Shown here one piece after another: positions 1 through 64,000 of a stretch of 64,000 bases of DNA. A program made the position numbers and the translations under genes. This DNA is from Pseudomonadales bacterium (lineage in GTDB: Bacteria > Pseudomonadota > Gammaproteobacteria > Pseudomonadales > Azotimanducaceae). Positions within the stretch are counted from its first letter, which is position 1, and each line of letters starts with the position of its first letter. Under the pieces are notes generated by a model that was not told the origin of the DNA, searched no databases, and saw nothing but the letters and a program-made list of their open reading frames with translations. The stretch covers positions 558,001-622,000 of the forward strand of contig WLWP01000001.1 in NCBI GenBank assembly GCA_012103505.1. Reading direction: 5' to 3'.

Positions 1-109
1 GGGCATAGGTCATCGAAAGCCCGGCGAAAACAGTGCTCGCTTTCTCCTCGGCTTCTGAAGTTGCCGGAACAATGATTGTGATTAACGCAACTAGTACTGA
101 TTTGTTCAT
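1..109 (-). CDS. N-terminus of a secreted protein (partial, runs off left edge)
   Basis: Only the first 36 codons are inside the window. The start ATG (109-107) overlaps the stop TGA (108-106) of the gene upstream in an ATGA arrangement, so the two are probably translationally coupled. An AAGGAAA Shine-Dalgarno-like stretch lies just upstream. The visible residues begin MNKSVLVALITIIVPATSEA and continue EEKAS, a short positively charged N-terminus, a hydrophobic core and a plausible signal peptidase I site after SEA. The rest is outside the window, so no function can be given beyond export from the cytoplasm. Confidence 0.6.
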   Translation of the reverse strand, partial: MNKSVLVALITIIVPATSEAEEKASTVFAGLSMTYA

Positions 110-747
110 GTCGAAATTTCCTTTTCTTTTGAACAGTTTTTTTGTATCCATTTCGCGAGCTTGGCGTTACCAACTCGTTCCCACGCATCCTTTTTTCGCG
201 CCTTGGTGTATTTTGCGGACGTTGATTTTCTGGCCATCCAAGATGTCAGTTTCAACTTCTGTGGTTCATTCAGTTGAAAGATGAACTCGGCGTGATACCT
301 CGCATAAGTATCTTCCTTCCAGTCGTCGAACTCTTCCATCGCTTCATACAACGTATCTCTTTCACCTTGGGTCTCGATTGGTAAACACAACCGCGCTTTT
401 TGTTCTCTTTTTAGTTCTCTCTCGAGATCAACAGAAGTTTGTACAATTGAATCGATGAAGTTTGTGGTTTCGTTCAGCTCGGTACCCATGTGCTGCTGAA
501 CCAATATCCGAGCTACGTCGTAACGCTGGTCGTTGAGCGCTATAATCAAATCAAGAACCGCATAAAACGCTACGGATTCAGGGAGTGGCGTTTCTGCGCC
601 TTTGCCATAGCTTTCTCTTACATCTCGCTTAACCATATTGTCGGTCGGGGGGGCCGCTTGAGACACAGAGCAGCAAAGAGATAGATAGAATAGTATGGTT
701 GGAACGGCATAGCGGGAGTGCTTCGTCTCCATGTCGGCTCTTTTCAT
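106..747 (-). CDS. hypothetical secreted or lipid-anchored protein
   Basis: 213 residues, not recognised. The N-terminus has a basic start, then a hydrophobic run (VPTILFYLSLCCSVSQAAPP) that looks like a signal peptide; the cysteines in LSLCC could instead serve as a lipobox. The mature part is charged and probably helical, rich in Lys, Glu and Arg, with a cysteine in KARLC and another in KNCSKEK near the C-terminus that could form a disulfide. Two starts are possible, at 747 (AAAGG directly before ATG) and at 732. It is followed by a coupled secreted protein whose ATG overlaps this stop, so the pair probably acts together. Confidence 0.55.
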   Translation of the reverse strand: MKRADMETKHSRYAVPTILFYLSLCCSVSQAAPPTDNMVKRDVRESYGKGAETPLPESVAFYAVLDLIIALNDQRYDVARILVQQHMGTELNETTNFIDSIVQTSVDLERELKREQKARLCLPIETQGERDTLYEAMEEFDDWKEDTYARYHAEFIFQLNEPQKLKLTSWMARKSTSAKYTKARKKDAWERVGNAKLAKWIQKNCSKEKEIST

Positions 748-1002
748 CCTTTGATACCTTGTGCTGTCGCCAACCTACTCCTCCTAAACTCGCAAGCAAG
801 TTTTTCTCGATAGCAAGTGCTAACAGTAGTGCAACTTCCTCCCTTGCTTCTTCATCTGTCAAACACCGAGATACTTAAGCCGCAGTGGCAGCATCGACAG
901 GACCAGTAGGCTGCTTGAATGTCCGTTAACGCCTTAAACTGCATCGTGACTATTCATGAGAAGAGGCATACATTCAGGTTTTTTGTTGGTTGAGGAGGTC
1001 CG

Positions 1003-1302
1003 ATGGAACTTTCAAAAAAAGAGATCGACACAGTGTTGAAAGCAAGAAAAAGGGTACGATTCAATAAGTACTTCTGGCTTGTTATACCACTATGGGTGAT
1101 TTGGTTAACGTTGGTTTCCTACGCGGATTTCCCGCGATTAGAACTACCGATACCTACTGTCATAATGTTATTTGTTGTCCCTTTTGCCATTCGACCATTG
1201 GTAGATGCGAACGTTCTGACGCTACTAGACCGCTATATTAATGCTGACGTTGAGGGACTAAATTCAATCTCTCAATTTCGAGGCGATGAAGTCACCAGTT
1301 AG
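1003..1302 (+). CDS. small two-helix membrane protein
   Basis: 99 residues with a textbook ribosome binding site, AGGAGG, five bases before the ATG, so it is very likely translated. Residues ~24-43 (KYFWLVIPLWVIWLTLVSYA) and ~50-70 (PIPTVIMLFVVPFAIRPLV) are two hydrophobic segments joined by a short loop, preceded by a strongly basic N-terminus (KARKRVRFNK), which by the positive-inside rule puts both ends in the cytoplasm. I do not recognise the family. It stands alone between divergent or unrelated neighbours. Confidence 0.6.
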   Translation: MELSKKEIDTVLKARKRVRFNKYFWLVIPLWVIWLTLVSYADFPRLELPIPTVIMLFVVPFAIRPLVDANVLTLLDRYINADVEGLNSISQFRGDEVTS

Positions 1303-1510
1303 ATGGAATGACGGCTCATGGCCGGCCGGGGGCCGCCTTGCATTGCAGAATCGCGCAATACCGCGTCTAAATTGCTGCACTGCACAGGGTGAAGACAGAA
1401 GTTGACCCTTGTGAGACACATGCCTGTTTTGTGCTGTGATGGCGTGCCTGGTGCCTAGAAGTATTCGTTAGATTCTATCTATCTAACTAATTTATTTTCA
1501 TGAAGAAAGT

Positions 1511-1587
1511 TGGTCGGAGTGAGAGGATTTGAACCTCCGGCCCCTACGTCCCGAACGTAGTGCTCTACCAAGCTGAGCTACACTCCG
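1511..1587 (-). tRNA. tRNA-Pro(CGG)
   Basis: On the minus strand the sequence starts CGGAGTG, pairs with CACTCCG at the 3' end, and ends with an encoded CCA (1513-1511). The anticodon arm is CTACG-TTCGGGA-CGTAG, giving anticodon CGG, which reads the proline codon CCG. D-arm (GCTCAGCTTGGTAGAGC) and T-arm (GGAGGTTCAAATCCTC) are intact. Length 77 with CCA. Confidence 0.95.
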
Positions 1588-1633
1588 ATGGGACCTATCT
1601 TATGTGGCGAGTGAAGCTGCGACAAGAAACCGT

Positions 1634-2257
1634 TCAGCGGCGAGCCGAGCGCCGTCGCGTTAGCACGAGTCCAATCAATCCGAGCGCAAGAAGAGCCAGT
1701 GTGCCAGGTTCAGGAACGCGGGTGACTGAGACCATGTCTAGCAGATTGCCGGTGGTATCACGCCGGCCGTCACGCGACTCGAACCCGAGCATGGAATAGG
1801 TATCCGTCGCCGTGAATTTGTAGACAAACTGCTTCCAGATGCCTCTTTGATGACTGGTAATCACGTGTTCGATGTCATCCCATTGGACTGCAAATTTCTC
1901 GTTGTTGTCCCGCCGAGCTCTCGCCCAGAACGAAACTTCGTACATTGCGCCCACATCGGTATCGAACGATTGGTAAATTCGAAACGGATCACTCGGGTCG
2001 CCACCGTGAGCGTTTAGTTCAAGCAAGTTGTTGCCGTCTTTCGCGGGCACAATAAAATTATTGAACCAGATTTCGGTTCCCCTGGAAGTCTCCCATCCAG
2101 GCAAAGAGTTATAAATATGCCATCTTCCATAGCTTCCAACTCCAGCGACCCGTTCGTCTGGCACCATCTCGAAACTGCCGTTGATGAATGGACCAGCTGA
2201 TGCGGTAGCGCTTGCGAGTGCTAGCAAAAGCCCGATGATGAATTTTGTTCTACGCAT
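1634..2257 (-). CDS. PEP-CTERM sorting domain protein
   Basis: 207 residues. An N-terminal signal peptide (MRRTKFIIGLLLALASATASA) is followed by a beta-rich domain starting GPFINGSFE, typical of secreted carbohydrate-binding-like (choice-of-anchor) domains. The C-terminus has the complete tripartite PEP-CTERM signal: the VPEPGT motif, a hydrophobic helix (LALLALGLIGLVL) and a basic tail (TRRRSARR). In known systems such proteins are exported by Sec, then processed at PEP by exosortase EpsH/XrtA and placed at the cell surface or in an exopolysaccharide matrix. No exosortase is visible in the window. Ligand unknown. Confidence 0.85.
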   Translation of the reverse strand: MRRTKFIIGLLLALASATASAGPFINGSFEMVPDERVAGVGSYGRWHIYNSLPGWETSRGTEIWFNNFIVPAKDGNNLLELNAHGGDPSDPFRIYQSFDTDVGAMYEVSFWARARRDNNEKFAVQWDDIEHVITSHQRGIWKQFVYKFTATDTYSMLGFESRDGRRDTTGNLLDMVSVTRVPEPGTLALLALGLIGLVLTRRRSARR

Positions 2258-2380
2258 TTTTTGGTTCCGTAAATTACCGGGCTAATGTTACAGAATCAGC
2301 GGTGATCAAAGCTGTGCACTACGTAAACAACTCGTAAACTCTTTCGTGAACTATCTTGTCTTTTGAAGAAAGCCTAAGGG

Positions 2381-3220
2381 CTACACAATCTCTGTAGCGA
2401 GCCCGTCAAGGGACTCTAAGATATTGTTTTCATTGTAAAAACCCATCATTGGGATCAAACGATCGACGCCTAGATTTGCGTATTCTTCAACCATCGCTTT
2501 ATTGGGTGGTTTAGGTGGGGTGATGGAGATACTCATCTCGCCTAAGTGGTCAGGGCGGTCGTTGCGTGCCTTAGCGAGTTCGAGCTGCTCGAGAGCTTTT
2601 TCGGTTGCTTTGACGTCCATCGCGAAGCCATACCAACCATTGCCGTGGGTCACAGCACGCCGCATGGCAGCTGGCGAGTTGCCACCCACTATGACAGGCG
2701 GTCCACCGGCTTGAACGGGACGAGGCTGTGCTTGGATGTTGTCGAAGCTGGTGAAGTTGCCTTGGAACTTGGGTTGCGCATCATTCCAAAGTACACGCAT
2801 GGCATCGATGTACTCATCGGTGCGTGCGCCGCGGGTAGCGAAGTCAACGCCAAGCGCGTCAAACTCTTGATGGAGATAGCCGGCGCCGATGCCGAACATA
2901 AGCCGACCTTGGCAAAGTACATCGAGAGATCCGATCTCTTTTGCCAGAACGACTGGGTTACGCTGCGCTACTAGTGTGATGCCAGTGGCGAGTTTGATGT
3001 TCTTAGTGACACCCGCCAGAAATGCGAGCAGGGCCGGTGGGTGCAACATTGGCGTTTCTGGATCGGCGGGCGAAGGTGCTTCACGTGGATCCGGTAGGAC
3101 GACATGTTCGCCAGTCCAGAGCGATTCGAAACCCAGCCCCTCTGCATGTTGTGCCACTTTTGCGGCCCATTCCGGGTCTGCAAGGAAGTTCATGTTGATC
3201 CCAAAGAGTCCAAAATCCAT
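2381..3220 (-). CDS. LLM-class (luciferase-like) flavin/F420-type oxidoreductase
   Basis: 279 residues from the chosen ATG at 3220, which has an AGGCG element and begins MDFGLFG, the normal start of the family; an in-frame ATG at 3271 would add 17 residues without homology. Features of the bacterial luciferase TIM barrel are visible: SLWTGEHVVLPDP, LATGITLVAQRNPVVLAKE, GRLMFGIGAGYLHQEF and VIVGGNSPAAMRRA. These match the F420-dependent (TIGR03619-type) subgroup rather than alkanal monooxygenases, but cofactor (FMN or F420) and substrate cannot be told from sequence alone. It is transcribed divergently from the redoxin/cytochrome/monooxygenase gene at 3381. Confidence 0.85.
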   Translation of the reverse strand: MDFGLFGINMNFLADPEWAAKVAQHAEGLGFESLWTGEHVVLPDPREAPSPADPETPMLHPPALLAFLAGVTKNIKLATGITLVAQRNPVVLAKEIGSLDVLCQGRLMFGIGAGYLHQEFDALGVDFATRGARTDEYIDAMRVLWNDAQPKFQGNFTSFDNIQAQPRPVQAGGPPVIVGGNSPAAMRRAVTHGNGWYGFAMDVKATEKALEQLELAKARNDRPDHLGEMSISITPPKPPNKAMVEEYANLGVDRLIPMMGFYNENNILESLDGLATEIV

Positions 3221-3380
3221 ATTTTCGCCTAGTGTTTGATGAGAATTGCTTTGTGGGCTTAAACATACCATTGGGCTATGGATAGAGCACGCCCCGTGGG
3301 CGTTTGAACCGATTGTTGCAGGTTGTTGCCTTAGAATTTATGGCGCACAATGTCGCTTCACCGAAATATTGGAGGGGTCC

Positions 3381-5075
3381 ATGATCCGGTCTCTAAGTCT
3401 CATTTTCTTGGTTCTATCGGCCAGCGCTAGTGCACTAGCACCAAATGAACGCGTTGGTAATTTTCGTCTTTTTGATCAGGCAGGCGGGTCACACCACCTA
3501 CACTACTTCAGCGATAAAAAAGCTGTTGTCTTGTTGGTACAAGATTTGTCCTGCGAGGCTAGCACTGCAGCTCATCAAGGTATCAATACCTTAGCTAGTT
3601 CATATGGAGAGGACGTTGAGTACTTTGTCATCAACTCAACCTCGGATCGCGCAGAGATCGCAGCATCGAGTGGAGAGGCTCGGGTGTTGGTGGATGACGC
3701 GCAGTTAGTCGGTCGTACGATGGATTTGAGCCGAGCAGGTGAAGTCTTAGTTGTTAATCCAGAGAGCTGGACGCTCGCCTACAGAGGAGATGCTAGCGAT
3801 GGTCTCCCAGAAGCTTTAGAGGCCGTCGTCGCCGGTGAGCCTGTGACGCAGAGTCGAACTCAAGCGAAGGGGTGCGACATAGTATATGCCCCAACCAACG
3901 GGCACGAGATCTCGTACACCGACACGATTGCACCGATCCTTGCGGAAAATTGTGTTAACTGCCACCGACCTGGTGGCATCGGTCCTTGGGCGATGACGGA
4001 CTACACCATGGTCAGAGGCTTCTCACTCATGATGCGAGAAGTTTTAATGACCAAACGGATGCCACCTTGGCATGCTGACCCAACGATCGGGCATTGGTCG
4101 AATGATCGTTCTATTGGGCGAGAAGAGATCCAAACTTTGGTCAGCTGGATCGATGCAGGATCACCGCGCGGTGAAGGTGAGGATCCATTAACCCAGTACG
4201 CTTCACACAAACCAACGTGGGGTAACTTGGGCGAACCAGATCTGATTGTAGATATCCCACCGACGGACATCCCAGCGACTGGCGTTGTTGATTATCAGTA
4301 CAAATACGTAACCAATCCGTTAGGTAAAGATGTGTGGGTACGTGCGTCACAAATCGTGCCTGGAGATCGTACAGTTCTGCACCACGTCATCACGCGGTTT
4401 GGCGAGCAAGAAACGGAAGGGCCTAGAGCGGGTCGTTTGAAGCGACGTAGCTCTATTGGTGGCGGTCTAGCTGGATACGTACCTGGGGCGGAAGCGCGCG
4501 ATCTTCCCGAAGGCACGGGGACGCTCTTACCGGCAGGTGCCACGATTGAGTTCCAGATGCACTATACAACGTCGGGGGCTGCGACCACCGATCACTCACG
4601 TATTGGTGTGTACTTCCACAACGAAGAGCCGGAGCACAAGATCAATGCCATGATATTGGCGAACGGTGGTATCAAGATTCCTGCGAATACGAAAAGTCAC
4701 TCTGAGCAGGCTATTCGCAAGTTTGACAAGGACGTTCTGGTCTACAGCATCCTGCCGCACTCTCACTTTCGTGGTAAGGCCGCGAAATTTGTTGCGAACT
4801 ATCCAGATGGCAGCAGCGAAGAACTGTTGAATGTCCCGAACTATGACTTCAACTGGCAGACAACCTATCTGCTAGAAGAGCCGAAGTTCATGCCTGCCGG
4901 GACTGAGATTGTCTACACCAACTGGTGGGACAACTCTTCTCAAAACCCAGCCAACCCCAATCCTAATCGAGAGGTTACTTGGGGTCAGCAATCCTTCGAT
5001 GAGATGATTTTTGGCGCGATAAGTTATCGTGAAATAGACTCGTCTGAAGGTGACTCGTTGGCAGGTTCAGAGTGA
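3381..5075 (+). CDS. secreted redoxin-cytochrome c-copper type II monooxygenase-like fusion
   Basis: 564 residues from the ATG at 3381, chosen because GGAGGGG lies four bases upstream and a signal peptide (IRSLSLIFLVLSASASALA) follows at once. Residues ~20-170 resemble a thioredoxin-fold redoxin (VLLVQDLSCEAS region), with a single cysteine instead of CXXC. Residues ~180-300 carry one c-type heme site, CVNCH, and a possible methionine ligand in the stretch MTKRMPPWH. The C-terminal ~250 residues resemble the copper type II ascorbate-dependent (PHM/DBH-like) monooxygenase fold, with His-rich LHHVITRF, MHYTTSG and LPHSHFRG and the FDEMIFG element. It overlaps the next gene by four bases. It probably acts in the periplasm; substrate unknown. 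Confidence 0.75.
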   Translation: MIRSLSLIFLVLSASASALAPNERVGNFRLFDQAGGSHHLHYFSDKKAVVLLVQDLSCEASTAAHQGINTLASSYGEDVEYFVINSTSDRAEIAASSGEARVLVDDAQLVGRTMDLSRAGEVLVVNPESWTLAYRGDASDGLPEALEAVVAGEPVTQSRTQAKGCDIVYAPTNGHEISYTDTIAPILAENCVNCHRPGGIGPWAMTDYTMVRGFSLMMREVLMTKRMPPWHADPTIGHWSNDRSIGREEIQTLVSWIDAGSPRGEGEDPLTQYASHKPTWGNLGEPDLIVDIPPTDIPATGVVDYQYKYVTNPLGKDVWVRASQIVPGDRTVLHHVITRFGEQETEGPRAGRLKRRSSIGGGLAGYVPGAEARDLPEGTGTLLPAGATIEFQMHYTTSGAATTDHSRIGVYFHNEEPEHKINAMILANGGIKIPANTKSHSEQAIRKFDKDVLVYSILPHSHFRGKAAKFVANYPDGSSEELLNVPNYDFNWQTTYLLEEPKFMPAGTEIVYTNWWDNSSQNPANPNPNREVTWGQQSFDEMIFGAISYREIDSSEGDSLAGSE

Positions 5076-6124
5076 TTCGGATGGTTTATGGTGCTGTCAT
5101 CGCGACAGCATCGATCGTCTGTTTGGTGTTGCCAACCATTGCCCTGGGGGCGAGCAATGGCCCGGACCTTAATGGCACCTACGACGTTGCGACGCTCACG
5201 CCGCTACGTCGACCTGCGCATTTTGGAGACAATCTCTATTTAACTCCTGAACAAGCGAAAGCGCTGGCAGCGACCGATCGTCAGCGTGATCTCGATGATT
5301 CACGAGTGAGTGATCCTAATCGAGAAGCACCGCCAGAGGGTGGTGATGGTTCGGCGGGTGCTGCTGGCAATGTGGGTGGCTACAACACGTTCTGGATCGA
5401 TAATGGCGATCAAGCGTTTACTCTCGATGGTAAATTTCGAACGTCGATCATTACCTATCCCGAAAATGGCCGGACACCGACACTGACACCAGTTGGTGCT
5501 GAACGAGCCAAAGCGAGATCACAGCGACGGCGTGAGAACACCGGTACAGCTTGGTGGCTGAGTGAGGAAGGTCCAGGGCCCTACGACAATCCAGAAATGC
5601 GCCCACTAGCGGAGCGTTGCTTGTTAGGCTTCGGTCCTGTCGCAGGACCGCCGATGGTGCCAGCGCTGTACAACAACGTTAAACGCATTGTGCAGACCGA
5701 TGACTACATCATGATCATGGCAGAGATGGTGCATGACGCCCGAGTCATACGCATGAACGCCGAGCACAGACCCGATTCTGTTCGCACATGGCTGGGTGAT
5801 TCAATTGGTCATTGGGAAGATGAAACGCTTGTTGTAGAAACAACCAACTTCAAGTCCCAACCAGCGCTTTATGGCGCTGATGAGAATTTGAAAGTCACCG
5901 AGTGGTTCACTCGCCTTGATGATGATACGTTGCATTATCGATTTGAAGTCGAGGATCCCACTGTTTGGAAGGACGTTTGGCGCGGCGATTATCCGTGGCC
6001 TGCAACCAAAGAGAAGCTGTTTGAATACGCTTGCCACGAAGGCAACTATGCTCTCGGTAACATCATGCGTGGTGCCCGGATCTTAGAACAAGATATAGAA
6101 GGTCCAAGCTCGGCCGGAGATTAA
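5072..6124 (+). CDS. secreted protein of unknown function, coupled to the upstream cytochrome fusion
   Basis: 350 residues. The GTG start (5072) overlaps the upstream stop (GTGA); an ATG nine bases later is an alternative. A signal peptide (MVYGAVIATASIVCLVLPTIALG) is followed by a soluble domain rich in Asp, Glu, Trp and Tyr. Recognisable elements are DLNGTYDVATLTPLRRP near the start, LAERCLLGFGPVAGPPM in the middle, and IGHWEDETLVVETTNF and RYxFEVEDPTVW further on, which resemble uncharacterised secreted proteins of marine Gammaproteobacteria and Acidobacteria. No catalytic motif is evident. The coupling suggests that it works with the redoxin-cytochrome-monooxygenase protein. Confidence 0.65.
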   Translation: MIRMVYGAVIATASIVCLVLPTIALGASNGPDLNGTYDVATLTPLRRPAHFGDNLYLTPEQAKALAATDRQRDLDDSRVSDPNREAPPEGGDGSAGAAGNVGGYNTFWIDNGDQAFTLDGKFRTSIITYPENGRTPTLTPVGAERAKARSQRRRENTGTAWWLSEEGPGPYDNPEMRPLAERCLLGFGPVAGPPMVPALYNNVKRIVQTDDYIMIMAEMVHDARVIRMNAEHRPDSVRTWLGDSIGHWEDETLVVETTNFKSQPALYGADENLKVTEWFTRLDDDTLHYRFEVEDPTVWKDVWRGDYPWPATKEKLFEYACHEGNYALGNIMRGARILEQDIEGPSSAGD

Positions 6125-6138
6125 CTACCTTCCTCGAT

Positions 6139-6159
6139 GCGCCATCTGGCAGATGGCGC
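6139..6159. terminator. hairpin between convergent genes
   Basis: A perfect nine-base-pair inverted repeat, GCGCCATCT-GGC-AGATGGCGC, lies between the stop at 6124 on the plus strand and the stop at 6161-6159 on the minus strand. No T-tract follows on either side. It may act as a bidirectional transcription barrier or mRNA 3' end stabiliser. Confidence 0.45.
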
Positions 6160-7328
6160 TAACCCAATATGCGTTCGCGACTATAGAGTTTGACACTCAA
6201 CCAAGCTAACAGGGACCCGTAGATGAGAGTGGTGACCATCGAGGTTGCGACGTTGAGCATTGTTACGACTTCCCCTTTGATGATATCCGCCATCAGATTC
6301 GCCTGGCTCAGGCTGGGTACAAACATAATGCCAAACGTGGTCTCCACGTTTGTTAGCTGGGCGAAAATCAACGGTAGCGTGGGCACCAGGATGACTAGAG
6401 TGAGATAGGTTTGTGCTTCTTTGTAGCTTTTGGCAAAGCTGGCAACGACCGTCAACAAGGATGCTGCGAACAAGAGTAGCGGCAAACAGATCAAAAATAC
6501 TGGTGCAAGCTGCGCAAAGCCGATTTCTAAAGCCATTCCAATTCGCTTGAACGGTACAAACGGCACGGCCAGGGACAGGCTAATACAAAAAATGAAAAGG
6601 CTTAGCCCGCCGAAAATGCTCGTCGCGCCGATTTTACCGAGTACCAGTTGCGCACGACTGATAGGTTGAGTCAGAAGAGGCTCAAGTGAACCATGTTCTC
6701 GCTCCCCAGCGGTCGTATCGATTGCAAGGTAAAACCCTCCCATGAATATCACGAGGACTAAGAAGTAGGGTAGAGATGCGAGAACCGTAAGTGCACGGGC
6801 CGCGGGCGAAGAGACATCAATCTCTTGGGTGACCACGGGGTTTGCGATGTTGGGGTCGACGCCTCTAAGTTGCAAACGCAACAAGCCAACAGTCCTCGAA
6901 TAACGGCTGATGTAGGAACGAAGCAACGAAAGGTGACGACGGGTGGACGATATTTTGCTGCTATCGTGAATCAGTTGCAGGGTGTTCACGTTACCTTTGG
7001 AATACCGCTCGGCGTAGTCTGGTGAGATCACTAGCACGAGGCTATGGGCGCCATCTGTGACTAGGTCACGCGGCGTTTCGGTCTCTACTTCGGTAATGTC
7101 GACGGCTTGTTCACGTAAATTTGCCATTAGCTGAGGTGCATGTTCTGAGCCGATCACTGCAAATTCAATGGCATCGTCCGCTTCGCCGAGTGCGCGGTCT
7201 AGGACAAAGACCATAAGACCGACAAAGAACACTGGACCAAGAACGGCGAGTGAGAAAGAAGACAAGATAGTACGTCGATCACGGAAGTTGTCGATGCACT
7301 CCTTTTTTAAGACGACAGCGAAGCTCAT
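6159..7328 (-). CDS. ABC-2 type transporter permease, NatB-like
   Basis: 389 residues. One hydrophobic helix near the N-terminus (residues ~23-45) is followed by a large extracytoplasmic region (~50-175), then about five helices from ~180 to the end. The motif ERE-HGSLEPLLTQPISR is the cytoplasmic coupling element of the NatB/CcmB-like ABC-2 permease family. Its ATG overlaps the stop of the ATPase gene upstream (ATGA), so the two are co-translated as a pair. In Bacillus the homologous NatAB exports Na+; the substrate here is unknown. Confidence 0.85.
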   Translation of the reverse strand: MSFAVVLKKECIDNFRDRRTILSSFSLAVLGPVFFVGLMVFVLDRALGEADDAIEFAVIGSEHAPQLMANLREQAVDITEVETETPRDLVTDGAHSLVLVISPDYAERYSKGNVNTLQLIHDSSKISSTRRHLSLLRSYISRYSRTVGLLRLQLRGVDPNIANPVVTQEIDVSSPAARALTVLASLPYFLVLVIFMGGFYLAIDTTAGEREHGSLEPLLTQPISRAQLVLGKIGATSIFGGLSLFIFCISLSLAVPFVPFKRIGMALEIGFAQLAPVFLICLPLLLFAASLLTVVASFAKSYKEAQTYLTLVILVPTLPLIFAQLTNVETTFGIMFVPSLSQANLMADIIKGEVVTMLNVATSMVTTLIYGSLLAWLSVKLYSRERILG

Positions 7329-8056
7329 TCGCCATCCTCGCCAGCACCGGCTAATTGAACGAACGCATCTTCCAGGTTCTCGGTTCCTGCGTGCTCGCGC
7401 AATTGGCTGATCGTACCGTTAAAGCGGATTTCACCATCGCCGATCACAACAACATCGTCACACAGTGCATCAACTTCTTGCATGATGTGACTTGAGAAGA
7501 GTATGCACTTGCCGCTCTCTTTGAGGTTGTCGATGATTTCTCGAAGCGCTCGAGTTGCCATGACATCCAACCCGTTGGTTGGTTCGTCAAGGATCACGTG
7601 GCGTGGGTTGTGAACGAGCGCTCGCGCAAGGGCGACTTTGATCTTTTGACCTTGGGAAAACCCAGCGGTGCGCCGATCAGCGAAATCGCCCATCTTGAGT
7701 TGTTCTGTTAGTGACTCAACGCGTTCAGCGAGCTGGCTCGGCTCAAGCCCCTGCAGTTTGCCAAAGTAGGTGATGTTCTCTATGCCAGTGAGTCGGCCGT
7801 AAAGCCCGGAATTATGTGGTAAGACACCTATGCTCTTGCGTACGGACATAGGGTCTGCAACTACATCTACGCCGTCGATGACCGCCGTACCGCTGTCAGG
7901 AGCGATCATGGTCGACAAGATCCTCAGGGTAGTCGACTTACCTGCGCCGTTGGGACCGAGAAGTGCAGTAATGCGACCATCCTGAGCACTTAGGGAGATG
8001 TCTTTCACCGCTTGTACTTTGCCAAACCCTTTGGCGATGTTACGCACCTCGATCAC
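7325..8056 (-). CDS. ABC transporter ATP-binding protein, NatA-like
   Basis: 243 residues from the GTG at 8056, which overlaps the upstream stop TGA (GTGA) and starts VIEVRNIAKGF, the usual family N-terminus; a longer reading to 8113 lies inside the preceding gene and has no homology. Walker A is GPNGAGKST, the signature is FSQGQKIKVALARAL (a variant of LSGGQ), Walker B is HVILDEPTNGLD and the H-loop lies in FSSHIM. It energises the adjacent ABC-2 permease. The operon order is peptidase, ATPase, permease, all with four-base overlaps. Confidence 0.9.
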   Translation of the reverse strand: MIEVRNIAKGFGKVQAVKDISLSAQDGRITALLGPNGAGKSTTLRILSTMIAPDSGTAVIDGVDVVADPMSVRKSIGVLPHNSGLYGRLTGIENITYFGKLQGLEPSQLAERVESLTEQLKMGDFADRRTAGFSQGQKIKVALARALVHNPRHVILDEPTNGLDVMATRALREIIDNLKESGKCILFSSHIMQEVDALCDDVVVIGDGEIRFNGTISQLREHAGTENLEDAFVQLAGAGEDGE

Positions 8057-9519
8057 GGTTTGGGTCCCAATAAATCGACGAAGAAAGGGAAAGGCTGCAA
8101 ACGCTCGATACAAGCCGAGTCAATTTGGTTTGGGTCTGGATCTTCGACGAAAGCTTCGATGAGTTTAGGCATACAGCCTCGACCGATTGTGCCGTGTCCT
8201 TGACCAGGTGCGATGATGTGGATTGCATTCGATAAGCCGGGCATCACTGCCTCTCCCCAGGCCGGTGGAGTAATTGGGTCGTTCTCCCCAGATAACACGA
8301 GGGTAGGGACGGCACTTTGTAGAGGTTGTTTCATCGAGTCATGCATATAGCCACGCGGCCACTCTACGCAGAGTGCACTTAGGGTGTCGTACATCTCCCG
8401 ACCAATGTAGGTTGCGCTCAAAGCGTCAAAATCGACCTCTTCGCTGGCGTAAAACGGAGCATCTTCCGTGCAGACAACGGCGTTATGCATGCCGTACGCC
8501 ATCGATGTTGTGATGTTGTGCAGCATCCGTAGTGCGTTAGATGCGATCGGGGTATAACTTTGGTGCTTTACAGCTTCGTTCAGAATCACTGGAATCAAAG
8601 CGGTTGTTTCCGGCGCGTAGAGTGAAAATCGTAACCACGCAACCAGGTGTGGATGACCGAGCTCGAGTTCGGTGGTTATCCCAGTGACTGGGTGTGGCAA
8701 AGTCATTGGAATAGGTGCTTCACGGAGTTTGGTTGAGACAAACTCAAAGCTTGCCTTCACATCACCGAAAGCATCTGCACATTCGGGCTTCTCGGCACAC
8801 TGTGCGAACACCTTATCGAGTGCCTCTTGGCTGTGTACTGCGATTTGACTACCGAGAACTTCAGTCGGAGGCACGACACCATCAATGATTACGGCGCGTG
8901 CTGAATTAGGGTATCTACGCATGAAATGCTGGGCGACCCGGGTTCCATATGACACGCCGTAAATAGACAGTTGCGAATAGCCAAGTTCAGCGCGCATCGC
9001 TTCGAGGTCTTCGACGGCGGCAGAGGTCGTGAAAAAATTCGGGTCAAATGGCAGTCGCGCAAGACACGCTTGAATGAGCTCAGGTACCTTTTCCGGATCG
9101 TAGCTCTCGGGGTCGTCGGCGATACCTTCGCACGTTAAACGACTTGAGCGACCTGTACCCCGCTGATCAATAACCAGTACATCACGTTCACGCGTGAAAG
9201 CGCTTAACAAAGGCGCAAACTGGATCATCATATCGATTGACGATCCACCAGGGCCGCCATTGATTATTGTGAATGCATCTTCAGCGGGTGTGTTGGATGT
9301 CGACTTTAATTTGGCAATGAAAAGCTCGATCTTCTCATCATTGGGCTTTGCTGGGTCCAATGGCCGTTGCCACGTCGCACATTCAGCATGGAGGTTGCCG
9401 TTGCCACCGGAGCCTGTCAGCGCGCATGGTGCGAAAGAGATTTCTTGGCTATTTGCTAGCGGGCTCACAACAAAGGAGAGCAATGCACACAGCGTGAGCT
9501 TCAGTGGTCCGCGAAGCAT
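8053..9519 (-). CDS. secreted alpha/beta hydrolase, S33/TAP-type peptidase
   Basis: 488 residues with a signal peptide (LKLTLCALLSFVVSPLANS). The oxyanion region NGGPGGSS and the nucleophile elbow GVSYGT (G-x-S-x-G) near residue ~195 are those of the proline iminopeptidase/tripeptidyl aminopeptidase family. The C-terminal TAP-like part has LVLSGENDPITPP, carrying the acid residue, and GQGHGTIGRGC, carrying the histidine. Pairs of cysteines suggest disulfides, consistent with periplasmic location. It probably trims peptides from the N-terminus. It is the first gene of a tightly overlapped operon with the ABC exporter downstream. Confidence 0.85.
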   Translation of the reverse strand: MLRGPLKLTLCALLSFVVSPLANSQEISFAPCALTGSGGNGNLHAECATWQRPLDPAKPNDEKIELFIAKLKSTSNTPAEDAFTIINGGPGGSSIDMMIQFAPLLSAFTRERDVLVIDQRGTGRSSRLTCEGIADDPESYDPEKVPELIQACLARLPFDPNFFTTSAAVEDLEAMRAELGYSQLSIYGVSYGTRVAQHFMRRYPNSARAVIIDGVVPPTEVLGSQIAVHSQEALDKVFAQCAEKPECADAFGDVKASFEFVSTKLREAPIPMTLPHPVTGITTELELGHPHLVAWLRFSLYAPETTALIPVILNEAVKHQSYTPIASNALRMLHNITTSMAYGMHNAVVCTEDAPFYASEEVDFDALSATYIGREMYDTLSALCVEWPRGYMHDSMKQPLQSAVPTLVLSGENDPITPPAWGEAVMPGLSNAIHIIAPGQGHGTIGRGCMPKLIEAFVEDPDPNQIDSACIERLQPFPFFVDLLGPKP

Positions 9520-9535
9520 CTAAACGCGAAGCATT

Positions 9536-10570
9536 CTAAAAAAGGCGGGATGTACTGTATTCAGTGAGCGCCTTGAGCGCATCGACGTAGGCATTTTTCG
9601 GCAAAGATTCAAGGCAACAAAGCGTTTGGTCTGCTTCGTTGCGCACAGCCTGATAGACATAATCCAACGCACCGCTTGTACGGACGATGTCTAGGACTTC
9701 AGGAAGTTCATCAATAGACCGCCGAGCGATGGCAGCTTCAATAGTCTGCCGCTGTTGTCTCGGTGCGTTTTGAATCGCATAGATGAGCGGGAGTGTTAGT
9801 TTGCCTTCAGTCAAATCGTCGCCGACATTTTTTCCTAAAGTTTCGCTATCCCCGACATAGTCGAGCCAGTCGTCGACAAGTTGGTACGTTATGCCAAAGT
9901 GCAACCCAAATTTACGCATGAGTTCAGCCGATGGGTGGGACTTGTCTCGAGCGAGGACTGCACCCGTGTGGCAGGCAGCCTCAAACAAGAGTGCCGTCTT
10001 GCACCGGATGATCTCCCGATACTCAGCTTCTGTTGTGGCAATGTTGCCTATGTTGGCCAATTGCAGTACTTCGCCTTCGGCGATCGTATTGGTTGCGTCG
10101 GCGAGGATTGCCATAATGTCCAGCTGACCAACATCTACCATCATTTGAAAGGCGCGGGAGTAGAGAAAATCTCCGACTAGAACGCTAGGCGCATTCCCCC
10201 ATTTTTCGTTTGCAGTGACTTTCCCGCGTCGCAAGCCACTGTGATCGACGACATCATCGTGCAGCAGGGTTGCGGTATGCAGGAATTCTATGATGGCAGC
10301 CAATTTGACATGCTGCTCACCGTTATAACCCAGGGCGCCGGAAGTCAGTAAAACCATCAAGGGTCGGAGGCGTTTGCCACCGGATGCGACAATGTGCGAA
10401 CCGATTTCGCTTACTAAATTCACATCAGAAGTCAGCTGCTTTGGAATGAGCTGATTCACCGCTCTAAAGTCGGGTGCGACCAGCTCATAAACGGGGCGCA
10501 ATGCCTCAATGCTGGCGGCAGTCTGACTCACTACGGCTGCGGGAGTTGTCTGTAGGGCTGGAGTACTCAC
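9536..10570 (-). CDS. ispB: octaprenyl/polyprenyl diphosphate synthase
   Basis: 344 residues. This trans-isoprenyl diphosphate synthase elongates farnesyl diphosphate with isopentenyl diphosphate to make the ubiquinone side chain. The first aspartate-rich motif DDVVD is at residues 105-109 and the second, DDWLD, at 233-237; SGGKRLRP, the diphosphate-binding element, is at ~63-70. It is about 20 residues longer than E. coli IspB, all of it an Ala/Thr-rich N-terminus. It lies divergently from rplU-rpmA, exactly as in E. coli and Pseudomonas, which supports the assignment over other polyprenyl synthases. Confidence 0.95.
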   Translation of the reverse strand: MSTPALQTTPAAVVSQTAASIEALRPVYELVAPDFRAVNQLIPKQLTSDVNLVSEIGSHIVASGGKRLRPLMVLLTSGALGYNGEQHVKLAAIIEFLHTATLLHDDVVDHSGLRRGKVTANEKWGNAPSVLVGDFLYSRAFQMMVDVGQLDIMAILADATNTIAEGEVLQLANIGNIATTEAEYREIIRCKTALLFEAACHTGAVLARDKSHPSAELMRKFGLHFGITYQLVDDWLDYVGDSETLGKNVGDDLTEGKLTLPLIYAIQNAPRQQRQTIEAAIARRSIDELPEVLDIVRTSGALDYVYQAVRNEADQTLCCLESLPKNAYVDALKALTEYSTSRLF

Positions 10571-10655
10571 GATTGGCGGTATCCTAGCAGGAAAAGTTCT
10601 CCCTCACACGGCTCTAGAGGCGCAGATTCATCATTCGTTGTGACGTCGTAGTGCG

Positions 10656-10684
10656 TTGTAATCGCGTTTGAATATCCGTAGAAT
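10656..10684 (+). promoter_or_regulatory. sigma70-type promoter for rplU-rpmA
   Basis: TTGTAA (10656-10661) and TAGAAT (10679-10684) are separated by 17 bases, giving a good -35/-10 pair. Transcription would start near 10691 and leave a leader of about 105 bases before rplU. The leader contains two CCGGA/TCCGG inverted elements (around 10712-10732) that could form a small hairpin. No experimental support. Confidence 0.55.
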
Positions 10685-10796
10685 TACGCGCCTTTCGTAC
10701 GAGGGCTCCGGACGTAGATTTTTCCGGAAAAGTCAGGGTAAAGATTCGTACGGTTCCCAAATTGTTGAAATTTCACCCATATTTAGGGGCGATAAG

Positions 10797-11105
10797 ATGT
10801 TTGCAGTGTTTCAGAGCGGCGGCAAGCAGCACCGCGTAACCGAAGGCGATGTGGTTAAGCTTGAGCTGATTGATGCAGAGCCCGGCCAGGAGCTGGTATT
10901 TGATAAGGTACTGATGGTCGCGGATGGCGATGACGTCAATGTTGGCGCGCCATATGTAGATGGTGGCCACGTGAAAGCGGAAGTCCTACGCAATGAGCGT
11001 GACAAGAAGATTCGGGTCATCAAATTTAAGCGTCGTAAAGACTATATGCGACGTCAGGGCCACCGACAGTGGTTTACTGAAGTAAAAATTACGGCTATCG
11101 GCTAG
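10797..11105 (+). CDS. rplU: 50S ribosomal protein L21
   Basis: 102 residues from the ATG at 10797, preceded by AGGGG. The start [14 protein letters not shown] matches the E. coli L21 N-terminus; the open frame extends upstream to 10668 but that part has no homology. L21 binds 23S rRNA in the large subunit. The conserved C-terminal part [21 protein letters not shown] is present. It is followed 24 bases later by rpmA, the universal pairing. Confidence 0.97.
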
Positions 11106-11129
11106 TTGAAGATTTAGGAGATCGGGTAA

Positions 11130-11393
11130 ATGGCACATAAAAAAGCAGGCGGTAGCACCAGAAACGGGCGCGATTCAGAATCGAAACGTCTCGGTCTTAA
11201 GAAATACGGTGGCCAATTTGTAACAGCAGGTAATATCATTGTCCGACAGCGCGGCACCCAGTTTCACCCTGGTAGCAACGTAGGTTGCGGTAGAGACCAC
11301 ACGCTTTTCGCCAAAGCAGACGGTTATGTTGAATTCGCCGTCAAAGGTCCCCTCAAGCGTCGCACTGTAAGCGTGGTATCGGGGCAGGTCTAA
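11130..11393 (+). CDS. rpmA: 50S ribosomal protein L27
   Basis: 87 residues, normal length, starting [20 protein letters not shown], which is the classical L27 N-terminal tail that reaches into the peptidyl transferase centre. No extra N-terminal cleavage sequence as in Firmicutes is present. TTAGGAGA precedes the ATG. A strong intrinsic terminator follows at 11415, so rplU-rpmA form a two-gene transcription unit separated from obgE. Confidence 0.97.
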
Positions 11394-11413
11394 AACGCTT
11401 AAAACGCACTTAA

Positions 11414-13781
<2,368 letters not shown>

Positions 13782-13787
13782 CGAGGC

Positions 13788-14060
13788 TTAGCTGCCTTGT
13801 TGAAGCGCTTTGATTTTCTTATTCATGCGAGACTTATGACGCGCTGCTTTGTTTTTATGCATGATCCCTTTAGACACCATTTTGTCTATCAACGGGGATG
13901 CCTCAGTCATGGCAGTGCCTGCAGCAGCACCATCACCGGCGTCGAGGGCAGCGTCGACACGCTTCATATAGGTGCGAACCATGGAGCGCTGACTCGCATT
14001 TTGTGTGCGTTTTTTTTCAGCTTGTCGAGCTCGCTTGCGTGCTTGTGGACTATTAGCCAA
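13788..14060 (-). CDS. rpsT: 30S ribosomal protein S20
   Basis: 90 residues, highly basic and helical, beginning MANSPQARKRARQAEKKRTQ; the S20 pattern including MVSKGIMHKNKAARHKSRMNKKI is intact. It binds 16S rRNA in the body of the small subunit. It ends six bases from proB, convergent, and is divergent from murJ, the order seen in E. coli and Pseudomonas (rpsT, murJ, ribF). Confidence 0.97.
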   Translation of the reverse strand: MANSPQARKRARQAEKKRTQNASQRSMVRTYMKRVDAALDAGDGAAAGTAMTEASPLIDKMVSKGIMHKNKAARHKSRMNKKIKALQQGS

Positions 14061-14095
14061 GAATGCCTCTTTTGGGGTCTAAATTTCGGGCCGCA

Positions 14096-14124
14096 AATAT
14101 GCCGTTGGCGTCGGTGGATGTCAA
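14096..14124 (-). promoter_or_regulatory. sigma70-type promoter for rpsT
   Basis: On the minus strand TTGACA (14124-14119), a perfect -35 element, is followed after 17 bases by CATATT (14101-14096). This gives a short leader of roughly 30 bases before the rpsT ATG at 14060. Confidence 0.6.
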
Positions 14125-14158
14125 CTCGAACTCGCAATGACCTTGGTGGTTCTTTCTA

Positions 14159-15748
14159 GTGACTGAGGCGAGCCAAGACCCTAAACAGCCACGAAACCTC
14201 GCTCGTCAGGGAGGTGTGGTCGCCAGTATGACCCTGGTGTCACGCATTACTGGCTTAGTGCGCGATGTTTTTCTTTCCTATCTCCTCGGCGCCTCACAGT
14301 TCGCGGACATGTTTTTTGTCGCCTTTCGAATTCCTAACTTTTTTCGCAGACTCTTCGCTGAAGGTGCGTTTAGCCAGGCGTTTGTGCCTGTGCTCATGCG
14401 CTATCGGGACCAAGGTCAGGCGGAATTGATGAATTTTCTGGCACCTCTGTCGGGTATTTTCAGCCTAGGTCTGTGCATTGTGGTGATCCTGGGCATGGTA
14501 TTTGCTGACGGGCTGACTTTCCTTTTTGCACCTGGATTTGCTGAAACACCGGGTCGCTTAGAAGCTACCGCAGACTTGGTCTTCATAACATTTCCATACT
14601 TAGGGTTCATTTCCCTGACTGCTTACGCCGGGGCGCTACTGAATGCGCACGATCGTTTTGCGGTACCTGCAATTACGCCGGTCTTACTTAACTTTGCCTT
14701 GATCGGCGCAACGCTTGTCGCGATTGCCGGTTGGTCAGATCGATCGCAGATAGAAATCCTAGCTTGGGGGGTTTTGGTTGCGGGCGTTGTGCAATTGCTG
14801 TTTCAAGTTCCATCAGTTGCTCGACTTGGATTGCTGGCAAAACCGACGATCGATACTAAGCATGAAGGGGTGCGTCGTGTAGGTAAGCTGCTGATTCCAG
14901 CGGTGTTGGCTGGATCGGTTGGGCAAATTAATGCTCTCATCAACACGGTACTCGCATCGATGTTGATGACCGGAAGCGTGAGCTGGCTCTACTATGCCGA
15001 TCGCCTGCTTGAGCTACCTGTAGGACTCGTCGCGATTGCGCTCGGGACAGTATTACTACCCCACCTATCACGTATGGCGGCCGACAAAGACGAACAAGCC
15101 TTTAGAGACACGCTGTCGTGGGGGATCGGGCTTGGGCTAATGCTCGGTTTACCGGCTGCCGTCGCCTTGTTTGTGTTGGCGGATGGCTTGATTGCGACGG
15201 TCTTCATGAGCATCGCTGGCGGTGCCATGACCGTGCCTGATGCACGTATGGCCGGACTCGCGCTTGAGATGTTTGCACTGGCGCTACCGGGCTTCGTGCT
15301 CGTGCGCATCCTGGCACCGGCGTTTTACGCGCACGAGGACACACAAAAACCGTTCAAATACGCGAGCTACTCGGTCGTCGCCAACCTTATCGTCAGCCTC
15401 TCAACCTTCCAATGGTTTGGCCATGTAGGTCTTGCCTGGGCAACCGCGATAGCGGCATGGGTAAACGTCCTCGGGCTCTATTTTGGACTCACCCATAGCG
15501 GCCGTTATCGTGTGGACATTAAGATGCTGAAACCTGCGGGAAGAGCCGTCCTTGCAGCATCTCTCCTTGCCGTAGGCCTCCACTTCGCAGTGGGTGACTT
15601 ACCGTGGCTGCATATGCCGGAACTGCAGCGCGTGGTATGGATGGCAGGTATTTGTGTTGTGGGTTTTGGTGGCTACTTCCTGGTTCTTTTTATACTTGGA
15701 TTTCGCTTCCAAGACCTAAATCACTACAGCAGCCAATCAGTCGAATAG
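14159..15748 (+). CDS. murJ: lipid II flippase MurJ
   Basis: 529 residues, starting at GTG (14159). This MOP-superfamily protein flips lipid II across the inner membrane for peptidoglycan synthesis. About 14 hydrophobic helices can be counted. Conserved MurJ elements are the N-terminal VASMTLVSRITGLVRDVFLS and FADMFFVAFRIPNFFRRLFAEGAFSQAFVP, with the arginines lining the central cavity, and LYYADRLLELPVGLVAIALGTVLLP. It lies upstream of ribF, as in most Gammaproteobacteria. Confidence 0.95.
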   Translation: MTEASQDPKQPRNLARQGGVVASMTLVSRITGLVRDVFLSYLLGASQFADMFFVAFRIPNFFRRLFAEGAFSQAFVPVLMRYRDQGQAELMNFLAPLSGIFSLGLCIVVILGMVFADGLTFLFAPGFAETPGRLEATADLVFITFPYLGFISLTAYAGALLNAHDRFAVPAITPVLLNFALIGATLVAIAGWSDRSQIEILAWGVLVAGVVQLLFQVPSVARLGLLAKPTIDTKHEGVRRVGKLLIPAVLAGSVGQINALINTVLASMLMTGSVSWLYYADRLLELPVGLVAIALGTVLLPHLSRMAADKDEQAFRDTLSWGIGLGLMLGLPAAVALFVLADGLIATVFMSIAGGAMTVPDARMAGLALEMFALALPGFVLVRILAPAFYAHEDTQKPFKYASYSVVANLIVSLSTFQWFGHVGLAWATAIAAWVNVLGLYFGLTHSGRYRVDIKMLKPAGRAVLAASLLAVGLHFAVGDLPWLHMPELQRVVWMAGICVVGFGGYFLVLFILGFRFQDLNHYSSQSVE

Positions 15749-15750
15749 CC

Positions 15751-15756
15751 TATAAT
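15751..15756 (+). promoter_or_regulatory. perfect -10 box immediately upstream of ribF
   Basis: TATAAT sits six bases before the ribF ATG (15763). No Shine-Dalgarno sequence is visible there. If used, transcription would start at or within the first ribF codons, giving a leaderless message. A convincing -35 element is not seen, so this may be chance. Confidence 0.3.
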
Positions 15757-15762
15757 CGCTGT

Positions 15763-16731
15763 ATGGAGATTATCAACGGCATTCACAACATCCGCTCAGA
15801 GCACCATGGCAATGTCATTACCATGGGTAACTTTGACGGTGTTCATCTCGGTCACCAGCAGATCTTGTCGACCTTGCAGCAGCGGGGCGAGGAAATGGGG
15901 GTGCCGAGCGCTTTGATTACCTTCGAACCTCAGCCTCGTGAGTACTTTGCCGGTTCAGAAGTGCCACCAAGACTAACGCGGCTACGAGAAAAAGTGCAGG
16001 TTCTCAGTGACACTGGACTCGATCGTTTGGTGTTGTTGCCATTCAATGAGCGAACCGCGCGAACGAGACCAGAGTGGATCACCGACGAACTGTTTCATCA
16101 GATGTTAGGGGCGAAGCATGTCATCGTTGGTGACGATTTTCGCTTTGGTAGAGATCGATCTGGTAACTTCGAAATGATCGAACGGGTCGGCCAGGAACTT
16201 GGCTATTCGGTCGGTCGGATGGATACGGTTGAACATCTTGGCGACCGAGTCAGCAGCACTCGGATTCGAGCGGCACTCAAGGCTGGCGATTTCGCAATGG
16301 CGACGGCACTACTTGGGCACGAGTACTTCATCATGGGTCGCGTTGTGTATGGCCGCCAGTTAGGGCGCCAGCTAGGTGTACCAACCGCTAATATTCGTCT
16401 GCAGCGTTACAAGGCGGCCTTAGAAGGGGTGTATTGCGTTTCTGTTGAAGGCATCTCGGTCGAAGGCGTTTCTGACGATGGCAACAACAACCGTCCAGAG
16501 CCGCTTAATGGGATTGCGAACATCGGAGTTCGACCGACTGTGGATGGCAAGGAGCCATTGCTAGAAGTACACGTATTCGACTACACCGGTAACTTGTACA
16601 ACGAATTGCTGACGATTAGGTTCAAGCGCAAGTTAAGAGATGAACAGACATTTGATGGAATAGACTCCCTAAAAGTCCAGATCGACAAAGACATCGCCGA
16701 AGCGCGAGACTGGTTTACAACAAATGCTTAA
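15763..16731 (+). CDS. ribF: bifunctional riboflavin kinase / FAD synthetase
   Basis: 322 residues from the ATG at 15763; earlier in-frame codons lie inside murJ. It makes FMN and FAD from riboflavin. The N-terminal adenylyltransferase has VITMGNFDGVHLGHQQIL (HxGH-type), GDDFRFGRDRSGN and VSSTRIRAAL; the C-terminal kinase (~185-320) has GRQLGRQLGVPTANI and GIANIGVRPTV. A Ser/Gly/Asp/Asn-rich insertion (about residues 228-248, coding 16434-16510) lengthens a loop of the kinase domain compared with E. coli. ileS, which usually follows, is absent; the end overlaps lspA by eight bases. Confidence 0.95.
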   Translation: MEIINGIHNIRSEHHGNVITMGNFDGVHLGHQQILSTLQQRGEEMGVPSALITFEPQPREYFAGSEVPPRLTRLREKVQVLSDTGLDRLVLLPFNERTARTRPEWITDELFHQMLGAKHVIVGDDFRFGRDRSGNFEMIERVGQELGYSVGRMDTVEHLGDRVSSTRIRAALKAGDFAMATALLGHEYFIMGRVVYGRQLGRQLGVPTANIRLQRYKAALEGVYCVSVEGISVEGVSDDGNNNRPEPLNGIANIGVRPTVDGKEPLLEVHVFDYTGNLYNELLTIRFKRKLRDEQTFDGIDSLKVQIDKDIAEARDWFTTNA

Positions 16732-17197
16732 GTGGGTTGCGGTTGCAGGGTCCATATGGGTGGCGGATCAGGTCACGAAGTACGCTGTCGTTAGCAATAT
16801 GCTGTATCGGGATGAGATTCCTGTGTGGCCATTCTTTAGCCTGGTTAGATGGCACAACGAAGGTGCAGCGTTTTCTTTCTTAGCCGACGCGGGCGGTTGG
16901 CAACATTGGTTTTTTGTTTCTCTAGCCACGGGCTTCTCGATATATCTTCTATATGAGCTCTACCGTTTGAAAGAAGAAGAGCAGGTGCTCGGTTGGGTAT
17001 TTGCCTTCATTCTGGGTGGTGCTCTCGGCAATCTCACTGATCGTTTGAACCACGGCTACGTAGTGGATTTTCTTTTCTTCCATTGGCAGGAACATGGCTT
17101 TCCGGCATTCAATGTGGCTGACTCCGCCTTATTTTGTGGTGCTGCTTTCTGGATCTTTTTAATGATCCTCGACTACCGACGTACTAAAGCGGCATGA
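16724..17197 (+). CDS. lspA: lipoprotein signal peptidase II
   Basis: 157 residues with four membrane helices. This aspartic protease cleaves prolipoproteins just before the lipid-modified cysteine. The two catalytic aspartates lie in GALGNLTDRLNHGYVVDF and FNVADSALFCG, both intact; the motif VRWHNEGAAFSFL is also conserved. It overlaps ribF and is overlapped in turn by fkpB, so ribF-lspA-fkpB are one operon. Confidence 0.96.
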   Translation: MLKWVAVAGSIWVADQVTKYAVVSNMLYRDEIPVWPFFSLVRWHNEGAAFSFLADAGGWQHWFFVSLATGFSIYLLYELYRLKEEEQVLGWVFAFILGGALGNLTDRLNHGYVVDFLFFHWQEHGFPAFNVADSALFCGAAFWIFLMILDYRRTKAA

Positions 17198-17688
17198 GCG
17201 TAAATGTAATCGCCACTGACGGCGACGTTAGGATCCAACCTGGCTGTGAGGTGACGCTGCACTTCTCACTAATGCTCAGTTCGGGAGAAGAGATAGATAC
17301 AACCCGCAACGCTGAACCTGCCAAATTTGTTGTTGGCGACGGAAACTTATTGCCTGGCTTCGAAGCGGCGCTACTGGGAAAAACAAAAGGTTATGCCGAA
17401 CAGGTTTTGCTGAAGCCAGCTGACGCGTTTGGCGAGCGTAATGAAGACAACGTGCAGGTCTTGTCGAAAGACAAATTTTCGGACGTCCTTGAGACTCTGG
17501 AGGTGGGGCTGATGATCTCGTTTGGGTCACCCGAGGGCGAACTACCCGGGGTGGTGACCGATGTCTATGAGCGTACGATTAAAGTTGATTTCAATCACCC
17601 ACTCAGTGGTCGTGAGATTGTCTTCGATGTGGCAGTTTTAGATGTAAAGGTTGGCGGGGGCGCAGACCCGTATGCGTCCGGTAAGTGA
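17194..17688 (+). CDS. fkpB: FKBP-type peptidyl-prolyl isomerase, SlpA/FkpB-like
   Basis: 164 residues. The start overlaps the lspA stop by four bases (ATGA). It has the SlpA/SlyD arrangement: an FKBP half (VTLHFSLMLSSGEEIDTT, GDGNLLPGFEAALLGKTKG) with an inserted-in-flap chaperone domain, then FNHPLSGREIVFDVAVLDV. It is a cytoplasmic prolyl isomerase and folding helper. In related genomes ispH follows; here the next gene is a pseudopilin on the other strand. Confidence 0.92.
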   Translation: MSVNVIATDGDVRIQPGCEVTLHFSLMLSSGEEIDTTRNAEPAKFVVGDGNLLPGFEAALLGKTKGYAEQVLLKPADAFGERNEDNVQVLSKDKFSDVLETLEVGLMISFGSPEGELPGVVTDVYERTIKVDFNHPLSGREIVFDVAVLDVKVGGGADPYASGK

Positions 17689-17724
17689 AATAGCCCGAGC
17701 GAAGCTTAACGGGAGAAGTACGCT

Positions 17725-17841
17725 CACAAGATACCCACGCTAACAAGATACCCACGTTGACAAAGGACGATCGGTAATAAGTCCTGTTAACAAGAGAGGA
17801 TGGGTTTCTACAAAAGGAAGGGATTCAACAAGAGAGATCAC
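17725..17841 (+). repeat. short degenerate direct repeats in the fkpB-fimT gap
   Basis: ACAAGATACCCACG occurs twice in tandem 17 bases apart (around 17726 and 17743), and AACAAGAGAG occurs twice (around 17789 and 17828, the second in the 3' end of the pseudopilin gene). All four share ACAAGA. They look like decayed tandem duplications rather than a mobile element. Confidence 0.4.
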
Positions 17842-18376
17842 GCCCTTGCACATCTTCATGAATGCCATCGCCATCCTCGTCTTTTGAGTAATAGAGTCTA
17901 CCTGCAGCGTTGAGCACAAGTTGCAAAGCACTTTGGTCAATTATTTGAGGGCAGAATTTAAAATGGCCGTTTTGCCAATCCGTTGTCCCGGTTGGTAAGA
18001 ACCTTAAGTAGTTACGATTTCTAAAAGAACGCCATTCAACGTCAGAGCTGAGACGTGGTAATGACCCGACGATCGGGTCATCACCATCGTAGAGCGCGTT
18101 ATGGTTTTTGTCGGCAAAAGCAATCGTCCCTCGATGCCAGCTGTTGCGTGCGCCGCATCCAGTCGTATCATCCGGACAGAGAATGACAGGGTGGTTCAAG
18201 TGAATGGCGGCCGCTCTACTGGTCTGGATAAGTGTCGCGAATTTGTCTCTGTCGGTTTCTGTCCTTTTGGTGCCGATCAGTTTGGAGCTACTGAACAGCA
18301 TTGAGCCAAGAAGGATCCCGGCGATGGTCACTGCGACCAACAGCTCGATCAGAGATAAACCGTTTTCTAATTTCAT
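17825..18376 (-). CDS. type IV pilus pseudopilin, GspH/FimT family
   Basis: 183 residues. The N-terminus is a class III prepilin signal: short leader MKLENG, cleavage G-L, then LSLIELLVAVTIAGILLG with Glu at position 5 of the mature protein. The FimT/GspH C-terminal domain has cysteines typical of minor pilins (VILCPDDTTGCG, FKFCPQ, final SC). Minor pilins of this type prime assembly of type IV pili and, for FimT, bind DNA in natural transformation. The usual companions (pilV, pilW, pilX, pilE) are not next to it; pilR and pilS are. Confidence 0.85.
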   Translation of the reverse strand: MKLENGLSLIELLVAVTIAGILLGSMLFSSSKLIGTKRTETDRDKFATLIQTSRAAAIHLNHPVILCPDDTTGCGARNSWHRGTIAFADKNHNALYDGDDPIVGSLPRLSSDVEWRSFRNRNYLRFLPTGTTDWQNGHFKFCPQIIDQSALQLVLNAAGRLYYSKDEDGDGIHEDVQGRDLSC

Positions 18377-18437
18377 GAAGCCACTTTATCTGAGTGGCAA
18401 AGAGCGCATACCAGAGATCTGCCCTTGTGGACGTGGG

Positions 18438-19874
18438 CTATTCGAGATCGAGTTTCTTAAGTTTGTACCGTAACGCGCGGAAAGTAATGCCGAGTTCTTT
18501 GGCGGCTGCGGTCTTGTTCCAGCGAGTTGATTCAAGAGCGTGTGTAATGATGCCGCGCTCTATGCCTTCCAAGTACTCTTCCAACCCTTGGCCTTCAGGC
18601 AATTGCGGCTGATCTGCATCGTGTGCGAGGTCTGGGCTTACTTCAGGCTCACCGGATGAGTCTTCTGGCTCTTTCGTGGCTGGCTCTCGTATGGCTGAAG
18701 GGGCCTGTGTCAACGAAGTGTCAATTGGTCCGCCTTGGAGTTGTAGATCCGCAACTTGGATGCTAGTGCCTTCACAGAGTGTGAACGCACGTTCAAGGAC
18801 ATTCTCAAGCTCACGGACGTTTCCAGGGAAGGCGTAGTCCTGCAGTGCGGCCAGCGCTTGGTTCGAGAGCGTCGGCTGTGGTTCGCTATACGATTCAGCA
18901 AGCCGTTGTAGGCAGTTGGTTGCGAGTTGTTCGATGTCTTCAGTGTGTTCACGTAAAGGCGGGATGCGTAGCTCGATGACGTTCAAACGATAGTATAGAT
19001 CTTGTCGAAAACGACCTGCGTCGACTTCTGCGGATAGATCTTTGTGGGTTGCGGAGAGAACCCGCACATCTGTTGTGTCTTCAGATTGAGAGCCAACCGG
19101 GCGAACGGCCTTTTCTTGAATCGCGCGGAGTAGTTTGACCTGCATTGAGAGTGGCAAATCAGCCACTTCGTCTAAGAACAATGTGCCGCCAGAAGCTGCC
19201 TGAAACAGACCTTTCTTGTCAGTGACGGCACCTGTGAAAGACCCTTTTACATGACCGAAGAATTCGCTTTCCATCAATTCTGATGGAATGGCGCCACAAT
19301 TGACTGGGACGAAATCACCATCGGTTCTGGGCCCTTGGTGGTGGATCATCCGGGCGGCAACTTCTTTCCCGGCACCTGATTCGCCTGCGATATAGATGGG
19401 TGCCTGACTGCGCGATAGTTTGTTGATTTGTGTGCAAAGATTGTTGATCGCCTGGGATTGACCTAACAAATTATCAGTCCCGGGTTTAGCCTCGCCAACT
19501 TGACTTTGTAGCTTGAGCGCGGTGTCTACCAAACTGCGCAGTTGGTCAAGATCGATGGGCTTTTGAACATAATCGAATGCACCCGCTTTCAACGCATCGA
19601 TTGCTGTGTCCATGGAACCGAATGCAGTAATCATTGCGACGGGCAGATCTGGAAAGTGCTCATTGATGTGCTGAATAACTTCCAGCCCATCACCATCTGG
19701 TAATTGCATATCGGTCAGACAAAGATCAAAAGTATGCTTTTGCAGCATCTCTTTTGCCTGCACAACATTTTCGGCCGCCTTTGTTTCGATACCCATCCGT
19801 CCGAGAGTGATCTCCAAGAGCTCCCTGATGTCAGGTTCATCATCTATGACTAATGTATGTTTTGTAGTGGGCAC
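18438..19874 (-). CDS. pilR: sigma54-dependent response regulator PilR
   Basis: 478 residues. The receiver domain (~5-120) has the acidic pocket IDDE and the phosphoacceptor Asp55 (LCLTDMQLPDG), with Lys in VQKPIDL. The AAA+ domain (~140-375) has Walker A GESGAGKE, the sigma54 loop GSFTGA (as in PilR proteins), and Walker B GGTLFLDEVADL. A Fis-type helix-turn-helix ends the protein (WNKTAAAKELGITFRALRYKL). It activates sigma54 promoters, classically that of the major pilin. It lies 14 bases after pilS. Confidence 0.93.
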   Translation of the reverse strand: MPTTKHTLVIDDEPDIRELLEITLGRMGIETKAAENVVQAKEMLQKHTFDLCLTDMQLPDGDGLEVIQHINEHFPDLPVAMITAFGSMDTAIDALKAGAFDYVQKPIDLDQLRSLVDTALKLQSQVGEAKPGTDNLLGQSQAINNLCTQINKLSRSQAPIYIAGESGAGKEVAARMIHHQGPRTDGDFVPVNCGAIPSELMESEFFGHVKGSFTGAVTDKKGLFQAASGGTLFLDEVADLPLSMQVKLLRAIQEKAVRPVGSQSEDTTDVRVLSATHKDLSAEVDAGRFRQDLYYRLNVIELRIPPLREHTEDIEQLATNCLQRLAESYSEPQPTLSNQALAALQDYAFPGNVRELENVLERAFTLCEGTSIQVADLQLQGGPIDTSLTQAPSAIREPATKEPEDSSGEPEVSPDLAHDADQPQLPEGQGLEEYLEGIERGIITHALESTRWNKTAAAKELGITFRALRYKLKKLDLE

Positions 19875-19888
19875 GATGGATTCTTTGC

Positions 19889-21514
19889 TTAGAAGGCGAT
19901 TCTATCAGGATGGCTGAACAATATTCTAAAACAACCCCCGCCCGAGGCGTGGGGTGAGTAGCTTATTTGCGCTTGGTTGGCGTCACACAACTCCTTAGTG
20001 ATGTATAGACCAAGCCCGGTGCCGCCAACAGCTGTGGTAGAAAAAGGCTGGAAAAGAAGCGAAACCTGATCTTCTTGCACACCAACTCCGTAGTCGATGA
20101 CATTCAAGTAAGGGCGTTCGCTACCTTGTTCAATGCCACCTTCAAAACGTACTTTTTGTCCTTGGTCGTTCAGTTCCGAGTAGCGTAATGCGTTATCGAC
20201 GAGATTAGTTAGCGCTTGGACTAGGTGGGCTGGGTCCACACGCACGAGCGTGTCGGCTGGGCCAATATCTACAGAAAACTCTGCGTCTGGGAAGCTCTCG
20301 GTGCTCTGTAATATGAACTGTTGGATGTTGTCGCTTAGATTTATAACCTGTGGCTCGGGGTGTTTGCGTCGAGACATCTCTAGGACGTTTTCCACCACGC
20401 CGTTCATTCGTTTGCAATGGTTGATGATGATGTCCGTCAATCTCTGATCCGCAGGTAGCATCGCGTCTGATTCGTTCAGAAGTTGTGCGGTGTGGCTAAT
20501 AGCACCGAGTGGGTTCCGCACTTCGTGGGCGATACTGGCTGACAAGCGGCCCAGTTCGGCTAATTTTAGTTGTTGGGCTTGTTGTTGAACCTCGCTGGTA
20601 TCTTCGATGAATATCGTGACATCACCAGTCGCATCTTGGCTCCGTACCGCAGAAAAGTTCACTCTAATTTCTGGTGTGTGGTCCTCTATTCGCAGTGGCG
20701 GCACACGGTGGTTTATGTTTCCTCGCCAATTCTTAATGACGCGTTGCAAAGGAGTTGGCAAGGTTATCAACGGCTCTTCTACCCGCGTACCTAGCAGAGC
20801 CCTCGCGCTTTGGTTGTGCATTCTGACTCGATTGTCAGGATCGACGACGATAATTCCGGTGCGCATTCTCTGGATAATCTGTCGATTGAGCCGCTCAAGA
20901 TCTGCGAGCTCAGAGGCTTGGGTCAGGGTTTGGATTTCGTTGGTACGAATGCGCCCAGAAATACGTTGGATAACGAGCGAAGAGGTGAAGTAAATGATGC
21001 CGTAGACACCAGCCTGGAAGAAATCGGCTTCGTTCGATCCAAGTAGACCGAGGTAGAACTCTTCATATAGTACCGCCACACTCGCTACCGCTGCGATGAA
21101 GGTCGCAGTTCTACCCGTCACGAGAATAGCGCCGGTGGCTACGGTAATGAGGATGAGTGGGGCGATGCCGCTCGTTATTCCCCCGGAAGCAAACATCAAC
21201 AAGGTGAGGGCAACGACATCGATGCACACGAGTGCGAGGTTTAGGGTTCGGTCGCTTGTAATTTGTCTATGAATCCACCGTAGACCGATTGGCAGGATTA
21301 GATTTGTGCCGGTGTAAGCTAGTGTTGTGATCCAGAACAGCTGGCTGTCGTAGGAGCCGAGCCTGGTTTCCATGAAGGTCTGCTCGTATGTCGCGATGAG
21401 CGCCAGACCGACAAAAATTCGGTAGACGTTGTAGATTCTTAAGAGACCGAGATTGAGTTCCAGGCGGCGGCGCTCAATCTCAGCAACGATGTCCTCTCGT
21501 TGCCCGGTTTGCAT
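19889..21514 (-). CDS. pilS: sensor histidine kinase PilS
   Basis: 541 residues. About six N-terminal membrane helices (residues ~25-185) are followed by a PAS-like domain (~205-310), a HisKA domain with the phosphorylated histidine in SIAHEVRNPLGAISHTAQLL, and an HATPase domain with the N-box LVDNALRYSEL, G1 DYGVGV and G2 GGTGLGLYI. This is the architecture of PilS, which phosphorylates PilR and in Pseudomonas senses pilin level in the inner membrane. pilS-pilR form an operon. Confidence 0.93.
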   Translation of the reverse strand: MQTGQREDIVAEIERRRLELNLGLLRIYNVYRIFVGLALIATYEQTFMETRLGSYDSQLFWITTLAYTGTNLILPIGLRWIHRQITSDRTLNLALVCIDVVALTLLMFASGGITSGIAPLILITVATGAILVTGRTATFIAAVASVAVLYEEFYLGLLGSNEADFFQAGVYGIIYFTSSLVIQRISGRIRTNEIQTLTQASELADLERLNRQIIQRMRTGIIVVDPDNRVRMHNQSARALLGTRVEEPLITLPTPLQRVIKNWRGNINHRVPPLRIEDHTPEIRVNFSAVRSQDATGDVTIFIEDTSEVQQQAQQLKLAELGRLSASIAHEVRNPLGAISHTAQLLNESDAMLPADQRLTDIIINHCKRMNGVVENVLEMSRRKHPEPQVINLSDNIQQFILQSTESFPDAEFSVDIGPADTLVRVDPAHLVQALTNLVDNALRYSELNDQGQKVRFEGGIEQGSERPYLNVIDYGVGVQEDQVSLLFQPFSTTAVGGTGLGLYITKELCDANQAQISYSPHASGGGCFRILFSHPDRIAF

Positions 21515-21520
21515 GATTTG

Positions 21521-22552
21521 TTAGTCGACGAAGGGTAGCCAGCTAAACCAGCCCCGTTTCTTTGCGTCCTCTCCGCGACCTGGTGCGGCGCTGGGCCGGT
21601 CACCTTTGGCTGGTGGTGTGAACCCCTCGGGATGTTGAATCGTCAAAGGTGGTGGGACCGAGGGCCGGTCAAAAATTCCCAATGTCATGATGTTCGTCCA
21701 GGAACGATCTCTGTTGCGGATTCGGTTAGCGAGTACCAAGTTACCGTTTTCGTCAAAGGAATTATGATCCGGAAAATTGATAGCCAACACTCGCATGGTG
21801 TTGTTGGCTTCATCTTCCAATCCCAGTTTGTGATTACATTCGGCAAGGACGATGAGCGCTTCTGGTGTCGATTCAGCATTGGGATAATTTTCAAGCACGT
21901 GTCGAGCACGGTTGGCGGCTGCGACGTAGGCACCTCTGCGCAGGTAGTAATCTGCAACGCTCAGTTCGGAGCGAGCCAACACATTTCTGAGGTGCACCAT
22001 GCGTTGGCGTGTGTCTGGAATATAAGGACTATTCGGATAGCGGGCCATCAGTTGCGCAAAATCTGAGTAAGCATCCCGCAGGGGTGCCATATCTCGTTTG
22101 GATTCATCCACTTTGACCAGACGATCCATCAAGCCAGAGTTTTCCGAAAACGACGCCAGACCCTTGATATAGAACGCGTAGTCAATATTCGTGTGATTGG
22201 GGTGTAGACGGATAAAACGATCTGCGGCAGTGCGGGCGCCATCTAAGTTGGCGGACATGTACCGGGCGTAGATCATTTCCAATTGTGCTTGTTCGGCATA
22301 GCGACCGAAGGGGAAGCGCGCTTCTAGCCGTTCCAATGCGGCTATGGCCTGCTGATAGTTACTCGATCGTAACCAGCGTTGGGCGTCGCGGTAGAGCTTT
22401 TGTTCACTCGTTTCAATCTCGTCTTCGAGGGTTGTCTCATCATCGTCCCCGCCGCCAATAAATGGCATCCAACTGCAGCCGCCGAGTGCGACCAACAGCA
22501 AGCAGACGACTGCGAGTCGTTTATCAACCAAGGATGTTCTAGTTGCGCGCAT
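21521..22552 (-). CDS. bamD: outer membrane assembly lipoprotein BamD
   Basis: 343 residues from the ATG at 22552, which begins a lipoprotein signal (KRLAVVCLLLVALGGC, lipobox LGGC); the upstream extension to 22642 has no homology. Five TPR-like helical repeats follow (QAIAALERLEARFPFGRYAEQAQLEM region). It is the essential partner of BamA in inserting outer membrane barrels. A Pro-rich C-terminal tail of about 70 residues ending WFSWLPFVD makes it as long as Pseudomonas ComL/BamD. It is divergent from rluD, the standard arrangement. Confidence 0.93.
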   Translation of the reverse strand: MRATRTSLVDKRLAVVCLLLVALGGCSWMPFIGGGDDDETTLEDEIETSEQKLYRDAQRWLRSSNYQQAIAALERLEARFPFGRYAEQAQLEMIYARYMSANLDGARTAADRFIRLHPNHTNIDYAFYIKGLASFSENSGLMDRLVKVDESKRDMAPLRDAYSDFAQLMARYPNSPYIPDTRQRMVHLRNVLARSELSVADYYLRRGAYVAAANRARHVLENYPNAESTPEALIVLAECNHKLGLEDEANNTMRVLAINFPDHNSFDENGNLVLANRIRNRDRSWTNIMTLGIFDRPSVPPPLTIQHPEGFTPPAKGDRPSAAPGRGEDAKKRGWFSWLPFVD

Positions 22553-22626
22553 CAATTTACCGCCAGGTTTTGGAATGTTTGTCGGACGGTCGCTATTTTT
22601 ACCAATTTCGGTAGGGTTGCAAGCAA

Positions 22627-23604
22627 ATGGATGATAAATCACACAACTTGAACGCCACGAGAGAAGCTACCGTGCCTCCTGAATTGTCCGGAGAGAGATT
22701 AGACAAGGCGACTGCGCTTCTGTTCCCGGAACATTCGCGGGCGGAGATCACGCGATGGATTCAAGAAGGCACCGTGCTACTTGATGGTGTGCAGTCCAAA
22801 CCGAAAGTCCGTGTGAAGGGTGGAGAAAGTGTCTCTTTGTCCGCCGAAGCCCAGGTGCGTGACTATTGGCAAGAGCCGGAAGACATACCGTTAGACATCG
22901 TGCACGCAGACGATGACATCTTGGTGCTGAACAAACCGGCTGGGTTGGTCGTACACCCTGGCGCAGGCAACAACACCGGCACGTTAGTCAACGCCCTCTT
23001 GTTCCACTATCCAGATCTTAGCGCTGTACCACGTGCAGGCGTTGTACACCGACTCGATAAAGAGACGAGTGGGGTGATGGTGGTCGCGAGGAATTTGGCT
23101 ACCCATCACTCACTTGTAGAGATGATCGGTGCCCGGCAGGTTAATCGTGAATACCTTGGGCTGACAGAGGGGCGGATGATCAGCGGTCGAGATGTCGATG
23201 AGCCTATTGGCCGCGATCCAAATGTTCGCACCAGACAAGCTGTACGAGAGGATGGCAAACCGGCGCACACGGAGTTTAGAGTCGTAGAACGATATCGAAT
23301 TCATACGCTCGTACGAGCCAAACTTGGTAGTGGCCGCACCCATCAAATTCGAGTCCATCTGAAATCAATTGGCTATCCCCTGGTCGGCGACAAGCGTTAT
23401 GGGGCACGAGGCAAAGTGCCGGTTGCCGCCGCAACCGACTTGCTAACAAGTCTGCAAGCGCTACAGCAAGTTGGTCGTCAGGCTTTGCATGCCGAAAGGT
23501 TGAACTTCGTGCACCCGGGTACCAGCCAGAGCTTAGATTTCGTGGTGCCTTTAGCGCAAGATCTTGCCGATTTGCGAAACCTCCTCCTTGCAGACAAAGA
23601 GTAG
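22627..23604 (+). CDS. rluD: 23S rRNA pseudouridine synthase RluD
   Basis: 325 residues. It modifies U1911, U1915 and U1917 in helix 69 of 23S rRNA in E. coli. An S4 RNA-binding domain (~18-85: ERLDKATALLFPEHSRAEI) precedes the catalytic domain with the conserved HRLDKETSGVMVVARN, whose aspartate is catalytic, and the motif LGSGRTHQIRVH. Divergence from bamD and close linkage to pgeF support RluD rather than RluA or RluC. Confidence 0.94.
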   Translation: MDDKSHNLNATREATVPPELSGERLDKATALLFPEHSRAEITRWIQEGTVLLDGVQSKPKVRVKGGESVSLSAEAQVRDYWQEPEDIPLDIVHADDDILVLNKPAGLVVHPGAGNNTGTLVNALLFHYPDLSAVPRAGVVHRLDKETSGVMVVARNLATHHSLVEMIGARQVNREYLGLTEGRMISGRDVDEPIGRDPNVRTRQAVREDGKPAHTEFRVVERYRIHTLVRAKLGSGRTHQIRVHLKSIGYPLVGDKRYGARGKVPVAAATDLLTSLQALQQVGRQALHAERLNFVHPGTSQSLDFVVPLAQDLADLRNLLLADKE

Positions 23605-23609
23605 TCCGG

Positions 23610-24347
23610 TTGAGTGAAGGCCCTTCTAGCTGGCTTAGCCCAAATTTAGGAGCGTCCGTGTCGACGCTTGTCACGACGATCGAGGCACCGTGGCAGGGGA
23701 TAAATTTTAACCTTGCAACCCATGCCGGAGATCAGACCAACGTTGAGAGAAGTCGCCACCAAGTATCTGCACTACTTGGTGGGTGTGATATCCAGTGGTT
23801 GCAACAAGTACACGGTGTCGAATCGCTTTATGTTGAAGAGGCCACTTGTCACGCTCCGAAAGTTGACGCGGTTTGGACCGATCGATCGAATGTTGCCCTT
23901 GCGATAATGACCGCAGATTGTTTGCCTGTACTTTTTGCGAGCCGAGATGGTGCAGTGATTGCGGCCGCACATGCAGGGTGGCAAGGTTTGGTGGGTGGTA
24001 TTCTCACCAAGCTCGTCGCGTCCCTCCCTTGCCGAGCTAACGAACTCTGCGCGTGGTTAGGCCCGGCAATTTCGAGGCAACACTATGAAGTTGGTGAGGA
24101 TGTGTGGCGCCAGTTTCCGGCAGAACATTGTTACCCGCATCAAGCACCTGGCAAACGGATGCTGGATCTGGCTGGCGTTGCCAAAGCCGAGCTTGAGTCA
24201 CTAGCACTTCATCGAGTGGCTGAGTCGAACTGTTGTGTCTATGAGCGAGAGCAATATTTTTCACACCGCGCGAGTCAACAGAAAGGGCGTGACGAGGGCA
24301 GATTCGCGTCGTTGATTGTACGACGGTCGGAGAACAAAGAGGGCTGA
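23610..24347 (+). CDS. pgeF: polyphenol oxidase family / purine nucleoside phosphorylase-like PgeF (YfiH)
   Basis: 245 residues from a TTG at 23610, five bases after rluD; a GTG at 23658 is an alternative. The YfiH/DUF152 motifs are complete: FNLATHAGD, WLQQVHG, MTADCLPVLF (Cys), AAAHAGWQGLVGG (His) and AWLGPAIS, giving the Zn-binding His-Cys-His site. E. coli YfiH edits wrongly incorporated residues in peptidoglycan precursors, while other members act on nucleosides. rluD-pgeF is a widely conserved pair. Confidence 0.9.
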   Translation: MSEGPSSWLSPNLGASVSTLVTTIEAPWQGINFNLATHAGDQTNVERSRHQVSALLGGCDIQWLQQVHGVESLYVEEATCHAPKVDAVWTDRSNVALAIMTADCLPVLFASRDGAVIAAAHAGWQGLVGGILTKLVASLPCRANELCAWLGPAISRQHYEVGEDVWRQFPAEHCYPHQAPGKRMLDLAGVAKAELESLALHRVAESNCCVYEREQYFSHRASQQKGRDEGRFASLIVRRSENKEG

Positions 24348-24369
24348 AGCTGAGTCTGGGCTGCTCGGC

Positions 24370-24981
24370 TTAAGCGTCGCAGTTGGTGGCAATACCTTGT
24401 TGGGCTTCGCTAATACGCTGCGTACGATCATCTTCTGAAAGGACCAGCTGTTCGCCACTCTCGTCGACCACTCGAATCCTTCCTGTGTTGGATAGATTTG
24501 CTAAGACTCGTCGTGATCTACGGCAGTTATCCATTCGAATTTGCTCAACCTGGGCTTGGCGCTGGGCTTCTGCACTTTGCAGCTTATCGAGCATGGCCTG
24601 CTGGCTAGGATTTAAGTTTTCTCTGTCAGCCGATCGAGTTGGTTGGGTCGAGGTTCGGGATGTTGTTGGGTTAGAGACAACGGGTACCGGTATAGCGTTC
24701 GTGTTTTGTGTGCTCGATCGTTTTGTGGCTCTGTCTGAAACGACGGTGACTTGGGCTGATGGTACGCCGCGAGGCTTACGCTCTGAATAGTTCACCACGC
24801 CATTGCTGTCGAGCCACCGATAGGTGTCCGCGAATGCTGTTGGGGTGGTGAATAAGGCGATCAGCGTGAACGCGAAACAACTCATGAAGGTGAATTTCGG
24901 GTTCACGAGATAGTTAAAAGTTGAGCCCGTCTGAGGAACTGTCCGATTTGTTGCCACTGTATCTGCCGCTCGTTTAACCAT
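24370..24981 (-). CDS. DUF4124 domain protein, secreted
   Basis: 203 residues. The DUF4124 signature DTYRWLDSNGVVNYSERKP directly follows a signal peptide (CFAFTLIALFTTPTAFA). The start is uncertain: ATG at 24981 has an AGGC element but adds about 32 residues before the signal peptide; ATG at 24885 would give a tidy signal peptide but has no clear Shine-Dalgarno sequence. The rest is Gln/Ser/Thr-rich and helical with cysteines near the C-terminus (NCRRSR, TNCDA). Function unknown; DUF4124 proteins are periplasmic and common in Gammaproteobacteria. Confidence 0.75.
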   Translation of the reverse strand: MVKRAADTVATNRTVPQTGSTFNYLVNPKFTFMSCFAFTLIALFTTPTAFADTYRWLDSNGVVNYSERKPRGVPSAQVTVVSDRATKRSSTQNTNAIPVPVVSNPTTSRTSTQPTRSADRENLNPSQQAMLDKLQSAEAQRQAQVEQIRMDNCRRSRRVLANLSNTGRIRVVDESGEQLVLSEDDRTQRISEAQQGIATNCDA

Positions 24982-25083
24982 AATAAAAGCCTAGTCCAAT
25001 AAGGCACGCCAGCGAAATATAGCATAACGGGCCATTTCTCCAGGTCTTAATGCCTAGAAAGTGGTACCTAGCTCTCAGTTTGA

Positions 25084-25112
25084 TTGACATAGCGTGCTGA
25101 TATCAGAAGAAT
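25084..25112 (+). promoter_or_regulatory. sigma70-type promoter for the ilv operon
   Basis: A perfect TTGACA (25084-25089) is followed after 17 bases by AAGAAT (25107-25112). The leader to ilvB would be about 113 bases. It contains no branched-chain-codon-rich peptide or terminator-like hairpin, so classical ilv attenuation is not evident. Confidence 0.5.
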
Positions 25113-25232
25113 ACGCGCCTCGTTTTTGTCCTGTGGAACGGAATCGCTAATAAATCAAAGAGTTAGCCTTTCTTCAGAACCAGGACATCATGCACTTACG
25201 TACATTTTAAGATTGATACAGAGGAACGTCCA

Positions 25233-27002
25233 ATGACCGACATGTTGTCGGGCGGTGACATGCTCATCCGCGCGCTTCAGGACGAAGGTGTCGACATCGT
25301 ATTCGGCTACCCCGGCGGTGCCGTGCTACATATATATGACGCCATTTTTCGACAGCAGAGAGTCGAACACATTCTGGTGCGCCATGAACAAGCAGCCACC
25401 CACATGGCGGATGGCTATGCTCGCGCTACAGGGCGACCCGGTGTCGTATTGGTGACCTCCGGTCCTGGTGCCACGAACGCCGTCACCGGTATCGCCACGG
25501 CTTACATGGACAGCATTCCGATGGTCGTGATCTCAGGTCAGGTGCCAAATGAGCTGATCGGCACTGATGCCTTTCAAGAGACAGATATGATTGGCGTATC
25601 ACGGCCTGTTGTTAAGCACAGCTTCATGGTCAAAGAAGCCAAAGAAATTCCGGAAGTAGTGCGGAAGGCGTTTCATATTGCGACCACCGGTCGACCTGGG
25701 CCTGTGGTGATCGATGTCCCTAAAGATACCACTGACCCGGCAGAACTCGCTGAGTACATTAGACCCGCAGATGTGCGCTTGCGCAGTTATAACCCGGCAA
25801 CTTCGGGTAATGGCCGACAGATACGCAAGGCGGTTGAGGCCCTGATCGCCGCTGAGCGACCCGTGCTCTATATCGGGGGTGGTGTTGTCCAAGCGGACGG
25901 TAGCGAGGCGCTACGACAGCTGGTTCGTACGCTCAAATGTCCGGTGACAAATACGCTCATGGGACTCGGTGCGTATCCGGGGGAAGATGAATTGTGTATC
26001 GGTATGCTAGGCATGCACGGTACTTACGAAGCCAATATGGTCGTACATGAGACTGATCTGATTTTTGCCATTGGTGCGCGTTTTGACGATCGGGTTACCA
26101 ATGCCCCGGCTAAATTTGCGCCGAACGCCACGATAATCCATGTTGATGTTGACCCAGCGTCTATTTCCAAAATTATCGGGGTTGATATTCCGATCGTTGG
26201 AAATGCCAAGCTTGTACTCGAAGCTCTTGTATCGAGTGCTGAAGCGCAGCTTGAGGTGCTCTCTGAGTCGGAAAAACTTGAGTTTGATGATCGAGGTGCG
26301 CGTTGGTGGTTACAAATAAATGAGTGGCGTGCTCAGCATGGACTTAACCACAATTTGGCAGCAGACCCCGACCAAGCCATATTGCCCCAATTAGCCATCC
26401 AGGTACTGCACAGAGTCACCGATGGCGAAGCGTACGTTGCCTCTGATGTTGGTCAGCATCAAATGTTTGCCGCTCAGTACTACCATTTTCCGGAACCTAG
26501 GCGTTGGATTAACTCCGGTGGGCTAGGGACTATGGGGTTTGGGTTACCCGCAGCGATGGGTGTGCAAATGGCTTACCCAGATGCCACCGTCGCATGTGTG
26601 ACAGGCGAAGGCAGCTTCATGATGAATATGCAGGAGCTTTCCACGTGCCTGCAGTATGGTCTGCCCATCAAGATCCTGAACTTGAACAACCAAGCGTTGG
26701 GTATGGTCAAGCAGTGGCAAGACATGCAATACGGTGGACGACACTCACAGAGTACATACAGTGATTCGTTGCCGGACTTCAAAACACTGGTAGAGGCTTT
26801 CGGACACGTTGGCTTCAAAGTTACGGATGCCGCTGACCTTGAGCCTGTTATGGCGGAAGCCTTCGGTGAGAAGCTGCGCAAGCGGCTTGTGTTCATCGAT
26901 GTTTGGGTTGATCCTCACGAACACGTCTACCCGATGGCTATCAAGGGCGGTTCGATGCGCGATATGGTGCTAAGTAAATCCACGCGCCAGGAGGCGGAGT
27001 GA
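25233..27002 (+). CDS. ilvB: acetolactate synthase, large subunit
   Basis: 589 residues. It is a thiamine-diphosphate enzyme making acetolactate or acetohydroxybutyrate, the first common step to valine, leucine and isoleucine. Glu52 in [16 protein letters not shown] activates the cofactor; [12 protein letters not shown] ... [13 protein letters not shown] is the TPP/Mg2+ motif (~457 onward). A middle FAD-binding domain is present. AGAGGAACG precedes the ATG. It overlaps ilvN and is first in ilvB-ilvN-ilvC-pssA; closest in type to E. coli IlvI. Confidence 0.96.
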
Positions 27003-27493
27003 TGCGGAGAATCCTCGCCGTTCTAATTGAAAACGAAGCGGGTGCGTTATCTCGCGTGGTGGGACTGTTTTCACAGCGGAACTTCAACATTGAGTCACTC
27101 ACTGTTGCACCGACAGAAGATGCAACCCTGTCTCGGATCACGATAACTACAGCCGCGGATACGGGTACCACTGAACAAATCATCAAGCAGCTCTACAAAC
27201 TGGTAGAGGTGGTGAAAGTGATGGATCTCTGTGAAGGGGACCATCTCGAGCGCGAGCTTATGCTCGTCAAGGTGCGGACTGATGAGACGAGTCGTCAAGA
27301 GCTTAAGCGAACTGCGGACATTTTTCGCGGGCAGATTGTGGATGTAACAGAGAATACGTGCACCGTTCAACTGATCGGCCCATCGGATAAGCTCGATGCG
27401 TTTCTAAGGGCGCTGGGAAAAATTCAAATTCTCGAAGTTGTGCGCAGCGGCGTCTCCGGCATCGGCCGGGGTAATCGCGTGCTCGCGCTCTGA
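27002..27493 (+). CDS. ilvN: acetolactate synthase, regulatory small subunit
   Basis: 163 residues from the ATG at 27002, chosen over the adjacent GTG at 26999 because it gives [19 protein letters not shown], the same start as E. coli IlvH, and puts AGGAGG at optimal spacing. The ACT domain (residues 1-75) binds valine for feedback inhibition; the C-terminal half (ERELMLVKVRTDE...GQIVDVTENTCTVQL) is the ALS small-subunit domain. Confidence 0.96.
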   Translation: MRRILAVLIENEAGALSRVVGLFSQRNFNIESLTVAPTEDATLSRITITTAADTGTTEQIIKQLYKLVEVVKVMDLCEGDHLERELMLVKVRTDETSRQELKRTADIFRGQIVDVTENTCTVQLIGPSDKLDAFLRALGKIQILEVVRSGVSGIGRGNRVLAL

Positions 27494-27517
27494 CTTCGAA
27501 TTACTTCATCTCTATAA

Positions 27518-28546
<1,029 letters not shown>

Positions 28547-28582
28547 TCCAAGGTTTTCTCTTGGCAACAGCTGGAGACGGAT

Positions 28583-29524
28583 ATGACTGATCGACCGCAG
28601 GATGGAACGCCAAAGCGTCAACTCTTTGCGGTCGATGAGGATCAGTCGCCAGCAGACCAAGCAGACCAAGCAGACCAAGCAGACCAAGCAGACCAAGGGG
28701 ACACAGAAAGCGGCAAGTCTGATGCTCTTGTAGACGATTTCGTCGAAGAAGAACTGGTTCCTGACTCCGATCCCGCCCAAAAAAGATCCGAGCGACGTGC
28801 GAGAATGCGTCAGCGCGGCATCTATCTACTTCCGAATTTGATTACGACCGGTGCACTCTTTGCCGGTTTCTACGCCATGATCGCTGCGATGAATGGTAAC
28901 TATATTGCCGCCTCTTTAGCGGTTTTTGTTGCGATGGCACTCGATACCGCTGATGGGCGCGTCGCCCGACTTACGCGGACAGAGAGTGCTTTCGGCGCGG
29001 AGTACGATAGCCTTTCGGATATGGTTGCCTTTGGTGTCGCACCAGCTTTGGTCGCGTTTAGCTGGGGATTGAGCACGCTAGGGCAAGCAGGTTGGGTAGC
29101 CACATTCGTTTATATGGCCTGTGCAGCGCTACGTTTGGCTCGTTTCAACACTAAGGGTGAGAACGCTAGTTTTACTGGACTTGCCAGCCCCTCTGCCGCT
29201 GCCATCATCGCCTGCTGCGTTTGGGTTTGGGTTGATTTGGGTGCAGGTCAACCGAGTGTTGTGGCCGCTGCGGTGATGGGTGTCGTTACTGTGATTACTG
29301 CACTTCTTATGGTCTCGAACTTCGAATACTACTCACCGAAATTGTTAGGTGTAAAAGGTCGCGTGCCGTTCGTTACCTTGGTTTTCGTGGTCCTTGGATT
29401 CTCACTCCTATTGCTGCATCCGCCCACAGTGTTGTTGGTGCTGTTTAGCGGCTATGCGCTCTCTGGCCCCCTGAAATACCTTTGGGAGCTACGGAACTCT
29501 GAAACCAAAACTGACTCAAACTAA
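28583..29524 (+). CDS. pssA: CDP-diacylglycerol-serine O-phosphatidyltransferase
   Basis: 313 residues. It makes phosphatidylserine, precursor of phosphatidylethanolamine. The CDP-alcohol phosphatidyltransferase signature D-G-x2-A-R-x8-G-x3-D-x3-D is complete around DTADGRVARL to GAEYDSLSD. About seven membrane helices follow from residue ~80. This is the membrane Bacillus/Pseudomonas type, not the E. coli PLD type. The N-terminal ~75 residues are a hydrophilic, acidic cytoplasmic extension containing five tandem ADQ triplets (see repeat). The gene follows ilvC as in Pseudomonas. Confidence 0.93.
   Translation: MTDRPQDGTPKRQLFAVDEDQSPADQADQADQADQADQGDTESGKSDALVDDFVEEELVPDSDPAQKRSERRARMRQRGIYLLPNLITTGALFAGFYAMIAAMNGNYIAASLAVFVAMALDTADGRVARLTRTESAFGAEYDSLSDMVAFGVAPALVAFSWGLSTLGQAGWVATFVYMACAALRLARFNTKGENASFTGLASPSAAAIIACCVWVWVDLGAGQPSVVAAAVMGVVTVITALLMVSNFEYYSPKLLGVKGRVPFVTLVFVVLGFSLLLLHPPTVLLVLFSGYALSGPLKYLWELRNSETKTDSN
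28652..28696 (+). repeat. five perfect copies of a 9-bp tandem repeat inside pssA
   Basis: GCAGACCAA is repeated five times without a mismatch, encoding ADQ x 5 in the cytoplasmic N-terminal extension of PssA. Because the unit is nine bases, copy-number change keeps the frame. It lies before the catalytic domain. Confidence 0.95.
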
Positions 29525-29559
29525 CTGTCCACGCACACTTAACGTTAGGATCTTTTGCC

Positions 29560-30489
29560 TTGTTAATAAAAAAGCCATCGAAGATCGCACCCTCAGAAAT
29601 CACTTCTGAAACTTCATTCCTTAACCGAAGAAAATTTCTTAAGCAGCAATCCATTCTTGGAGGAGGGCTGCTTGGGGCGGGGCTGATTGGTAACACCCAG
29701 GCTGCGTTACAGCCAGATGATGATCTGACGCCGGAAGAGATTGTGACGAGTTACAACAACTTCTATGAGTTTGGTACCGGCAAAAGTGATCCTGTTGAGT
29801 ACGCTCATGAAATGAGCACAGACCCTTGGACGGTTAAAGTCTCAGGTGACGCAAACAAAACCGGTAAGTTTGCGTTTGAAGACATCGTTAAGGGGCTCGA
29901 TGTAGAGGATCGAATCTATCGCTTCCGCTGCGTTGAAGCATGGTCGATGGTCGTTCCCTGGAGGGGGGTGGCGCTGAAAGATGTGCTGCAGCAGTTTGAA
30001 CCAAAGACTTCCGCCAAGTTTGTCGAATTTAAGACTTTGGTGCGACCGTCTGAAATGCGCGGACAGAGGGCTGTTTTCCAGAGTATTGATTGGCCCTACA
30101 CCGAAGGTTTACGACTCGATGAGGCTTATCACCCACTTGCTATCATGGCGTTGGGTGTTTACGGCAAAGATCTACCGAATCAAAACGGCGCGCCTTGGCG
30201 TTTGATGGTGCCTTGGAAATATGGCTTCAAATCGGTGAAGTCCATTGTGAGTATCCGGTTCACGTACCGACAACCTCGCAACTCTTGGAATGTCTTGGCA
30301 CCGCATGAATACGGTTTTTATGCGAATGTGAATCCAGCCGTCTCTCACCCGAGATGGAGTCAAGCGAGTGAACGACGTTTGCCAAGTAGTGTCTTCAACC
30401 CGAACCGAAGACCGACGCTACCCTTCAATGGCTATGCTGACGAAGTGGCTAGTCTTTATAGTGGTATGGACCTCGCTAAGTTCTACTAG
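29560..30489 (+). CDS. msrP: methionine sulfoxide reductase catalytic subunit MsrP (YedY)
   Basis: 309 residues, start TTG at 29560 with an AGGA upstream. It is a periplasmic molybdopterin enzyme that repairs oxidised methionines in envelope proteins. The twin-arginine signal is NRRKFLKQQ followed by GGGLLGAGLIGNTQA. The Mo-ligand cysteine is in YRFRCVEAWSMVVPWRG, and YPFNGYADEVA-like ending NGYADEVASLYSGMD is typical of YedY. It is followed by msrQ. moaB at 39.7 kb serves the same cofactor. Confidence 0.94.
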   Translation: MLIKKPSKIAPSEITSETSFLNRRKFLKQQSILGGGLLGAGLIGNTQAALQPDDDLTPEEIVTSYNNFYEFGTGKSDPVEYAHEMSTDPWTVKVSGDANKTGKFAFEDIVKGLDVEDRIYRFRCVEAWSMVVPWRGVALKDVLQQFEPKTSAKFVEFKTLVRPSEMRGQRAVFQSIDWPYTEGLRLDEAYHPLAIMALGVYGKDLPNQNGAPWRLMVPWKYGFKSVKSIVSIRFTYRQPRNSWNVLAPHEYGFYANVNPAVSHPRWSQASERRLPSSVFNPNRRPTLPFNGYADEVASLYSGMDLAKFY

Positions 30490-30503
30490 GCACTCGCTGA
30501 AGT

Positions 30504-31100
30504 TTGCAAACGCAGTTAACGGTCGTCCTATCTAAAACGGTTTTCTTCGTCGCGTTATCGATGCCACTCACGTGGCTCGCGTGGCAGATAAGCATTGAAA
30601 TCGCAGCCCCAACTACGGCACTAGGTGCAGACCCTGGTGAAGCGATAGTCCACTTTTTGGGTCTTTGGGCGATACGGCTTCTGTTGCTTGCCTTTGCAAT
30701 CAGCCCGTTACAGAAGATTTTTCGCCAACCCAATATTGGCAAGCTTCGCCGCATGGCAGGCGTGTATGCCTTTGTTTATGCGCTTCTACATTTAACAGCC
30801 TACCTATTCTTTTACCTTGAATTCGCGTGGGATGCTCTGTTAGAGGATTTTGTTGAAAGAACATTTATCACGGTTGGTATGCTTGCGCTGCTTTGTCTCA
30901 CGCCACTGGCAGTGACTTCGACCGCAGGATGGCAGAGACGTCTACGCCGGAATTGGAAGCGCTTGCACCGCTTAGTCTATCCAGCCATCGCCTTTGCGCT
31001 GATCCACCTCTACTGGTTAACGCGGGACGGCTTCGCTGAAGTCTTCCTTTACAGTGTTTTGTTCATCGTTCTGGTCGGCTTCCGGTGGGTCCGGCGTTAA
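30504..31100 (+). CDS. msrQ: heme-binding membrane subunit MsrQ (YedZ)
   Basis: 198 residues, probably starting at TTG (30504), 14 bases after msrP. It is an inner membrane flavohemoprotein that passes electrons from the quinone pool or flavin reductase to MsrP. Six helices are visible, with the histidines of the ferric-reductase-like domain in YALLHLTAY, WKRLHRLVYPA and ALIHLYWL. Its stop overlaps the stop of aroG on the opposite strand by four bases. Confidence 0.93.
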   Translation: MQTQLTVVLSKTVFFVALSMPLTWLAWQISIEIAAPTTALGADPGEAIVHFLGLWAIRLLLLAFAISPLQKIFRQPNIGKLRRMAGVYAFVYALLHLTAYLFFYLEFAWDALLEDFVERTFITVGMLALLCLTPLAVTSTAGWQRRLRRNWKRLHRLVYPAIAFALIHLYWLTRDGFAEVFLYSVLFIVLVGFRWVRR

Positions 31101-32155
31101 TCAGTCCGGGTTGCTACCGCCGCTGCTAGCTGACTGAGGGCAATTTCCGTATCTGTCCAGTCTATGCAGGCATCGGTGATGCTTTGACCATAGGTCAAGG
31201 ACGCTAAATCTTCAGATATGTCCTGGCGCCCTTCGACCAAGTTGCTCTCGATCATGACCCCGACAATGTTCCGATCGCCGGCCGTGATTTGAGTACAGAT
31301 GTCCTCGCAGACAACGAGTTGGCGTTTGTGGTCTTTAGCTGAGTTGGCGTGGCTCATGTCAACCATGATCCCAGCTTCGATGCTGCCCTTGTCTAGGGCT
31401 GCTTGGGTTGAAGCGATTGAAGCTGCATCATAATTAGGTCCGGTTTTGCCACCGCGCAGAATCACATGGCAGTCTGGATTGCCTGATGTTGAGAAAATCG
31501 CAGAGTGTCCGGCTTTAGTTACGGAAAGAAAGATGTGCGGATGGATAGAAGAATTGACTGCGTCTACGGCGACTTGGATTGAGCCATCTGTACTATTCTT
31601 GAAGCCAATTGGACAGCTCAGCCCAGACGCGAGCTGACGGTGGATTTGGCTCTCGGTAGTTCGTGCTCCAATCGCACCCCAGCTGACAAGGTCGCCGACG
31701 TATTGAGGGGAGATTGGATCCAGATACTCTGTGCCAGCAGTTAGCCCTAAACTATTGATATCTAATAGTAATTTCCTTGCAGTCGCGAGACCCTTATTAA
31801 TGTCGTATGTGTTGTTTAGGTGCGGATCGTTGATTAAACCTTTCCAGCCCACAGTGGTACGTGGCTTTTCAAAGTAGACTCGCATAACGATGAGAAGATG
31901 TTCTTTGTGCGCATCTGCCGCAACCTTGAGTCGCTGGGCATAGTCCATTGCGGCGTCAGGATCGTGTATAGAACAAGGGCCAACTACGGCTAGGAGCCGC
32001 TTGTCGTTACCATGCAGGATGTCTGCGACCTCTTGTCTGGTTGAGAAAACCAGCGCAGAGATGTCCGACGTAATGGATAGATCGGCCATTAATTCTTCTG
32101 GCGCGACCACTTCCTGCATGCCAGTAATGCGTACATCGTCGGTTGTGTATTGCAT
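31097..32155 (-). CDS. aroG: 3-deoxy-7-phosphoheptulonate synthase (class I DAHP synthase)
   Basis: 352 residues from the ATG at 32155, which starts MQYTTDDVRITGMQEV as in E. coli AroG/F/H; the open frame upstream overlaps the start of holD and is spurious. It condenses phosphoenolpyruvate and erythrose 4-phosphate, entering the shikimate pathway. Visible motifs are VGPCSIHDPDAAMDYA, RVYFEKPRTTVGWKGLINDP, AIGARTTESQ, GFKNSTDGS and DMSHANS. The feedback specificity (Phe, Tyr or Trp) cannot be read confidently; aroG is the default symbol. Confidence 0.9.
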   Translation of the reverse strand: MQYTTDDVRITGMQEVVAPEELMADLSITSDISALVFSTRQEVADILHGNDKRLLAVVGPCSIHDPDAAMDYAQRLKVAADAHKEHLLIVMRVYFEKPRTTVGWKGLINDPHLNNTYDINKGLATARKLLLDINSLGLTAGTEYLDPISPQYVGDLVSWGAIGARTTESQIHRQLASGLSCPIGFKNSTDGSIQVAVDAVNSSIHPHIFLSVTKAGHSAIFSTSGNPDCHVILRGGKTGPNYDAASIASTQAALDKGSIEAGIMVDMSHANSAKDHKRQLVVCEDICTQITAGDRNIVGVMIESNLVEGRQDISEDLASLTYGQSITDACIDWTDTEIALSQLAAAVATRTD

Positions 32156-32230
32156 ATTGATTCCGTGATGAAGATTTTGCGTTAGAATTTTACCCCTTTT
32201 AGCGTAGATACCCCATCGGAGGGTGGGTAT

Positions 32231-32944
32231 TTGAAAGTAACTAATCGAAATGAGAAATTGCTGGCCGCGATGGGCATCCAAGTTTGGTATGCCCGTGAGG
32301 CCGTTGCCCGTGAGGCCGTTGCCCCTGAGGAGGTTGCTCATCCCGAAGTTGCTCGTGAGGTCGTTGATGGTGGGGCTGATGAGCGCCGTGAGGCAACGAA
32401 CGTCCCGGCGATAACAAGTCAGGAACCAATCCCAGGGCCAACCCGCGTTTCAACCGACGCCAACTTATCGCTCGATCTCAATGACGACGTCCAGGCACGT
32501 GGCCAAGATGCCCTTCCACAACCACAAACGGTCGCTATTGCAACTCCAGTTGAAGTAGAAACTGATGTTGTGCCAGTTGAGTATTTTTGGTGGCGTGGTG
32601 GTAGTGGTTTGTTGCTACTCCCGCCCCCGGGTAACTACGATGAACAGCTACTAAAAGACATTGTGGCCGCGATGGATTGGCGCGCAAATGGTGAAGTCGG
32701 CAAGGTCGAGAATGGGCACTTTCGTTGGCCGCAACTCACCTCGACATCGGGCACGCCGGAACGAGCGATTGCTGCGTTTATCGATAAGTTCGCGCCGACA
32801 GAAACTAAATGGGTCATGGTCACAGAAAAGTTGTTGACTGAATTGTCGCCATACCTGACTTTTACAATCGATATCGATACGTTGCCAGATGCCCTGCATC
32901 AAGCGGATGAGAAAAAGCGACTGTGGCAAATTCTGGGAAAATAA
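32231..32944 (+). CDS. holD: DNA polymerase III psi subunit-like protein
   Basis: 237 residues from a TTG at 32231 with GGAGGG seven bases upstream; the ATG at 32270 would delete conserved residues. The N-terminus NEKLLAAMGIQVWYAREA resembles E. coli psi (RDWQLQQLGITQWSLRRPGA), the segment that contacts the clamp loader. Residues ~22-45 are five tandem pentapeptides (see repeat), then a long disordered-looking Pro/Thr/Val-rich linker, then a folded C-terminal domain (~118-237: FWWRGGSGLLLLPPPG ... KRLWQILGK). Linkage to rimI is as in E. coli holD-rimI. It is almost 100 residues longer than E. coli psi. Confidence 0.7.
   Translation: MKVTNRNEKLLAAMGIQVWYAREAVAREAVAPEEVAHPEVAREVVDGGADERREATNVPAITSQEPIPGPTRVSTDANLSLDLNDDVQARGQDALPQPQTVAIATPVEVETDVVPVEYFWWRGGSGLLLLPPPGNYDEQLLKDIVAAMDWRANGEVGKVENGHFRWPQLTSTSGTPERAIAAFIDKFAPTETKWVMVTEKLLTELSPYLTFTIDIDTLPDALHQADEKKRLWQILGK
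32291..32365 (+). repeat. five tandem copies of a 15-bp unit inside holD
   Basis: GCCCGTGAGGCCGTT occurs twice perfectly (32291-32305, 32306-32320), followed by three diverged copies (to 32365). They encode AREAV-AREAV-APEEV-AHPEV-AREVV, an in-frame pentapeptide repeat directly after the conserved psi N-terminus. Confidence 0.9.
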
Positions 32945-33390
32945 CCTTTCGCGAGATGAGCGAGCCTGATCTTGAGGAGGTGCTGCAAGTTGAATTCCTG
33001 TCCTACGCCTTTCCTTGGTCCAGGGGAATATTTCAAGATTGTTTAAAGTCTGGGTACGACTGCCGTGTGATGTGCGTTGAACAAGAAATTGTCGGGCACG
33101 CGATTATCAGTGCGGCGGCTGGGGAAGCACATCTACTTAACGTCTGTGTTCGTCGGGACTTGCAAGGTAGAGGCTATGGGCGACTCTTTGTTCGTCAAGT
33201 TGTCCAGCGGGCAAAACTCTTAGGTGCTGAACAGCTGTTCCTCGAAGTGAGGCCTAGCAACAAGATAGCTCTGAAGCTCTATGACTCTCTTGGCTTCATA
33301 CCGATTGGTGTGCGCAAAGACTACTATCCGTCCGATATCGGTAGAGAGGATGCGCAGGTACTAGCCTTGCCGCTTGCTGAAGAGGAGTAG
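32923..33390 (+). CDS. rimI: ribosomal protein S18-alanine N-acetyltransferase
   Basis: 155 residues from a GTG at 32923, overlapping holD by 22 bases. It is a GNAT-fold enzyme that acetylates the N-terminal alanine of S18. The acetyl-CoA loop [12 protein letters not shown] is at ~85-96, preceded by LLNVCVRR; the later strand [21 protein letters not shown] is the RimI pattern. Overlap with holD supports the assignment. Confidence 0.9.
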
Positions 33391-33449
33391 CGCCGTATAC
33401 TGCGCAGCGCGCCAAGCCCTCAACCTTTGCTCTCAGTTGGATACGAAAA

Positions 33450-35015
33450 TTGCAACACGCCGCTAGAAGAACTTTCGCGATCATCTCGCACCCGGATGCG
33501 GGTAAGACCACGATGACCGAAAAACTCCTGTTGTTCGGGAAGGCTATTAAACTTGCGGGGACGGTCAAGGCGCGCAAATCGGATCGCCACGCTACTTCGG
33601 ACTGGATGAGTATGGAGCAGGAGCGCGGAATATCCGTGACAACCTCTGTGATGCAATTTCCTTATCAAGGGCGCACGGTCAACCTTTTGGACACGCCGGG
33701 TCACGAAGATTTTTCCGAGGACACGTATAGGACACTGACCGCCGTAGATTCTGCGTTAATGGTCATCGACGGCGCCAGGGGTGTTGAGCCGCGCACTATT
33801 AAACTGATGGAAGTGTGTCGACTACGAGATACACCTATCGTCACTTTTATCAACAAGCTTGATCGAGAGGTTCGTGATCCGATTGAGGTCATGGACGAAA
33901 TCGAGGACATTCTTCAAATTCAGTGTGCCCCGATGAATTGGCCAATCGGTATGGGACGAGGGTTTAAGGGTGTCTACGATCTTGTTCATGATCAGATTGT
34001 CGTATACAAGCAGGGCCAGGGGCACCATGTCTACGACTACGAGATTATCAAAGGCTTGGGGAGTGAAGACGCGAAAGCATTCCTCGGTTTCGACTATGAA
34101 GACGTATGCGAAGAGATAGAGTTGGTTCGTGGCGCTAGTCATGAGTTTGTTGAAGAAGATTTCAAAGGAGCCACGCTTACCCCCGTATATTTTGGCACTG
34201 CGCTCGGTAATTTTGGCGTACACGAAATGTTGGATGGGTTCGTTCGTCACGCTCCAGCTCCTCTAAGTCGGGCCAGCTCTGTGCGTCTTGTTATGCCCGA
34301 GGAAGAAAGGTTTTCGGGTTTTGTCTTCAAAATTCAGGCAAACATGGATCCGAAACATCGTGACCGGATCGCGTTTATGCGTGTGTGTTCGGGCACTTAC
34401 ACCCAGGGCATGCGTATGACGCACATACGCCTAGGTAAGCAGGTGAAAATTACAGATGCGGTCACATTTATGGCAGGGGACAGGGTGCAAACCGAGGAAG
34501 CGTTTGCCGGGGATATAATTGGTTTACACAATCACGGCACGATTCAGATAGGGGATACGTTTACTGATGGCGAGGATCTTAAGTTCAAAGGGATACCCAA
34601 TTTTGCGCCTGAACTCTTTCGTCGAGTGCGTGTAAAAGATCCGCTTCGAACCAAGCAACTGGATAAAGGTGTGCAGGAACTTGCTGAGGAAGGGGCCACC
34701 CAAGTTTTCAAGCCGCTAACTAAAAACCAAATTGTGGTCGGCGCGGTTGGGGTTCTGCAGTTTGACGTTGTCGCGTTTCGGCTTAGAGATGAATATCGAG
34801 CAGAGTGTATTTGGGAGGATGCGAGTCTCTATACGGCCCGTTGGGTCTATTGTGATGATGAGAAGAAACTGCAAGAATTTAGAAATCGAAATCAAGAAAA
34901 CCTAGCCATCGATGGCGGAGGCCATTTGACCTATCTCGCACCGAGCCGAGTCAATTTAGCGCTCACAGAGGAGCGGTGGCCAGATATTTCGTTTACAAAA
35001 ACTAGAGAGCATTGA
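33450..35015 (+). CDS. prfC: peptide chain release factor 3
   Basis: 521 residues. RF3 is a GTPase that recycles RF1/RF2 from the ribosome. G1 is [10 protein letters not shown]2 [15 protein letters not shown]3 [17 protein letters not shown]4 NKLDR. The C-terminal domains II and III ([40 protein letters not shown]) follow E. coli throughout. The start appears to be a TTG giving [15 protein letters not shown]; the frame is open further upstream and the residues there (TFALSWIRK) resemble the family, but no ATG, GTG or TTG is found in it, so the N-terminus may be slightly mis-set. Confidence 0.95.
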
Positions 35016-35232
35016 GGCTTAAAAAACCGGAAAGAGAAATAAATTGTACTGTTAGCGCCGCGTTGGCAACGTAAATACATCTATCTGTCCGCTAGGTGAC
35101 ACTAGAGAATTGGTAAGTGTGGTATCAATAGGGAGTTGTACTAGACTCCTAGTAACCGGGGGTATAAGCGTAATGAGTAACCATGACGCTTGAACAAGCC
35201 CGGCTACAGCCAAGCACGAACAAGGAGTAGGT

Positions 35233-35652
35233 GTGATCCGTACAGCAGAGAGAATTCCGCAGTCACCAGAGGAAGGGAACAAGCGCGTGGGATCAATATT
35301 GGTTGTTGATGATGACACTTCGGTGTTGGATGTGATGAGTGAGATGCTTCGTTTAGAAGGACACGATGTCACAATTGCTGAGAACGGTAAGGATGCGGTG
35401 CACTGGGTTGTTAACCAAGGGTTCGATCTAGTAATCACTGATCTAATCATGCCGGAGAAAGAGGGGTTGGAAACGATCGCCGATATCAGACGGCAATCGA
35501 GTGAGATGCCAATCATCGCTATATCGGGCGGTGGCCGTGTCGGTCCAAACGACTACCTAGAAACTGCCCGTTTTATCGGTGCAAATGCGACGCTCGCAAA
35601 ACCTTTTGCTCGCCAAGAGCTAATTTCTACGGTCGATTCACTCCTCACGTAG
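35233..35652 (+). CDS. single-domain response regulator (CheY-like), orphan
   Basis: 139 residues starting at GTG with AAGGAG seven bases upstream. A receiver domain covers residues ~20-139: the acidic triad VVDDDTS, the phosphoacceptor aspartate in LVITDLIMPEKEG, Ser in IAISGG and Lys in LAKPFA. There is no output domain and no kinase nearby, so it either relays phosphate or acts by protein contact. The first 18 residues (RTAERIPQSPEEGNKRV) are an unusual hydrophilic extension. Confidence 0.88.
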   Translation: MIRTAERIPQSPEEGNKRVGSILVVDDDTSVLDVMSEMLRLEGHDVTIAENGKDAVHWVVNQGFDLVITDLIMPEKEGLETIADIRRQSSEMPIIAISGGGRVGPNDYLETARFIGANATLAKPFARQELISTVDSLLT

Positions 35653-35696
35653 ACTCGCGTTAAGATTGGTATCTCGAAATCCATTGAGGGACCGTC

Positions 35697-36470
35697 TTGT
35701 ATACCCATGCCGAATTATGTGCAGAGATTGGCGTCGCACTTGGCAAAACATGCGAAGAGCCAGAATCCGAACTACGCGTCGGTGTACTTGTCTCCCATCT
35801 GATAGATCCATCCAGTGCCGTCGACGACATACAATCCAAACTAGATACTTTTCTAAATGGCGTTCCCCTAGAAGGTGATGCGGAAAATCTACTGGTTTGG
35901 TTTAAGGAAGCCGGGTTTGCAGACAATAGTGTAGCGACCGTGACAGCTTCGCATAGCTCACTTGCGTTCCTGATCGATGGTCAATGCGGCATTCCGATTT
36001 CACATGCGCTTTTGCTAATTGCAGCAGCTCGCAAGATGGGCTTGACGAGTTTTGGCGTTAACTTTCCTGGACACTTTTTGGTCGCGGTAGGCGATGAGAT
36101 CGTAGACCCGCTTAGCTACTCCGTAATTGAACCAGCGAAACTTGATCGCAAGTTCGACTTTCACCTTCCGGCGACGCCACAAATGATTGGGTTACGCATG
36201 CTCAACAACCTGAAAGCGCTTAGTCTGCGGGATGGTGAGGTGGCGCAAGCTTTAGACATTGTGGACGTCCAGATGGCAATTGCGGACGATGCAGAAAGCA
36301 AAAGTTCTCTCTATTACGAGCGGGGAGAGTTTTGGTTGCGGCTTGGTGCCGCGGCGGCCGCGAAAGAGGCGTTTACGCTTTGTGCGGAGATTTGCCCTTA
36401 TCCAGAATTAAGTGAGCGCGCTCGTACTCAGGCCGCAAGCATCGATTTAGGCAAGCAGATTTTCCACTAG
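35697..36470 (+). CDS. SirB1/transglutaminase-like protein with TPR tail
   Basis: 257 residues, start TTG at 35697 behind GAGGGA. Residues ~75-150 show the SirB1-type transglutaminase-like fold: LIDGQCGIPISHALLLIAAARKMGL and FGVNFPGHFLVAVGDEIVDPL, where the canonical catalytic Cys is not evident, as in many SirB1 members. The C-terminal ~80 residues form helical TPR-like repeats ending AKEAFTLCAEICPYPELSE. Function unproven in the family. It is convergent with fabY, eight bases away. Confidence 0.8.
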   Translation: MYTHAELCAEIGVALGKTCEEPESELRVGVLVSHLIDPSSAVDDIQSKLDTFLNGVPLEGDAENLLVWFKEAGFADNSVATVTASHSSLAFLIDGQCGIPISHALLLIAAARKMGLTSFGVNFPGHFLVAVGDEIVDPLSYSVIEPAKLDRKFDFHLPATPQMIGLRMLNNLKALSLRDGEVAQALDIVDVQMAIADDAESKSSLYYERGEFWLRLGAAAAAKEAFTLCAEICPYPELSERARTQAASIDLGKQIFH

Positions 36471-36477
36471 GACCGTA

Positions 36478-38346
36478 TTACTCGGCCATATCCGGAAATG
36501 GATGTTCTAGATCTAGGTTCACAATATTGTTGAAGCCTGGGATATTCAGCGCGTTTGACGTAATCCCAAGCTCGCTGCCTTCTAGGACACCTTCACCGAA
36601 CTGATAGATTGGCAGAATGTCTCCGTTGTCTGCGTGATCGTCGTAATGCGTGGCATTAGCCTGGACCGATTCGTTGGCGGATTGCCATTTTGTCATCGCC
36701 GACTCGCCGTGGCGACGTGTCAGCATCTCGATAGTTTGCTGTGGAGATAAGAACAAGCCTGTCGCGTTGTTACCTCCGAAACCCTTGGAGTTGACGAATG
36801 CACCGCGCATTGCGTCGGGGTCTACTTCAACATGTTCGAATGGTAGATTCAGATTGGATGCATGCACGTCTTCGGCAATGTGATCGATCGTGGAAATCCC
36901 AGGCACGATCCCGTCGTTCCAGGTACCAAGAATTGCCGCTAGTTGATCGCCACCTGCGGGTGCCATCGAATGTCCTACGTATGCCTTTACTGCGCCAACA
37001 AGCCACTCATCGATGCCAAAGTTCTTCGCCAGCTCGTTGAAGATGTGGGATTCAGTAACCCGGTTCTGCGGAGTACCAGTGCCATGCGCCTGCATGTATG
37101 TACGATTTCGTAGACCATCCTCGCCTAGGATGGCGCGGGCTGAAGCCATGGTTTTGCCGACAGTGACGTAGTTGCCAATACCTGGTCCAGAAATCGACTT
37201 CTTGTAGCCGTCTGCGTTCACAAACACGTCAGGAACGGAGCCGAGTACACGAGCCCCTGAATCGAGCGCTAATTCGTCGTCCATGAGAATAAGCCAGATC
37301 GACGATTCGGCGACTGTGAACCCAGCATTCGATGAAAATGGTCGGCAGGCGCGACGATTGTCACAAACGTCGGAGCCGTCCAAGCTCATAAGCTCTTCGT
37401 CTTCTGCTAAGGCGCCCATGACGCGATAGCCTTCGATAACGTGCGGTAAAACTGGTGCTTCTGAGTTGCCAACAACAACGATACGTTTGGCACCGCTCTT
37501 TATTTCGTCGATACCGCGTTTGACGTTGTACAGAAACGTTGCGCACGCCCCAATGATACCCGCGGTCTCACCGACCGAACCCAGGACATAGGCGTTGACA
37601 AAATCACCCGTCATTTCAGGCAGGCCAAGCGCGCAGTGTTTGCTGCTCGGGCGACGACCAGTAAGCGGGTTTTGTAACAAACCACCGTACGCTTCGTTAT
37701 CGAGCTGGCCCATTGCACTGCCGGAGTAGACAGCCATCTGATCTGGAGAGACCAAGTCTTTTAGCTCGTCGACGGAGAAACCGGTTGATCGGATGGCATC
37801 AGAAGCGCCATAAATAGTCATCTGCAAGCCACGTGGATGGTTTCGACTTGCGTATAAATCGCCAGGATTAAATCCGGTCGGCAACTGTCCCGCACTAGAC
37901 ACTTTTGCGACTCGCTCCTCGGGAAGCATGACGCGGAAGGTGTCCGCGCAGGTAACGCGTACCTCATTGTTCTCGAGCGTATCGACCTGCCATTCGGGTG
38001 GGATCGACTCAGGCAGCTGTCGCTTTGACAGTACAAAACTGAGGACAGACTTTGACCCATCGGCGCCGACGCCTCGTAGATCAGCTGCTGATTGCCATGT
38101 GACTTTGTCAGGGTCAAAGACCTCGATGCGTCGAATAAGCGTATGGTCCGTAATGAATGCCCGGGAATCAGCAGACTTACCGGCTGTATCTTCTAGACCC
38201 ATAAGCGCTGCAAGACTTTGGTAGGTTCTGTCTTGTTTATCAGCGCTGAGCGCGTCAATCACGAGTCGACGGTAAGCATGATTGAATGAGGCTCGTCCGG
38301 CAGAGTTAATGCCGCCGAAACCTACCATTACGGGCAATCGATTCAA
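36478..38346 (-). CDS. fabY: beta-ketoacyl-ACP synthase FabY
   Basis: 622 residues, starting at TTG (38346) and reading MNRLPVMVGFGGINSAGRASFNHAYRR when spaced as in Pseudomonas aeruginosa FabY (PA5174, ~634 residues). In P. aeruginosa this enzyme, not FabH, condenses acetyl-CoA with malonyl-ACP to begin fatty-acid synthesis. The nucleophilic cysteine is in GACATFLYN; the histidines are in QAHGTGTPQNR and VKAYVGHSMAPAG; NSKGFGGNNATG near the end is typical. It is the second gene of an operon with a thiolase (27-base gap). Confidence 0.9.
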   Translation of the reverse strand: MNRLPVMVGFGGINSAGRASFNHAYRRLVIDALSADKQDRTYQSLAALMGLEDTAGKSADSRAFITDHTLIRRIEVFDPDKVTWQSAADLRGVGADGSKSVLSFVLSKRQLPESIPPEWQVDTLENNEVRVTCADTFRVMLPEERVAKVSSAGQLPTGFNPGDLYASRNHPRGLQMTIYGASDAIRSTGFSVDELKDLVSPDQMAVYSGSAMGQLDNEAYGGLLQNPLTGRRPSSKHCALGLPEMTGDFVNAYVLGSVGETAGIIGACATFLYNVKRGIDEIKSGAKRIVVVGNSEAPVLPHVIEGYRVMGALAEDEELMSLDGSDVCDNRRACRPFSSNAGFTVAESSIWLILMDDELALDSGARVLGSVPDVFVNADGYKKSISGPGIGNYVTVGKTMASARAILGEDGLRNRTYMQAHGTGTPQNRVTESHIFNELAKNFGIDEWLVGAVKAYVGHSMAPAGGDQLAAILGTWNDGIVPGISTIDHIAEDVHASNLNLPFEHVEVDPDAMRGAFVNSKGFGGNNATGLFLSPQQTIEMLTRRHGESAMTKWQSANESVQANATHYDDHADNGDILPIYQFGEGVLEGSELGITSNALNIPGFNNIVNLDLEHPFPDMAE

Positions 38347-38373
38347 TGTTAAAACCTTAACGTCAGTTTAAAG

Positions 38374-39537
38374 CTATGCACTTCGTTCTAGAGCCACCGC
38401 TGTGGCTTCACCGCCGCCAATACACAATGCAGCGATGCCTTTTGTAGCCCCGTTTGCTTTCATTGCATGGGCAAGCGTGACAATTAAGCGACTACCGGTT
38501 GAACCTATAGGGTGTCCCTGCGCGCATGCGCCGCCATGGATGTTCACTTTGCCGTGATCGAGTCCGAGCTCTTGTATCGCAAGCATAGTGACCATCGCAA
38601 AAGCTTCGTTAATCTCAAATAGGTCTACATCCGCCAGATCCCAGCCAACTTGAGCGACGAGTTTTTGTATCGCGCCAACTGGTGCGATGGTGAAATCACT
38701 TGGGTGGATCGAGTGCGTGGCGTGACCGACGATTTGAGCGAGAGGTTCACGACCATCTAGCGCCGATTCTGAGGCTAAGACTAGGGCTGATGCACCATCC
38801 GAAATTGATGAAGAGTTTGCCGCCGTGATCGTGCCATCTGCCTTGAATGCGGGGCGTAAGGAAGGAATCTTGTCGAGCTTTGCTCTGCCGGGTTGTTCAT
38901 CATCCGAAACCAAAGTGCCTTTCACATCGATAGGAGCGATTTCTGTAGACAGTGATCGCTGCTCAATGGCGGTTCTTGCCCGGACAACAGATTCGGTGGC
39001 GTAGGCGTCCATAGCTTCGCGGGTCAGCTGGTAGTCATCGGCGGTTTGCTGTGCAAACGAGCCCATGGATCCGCCTGATTCGGCATCCTCCAACCCGTCA
39101 AGAAACAATGTGTCTTTCATTTCCGCATGCCCCATACGCAAACCACTACGGGCTTTCTGCATCACGTAGGGTGCGTTGCTCATGCTCTCCATACCACCAG
39201 CGACAACGCGTTGCGCGGAACCTGCGCGAATGAGATCGGTTGCTAACATTGTCGCCTTCATACCCGAGCCACAGACCTTGTTAATAGTTGTCGCGCCGAC
39301 AGCATCTGGTAGACCTGCAATGCGCATGGCCTGACGGGCAGGAGCTTGCTTAAGACCTGCACTAACGACGTTGCCCAGAATGACTTCATCGATCAGTTCG
39401 CCATCCATGGAAGAGTTTTCAAGCGCAGCGTTCACTGCGTGCGCGCCGAGTTCGGGTGCGGTAAGAGTGGCTAAGCTACCTTGGAAACTGCCGACTGGGG
39501 TTCGCGCTGCGCCAACCAAATATACGTTCTCGCTCAA
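38374..39537 (-). CDS. acetyl-CoA C-acetyltransferase (thiolase)
   Basis: 387 residues, starting at TTG (39537) with GGAG six bases upstream. It is a biosynthetic-type thiolase: nucleophilic Cys89 in NKVCGSGMKA, the loop INEAFAMV, the histidine in HGGACAQGHPIGSTG, and the second cysteine in LCIGGGEATAV. It interconverts two acetyl-CoA with acetoacetyl-CoA, either in degradation or to start synthesis. Co-transcription with fabY suggests a role at acetyl/acetoacetyl level in lipid or storage metabolism. Confidence 0.92.
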   Translation of the reverse strand: MSENVYLVGAARTPVGSFQGSLATLTAPELGAHAVNAALENSSMDGELIDEVILGNVVSAGLKQAPARQAMRIAGLPDAVGATTINKVCGSGMKATMLATDLIRAGSAQRVVAGGMESMSNAPYVMQKARSGLRMGHAEMKDTLFLDGLEDAESGGSMGSFAQQTADDYQLTREAMDAYATESVVRARTAIEQRSLSTEIAPIDVKGTLVSDDEQPGRAKLDKIPSLRPAFKADGTITAANSSSISDGASALVLASESALDGREPLAQIVGHATHSIHPSDFTIAPVGAIQKLVAQVGWDLADVDLFEINEAFAMVTMLAIQELGLDHGKVNIHGGACAQGHPIGSTGSRLIVTLAHAMKANGATKGIAALCIGGGEATAVALERSA

Positions 39538-39698
39538 AGGAATCTCCGTTTGGGTTCAGAAGTTGGTTCCTGCGGCAAAATCCCATCGGGTTCTTGCGCT
39601 GAAGCATCGAAACGGCAACCTGCATTCCTGGGGCTGTTTTTCTGCGACTGGATCGCCAAGTTTACTTAGCCGGTCGTTTCTCTGCCAGCCGCATTTTG

Positions 39699-40199
39699 TC
39701 ATGCTTCGTTGAATCGAGGGATTAATTCAGCAAAGTTGCAGGGTTTGAAGTTGATATCTAGTTGGTTGACGAGAATTTTCTCCCAGCCGGTCTTAACAGC
39801 GTTTGAGGATCCCGGTAAGCAGAAGACTAAGGTCGCATTGGCCAGTCCACCGACCGCGCGCGATTGGATGGTCGAAGAGCCGATTTCGTCGTAAGAGATC
39901 TGCCGGAAAAGCTCGCCAAAACCGGATATTTCTTTATCTAATAAGGGAGTTATCGCTTCAGGTGTGCTGTCCCTTCCTGTGAAGCCAGTGCCTCCGGTGG
40001 TAATAATGGTTTGGATCTCGACATCTGCAACCCACTTAGAGACGATTGCACGGATTGCATAGATGTCATCGCGGACGATTTCTCGTTCAGACAGCGTATG
40101 ACCGGCGTCGACGACGGCTTCGCTCAGCCACTGCCCCGATTTGTCATCATCGAGAGTCCTCGTATCGGAAATAGTGAGTACGGCACAGTTCAAATTCAT
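39699..40199 (-). CDS. moaB: molybdenum cofactor biosynthesis protein MoaB
   Basis: 166 residues. MoaB/MogA-fold protein that adenylylates molybdopterin before metal insertion. Motifs: LTISDTRTLDDDKSGQWL, TTGGTGFTGRDSTPEA and LPGSSNAVKTGWEKIL. The Mo cofactor is needed by MsrP in this window. It is divergent from the large carboxylase gene (83-base gap) and convergent with none. Confidence 0.93.
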   Translation of the reverse strand: MNLNCAVLTISDTRTLDDDKSGQWLSEAVVDAGHTLSEREIVRDDIYAIRAIVSKWVADVEIQTIITTGGTGFTGRDSTPEAITPLLDKEISGFGELFRQISYDEIGSSTIQSRAVGGLANATLVFCLPGSSNAVKTGWEKILVNQLDINFKPCNFAELIPRFNEA

Positions 40200-40282
40200 A
40201 TGTCTAATAACATCCGCTCAGGTGTAGTTTTCTTCGCGCGAAATAGCTAGAGTACCGCCATTCTAACCCAGCGCAAAAATTC

Positions 40283-43200
40283 GTGGAAAAACAGCTTATT
40301 GAAGGCGATCGGCTATACCTAATTGCTGAAAGTCTTGCCAAAGATTTCTCCCTATTTCCCGACGTCAAACAAGAAGAAAAGCCGATTCCTGGACTGCTCA
40401 GTCAGGGTGAGATCGCTCGTTTCAACGATCATCTCGTTGGTCTTGATATCGATGCCTACATTGAAACAGTTGTCGACAATGCCAACGATCAGTCTCGTAC
40501 CCCAGCACCGGAAGTAATCCGCAAACTTGGACGCGTCGTCGAAGAAGAATCAAGCGGGCCCTATTTCCAAGCAACCATGACGTTAGATTTTGGTGACGGT
40601 GGCACACGGATGGTCGGGTTCGTCGCGCAGGATCGGAGCCGTGAACTCGGTAGTTGGGGTCCTGAACACCATCTACGAGCGGCACAGTTTGCTGAACTGT
40701 GCTCGAATCGGTCGATTCCCATGGTGACCTTCATGGACACGCCAGGGGCGAATGCCAAAGAAGAAGCGAACGCGAACAACCAAGCTCACAGTATTTCGCG
40801 ACTCATCGCTGAGATGAGCAATTTGGACGTACCTAGCGTGGGTGTGATTTACGGACTTGGCTACTCAGGGGGTGCGATTCCCTTAGCTGCGTCCAACATG
40901 ATTCTCTCGCTCAGAGATGGTGTCTTCAGCACAATCCAACCCAAGTCGCTTGCCAATATTGCGCGTCGGCTAAATCTGTCTTGGCAAGAATGTGCGAAAT
41001 ACGTGGGCTTGTCCCCGGCGCAGTTACACGAACAAGGCAATATCGACGGTATTATCGATTACTCACCTGTGGATGGTGATGAAAAGCTAGAAAATCTGCG
41101 CCAAGCGATCGTTGGCAGCATTCGCAATGTTGAAACTCGCGTGACCGAATTTGTTGCGGAAAATCCTTACATCCTCGACCACTACCGGCAAAGCCTGCAA
41201 AGGTACTTAACACCATCGCCTCAGTTGCGAGCGATGCAAACGTCAGCCTCGCTAAAACTGACAAAGAACCCGACCGAATATTTGAATGTCTTCGGAGTCG
41301 CATTTCGATATATGCGCTACCTCGCTGTGCGGAAGAGGATCAAAGCGACAACGACTCAGCAGTACGGTCGCCTTGCTGACCAGGAAATGCCCAAAGGGGA
41401 GTTGAACGTTCGGGCTGACCGTGAGCGACGCCAGACTTTTCTAAACTGGCTGCAGGACCCGGACAAAGTGTTGTACGACGATACGCTGTCGAAAGCATGG
41501 CGTAACTACAACGACAAACGCCAAGCGCTACATGATGAGCGCGGCCGGATCGCCCAGCTAATATTTGGTGAACCAAAACAGAATTATGAAGATGCCAGAG
41601 CAACGCTGTTGTCCTCCGTTGGGGTCTTTCTCTATAACCGCTGGAAAGGTGAGTCCGTCGGCAATCTACGGGCTCTGCGCGAATACTTGTTCAACCACGA
41701 AGACACCCGGCAGATTCTCAAAGTAGACGATATAGAAAATGCGCGTGGCTTGGTGCAGGCCTTGAATCGCGACCCAGAAATGGTTGGAATTCTGCGCGAG
41801 CGCTTTTCTTACGAAGGTAAGAAGCTTATCGCTCTAAAAGGTCTGGACGACAAGAATGACAGTTTTGTCGCGAAGCTCATCACATCGGAGCTAAATCTTG
41901 CACTGACTGGTCCCGCCATGATGGGTATGACTAACGCTACTGATATCCAAAGTAACCGCGCCCTTCTGCACGCTCGCTTTCCGCAATTCATAAGCGGTGT
42001 TGAAGGTGGTGGCAAACCAGTCGCCCTTACCGACATGACTGTGTTGGATGTCTTGTTAGACGATGAGTTGCGTAATGACTTTATTCGCGAATGTGAGAAC
42101 CTGCTCTTGTTCGATTCAGTCTATGACCAAGTAATAGCCAATTTGGATTCCATTGCCGAGGAAGCCAAGACAGATCAAGTGCTCTCTGAAGCATCTATGT
42201 CACAATTGCTTGAGACGACTTTAAACCTTGCAGTCTCAGGTTTGACGATAGAACCGGTCGGCGGAGCGATGAAGCCCACTGCGGATCAGCTTCGCGATCA
42301 GATAGTTGATTGGTACTTACGCATCCAGAAGCATGCCAAAGGCAGCGACTTTTTCCGCCAAGTGGAAGAGTGGAAGAAAGTTAGTTTTCCTCATCTTGCT
42401 GATGCGCTTTTTGTCGTTGTCACTTACCTCTTCGATAACTTACTTGCTTCCTACATCGAATCTGTCCGCGACAATAAGACATATCAAGGTCGCATTGCGC
42501 CTAAAAACATAGGCCGGCGTAAGGACTTTTGGAATCGGCTAGACATGGCGTACAACGATTTGTTGATGCAAAACGTACTTCGTCGCCAGAAGAACACCAA
42601 CCGATTTGATTACACAGACATCATTGAGCGCTACTTAGAAGATTTCGAGCCTCGGTTCGATGAGCTACTCAGCTCAGATCCATGTTCCTTCCCAGGTTTT
42701 CGAATATCCATCGAAGGAGCGTTGAACAAAGGGTTGCCGCCATGCGGCATTGTTGCGGGGTACGGTACGCTAAAGGGCGGCGATCGCCATCGCGTTGGTG
42801 TACTTGTTTCCAACGTGTCCTTTCAAGCAGGTGCATTCGATATGGCGAGCGCAGAAAAGTTCTGTCGTTTGTTAGTCGAGTGTGCGGAACAACACCTGCC
42901 GGTAGTTTGTTTCGTTTCGTCGGGTGGGATGCAAACGAAGGAGGGTGCGGGTGCATTGTTCTCGATGGCTGCAGTCAATGATCGGATCACAAGGTTTGTC
43001 CGCGACCACGACTTGCCGGTGATAGTGTTCGGTTTTGGCGATTGCACAGGTGGTGCTCAAGCTAGTTTCGTAACGCACCCACTGGTGCAGACGTTCTATT
43101 TTTCAGGTACCAGCATGCCTTTTGCTGGTCAACTCGTTGTGCCTTCCAACCTGCCACTCAACTCCATATTGTCGAATTACCTTTCTGCAACTGAAGGGGC

Positions 43201-45139
43201 TATGCAGGGGTTGGTACAACATCCGTTCTTCCCAACATTGGATGAAGATTTGCGCGCCATTGACCCTGCCATACCGGTTGCAGTCGAGACTGCCGAAGAG
43301 GCTATGGAGAGGGTACTTGGGGGTGGTTTTGCGGATCAACGGCCGGTTGTCGTTGCTCATCGTCCGGTATACACGGAAACTGATTTAGAACGACCCGTAA
43401 AGAAAGTTTTAATTCACGCACGCGGTTGTACTGCAGCGAAATTAATCCGCATCGCACAGAACAACGACATCAATGTCGTGCTCGTGCAGTCTGACCCTGA
43501 CATGGAGTCCGCGGCAGTAGATCAACTCCGGGAACAGGACTCTGTTGTCTGTATCGGCGGAAATACACCTGACGAGAGCTACCTTAACGCCATGAGCGTG
43601 TTGAGCGTTGCCGAGAATGAAGGCGTAGATAGCCTTCACCCCGGTATTGGTTTTCTCTCAGAAAATTCCGCCTTCGCGGAACTCGTTCGTCGACACGGGA
43701 TTAACTTTATAGGACCGTCCGTAGCCTCGATGGAGACGATGGGTAACAAAAGTAACGCAATTAATACCGCGTTGCGTCTTGAGGTTCCGGTGGTCCCAGG
43801 CAGTCATGGCATCATGACCAATCCCGAGCGCGCGGCTGAAGTTGCTGAAGATATTGGCTATCCGATCCTGATTAAGGCGGTGCATGGTGGCGGTGGTAAG
43901 GGCATTCAAGTTGTTGAATCCGGCGACAACTTCGTTGAGCTCTTTCATCGGGTGACCAATGAAGCACGCAGTGCGTTTGGTAATGGCGACGTCTACCTAG
44001 AGAAGTACGTGACTTCTTTGCGGCATATTGAAGCGCAATTATTGCGTGATGCGCACGGCAACACCCATGTACTTGGTATCCGCGATTGCAGTGTACAACG
44101 CGACAAGCAGAAGGTTATCGAGGAATCAGGTTCGACAATGTTGCCACCAGACCTCTTGGCGACGGTTAAGCGCAGTACAGCAGCGATAGCAGATGAAGTT
44201 AACTACGTGGGTGCGGGGACAGTCGAGTTTATCTACGACTTAAAGTCCAATGCTGTGTATTTCATGGAAATGAATACACGTCTCCAAGTTGAGCACCCAG
44301 TCACAGAGTGGACATCGGGAATCGATATCGTTTCCCAACAATTCAATATCGCGGGCGGCGGTTCGATTGCAGATATAGAAGTCGTAGAAAATGGCTATTC
44401 GATCGAGGCCCGGGTTAACGCTGAGCGGGTTCAGCAGATGAGTGACGGAGAGCTTGTGTTCCGGCCGCACCCTGGTGAGATCGGCGACTGCACATTCCCC
44501 GAAGATGAAGGGGTTGAGATCATTGCAGCTGCAGCCGCTGGAAAGTTTGTCTCCCCTTACTATGACAGCATGGTCGCCCAAGTCGTCGTACACGCTGAGG
44601 ATCGCAACGCCGCGATCGCGAAGCTTGACGAGTACTTACGTCGGGTCGAGATTAACGGGATCTGTACAAACATTCCGCTGTTACGACGTATTTTGAAAGA
44701 TGATGTCTTCATCGACGGTGTGTACGACACTAATTATTTGCCTGAGATGCTGCAGCGATCTGATGTCGCCACGCTGATCAGCGAAATCGAAGCGTCTGCG
44801 GGTGATGGCGGTATCGGAATCGACATTGAGAGTATCCAGATTGAAGAAAGCGAGGAATTGAAAGTGCTTGCTCCGGCGACTGCGATTTTCTATTCAACGC
44901 CGTCTCCTTCAGAGCCCGAATATGTCACTGTGGGTGATAAAGTCTCCCTACAACAGACTCTGTGTCAGCTAGAAGCGATGAAGATTTTCACGCCTCTGAC
45001 GTTAGGTGACTTTAACGGTGACGTCGAACTCTATGAGAACATTGAGTTTGAAGTTACACGAGTCAACATGAGTAATGGACAACAAGTTAACGTGGGCGAT
45101 CTTTTGTTTGTTGTGAAGCCTATCAAGACCGATGCCTAG
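40283..45139 (+). CDS. single-chain biotin-dependent acyl/acetyl-CoA carboxylase with permuted domain order
   Basis: 1618 residues, GTG start without a clear Shine-Dalgarno sequence. Order seen: residues ~90-290 AccA-like carboxyltransferase (MDTPGANAKEE at ~151, GLGYSGGAIP at ~191); ~300-800 a helical region without recognised motifs; ~805-1010 AccD-like carboxyltransferase (CFVSSGGMQTKEGAG at ~875, GDCTGGAQASF); ~1037-1480 biotin carboxylase (HPGIGFLSEN, ATP loop HGGGGKGIQVV at ~1200, MEMNTRLQVEHPVTE at ~1328); ~1535-1618 biotin carrier with LEAMKIF, biotinyl Lys1567. It should carboxylate a short acyl-CoA, most likely acetyl-CoA to malonyl-CoA. The alpha-before-beta order and BC-BCCP at the C-terminus differ from eukaryotic ACC and from bacterial LCC. 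Substrate is inferred. Confidence 0.85.
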   Translation: MEKQLIEGDRLYLIAESLAKDFSLFPDVKQEEKPIPGLLSQGEIARFNDHLVGLDIDAYIETVVDNANDQSRTPAPEVIRKLGRVVEEESSGPYFQATMTLDFGDGGTRMVGFVAQDRSRELGSWGPEHHLRAAQFAELCSNRSIPMVTFMDTPGANAKEEANANNQAHSISRLIAEMSNLDVPSVGVIYGLGYSGGAIPLAASNMILSLRDGVFSTIQPKSLANIARRLNLSWQECAKYVGLSPAQLHEQGNIDGIIDYSPVDGDEKLENLRQAIVGSIRNVETRVTEFVAENPYILDHYRQSLQRYLTPSPQLRAMQTSASLKLTKNPTEYLNVFGVAFRYMRYLAVRKRIKATTTQQYGRLADQEMPKGELNVRADRERRQTFLNWLQDPDKVLYDDTLSKAWRNYNDKRQALHDERGRIAQLIFGEPKQNYEDARATLLSSVGVFLYNRWKGESVGNLRALREYLFNHEDTRQILKVDDIENARGLVQALNRDPEMVGILRERFSYEGKKLIALKGLDDKNDSFVAKLITSELNLALTGPAMMGMTNATDIQSNRALLHARFPQFISGVEGGGKPVALTDMTVLDVLLDDELRNDFIRECENLLLFDSVYDQVIANLDSIAEEAKTDQVLSEASMSQLLETTLNLAVSGLTIEPVGGAMKPTADQLRDQIVDWYLRIQKHAKGSDFFRQVEEWKKVSFPHLADALFVVVTYLFDNLLASYIESVRDNKTYQGRIAPKNIGRRKDFWNRLDMAYNDLLMQNVLRRQKNTNRFDYTDIIERYLEDFEPRFDELLSSDPCSFPGFRISIEGALNKGLPPCGIVAGYGTLKGGDRHRVGVLVSNVSFQAGAFDMASAEKFCRLLVECAEQHLPVVCFVSSGGMQTKEGAGALFSMAAVNDRITRFVRDHDLPVIVFGFGDCTGGAQASFVTHPLVQTFYFSGTSMPFAGQLVVPSNLPLNSILSNYLSATEGAMQGLVQHPFFPTLDEDLRAIDPAIPVAVETAEEAMERVLGGGFADQRPVVVAHRPVYTETDLERPVKKVLIHARGCTAAKLIRIAQNNDINVVLVQSDPDMESAAVDQLREQDSVVCIGGNTPDESYLNAMSVLSVAENEGVDSLHPGIGFLSENSAFAELVRRHGINFIGPSVASMETMGNKSNAINTALRLEVPVVPGSHGIMTNPERAAEVAEDIGYPILIKAVHGGGGKGIQVVESGDNFVELFHRVTNEARSAFGNGDVYLEKYVTSLRHIEAQLLRDAHGNTHVLGIRDCSVQRDKQKVIEESGSTMLPPDLLATVKRSTAAIADEVNYVGAGTVEFIYDLKSNAVYFMEMNTRLQVEHPVTEWTSGIDIVSQQFNIAGGGSIADIEVVENGYSIEARVNAERVQQMSDGELVFRPHPGEIGDCTFPEDEGVEIIAAAAAGKFVSPYYDSMVAQVVVHAEDRNAAIAKLDEYLRRVEINGICTNIPLLRRILKDDVFIDGVYDTNYLPEMLQRSDVATLISEIEASAGDGGIGIDIESIQIEESEELKVLAPATAIFYSTPSPSEPEYVTVGDKVSLQQTLCQLEAMKIFTPLTLGDFNGDVELYENIEFEVTRVNMSNGQQVNVGDLLFVVKPIKTDA

Positions 45140-45150
45140 CTAGTTCAGAA

Positions 45151-45172
45151 GCCTCTGCTCGGTTGCAGAGGC
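45151..45172. terminator. hairpin between convergent carboxylase and TauE genes
   Basis: GCCTCTGC-TCGGTT-GCAGAGGC is a perfect eight-base-pair stem with a six-base loop, placed 12 bases after the carboxylase stop and three bases before the stop of the convergent gene. No long T-tract follows, so it is a possible bidirectional terminator. Confidence 0.5.
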
Positions 45173-45174
45173 GT

Positions 45175-45906
45175 TCACGCCAGAAGTAGTCGAATTCCTT
45201 GGACCAAACAGATGGTCGCTATTGCCAGAATTATGATCTGGCTGACTTTCTGAAACTGCACGTCACTCCATTTCTCCAGAATCAATGTTCCTGCTCGAGT
45301 CCCCGCGACAGCTACGGTCATGGCGATTGCTATGAACCAGATATCAAACTGGGCGGCCACGCCAATGAAAAATCCGTAGTAGAGAATCTTGATCAAGTGT
45401 CCCAATGTTTGGGTGAGCGCTTTGTTCGCGACGATCTCATGACGGGTCAAGGGCGTGTTGAGATAGAAGACGTCAAGAAGTGGCCCTGACGCACCAGCCA
45501 AAAGTTGCGCTGATGTGACCACAACCCCGCAGGAGATTGCGGTCAGAGGATTCAGGACATCTAGACCTTTTAGCCGTTTACTTAGACGTGCAAGCCAGGG
45601 AAACAGGCCAACAAGTACCAAAACAACGCCGGGGTGTGGAACGATGGCAACCAGCATAAAGGCAACTAGGGCGATAGCTGCGCCCACGGCGTAGTTGGGC
45701 AATATGTCCCAGCGGATGTGTTGGCGTAGGAACCAGGCTCGGGATCCGTTCGCCGTCGCCTGAACTGCGCCATGCAAGATCATTGCACCGGCTACCGACG
45801 ATAAGGATACGAGGACAGCCATCAAGATCATTCCGCCAGCCATCCCCACGATGCCTGAGAGCAAACTGGTCAAGAAGACGGTGACTAGAATTAGCGCGTA
45901 GAACAT
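45175..45906 (-). CDS. TauE/SafE-family membrane transporter
   Basis: 243 residues with about seven to eight hydrophobic helices. The first helix region LLSGIVGMAGGMILMAVLVSL and the internal repeat with LAGASGPLLDVFYLNTPLTR match the sulfite exporter TauE/SafE (UPF0721) family, which moves sulfite, sulfoacetate or related organosulfur anions. It is divergent from the LysR regulator (67-base gap), which probably controls it. Substrate unknown. Confidence 0.85.
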   Translation of the reverse strand: MFYALILVTVFLTSLLSGIVGMAGGMILMAVLVSLSSVAGAMILHGAVQATANGSRAWFLRQHIRWDILPNYAVGAAIALVAFMLVAIVPHPGVVLVLVGLFPWLARLSKRLKGLDVLNPLTAISCGVVVTSAQLLAGASGPLLDVFYLNTPLTRHEIVANKALTQTLGHLIKILYYGFFIGVAAQFDIWFIAIAMTVAVAGTRAGTLILEKWSDVQFQKVSQIIILAIATICLVQGIRLLLA

Positions 45907-45979
45907 TTGAACAGCTTAAACAATGAAAAAAGAGAATAGCTGGAATATGATTAAGTCCTATCTGTAAAGGACAGTGGTC

Positions 45980-46834
45980 GTGATCGAAAATCTTGAAACG
46001 CTCGTCGCTCTCTACAAGGAAGGTACGATGATGGAGGCGAGCACTGCGCTAAAAATTTCGCAGTCCGCGGTGAGTAAGCGGATCGCCAATCTCGAGCGCT
46101 ACTATGATCGCAAATTGATTGAACGACATGGGCGTCGAGTCGTCCTAACGTCCCATGGCACCCGGTTGGTTGAGAAAGTCACGCCGCTTCTTTCTGAACT
46201 GCGTAGTGTGTTTCTCGAGGACCAAGCGTTGCGCAAAGGCCGAATCATTATGGGTGTTTCGGAAGCGATTCTGGCCAGCTGGGGACCCAGGCTTTTTTCT
46301 GAAGCAGGTGATAGGTTGCCAGGTATCGAGTTCGAGTTTCATGCCCAGCGCTCGCCTGTAGTATTGGATCGCCTTCGGTCTGGTGAGTATATGGTCGGTA
46401 TCTGTACAGGCACGCCGGACGCGGATACTGACCTCGTCAGTGAAGTCATACGTGAAGAACCCATGGTGATTGTCCCTTCTGGACTGAAGCCCTTGGATTA
46501 CACGCCGGGTGAGTCGCTCAACGTCATTACGATCGAGTCGCGGTCCGGTGCATGGGCTTCTATCGAAGAGGCGATGAGCGAGCTGAATCTACAACGTAGT
46601 GTGTCCTTAGAATCGTTCTTCTCTGTGGCACAAATGGCTATTGCTGGATTTGGACATGGCCTCATACCCGCGGGTGTTGCTCGTACATTGGGTGTGGCGG
46701 GTGACGATGTGATTCCCGTGGCTAAATATGGCATTACGCGGCCGGTTCGCTTCGTTGCGCGTAAGTCGATGTTTGCTCAGGAACTGGTGCGCTCGTTCTA
46801 CCAAGAAGTTAAAACACTTGCCGCGGACGTTTGA
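45980..46834 (+). CDS. LysR-family transcriptional regulator
   Basis: 284 residues from the GTG at 45980, preferred to that at 45974 because AAAGGA then lies nine bases upstream. The winged helix-turn-helix spans residues 1-60 (LETLVALYKEGTMMEASTALKISQSAVSKRIANLER), followed by a periplasmic-binding-like effector domain (~85-284: GRIIMGVSEAILASWGP, MAIAGFGHGLIPAGVAR). It lies between a divergent TauE-type transporter and the downstream selenoprotein and probably regulates one or both. Confidence 0.9.
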   Translation: MIENLETLVALYKEGTMMEASTALKISQSAVSKRIANLERYYDRKLIERHGRRVVLTSHGTRLVEKVTPLLSELRSVFLEDQALRKGRIIMGVSEAILASWGPRLFSEAGDRLPGIEFEFHAQRSPVVLDRLRSGEYMVGICTGTPDADTDLVSEVIREEPMVIVPSGLKPLDYTPGESLNVITIESRSGAWASIEEAMSELNLQRSVSLESFFSVAQMAIAGFGHGLIPAGVARTLGVAGDDVIPVAKYGITRPVRFVARKSMFAQELVRSFYQEVKTLAADV

Positions 46835-46848
46835 CGAGCTGGAGAGTT

Positions 46849-46876
46849 TTGCATGAGACAATTTGAATGCTAGATT
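46849..46876 (+). promoter_or_regulatory. possible promoter for the selenoprotein gene
   Basis: TTGCAT (46849-46854) and TAGATT (46871-46876) are separated by 16 bases in the 66-base gap after lysR. Both are imperfect. The selenoprotein could equally be read from the lysR promoter. Confidence 0.3.
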
Positions 46877-46900
46877 GGCGTCAATGTTAGGGAGTTAGAT

Positions 46901-47683
46901 ATGGAACCAATCAGTTACGTCGACGCGCTCAATGAGCACTACGGATCGCTCGGGTTTCCGCCATATGAGTGGACGATTAATGAGACAGCACCACTCACTC
47001 ACCTAGATAAACCATTGCAGGAATGCCGGATAACGATCCTGACCTCTGGCGGCGTTTCACACTGCACAATGCCTGGGTTCGAAGCCGATGCGCGTAATGA
47101 CCATCGTCTCGATGCGGTGGCAGGAGATGTAAACACTGGTGATTTCGCCATTAACGACAGCTATTACAACCACAGCGATGCTGATGAAGACCTGAATTGC
47201 GTTTTTCCAATTGATCGTTTGCGCGAAATGGCAGCTGCTGGGGAGATCGGCAGCATTGCGCCGAGATTCTGGAGTGGTTTCATGGGCAGGATCTACAACC
47301 GAACCAAGGTGATCCAGGAATCCGCACCGGCGTTTGTCGAAAAGCTTAAGGAGGACGGTGTTGATATATTATTAGCAGCCCCTGCCTGACCACTCGATCA
47401 CCAAACCGTTGGTTTGGTATGCCGAGTTGTAGAGCAAGCTGGTATCGCCACAGTCTGCTATTCCACGGGGAGAGATCTGACCGCCCAGGTAAAGCCACCG
47501 CGCAGTTTGTTTGTGAATTTTCCGATGGGAAACAATTTTGGTGGGCCGGGCGACATCGCCGCCCAAAATCGAATTTTACAGCGCGGACTCGACCTCCTGG
47601 ATGAAGTGCAAGAAGGTGGTGCGTTGGTGGACTGGCAAGAACAGTGGCCGGAACCTGTGGTTTACTTCACGGGTCGAGGCTAG
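46901..47683 (+). CDS. selenoprotein, glycine/betaine/sarcosine reductase B-like family (UGA read as selenocysteine)
   Basis: 260 residues if the single in-frame TGA (47387-47389, codon 163) is read as selenocysteine; otherwise translation stops at 162. AGGGAG lies six bases before the ATG. The reading frame continues without break for 97 codons after the TGA to TAG. Conserved family features lie on both sides: LTSGGVSHCTMPGFEADARNDHR, NHSDADEDLNCVFPIDRL and VDILLAAPA before it, then PLDHQTVGLVCRVVEQAGIATV after, giving LAAPA-U-PLDHQTVGL, where relatives have U or Cys at the same place. A bacterial SECIS-like hairpin begins two bases after the TGA. The classical GrdB/PrdB enzymes are clostridial reductases; the reaction of this standalone proteobacterial form is unknown. 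The window holds no selA, selB, selC or selD. Confidence 0.85.
47387..47427 (+). promoter_or_regulatory. predicted bacterial SECIS element
   Basis: Right after the TGA the RNA can form a two-tier hairpin. The upper stem is eight perfect pairs, ACCAAACC (47400-47407) with GGTTTGGT (47411-47418), closed by the loop GTT. The lower stem is five pairs, ACTCG (47392-47396) with CGAGT (47423-47427), separated by a small internal loop (ATC/ATGC). Eighteen bases separate the UGA from the loop, and the loop starts with G followed by U, both as expected for SelB-binding bacterial SECIS elements. Confidence 0.8.
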
Positions 47684-47750
47684 GTACGAACAATGAGAAA
47701 GCTGCATGGACGCCCGTCAGCTTACCAGTGATGATTCGCACCGGTTGATT

Positions 47751-48764
47751 TCAGCCCGATGATGCTGAAACAGCTGTGAGCATGTGAGCCAATGCCGCGA
47801 CCCACTCGGGGTCATCATTTAGACAAGGTACGACGTCGAACGAAGTACCGCCAGCAGTGAGAAATATATCCTTGCCTTGGATGGCGATTTCCTCCAGCGT
47901 TTCCAAGTTATCTGCAACGAACGCGGGGCAAGCGACGACTAGTCGTTGAACGCCTAGTTTTGGTAGCTGAGCAAGCACTTCGTCCGTATATGGGCGTAGC
48001 CAAGGCAGCCTACCCAGGCGTGATTGAAAGGATATTGTGTACTGGTCAGCGGTCAAACCAAGTGTTTCTGCTAGCGCCTCGCTTGTGGCAAATGCTTGAT
48101 GGCGATAGCAGGTTTTGTGTGCTGTTGATGCCACCGCACAGCAGTCTTCACTTTTTAAGCAGTGTCCGTCGGTCGGATCTGCATTCTCGATGTGTTGCTC
48201 TGGTAAACCATGATAGCTCAACAACAAGTGATCCCACTCGTTCGGCAAGTGAGCACCGATGAGATTCGCCAGTGCAGAAATATACCCCTGATCCCTGAAG
48301 AACGGTGCGAGGAAACGATGAGGTACGGCGCCAATCTCGATGCTAGCCGTTCGCACCGAAGTCGTGACTGAGGAATCCGCAAATTGGGGGTAGAGGGGCA
48401 CGACAACAATGTCGTCAACATCTTGTGCGCGTAGTCGGGTGGCAGCATTGCGAATACTTGGTTGCCCGTAGCGCATACCGAGTTCAACTGGAGCATCGAG
48501 TTGTATGGCTAGCTTCTCAGCGAGCGCTCTACTGTGCAACAACAGCGGCGATCCATCCTCGGACCAAATTTTTGCGTACGCCTCTGCACTGCGTCGGGGC
48601 CGAAAAGGTAAGATCAGCAAGCTAACGAGCAGGCGTCGCAAGAGCCAGGGTGTCGCGATGACGTATTCGTCCATCAAGAATTCGTCAAGGTAGCGTCGAA
48701 CAGCAGCCGAGTCGGGAGCCTCAGGTGTGCCTAGATTGATGAGTAGATAGCCGGTTTTCTGCAA
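47751..48764 (-). CDS. hemH: ferrochelatase
   Basis: 337 residues if started at TTG (48764), which gives LQKTGYLLINLGTPEAPDS, the family N-terminus; an ATG at 48842 would add 26 unrelated residues and crowd the divergent hisH start. It inserts Fe2+ into protoporphyrin IX, the last step of heme synthesis. Motifs: VELGMRYGQPSI, VVPLYPQFADSS, LLLSYHGLPEQH (catalytic His) and QSRLGRLPWLRPYTDE. The segment after SYHGLPEQH carries cysteines in the pattern C-x5-CC-x9-C (coding 48108-48161), which resembles the class of ferrochelatases with an internal [2Fe-2S] cluster. Confidence 0.9.
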   Translation of the reverse strand: MQKTGYLLINLGTPEAPDSAAVRRYLDEFLMDEYVIATPWLLRRLLVSLLILPFRPRRSAEAYAKIWSEDGSPLLLHSRALAEKLAIQLDAPVELGMRYGQPSIRNAATRLRAQDVDDIVVVPLYPQFADSSVTTSVRTASIEIGAVPHRFLAPFFRDQGYISALANLIGAHLPNEWDHLLLSYHGLPEQHIENADPTDGHCLKSEDCCAVASTAHKTCYRHQAFATSEALAETLGLTADQYTISFQSRLGRLPWLRPYTDEVLAQLPKLGVQRLVVACPAFVADNLETLEEIAIQGKDIFLTAGGTSFDVVPCLNDDPEWVAALAHMLTAVSASSG

Positions 48765-48859
48765 AATAAGTCGCTGAAGATTTGTTGATCGGATTGGATA
48801 TTGCGATAGTATCCGCGCTCTTCGAGAAAACACCAAATCCATCTGAACTATTTAGGCTG

Positions 48860-49492
48860 ATGACCACAAAAGACGAGACACTTATTGTTGATTACGACGC
48901 GGGCAATCTGCACTCGGTGCAGCGGGCTTGTCACGAGGTCGGCATGGTGGCTGAGATTTGTGCAGACCCGGATCGGCTTCGTCATGCGAGTAGAGTGGTG
49001 TTTCCTGGGGTTGGTGCTGCGGGTAGTGCGATGCGATCGCTGGTGGATCGTGGTTTGGATGCAGCACTGAGAGAAGTCATTAGTGCTGGTAAACCTGTCC
49101 TCGGCATTTGCCTCGGCTTACAGATATCGCTCGAATACTCCGAAGAAAATGATACGCAGACGTTAGGCTTGATACCCGGTCAAGTATGTCGCTTTAGCTT
49201 CGACAAACCGGCGCTAAAAGTACCGCACATGGGCTGGAATGAGGTTCGGGTTGTTCGGGCGCACCCGGTACTTGCTGGCATCGAGCCAGGTGATGAATTT
49301 TATTTTGTGCATGGGTACTTCCCAAGTCCAACCGAGCAGGATTCGATTTTGGCGGTAACGGAATACGAGCAAGAGTTCGCTAGTGCCCTGGGTAACAACA
49401 ATTACGTCGCAACACAGTTCCACCCAGAAAAGAGTGGTCGCGTAGGTTTGCGGCTCATCGATAACTTCGCCCGATGGAATGGCGATGCTTAG
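48860..49492 (+). CDS. hisH: imidazole glycerol phosphate synthase, glutaminase subunit
   Basis: 210 residues from the ATG at 48860, giving [20 protein letters not shown]; the open frame upstream has no homology. HisH supplies ammonia from glutamine to HisF. The catalytic cysteine is in [15 protein letters not shown], the His-Glu pair in [16 protein letters not shown] and FVHGYF are also conserved. It overlaps hisF by eight bases. hisB and hisA, usually interleaved with these genes, are missing here. Confidence 0.9.
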
Positions 49493-50264
49493 TAAACGCG
49501 TAATCGCCTGCCTGGATGTGAGAGATGGTCACCTTGCGAAGAGCGTCAAATTCGTCAATACGAAGAACATTGGTGATCCGGTCGAAAAAGCGCATGAATA
49601 CTATGTTGACGGTTTGGATGAACTCGTCTTTTACGACATCACTGCGTCCAGCGACAAACGCAACATCATGCTTGATGTTGTCGAGGCGGTGGCGAGCCAA
49701 GTCTTTATTCCCCTGTCAGTAGGTGGCGGTATCCGGTCGGTAAGCGATGCAACCGATTTGCGCCTTGCAGGTGCAGAAAAGATCAACGTCAATTCAGCAG
49801 CGGTGAAAAGACCGGAACTGATTGCTGAATGTGCTGAGGCGATTGGTAATCAGAACGTCGTACTTTCTATGGACATACGATCTGTAGATCCAAGCGCGGA
49901 AATTCCTAGTGGCTATGAGATCGTAATTAATGGTGGCCGCACGCCGATGCAGTTAGACGCCTTGGCATGGGCGCTGCGCGGTGAAGCCCTGGGTGCAGGC
50001 GAACTCGTCATTAATTCCATCGATGCTGATGGTACGAAACAAGGCTATGAACTAAAACTCACCGCGCTGCTGGCCGAAGCGGTGCGCATACCTGTCATTG
50101 CCTCTGGTGGCGCCGGTGAACCGAATCATCTTTACGATGTCCTGACTGAAGGCAAAGCAGACGCGGCATTGGTCGCATCGATGGTTCACTACGGGGACTA
50201 TCGGGTCAGTGAGTTGAAGCAATACCTGCATGACCGCGGGGTCAAAATACGTATGAACTGGTAG
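49485..50264 (+). CDS. hisF: imidazole glycerol phosphate synthase, cyclase subunit
   Basis: 259 residues from the ATG at 49485 ([15 protein letters not shown]); an ATG two codons earlier is also possible. A TIM barrel that uses ammonia from HisH to make imidazole glycerol phosphate and AICAR. Both catalytic aspartates are in place (CLDVRDG and LSMDIRS), as are the phosphate loops [16 protein letters not shown] and VIASGGAGE. An alternative is a HisF2-type partner used in sugar amidination, but no amidotransferase or polysaccharide gene is nearby. Confidence 0.88.
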
Positions 50265-50302
50265 CGACTGCGCCAGCCAGACATTACAAACGGAGAGTGT
50301 TA

Positions 50303-51271
50303 GTGCATGCGATAGAAGTTGAGGGAGAGGGTCTGATTTGGCGGGAAGTTTCGGCTACGCCATGTGGAGCCGGAGAAGTCAGAATAGAGATTGCCGCGAC
50401 TGCGATAAATCGAGCTGATTTGATACAACGGACCGGAGGTTATCCGCCACCTCCTGGCGCGTCGCCTATTATGGGTCTTGAGTGCGCTGGAGTCGTCGCT
50501 GAGGTTGGTGAAGGTGTGACACGGGTTGCAGTTGGCGATGAAGTTTGCGCGCTCCTCAGCGGTGGCGGCTATGCGTCCGAGACCGTCGTGCCCGCAGGCC
50601 AGGTATTGGCGATCCCTAAAGGGTTGAGCCTTGTCGAAGCGGCAGCTATACCTGAGGTCTTCGCGACCGCATATCTCAATCTCTATATGGAAGCTGGAAT
50701 TCAAGTTGGTGAGCGCGCGCTCGTGCATGCCGGTGCAAGTGGTGTGGGGACCGCTGCGAGTCAAATGCTTAAAGCATCAGGCAACCCTTGTTTCGTCACT
50801 GCAAGTGGCGATGACAAGATCGCGCGGTGTGTCGAGCTTGGCGCGGACGCAGGGCACGATCGCAGCCGAGGTAGTTTTCTGGCGGCCGTTCAGGCTTGGA
50901 CGGACCAGGAGGGCGTAGATGTTGTACTTGACCCTGTTGGTGGGCAATACCTCGCAGATAACCTTGGCAGCTTACGGTTGAACGGCAGATTGGTACTGAT
51001 TGGACTCATGGGTGGTGCCGTTGCTGAGATCAACTTGGGCTTGCTAATGATGAAGCGTCTTCGGGTTGTTGGTTCCACCTTACGTGCGCGACCAATTGGC
51101 GAAAAAGCTGCTGTCATGGATGCGCTCAAGAGGGACGTTTGGCCAAACTTCGAGGATGGCAGCGTGAAGCCAATTATTGAAGAGATCATACCGATCGCAA
51201 AGGCTGAAGATGCCCACGCTTTAGTTGCGGGTAATCAAACCGTTGGCAAAGTTGTTATGTCGGTTACCTAA
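50303..51271 (+). CDS. NAD(P)H quinone oxidoreductase, PIG3-type medium-chain reductase
   Basis: 322 residues from the GTG at 50303, with GGAG seven bases upstream; GTG at 50297 is possible. Zinc-free medium-chain dehydrogenase/reductase: INRADLIQRTGGYPPPPGAS is the PIG3 signature, MGLECAGVVAEVGEGV and the nucleotide-binding VHAGASGVGTAASQM follow, and the conserved GLMGGAVAEINLGLLM and SLGDTLRAR-like VGSTLRARP end the domain. It reduces quinones or enones; physiological substrate unknown. It is convergent with valS. Confidence 0.88.
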   Translation: MHAIEVEGEGLIWREVSATPCGAGEVRIEIAATAINRADLIQRTGGYPPPPGASPIMGLECAGVVAEVGEGVTRVAVGDEVCALLSGGGYASETVVPAGQVLAIPKGLSLVEAAAIPEVFATAYLNLYMEAGIQVGERALVHAGASGVGTAASQMLKASGNPCFVTASGDDKIARCVELGADAGHDRSRGSFLAAVQAWTDQEGVDVVLDPVGGQYLADNLGSLRLNGRLVLIGLMGGAVAEINLGLLMMKRLRVVGSTLRARPIGEKAAVMDALKRDVWPNFEDGSVKPIIEEIIPIAKAEDAHALVAGNQTVGKVVMSVT

Positions 51272-51288
51272 CGGGGGGTTTGATCTTC

Positions 51289-54072
51289 CTAGGCTAACTC
51301 GCCGAGCTTCTCGATTTGTTCTCTAAGCGCTCCGATTCTATTCTGGAGCGCAGCTTCTTTTTCACGTTCCTTGGCCACAACTTCCGCTGGTGCCTTGGCC
51401 GTAAACTTCTCATTAGCGAGTTTTCCAGCAACGCGTTTGAGCTCGGACTCTGCTTTCTCAACGTCTTTCTCGATTCGGGCTTTCTCAGCGTTGACATCGA
51501 TCAGTCCAGCCAACGGTACCATGACACGCAGATCCCCAACCAGAGAGAGGGCGTTTGGGGGTGGCTCATCGCCTTCGGCCAACCAGTCAATCGTGTTTAC
51601 GTTAGCTAACCGGCCTAACATAGCTGTGTTGCTCGAAGCGAGCGTGCGATCCTCCGCTGCTCCGCCCTGTAGGAGAACGCCTATCTCCTGGCTGGGCTTG
51701 ATGTTGGCCTCGCCACGGATATTTCGGATACCGGTAATTATCCCTTTAAGCCATTCGACTTGTTTTTCTGCGTCTTCATCGCGAGGAAAATCGGCTGAGC
51801 TGGGGTAACTCTGGGTCATTATCGTTTCATGCGCACCGGACAGTCTCGGTACGACCTGTTGCCAAATCGTCTCTGTGATGAAAGGGATGACTGGGTGGGC
51901 AAGGCGTAATAGTCCCTCGAGAACTTCAAGCAGCGTACGTTGAGTTCCGGCACGCTCTGCAGCGCTTAAGCTCTCGTCCCAGAGCCTTGGTTTAGCGAGT
52001 TCGACGTACCAATCACAATATTCGTGCCAAGCAAATTCATAGATCGCGCTCGCCAGCATATCGAAACGGTAGGTTTCGATTGCGAGTTCACTTGCTTCAA
52101 TGAGATGGCTGAATTTGGACGTGATCCAGCGGTCGATGGGTGAACGGACGGGTGTCACCGACGCATCAAACTCTTCAGTGTTCGCCAGGACGAATCGTGT
52201 TGCGTTCCATATCTTGTTACAGAAATTGCGATACCCTTCGATGCGGTTTAGGTCGAAGCGGACATCACGACCTGTTGTGGCCAAAGCACAAAATGTAAAA
52301 CGCAAGGCGTCTACGCCGTAGGAAGGAATACCATCGGGAAAGTCCTTCTTAGTGGACTTTTCAATTCGCGGTGCGAGCTGCGGTTGCGTGAGGTTGTGCG
52401 TACGTTTGGTGACAAGATCGTCGAGAGTGATGCCGTCGATGAAGTCGAGTGGATCTAGGCCATTGCCCTTGGTCTTGGACATCTTTTGACCATCAGCATC
52501 TTTGACTAAGCCGTGGATATAGACCTTGTGGAATGGAATCTTGCCGGTGAAATGCAAAGTCATCATGATCATTCGGGCGACCCAAAAAAAGATGATGTCG
52601 TGTCCTGTGATCAGCGTGTTGCTGGGTAGAAACTCCTCAAGCTCTGCCGTTTCCTCCGGCCAACCAAGCGTCGCGAATGGCCAAAGCGCCGAGGAAAACC
52701 AAGTTTCCAAAACATCAGTTTCTTGGGTGAGTTTCACATCAGGTGCGAGATCGTACTTTTTGCGTGCAGCTGCTTCGCTTGCAGCGACGTAGACATTGCC
52801 TACTTCGTCATAAAACGCCGGAATTTGGTGTCCCCACCATTGTTGACGGCTAATGCACCAGTCTTGGATGTCCCTCATCCAGGAGAAGTAAACGTTCTCA
52901 TATTGTTTGGGTACGAACTCGATCGCGCCGTTCTCGACCGCAGCGATTGCTGGTTGTGCAAGTGGCTCGATCTTGACGAACCATTGATCGGTTAATAGTG
53001 GCTCGATAATCGCGCCAGACCGATCTCCACGCGGCACCATGAGCTTGTGGTCTTTTGTTTCAGCTAAGAGTCCTTGCGCATCTAGGTCCGCGATTACTGT
53101 CTTGCGCGCTTCCTCGCGGGCAAGACCACGATAAGGTTCTGGTGCGTCGTCGCTGATGGATGCATCCGGATTGAATATGTTGATCAACGGCAGGTCATGG
53201 CGTTTTCCGACTTCGTGGTCGTTGAAGTCGTGCCCAGGTGTGATTTTTACGCAACCGGTCCCGAATTCCATCTCCACATACTCATCTGCAATGATCGGTA
53301 TGGGTCGATTGGCGAGAGGCAGTTCGACAGATCCGCCGATGAGGTGAGCGTAGCGTTGATCATCTGGATGGACTGCGACGGCCGTGTCGCCCAACATCGT
53401 TTCCGGTCTAGTGGTCGCAACAGTTAGGTATGCCTCGCCTTCTTTGGTGGTTAAGCCGTCATTGAGCGGGTAGCGAAAGTGCCACATATGGCCGTTTTCT
53501 TCTTCGTTCTCGACTTCGAGATCGGATATCGCTGTGCCGAGTGCAGGGTCCCAATTAACCAGACGCTTACCCTTATAGATGAGTCCTTGGTCGTAGAGTT
53601 GTTCGAAAACGGTTAGTACGGCGGAGGCGTAACCCTCATCCATTGTGAAACGATCACGTGACCAATCAAGGCTAGAACCCATGCGCCGAATCTGTTGGGC
53701 GATGGTACCGCCAGATTGTTCTTTCCACTGCCAGACTCGATCGTTGAATGCATCTCGACCGATCTCTTGGCGCGAAATGTTTTCATCTGCAAGCTGTCGC
53801 TCGACCAGCATCTGTGTGGCAATGCCTGCATGGTCTGTTCCCATTTGCCAGAGCGTTTTGCGTCCCTTCATACGCTGATAACGGATTAGGGTGTCCATTA
53901 GCGTTTGATTAAACGCATGCCCCATATGCAGGGTGCCTGTGACATTCGGTGGCGGGATCAGAATGCAGTATCCCTCACCGTTACCGGATGGCGCGAAGTG
54001 ATTCGCGTCCTCCCAAGCCTGATACTGGGGTTGCTCTATGGCGTGCGGATCAAAACTACTGTCTAGCGTCAT
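51289..54072 (-). CDS. valS: valyl-tRNA synthetase
   Basis: 927 residues, normal length for class Ia ValRS. HIGH-type motif HMGH at residues 49-52, KMSKTKGN in the middle of the chain, and the editing (CP1) domain between them (VATTRPETMLGDTAVAVHP). The anticodon-binding domain and the C-terminal coiled coil (EKARIEKDVEKAESELKRV) are complete. Its ATG overlaps the stop of holC by four bases; pepA-holC-valS is the order of E. coli and Pseudomonas. Confidence 0.96.
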   Translation of the reverse strand: MTLDSSFDPHAIEQPQYQAWEDANHFAPSGNGEGYCILIPPPNVTGTLHMGHAFNQTLMDTLIRYQRMKGRKTLWQMGTDHAGIATQMLVERQLADENISRQEIGRDAFNDRVWQWKEQSGGTIAQQIRRMGSSLDWSRDRFTMDEGYASAVLTVFEQLYDQGLIYKGKRLVNWDPALGTAISDLEVENEEENGHMWHFRYPLNDGLTTKEGEAYLTVATTRPETMLGDTAVAVHPDDQRYAHLIGGSVELPLANRPIPIIADEYVEMEFGTGCVKITPGHDFNDHEVGKRHDLPLINIFNPDASISDDAPEPYRGLAREEARKTVIADLDAQGLLAETKDHKLMVPRGDRSGAIIEPLLTDQWFVKIEPLAQPAIAAVENGAIEFVPKQYENVYFSWMRDIQDWCISRQQWWGHQIPAFYDEVGNVYVAASEAAARKKYDLAPDVKLTQETDVLETWFSSALWPFATLGWPEETAELEEFLPSNTLITGHDIIFFWVARMIMMTLHFTGKIPFHKVYIHGLVKDADGQKMSKTKGNGLDPLDFIDGITLDDLVTKRTHNLTQPQLAPRIEKSTKKDFPDGIPSYGVDALRFTFCALATTGRDVRFDLNRIEGYRNFCNKIWNATRFVLANTEEFDASVTPVRSPIDRWITSKFSHLIEASELAIETYRFDMLASAIYEFAWHEYCDWYVELAKPRLWDESLSAAERAGTQRTLLEVLEGLLRLAHPVIPFITETIWQQVVPRLSGAHETIMTQSYPSSADFPRDEDAEKQVEWLKGIITGIRNIRGEANIKPSQEIGVLLQGGAAEDRTLASSNTAMLGRLANVNTIDWLAEGDEPPPNALSLVGDLRVMVPLAGLIDVNAEKARIEKDVEKAESELKRVAGKLANEKFTAKAPAEVVAKEREKEAALQNRIGALREQIEKLGELA

Positions 54073-54506
54073 GCGGCGCGTTCTTCCCAGTCGGTCAATT
54101 CGTGGTGATGGAGCGGATAGCCCCTTTTACGGTAGTGGGTATATCGATCCCGTCCTGGCGCTCTTGTGGTGCCCACAACGATTTCGGCCACTCGGTCGAA
54201 TCGGCCAAAAAATGCGGGGACGTCTTCGCCCAGATTGATGAGCAACCCTTCGTTGATTTCCGGTTCTTCTGTGCAGATGTGGATTGGCGCCTTTATCGGA
54301 TCGCGCTTGTTAACACGATGCGGAATAAAACGCTGTTTTGGATAATCCCACATGAGTTCATCGATTGCCTCGGCTTGCTCCGAGCTCGACGCACGTATGT
54401 GCACTTGATGCCCGCTCTGATAGGCCTTCAAACTCAGTCTGCACGCAAAGCGCAATGCAGCGTCGATGCCTTCATCTTCAAGGATGTAAAAATCAATCCG
54501 GGTCAT
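54069..54506 (-). CDS. holC: DNA polymerase III chi subunit
   Basis: 145 residues. Chi links the clamp loader, through psi, to SSB at the replication fork. The family pattern is clear: MTRIDFYILEDEG, ACRLSLKAYQSGHQVHIRASS, ELMWDYPKQRFIPHRV, PIHICTEE and LLINLGEDVPAFFGRFDRVAEIV. It lies three bases after pepA and overlaps valS. The psi-like partner is at 32231. Confidence 0.93.
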   Translation of the reverse strand: MTRIDFYILEDEGIDAALRFACRLSLKAYQSGHQVHIRASSSEQAEAIDELMWDYPKQRFIPHRVNKRDPIKAPIHICTEEPEINEGLLINLGEDVPAFFGRFDRVAEIVVGTTRAPGRDRYTHYRKRGYPLHHHELTDWEERAA

Positions 54507-54509
54507 CTA

Positions 54510-55958
54510 CTAGAGACCAGCCTGATCGCATAGGTATTGAAAGAGAAGTGGCACGGGTCGCCCAGTGCTCCCCTTTCTAGCTCCACCAAGGAAGGCGCTG
54601 CCTGCGACATCCATGTGTGCCCAGTTAACATCTTTTACGAAACGCGAAAGGAAACAGGCAGCGGTAACGCTTCCTGCTTCGCGGCCACCAACATTTGCCA
54701 TGTCGGCAAAGTTGCTCTTAAGGGCAGATTGATACTCATCCCATAACGGCATTTGCCAGGCTTTATCGCCGGATGTTTGGCCCGCATTGAGAAGTTCATT
54801 GGCAAGTTTGTCATCGTTCGAGTAAACGGCGCTGGCATGAGAGCCTAGGGCAACGATACATGCGCCGGTCAAGGTTGCGACATCGATGATCGTTTTTGGT
54901 TTGAACGTTTGGGCATGTGTTAGTGCATCACAAAGTACCAAACGACCTTCGGCGTCTGTGTTTAGAATTTCGACAGTTTTTCCCGAGGCTGAACGAACAA
55001 TATCGCCTGGGCGAGTCGCGATCCCGCTTGGCATGTTCTCGGCAGCGGCTACGATGGTGACTAGATTGATGGGTAGTTTAGCGTCGATTACTGCTCGGGT
55101 AGCGCCAAGGACTGCTGCAGCGCCACACATATCGAACTTCATTTCATCCATCGCACCGGGTGGTTTGAGAGATATTCCACCGGTGTCAAATGTAATGCCT
55201 TTGCCGACTAGTGAGATAGGCGCATCCTTCTTAGAACCGCCGTTGTAGCGAATGATGATCATTTGGCCTGGCGTAACACTGCCTAGAGAGACCGCGAGAA
55301 ACGCACCCATCCCAAGTTCGCCCATGCGCTTCTCGGTCAGATTGGTGACTGTGACGTTAGGTGTCCGTCCGAGCTTGCGGCTCTCTTTGAGTAAGTAGTT
55401 TGGATTACATACGTTCGGTGGCTCGTTACCGAGATCTCGTGCAAACTTCATCCCAGCATCTAACGCATTGCCAAGTCGAGCGACGTTGCCGGTTGCCTTA
55501 CGTTCAAGGACTGCTAGCCGCACGCTCGCAAGCGGCGGTGGTGGCGCAGCTGCGGATTTGTGATTCGCGTAGTGATACAGAGCGCTGGTAATCGCTCGCA
55601 TAATGGCTAGTTGCTTGAAGGGGCTGCGTTTGCCACTGACCCGGACGGAATCAAGGGCAACCACAGCTTGCTTGACGGGTTGGCGAGCGAGTACTGCAGC
55701 GGCACTCGTACACAAACGCCGAAATTGATCTTCTGTAAGACTTTGATCTGTTCCACCGACGATCACCAAACGTCCAATATTGCCGTCGAGTTGAATTGTT
55801 ATCGATTGCTCAAGTTTATTTTTGAAATCGGTGATAGAGCGGTTGAGCACGGCCGTTTTGCCAGGTTCTCGTGCGATCGCTCGTGCGGCTTTGAGTGAGG
55901 TGAGCAAGCAGGGTGTTTTTACTTGTGCCAGGTTGCCTTCGATCACGCTGTATTTCAT
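54510..55958 (-). CDS. pepA: leucyl aminopeptidase (cytosol aminopeptidase A)
   Basis: 482 residues. M17 peptidase with two metal ions, removing N-terminal residues from peptides; in E. coli PepA also binds DNA in site-specific recombination. Metal and catalytic residues are in VGKGITFDTGGISLKP, the MKFDMCGAAAV segment and ILNTDAEGRLVLCDAL. The N-terminal domain is present and full length. First gene of pepA-holC-valS; divergent from lptF. Confidence 0.95.
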   Translation of the reverse strand: MKYSVIEGNLAQVKTPCLLTSLKAARAIAREPGKTAVLNRSITDFKNKLEQSITIQLDGNIGRLVIVGGTDQSLTEDQFRRLCTSAAAVLARQPVKQAVVALDSVRVSGKRSPFKQLAIMRAITSALYHYANHKSAAAPPPPLASVRLAVLERKATGNVARLGNALDAGMKFARDLGNEPPNVCNPNYLLKESRKLGRTPNVTVTNLTEKRMGELGMGAFLAVSLGSVTPGQMIIIRYNGGSKKDAPISLVGKGITFDTGGISLKPPGAMDEMKFDMCGAAAVLGATRAVIDAKLPINLVTIVAAAENMPSGIATRPGDIVRSASGKTVEILNTDAEGRLVLCDALTHAQTFKPKTIIDVATLTGACIVALGSHASAVYSNDDKLANELLNAGQTSGDKAWQMPLWDEYQSALKSNFADMANVGGREAGSVTAACFLSRFVKDVNWAHMDVAGSAFLGGARKGSTGRPVPLLFQYLCDQAGL

Positions 55959-56007
55959 AGTGAGCTGCCTTAAATTAGGAGGATCTTGCTACGGAAGATC
56001 GGCATTC

Positions 56008-56098
56008 TAGTTTATTTCGAGAGATTCTGATTCTATTTGCGGAGAATCTTCTTGGTTTTAAGCGTTTCTTAACGATTTACTGAGATTTTAGTTTATTT
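56008..56098 (+). repeat. pair of direct repeats in the pepA-lptF intergenic region
   Basis: TAGTTTATTT, followed by CGAGAG or GAAGAG, occurs at 56008 and 56089, 81 bases apart, in the AT-rich divergent promoter region. Between them an inverted repeat AGATTCT...AGAATCT lies around 56022-56049. The copies could be operator half-sites or promoter fragments; the second adjoins the lptF ribosome binding site. Confidence 0.35.
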
Positions 56099-56113
56099 GA
56101 AGAGGTAGGGCAT

Positions 56114-57178
56114 ATGTCTGTCGCAGCCCGTTACATCAATCGAGAGGTCGCGGCCATATTTGTGGTCACATTGCTGATGCTCCTCTTGGTAGCGGTCGGT
56201 GGACGCTTCATCGGATACTTACAAGAAGCGGCGATGGGTAAGTTCACCGGCGCGACAGTGCTGACGATAATGTACTTGCGTTTACCCGAGTTCATTCAAA
56301 TCGTTGCGCCGTTTGCGTTATACACGGCCATCGTTCTGACTATGGGCCGGTTGTACGCTGATCAAGAGATGGTCGTGCTGCAGGGGGCCGGTGCTGGGAC
56401 TAAAAAGCTATTGTCTTGGCTCAGCCTGCCAGTGGGTGTCGTGATTTTAGGTGTTGCCATTCTTGCCCTCTATGCGACGCCAATGACCTTGCGAGAGCTC
56501 GCAAGCTTTATGACTGAGCAACGATCCCAGTCTGAATTTGAGACTGTCAGTCCTGGAACTTTCCACATATACGACCGCGGCCGGCGGGTCACGTACAGCG
56601 AGGCGATGAGCCAAGATCGCCGTGAGCTCCAACAAGTTTTTATGGCTCAGAGATTAGAAGATGGCCGTCAAGCCTTGATTTGGGCGGACAGCGGTACGCA
56701 AGAAGTTGATTTGGCGAGTGGGGCGCATTACTTAGTTCTGCAAGATGGTCGGCGCTACGAAGGGTTACCGGGTACTCCTGGCTTCCGCACGATCGAATTT
56801 CAAGAGCTACGCCAGAGGCTGAACATCTCGACTGTGAGTAGAGGGCCCAGTGTCGAAGCGCTACCCCTCGGCGAACTGGGTTCTACCGCCGCGGAGCAGG
56901 CAGAGTGGCATTGGCGGTTTGCTTTGCCGTTGTTTTGCCTGATTGGCGGCATGCTTGGCTTGGGTGTCTCTCGAGTAAAGCCTCGGCAAGGACGCTTCGC
57001 TCGTGTGGTACCCAGTGTTCTTATGATGTTGATCTACTATCTACTCCTATTGATTAACCGTGATGCCTTGGCGGAGGGGCAAGTGACGCCAACAATAGGG
57101 TTATGGGGTGTACACGCCGTGTTCTTGGCGATCGCTGTGAGTTACCTCAGGCGCCTGGGACGTCCGGTTGCCGCGTAA
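56114..57178 (+). CDS. lptF: lipopolysaccharide export permease LptF
   Basis: 354 residues with GAGGTAGGG before the ATG. Six membrane helices in the usual 3+3 arrangement around a periplasmic beta-jellyroll (~125-250: FETVSPGTFHIYDRGRRVTYSE). With LptG and the ATPase LptB it pulls LPS from the inner membrane. YINREVAAIFVVTLLMLLLV and the C-terminal helices ending YYLLLLINRDALAEG fit LptF rather than LptG. Divergence from pepA is standard, but lptG does not follow: the next gene is an RDD protein on the other strand, abutting this stop. Confidence 0.92.
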   Translation: MSVAARYINREVAAIFVVTLLMLLLVAVGGRFIGYLQEAAMGKFTGATVLTIMYLRLPEFIQIVAPFALYTAIVLTMGRLYADQEMVVLQGAGAGTKKLLSWLSLPVGVVILGVAILALYATPMTLRELASFMTEQRSQSEFETVSPGTFHIYDRGRRVTYSEAMSQDRRELQQVFMAQRLEDGRQALIWADSGTQEVDLASGAHYLVLQDGRRYEGLPGTPGFRTIEFQELRQRLNISTVSRGPSVEALPLGELGSTAAEQAEWHWRFALPLFCLIGGMLGLGVSRVKPRQGRFARVVPSVLMMLIYYLLLLINRDALAEGQVTPTIGLWGVHAVFLAIAVSYLRRLGRPVAA

Positions 57179-57622
57179 CTAAGATTCTTTTGGCAACAGT
57201 ACGACATAGGTGTTGCTAAAACGGTCGTGCCAGGTCTGCTGGCGTGTCCCGACAAAATACCAGGCATAGCCTAACCCGAGGCAGATAAGTGACAACGGAC
57301 CCATCAACATTCTCTTGATGACTTGGCCCATCGTCGGGTCCTGCCCATCGGTGTCCACGAGTTTCAGGCGCCAAGCCTTCATCCCAAGAGTTTGACCTTG
57401 TCGGAGCCAGAAGTAGCCGTAGAACAAGATTGGTTCGAGGAAAAAAACCAGCTGCATGAACAAACCAGTAACCGCCTCGCCACTGTTTAGCAGGACTGCA
57501 ACGAGAACAGTGACCATCCACAGCGCGATGATTAACAAAACATCGTAGAGAAGCGCGCCCAGCCGACGTGATAATCCAGCCGGAGCTGCCGCGATTACGC
57601 CAGTACTAGAAGCTTGCGACAT
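57179..57622 (-). CDS. RDD family membrane protein
   Basis: 147 residues. RDD domain with three helices: LSRRLGALLYDVLLIIALW contains the conserved Arg and Asp, then LFMQLVFFLEPILFYGYFWLRQGQTLGMKAWRLKLV, where QTLGMKAWRL is the family hallmark. Function of the family is unclear; some members act as Na+/H+ antiporters. Its ATG lies 17 bases inside the end of the upstream thiolase-like gene, so they are co-transcribed. In Pseudomonas an RDD gene also lies next to lptG. Confidence 0.88.
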   Translation of the reverse strand: MSQASSTGVIAAAPAGLSRRLGALLYDVLLIIALWMVTVLVAVLLNSGEAVTGLFMQLVFFLEPILFYGYFWLRQGQTLGMKAWRLKLVDTDGQDPTMGQVIKRMLMGPLSLICLGLGYAWYFVGTRQQTWHDRFSNTYVVLLPKES

Positions 57623-59060
57623 TTCCAGCGACGTTTACCGGTCGACCGATAAATTCCTCATCGATCATTTGTTGCAGTGTTGCCGGGTCCTCAACAATGC
57701 CCCAAGCGCGCTCCTGCTCAGGAGTGAGGCAGGCAACAAATCCCTTGCTTGGACCTTCAGCACCGTACATGACTGAGTAGGCTTCGGTTGTAGCTGCACC
57801 ACGGTAGTCCTGTACGACGACTCTCTTCTTTAGCGCGTCAACTTCGGATTGGAGGTCTGCATGTTGGAAATCTATTGGAGGTGGTTCTGTCGAGTAGACA
57901 CCAAAGGCGTGCTTGGTTAGATATCCACCATTGGCGGTAATCAGACCTTTTTCGCCTGGTGTTTCGCGTAACACTTCTGTCATTCGGACGATTGAATGCA
58001 TAACGTAATTGTTGATAGGGCCACCCGCCCACGTGAGACCGCCTGTTACTGTGAGCGGCTTGTTCGTGTCCAGATTTAATTCACGCGCGGCGACCTGTAC
58101 TGCAGACGGGAAGCAGCTGTAAACGTCGACGTGATCGAGATCGGCAACTGACAAACCAGCGAGCTTGAGACACTTTTGTCCGGCGAGACGTATCGCAGGT
58201 GAGGAGTAGAGGTTGTCTCTATTTGAAACGAAGTAGTGATCGTGTGCGTCAGTTCCCGCCCACGGATAAATCCATTTCGATGCATCGATGCCAAGCGCTT
58301 GTGCCTTGGCAACACTACACATAATGATGGCGGCACCTTGGTCGACACTATTGTTTGAATTCATGAACTTCGGGTACGGATAGGAGACTGGTCTATTAAC
58401 AGCGCTAGGCGTGCGAATTTCTTCGGCGGTTTTTGCTTCTTGTATCCAGGCATTAGGATTGCGTGATGCAACTGCACTGAATCCGGCCCACAGCTGTGAC
58501 ACATCCTTGATGTGTTCTTCGACGCTGAGGCCTCGAGCATGGCGAAGTGCAGTCTCAAATAAAGGATAAACTTGAATCGGTCTGCCAAGTCGGATGGCTT
58601 TCTCGGCATCGTGCCGCATCTCGACGTCGACACCTATCTCTAAATCGGGTTCGCCAGAAAGCGACTGCCAATCGAGTTTGATTCCTTGCTTGGCAGCACG
58701 AGCTTGTGTTTGTCCGCACTCAGCCCCGGTCAGCAAAATGAAGTCGTGACTTCCACTTAGAATATCCAAAGCCGACACGTTAAGGGTCGTCTGAACAAAG
58801 TTACCGCCGTATGGGGTGATAGCTGTCTCAGCGTTAGCTGCGCCGATGGCTTCGCCAATCCCTGCCGCAGGATTCTGGTAGGGCCACATACCTCGAACTA
58901 CACGTATTGAGGACGGCGCTAGTTGTTGAATACCAGCATCCTCTGCAGCACTTTTGGCAGCTTCTAACATCAAATCATATGGTTCTTTGGCACTGGCGGG
59001 GTCCGCATCACGTTGGTCGACGTGGGCAATACCGACGATGACGGGCGTATTAGGATTCAT
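57606..59060 (-). CDS. thiolase-superfamily protein (SCP-x/TLP-like acetyl-CoA acetyltransferase homologue)
   Basis: 484 residues. N-terminal VIVGIAHVDQRDAD and a following helix match thiolase-like proteins that lack the usual nucleophile: at the place of the CGSG-type loop the sequence is GGNFVQTTLNVSALDIL, without cysteine. Later parts keep VDVYSCFPSAVQVAARELNL and TVTGGLTWAGGPINNYVMHS. A C-terminal ~85-residue extension (EVDALKKRVVVQDYRG...PVNVAG) resembles an OB-like added domain of this subgroup. It may bind acyl-CoA or act in sterol or fatty-acid side-chain degradation; catalysis by the standard thiolase route is doubtful. Confidence 0.75.
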   Translation of the reverse strand: MNPNTPVIVGIAHVDQRDADPASAKEPYDLMLEAAKSAAEDAGIQQLAPSSIRVVRGMWPYQNPAAGIGEAIGAANAETAITPYGGNFVQTTLNVSALDILSGSHDFILLTGAECGQTQARAAKQGIKLDWQSLSGEPDLEIGVDVEMRHDAEKAIRLGRPIQVYPLFETALRHARGLSVEEHIKDVSQLWAGFSAVASRNPNAWIQEAKTAEEIRTPSAVNRPVSYPYPKFMNSNNSVDQGAAIIMCSVAKAQALGIDASKWIYPWAGTDAHDHYFVSNRDNLYSSPAIRLAGQKCLKLAGLSVADLDHVDVYSCFPSAVQVAARELNLDTNKPLTVTGGLTWAGGPINNYVMHSIVRMTEVLRETPGEKGLITANGGYLTKHAFGVYSTEPPPIDFQHADLQSEVDALKKRVVVQDYRGAATTEAYSVMYGAEGPSKGFVACLTPEQERAWGIVEDPATLQQMIDEEFIGRPVNVAGNVASF

Positions 59061-59105
59061 AGGCTATCCAAAGGTCTTTGTTGAATTAGTTAAGCTCTCG
59101 TGAAA

Positions 59106-59192
59106 TGGTACCTGGGATCGGAATCGAACCGATACTCCCGTGAAGGAACCGGATTTTGAATCCGGCGCGTCTACCAATTTCGCCACCCAGGC
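59106..59192 (-). tRNA. tRNA-Leu(CAA)
   Basis: Minus strand: acceptor GCCTGGG pairs with CCCAGGT, discriminator A, encoded CCA (59108-59106). Anticodon arm CCGGA-TTCAAAA-TCCGG gives anticodon CAA, reading UUG. A long variable arm (TTCCTTCACGGGAGTA) follows, as expected for class II leucine tRNA, and the T-arm ATCGGTTCGATTCCGAT is intact. Length 87 with CCA. Confidence 0.95.
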
Positions 59193-59376
59193 ACAAGAGA
59201 GGCCGAATTGTAAGGCTATCCAGGGAGACTTTGCCACTGTTGGATGAACTTTAACTGGTCCTGGGCGAAAGGCGAACTTGGCACCATCCACCGGTGCAAA
59301 CATCGTCACTGCTAAATCCACATTCCCTGAATCTTTCCGCTAAACTCCGCGCTCCCAACATTGGTCAGTAAAGCCA

Positions 59377-60408
59377 GTGAATCTCGACGACTTCCAATAC
59401 GATCTGCCAAACGAGCTGATCGCCCAGTATCCACCTGATAAGCGTGGCGCGTCGCGGCTACTTGATTTAGAGCCAGCTGGAATTTGTGATAGGCAGTTTT
59501 GCGACATTTTGGATTTAGTCCAACCGGGTGATGTACTCGTTGTGAACAATACGCGGGTCTTAAAAGCACGACTTATTGGGACCAAGGATACAGGCGGGCA
59601 AGCTGAGCTGCTGCTTGAACGATTGATTGAGCCGCATTCGGCGCTGTTTCAAGTTCGGGTCAGCAAGCCGCTAAAAGAAGGTCGATCCATCTTCGTCGGC
59701 GATGACGCACTTGAGTGCGTAGGCCGGCAAGGTCAGTTCTATCTTCTCCAGAGTGAGCCGGACATACAGCAAATTCTCGAGTGTTATGGCTCGATGCCCT
59801 TGCCACCGTACATCGAAAGACCAACTAAAGCTGAAGACGCCGAACGATATCAAACGGTTTTCAGTCGCGAACCCGGCGCCGTAGCTGCACCTACTGCTGG
59901 ACTGCATTTTGACGAGGAGTTGCTAGCCGCTCTAGCGGCAAAGGGAGTGCACATCAGCGAGATCACTTTGCATGTCGGCGCCGGGACCTTTCAGCCAGTG
60001 CGAGGAGATCTTAGTGATCACGTGATGCATGAAGAATTCTATTCGGTTGATGCAAGCGCGGCGCAGCGAATATCTTCTGTTAGAGAAAATGGCGGGCGTG
60101 TGATTAGCGTCGGGACGACGGTTGTCAGAACGCTCGAGAGCGTTGCACGAGAAAACGGCGGGCAGATTGTGCCAACCTCAGGCTCGACGCGACTCTTTAT
60201 AAGTCCGGGCTTTGCTTTTCAGGTTGTTGACTGCTTGATTACGAATTTCCATTTGCCGCGCTCGACTTTGTTGATGTTAGTGAGTGCTTTCGCAGGTTAT
60301 GAACCAGTCATGAGGGCATACAACCATGCGGTTTCTAAGGGATATCGGTTTTTCAGCTACGGAGATGCCATGTGGTTGAGTCAAGGTAGCAACGAAGATG
60401 TTCGTTAA
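59377..60408 (+). CDS. queA: S-adenosylmethionine:tRNA ribosyltransferase-isomerase
   Basis: 343 residues, starting at GTG (59377). It transfers and rearranges the ribosyl part of SAM onto preQ1 in tRNA, giving epoxyqueuosine. Motifs: DDFQYDLPNELIAQYPPDKR, VVNNTRVLKARL, GSMPLPPYIERP, APTAGLHFDEELL, LHVGAGTFQPVRG and ITNFHLPRSTLLMLVSAFAG. It is followed 11 bases later by tgt, the same pathway, in the conserved queA-tgt-yajC-secD-secF cluster. Confidence 0.96.
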   Translation: MNLDDFQYDLPNELIAQYPPDKRGASRLLDLEPAGICDRQFCDILDLVQPGDVLVVNNTRVLKARLIGTKDTGGQAELLLERLIEPHSALFQVRVSKPLKEGRSIFVGDDALECVGRQGQFYLLQSEPDIQQILECYGSMPLPPYIERPTKAEDAERYQTVFSREPGAVAAPTAGLHFDEELLAALAAKGVHISEITLHVGAGTFQPVRGDLSDHVMHEEFYSVDASAAQRISSVRENGGRVISVGTTVVRTLESVARENGGQIVPTSGSTRLFISPGFAFQVVDCLITNFHLPRSTLLMLVSAFAGYEPVMRAYNHAVSKGYRFFSYGDAMWLSQGSNEDVR

Positions 60409-60419
60409 GGGGATAGTGA

Positions 60420-61878
<1,459 letters not shown>

Positions 61879-61932
61879 GCGAATACCTGTGCTCACGAAA
61901 CAATGTGCAACTAACAGAGCTAGGTCCTAGGC

Positions 61933-63840
61933 ATGGCGGAAGAAAATCTACCGTTAGGTGGCTCGATTTTAGGTTTTGGCCGTTCTACGCCGCGCCAGCC
62001 TAATACTTTTCGGCCTTGGCAGTACGTTCTTATTGCGTTTGTTGTGGTCATAGGTGCGATTTATGCTGCGCCTAACTTTTTCCAACCGGACCCCGCTTTG
62101 CAGATACGTTCTGCAGTTCAAGATGTTCAGCTTGCCCAAGCGGATCTGGATCGAGCCAGTGCTACGCTCCAGGAGAATGGCATCGGTGTGATTGGCATGG
62201 ACCTGGTCGAAGGATCCGGTCTCATTCGAGTTGCGAGCGATGACGATCAGCTAAAGGCGCAGACGCTTTTAGCTAACGTTTTCGCCGTTGGTGAATACAT
62301 AGTTGCGCTGAATAGAGCAAGCACCACACCGGAGTGGTTGGAAGATTTGGGTGGTAAACCGATGTCTTTAGGCTTAGATCTGTCCGGTGGCGTGCACTTT
62401 CTTCTTCAAGTTGATATGGACAAGTACTTAGATACAGTTGTCCGTAACACCGCTGAGAGCATGCAGGATACGTTGCGAGAACAGCGTGTCAGGTCAGTGC
62501 GCAATCGAGAATGGGTAAATGGTCGGGACATTGAGATTGCGTTCAATGACGAGCAAACACGCGAGAGCGCTCGCACGGCGTTAAGTGACTTCGAGGATTG
62601 GCAAATTCGAGAAGTAGACTTCGAGCAAAATCCTGGTTTGTTGTATCGATTAACTAACGAGCGTGTGCAAGCGTTGGAAGATCGTGCAATTAGCCAAAAT
62701 TTAACAAGCCTTCGGAATCGGGTAAATGAGCTTGGTGTCTCGGAACCTCAAGTACAAAGGCTTGGACGCTCTCGAATTGTGGTTGACCTTCCTGGGATCC
62801 AAGACAGCGCGCGGGCGAAGGATATCCTCAGTAAATTTGCGAACCTTGAGTTTCGATTAGCGGCTGAGCCCAACACGCCTCGTTTCCAACGCGAATCCTA
62901 CGCCTATGAAGGTCGTAGTCAGGATATTCTGCGAAGGATTATTGTCACTGGTAACAATGTCCAAGACGCACAACAAGCCTTCGATCCTGAAACATCGCAG
63001 CCAATTGTCTTGATCGAGTTGGACGGCGATGGCGGTAATCGTATGCATGATGCGACCAAGGACAATATCGGTCGACAGATGGCGATCCTCTTTATCGAAC
63101 AGAAACCGATCGTTCGCCAAGTTATGCGAGACGGCGAGCTTGTTGAAGAGTTCGAGACAACGGAAGAGAAACGCTTGATCAGCGTAGCAACGATAAGGGG
63201 TGCGCTAGGCTTTAGATTCGAGATTTCGGGAATTAGTCTGCAAGAAGCTCAGGACCTAGCCTTGTTACTCCGGGCTGGTGCTCTTGCTGCACCCATGTAC
63301 ATCGTTGAAGAACGTACTGTAGGAGCATCTCTCGGTGATGAGAATATCGAGAGTGGCTGGCAGTCAGTGTCGATCGGCTTTGTCATCGTGCTGATATTTA
63401 TGCTGTTTTACTATCGCTTCTTCGGGCTTTTCGCCAATGTCGCGCTCGGCGTAAACCTTATGCTGATGGTTGCCATTATGTCCGTCCTTGGCGCTACACT
63501 GACGTTGCCAGGGATAGCTGGAATAGTACTCACGGTCGGTATGGCTGTTGATGCGAACGTTTTGATCTTTTCACGCATACGCGAGGAGCTTCAAGATAGG
63601 CCGCCCCAACAAGCCATTCAAGCTGGCTTCGATAGGGCGCTCCTGACCATCACGGACGCGAACGTCACCACCTTTTTTGTGGCCATCATTCTGTTATCTA
63701 TCGGTAGCGGTCCGGTTCGCGGCTTCGCTGTTACTCTGGCGGTCGGAATAGTTACATCTATGTTTACGGCGATCATGATTACACGGTCGCAAGTGAACCT
63801 CGTCTACGGCGGGCGTGCTCTGAAGGAGCTCAAAATATGA
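61933..63840 (+). CDS. secD: protein translocase subunit SecD
   Basis: 635 residues. SecD with SecF uses the proton motive force to help late steps of protein export. The first membrane helix (WQYVLIAFVVVIGAIYAAPNFF) is followed by a large periplasmic part with GLDLSGGVHFLLQVD, and five helices at the end, including the RND motif GMAVDANVLIFSRIREEL. The first 35 residues (EENLPLGGSILGFGRSTPRQPN) form an extra cytoplasmic extension. Its stop overlaps the start of secF. Confidence 0.95.
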   Translation: MAEENLPLGGSILGFGRSTPRQPNTFRPWQYVLIAFVVVIGAIYAAPNFFQPDPALQIRSAVQDVQLAQADLDRASATLQENGIGVIGMDLVEGSGLIRVASDDDQLKAQTLLANVFAVGEYIVALNRASTTPEWLEDLGGKPMSLGLDLSGGVHFLLQVDMDKYLDTVVRNTAESMQDTLREQRVRSVRNREWVNGRDIEIAFNDEQTRESARTALSDFEDWQIREVDFEQNPGLLYRLTNERVQALEDRAISQNLTSLRNRVNELGVSEPQVQRLGRSRIVVDLPGIQDSARAKDILSKFANLEFRLAAEPNTPRFQRESYAYEGRSQDILRRIIVTGNNVQDAQQAFDPETSQPIVLIELDGDGGNRMHDATKDNIGRQMAILFIEQKPIVRQVMRDGELVEEFETTEEKRLISVATIRGALGFRFEISGISLQEAQDLALLLRAGALAAPMYIVEERTVGASLGDENIESGWQSVSIGFVIVLIFMLFYYRFFGLFANVALGVNLMLMVAIMSVLGATLTLPGIAGIVLTVGMAVDANVLIFSRIREELQDRPPQQAIQAGFDRALLTITDANVTTFFVAIILLSIGSGPVRGFAVTLAVGIVTSMFTAIMITRSQVNLVYGGRALKELKI

Positions 63841-64000
63841 AGACGCCAAATATAGATTTTATGGGTGCCCGCAAAATTGCGGCAATCGCGTCTGGTGTGT
63901 TCCTACTCATATCTCTTACGTCCTTAGCTGTGAACGGACTGAACTGGGGTTTGGATTTCACTGGCGGATCCTTGGTTGAAGTCTCTTATGACGAGCCCGT
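63837..64000 (+). CDS. secF: protein translocase subunit SecF (partial, runs off right edge)
   Basis: The ATG (63837) overlaps the secD stop (ATGA), indicating coupling. The 54 visible codons contain a membrane helix (KIAAIASGVFLLISLTSLAV) and the SecF hallmark GLNWGLDFTGGSLVEV. The remainder lies outside the window. Confidence 0.93.
   Translation, partial: MKTPNIDFMGARKIAAIASGVFLLISLTSLAVNGLNWGLDFTGGSLVEVSYDEP

Follow-up and report, generated by a model that had tools for sequence, protein, structure and literature searches.

The window, a 64,000-nucleotide stretch of the genome of a Pseudomonadales bacterium, carries a PrdB/GrdB-like selenoprotein gene on the forward strand at 46901-47683. 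The frame opens with ATG, closes with TAG and encodes 260 residues when its only TGA (47387-47389, codon 163) is read through. Frame translation and the alignment of related sequences place selenocysteine (Sec) 163 at the head of a U-P-L-D motif, in the context LLAAPA-U-PLDHQTVGLVC; no second TGA occurs in the frame. Translation thus confirms the original prediction of a single TGA in an otherwise intact frame, as well as its expectation that automated annotation would split the gene: table 11 yields two ORFs of 162 and 89 aa.

A LysR-type regulator gene (45974-46834, + strand; PF00126 and PF03466) lies 66 bp upstream and may regulate, or be co-transcribed with, the selenoprotein gene. Divergent from it is a TauE/SafE-like transporter gene (45175-45906, - strand; PF01925, 36.3 bits). 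Both neighbors were rejected as pathway members because, among 24 other loci, only the one from the closest relative (G027) has them; its TauE/SafE gene is 89% identical. A TauE/SafE-family gene is also present in the true prd cluster of an Enterococcus raffinosus plasmid (L097:6384-6663), which may be coincidence. A 1618-aa ORF at 40283-45139 (+ strand) combines acetyl-CoA-carboxylase-type carboxyltransferase, biotin carboxylase and biotinyl domains; it is 95% identical in G027 over the 1257 residues present on that contig. The LysR gene itself terminates in TGA (46832-46834), so TGA remains a stop codon in this genome. A change of the genetic code (TGA = Trp) is ruled out by this neighbor together with the Sec machinery of the genome.

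A search of 206 genomes of the family, own genome included, gave close homologues (E <= 1e-60) in 31, and all 31 have exactly one internal TGA, which excludes chance or sequencing error. The motif was read in 33 clade members, i.e., 30 of the 31 family holders for which a locus was fetched plus three sequences from other phyla. PLDHQTVGL directly follows the TGA in every one of them (the P codon of one row has an N). Sense-codon variants of this clade were not found at E <= 1e-60 in 369 genomes of the class or in the 206 family genomes. Comparisons with eight relatives bear out the earlier statement that protein sequence of the family lies on either side of the TGA. At synonymous sites the differences reach or approach saturation (pS 0.69-0.91), but nonsynonymous differences are few, both before (pN 0.12-0.24) and after (pN 0.17-0.24) the TGA, and strong purifying selection acts on the codons of either side in all eight comparisons. 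Since pS is saturated and pN is low on both sides, the stretch after the TGA is selected as protein. A pseudogene or an assembly error, with the TGA terminating translation and only the 162-residue part being made, would agree with the two ORFs of table 11. It is extremely improbable in view of the one TGA in 31 of 31 homologues, the same motif in the 30 family sequences read, the selection on either side, and the conserved hairpin and full Sec machinery described below.

The genome (5.82 Mb in 21 contigs, completeness 99.1, contamination 6.6) contains each of the four Sec genes that the original prediction had proposed to search for, all scoring over their cut-offs: selA (541 bits, cut-off 268), which adjoins selB (401.6 bits, cut-off 242), selD (253 bits, cut-off 125), and tRNA-Sec (71.7 bits, cut-off 47). 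All are located on the contig of the window. SelD (L072:1450-3609) is fused to a pyridine-nucleotide oxidoreductase domain and scores 468 bits to the "oxidoreductase/SelD-related fusion" model (cut-off 700). The alignment column of codon 163, which had been proposed as a check for Cys or Sec, holds Sec in three plasmid-borne true PrdB proteins (UGTC) and Cys in homologues from Roseomonas and Haematobacter (CPVC, CPIC). The Sec machinery, the Sec/Cys column, the conserved hairpin and the TGA of all 31 homologues back the original prediction of a selenoprotein; on this comparative evidence, the gene almost certainly encodes a true selenoprotein with Sec at codon 163.

A SECIS-like apical hairpin is found 3' of the TGA at 47400-47418 (+ strand). 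Its 8-bp stem (47400-47407 with 47411-47418) starts after a spacing of 10 nt and encloses a 3-nt loop, GUU, which is GUU or GUG among the aligned members. It thus has the G in a small apical loop that serves as a criterion for bacterial SECIS elements (PMC1088965). In an alignment of 15 sequences (the window and 14 of 17 contig loci, excluding L051, which has an N, and two distant loci, L064 and L065) the apical stem is 99.2% paired. Six of its eight pairs are invariant, and one is lost in a single sequence. One pair alternates between A-U (eight sequences) and G-C (seven), always matched, through silent CAA/CAG and TTG/CTG changes. For a structure with two helices, the covariation score is reached by only 3 of 500 shuffles; the count of pairs with both bases changed (220/500 shuffles as high) and that of further pair types (480/500) show no excess. 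The lower stem is 71% paired and is left out by RNAalifold, which keeps the apical stem. The full two-helix SECIS was therefore dropped and the claim is limited to the apical hairpin.

Synonymous variation among 11 members has its minimum for the gene at codons 166-174: the 8-codon windows starting at codons 166 and 167 show 0.30, compared with a mean of 0.61 (sd 0.09), and the next-lowest value is 0.37 at codon 83. When seven further members were folded, the identical 8-bp hairpin was obtained in six and a 7-bp hairpin in L062. Their fold z-scores range from -0.55 to -2.79, weakly better than shuffles in some; that of the window's own hairpin is -2.42. In the UxxC paralogue L066 the hairpin is 6 bp long and no more stable than shuffles (z 0.18). 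The RF00031 (SECIS_1) model finds no match in the own genome, and none in the control genomes either.

The nearest family model is TIGR04483 (PrdB), which matches residues 30-243 over model positions 18-228 of 238. The score of 135.7 bits is well short of the equivalog cut-off of 300, a true PrdB scoring 422.6 bits, and the protein does not qualify as a D-proline reductase PrdB. Four GrdB-type NCBIfam models give 32-36 bits, and the cut-offs for GrdB proper are missed (TIGR01917, 32.3 of 602.2 bits; TIGR01918, 33.4 of 65.45 bits); all five matching NCBIfam models score under their curated cut-offs. PF07355 is passed with 33.2 bits (gathering score 22), the match being confined to the last third of the model (215-341 of 347). 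Because the PrdB and GrdB scores fall under the cut-offs and PF07355 lies over its own, the protein is, by its profile matches, a member of the GRDB superfamily nearest to PrdB and below the PrdB equivalog level. The "GrdB-like" assignment of the original prediction therefore holds for the superfamily (PF07355) but not for the nearest relative, which is PrdB (135.7 bits) rather than GrdB. With PrdB the window protein shares the aligned column of Sec and the match over residues 30-243; it differs in having UPLD instead of UGTC and no PrdA that could be found. With GrdB and the fluoroacetate reductase FarB, whose Sec is proposed to be the nucleophile (PMC10838667), it shares PF07355, but it lies under the TIGR01917 and TIGR01918 cut-offs and no PF09338 partner was found.

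The Roseomonas and Haematobacter homologues (annotated "glycine/sarcosine/betaine reductase selenoprotein B family protein") are 32-34% identical over 90-95% of the query. They too have no prdA or grdE annotated in the stretch shown, but they carry Cys at both motif positions and form a separate branch of the tree. These Cys forms of the family reside on plasmids (L093:7968-8876, L094:7965-8891), where the Roseomonas copy adjoins a gene annotated SelO. A search of PDB sequences gave a pheromone-binding protein as the best match (E 0.069), taken as chance. A PDB fold search with a predicted model (pLDDT 85.8) gave no match at E <= 0.001; the top two had TM scores of 0.32 and 0.35.

The original prediction had noted the absence of glycine reductase partners, and for the pyruvoyl subunit this is borne out. 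PF09338 (GrdE/PrdA), a model that recognizes a true PrdA with 79 bits, has no match in a whole-genome profile search of the own genome; the control genomes were also silent, so the absence of PrdA is probable rather than proven. Two true PrdA proteins, used as tblastn queries against the window and 24 loci of relatives, gave no match at E <= 1e-3; as a positive control, the Terrisporobacter PrdA finds the Enterococcus PrdA at 63% identity. A strict D-proline or amino-acid reductase, one that needs an unrecognized pyruvoyl or other partner subunit, is a rather improbable alternative. In its favor, PrdB is the best family match, and PF09338 was judged absent by a single profile search of the genome with silent controls. 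The sub-cut-off PrdB score, the empty PF09338 and PrdA searches, and the UPLD motif in place of UGTC all speak against it.

The motif sets the protein apart within its family. In all 33 clade sequences UPLD replaces the UxxC that is expected of PrdB, with Asp166 (codon 47396-47398) where the family has its second, resolving Cys. A tree was built from 42 rows chosen by us (18 UxxD, 22 UxxC and 2 CxxC; L065, L067 and L068 with long-branch warnings). Its UxxD rows form one clade with a support of 100/99, and all 24 remaining rows have Cys at the second motif position. Besides Sec, there are no invariant cysteines across the 33 members. The best conserved is Cys100 (codon 47198-47200), present in 32 of 33 and replaced by Thr in the actinobacterial member, followed by position 42 (29/33) and position 55 (29/32). 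Cys at position 100 is found in two of 21 UxxC paralogues; one has T there, and the other 18 have V, A or S. This pattern suggests that the resolving Cys may have moved to position 100; against such a relocation, two of three true PrdB proteins have Cys at position 100 and retain UxxC. The Asp at the second motif position had been missed by the original prediction, as had the methyltransferase co-occurrence described next.

Two genes recur as partners of the UxxD gene. Neighbor clustering of 25 loci finds a methyltransferase gene (PF00891) beside it in nine, and an SDR cluster of ten loci, seven of which have the partner type; the SDRs of L049, L057 and L078 fall in that cluster but are unrelated to the partner type and were set aside. 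Of the 206 genomes, the 31 with the UxxD gene have the methyltransferase (E <= 1e-60) in 22 cases and the 175 without it in 8 (Fisher p 3.6e-16, odds ratio 51, by a test that ignores kinship and genome size). The genes for the selenoprotein and the methyltransferase lie <= 1.1 kb apart in 10 of the 22 genomes that have both. In L052, L054, L055 and L056 the end of the selenoprotein ORF, as called, runs into the start of the methyltransferase ORF; in L082 the order is reversed, and the end of the methyltransferase ORF overlaps the start of the selenoprotein ORF. In L052, L055 and L056 the order selenoprotein-methyltransferase-SDR occurs on the same strand with overlapping ORF calls; in L074 and L075 the SDR sits between the other two genes and points back. 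Of 24 genomes examined, 13 have an SDR within ~1.5 kb of the methyltransferase; the three from outside the family are not among them. Neither partner is found beside the UxxC paralogues (0/18 loci, flanks up to 1.5 kb).

Other observations weigh against a link. Nine holders have no methyltransferase and eight non-holders have one. In the own genome, the methyltransferase and SDR genes are a divergent couple ~400 kb from the selenoprotein gene. In favor of a link, the methyltransferase is present in eight of 13 genomes reached via contig loci, including both Myxococcota and the actinobacterial one; it is absent in five. At least five of the 13 (G097, G099, G101, G102, G103) coincide in contig positions with genomes of the family set; the surely new evidence is therefore limited to the three genomes from other phyla. 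On balance, a functional link of the selenoprotein with the methyltransferase is very probable, and one with the SDR is fairly likely. As seen in G010 (L111), G041 (L120) and G043 (L128), the methyltransferase can also stand apart from its partners: in L111, of which 15 kb was read, no SDR is nearby, some genomes have no UxxD gene, and in G043 the methyltransferase is split across two reading frames. G054 has a further, broken methyltransferase copy at E <= 1e-30.

A thiol-redox housekeeping role, similar to that of thioredoxin- or peroxidase-like selenoproteins in protein protection or repair, would make the methyltransferase and SDR bystanders. The Sec lies within a short redox motif, and PrdB is grouped with thiol-dependent redox selenoproteins in Table 3 of PMC1088965. 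The distant methyltransferase/SDR pair of the own genome and the nine holders that do not have the methyltransferase point the same way. The loss of the second motif Cys argues against a disulfide cycle, however, and the co-occurrence and gene overlaps argue against bystanders. In addition, the family precedents use small substrates (PMC10838667; PrdB and GrdB in PMC13188914), and the presence of the gene is patchy (31/206 genomes). A housekeeping role is therefore considered unlikely. The reading that we favor, at slightly better than an even chance, makes the protein a stand-alone selenol reductase that cleaves an activated C-X bond and belongs to a distinct UxxD clade; reductive C-X cleavage as such is proposed tentatively.

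Sec is the nucleophile in both proline reductase and glycine reductase. A stand-alone selenol reductase might work as follows. SelB and tRNA-Sec would insert Sec at codon 163, steered by the predicted hairpin at 47400-47418. The U163 selenolate would attack a carbon activated by a neighboring carbonyl, or a heteroatom on that carbon, and expel the leaving group. By analogy, the attack would resemble the proposed action of glycine and proline reductases without the pyruvoyl subunit. Asp166 may tune or protonate, and the oxidized or substituted selenium could be resolved by Cys100 or by an outside thiol, replacing the lost motif Cys. The SDR might supply or consume the activating carbonyl, with the methyltransferase possibly capping the product or the leaving group. 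A precedent is FarB, a GrdB relative proposed to cleave a C-F bond (PMC10838667). That the UxxD clade forms a one-selenium class of reductases with no pyruvoyl partner, a resolving Cys at position 100, and a three-protein pathway with methyltransferase and SDR for C-X cleavage is, taken as a whole, doubtful. If true, the pathway would act on an ether, thioether, halide or amine C-X bond adjacent to a carbonyl, and would do so outside the anaerobic amino-acid fermenters, the organisms from which the function of the PrdB/GrdB family is known.

Reports of PrdB-type selenoproteins in seawater metagenomes go back to 2005; these proteins were the third most frequent selenoprotein family in the Sargasso Sea set, with 42 genes, and 235 sequences were found in the GOS set (PMC1088965, PMC2398784). 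Like the window gene, these are TGA-encoded PrdB homologues, abundant in seawater, but their published motif is UxxC, and the available parts of the two papers mention no UxxD branch or methyltransferase/SDR link. Compared by descriptions rather than sequences, the Sargasso and GOS "PrdB" probably include the UxxD clade or its UxxC paralogues. UxxC is also the motif given for the family in reviews from 2022 and 2026. In the literature on PrdB/GrdB-like and Pseudomonadales selenoproteins, as far as it is openly available (subscription papers fall mostly outside this scope), neither the UxxD branch nor the methyltransferase/SDR link was found. The "undescribed redox function" of the original prediction thus stands with respect to function, but not with respect to the kind of protein, which is common in seawater data (PMC1088965, PMC2398784). 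The novelty appears to lie in the branch, with its UxxD motif and partner gene. The proline reduction assigned to the seawater PrdB proteins was carried over from anaerobic clostridia (PMC1088965, PMC2398784). With its altered active-site motif, its Sec present in all members read and its specific partner gene, the branch offers a handle on what such proteins do.

The gene is not the lone GrdB-like selenoprotein that had been predicted; the genome carries seven PrdB/GrdB-type genes, with one TGA each. One is the UxxD gene, three of similar length (open frames of 289-313 aa) have UPVC, and three longer GrdB-like genes have UPVC, UPNC and UPLC. Thus, as many as seven such genes can occur in one genome, each cut in two by the standard code. 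Matches at E <= 0.001 are present in 58 of 97 genomes (own included), with one TGA each among the matches listed. The UxxD clade itself occurs in one of 369 genomes drawn from the class, which is the own genome; beyond the family, the members read are from two Myxococcota and one Actinomycetota. At L066:6924-9412 (G000:C6 near 783692-784399), a UPVC selenoprotein gene is immediately followed by a gene for an M81/MlrC-like metallopeptidase, perhaps overlapping. This neighbor scores 185 bits to MlrC (cut-off 999) and recurs in one of 18 UxxC loci (L037, 70% identical). At L069:6402-10381 (G000:C6 near 2136378), a longer GrdB-like TGA gene is flanked by a DUF3604 gene (797 bits) on one side and a gene for a TauD/TfdA-type dioxygenase on the other.
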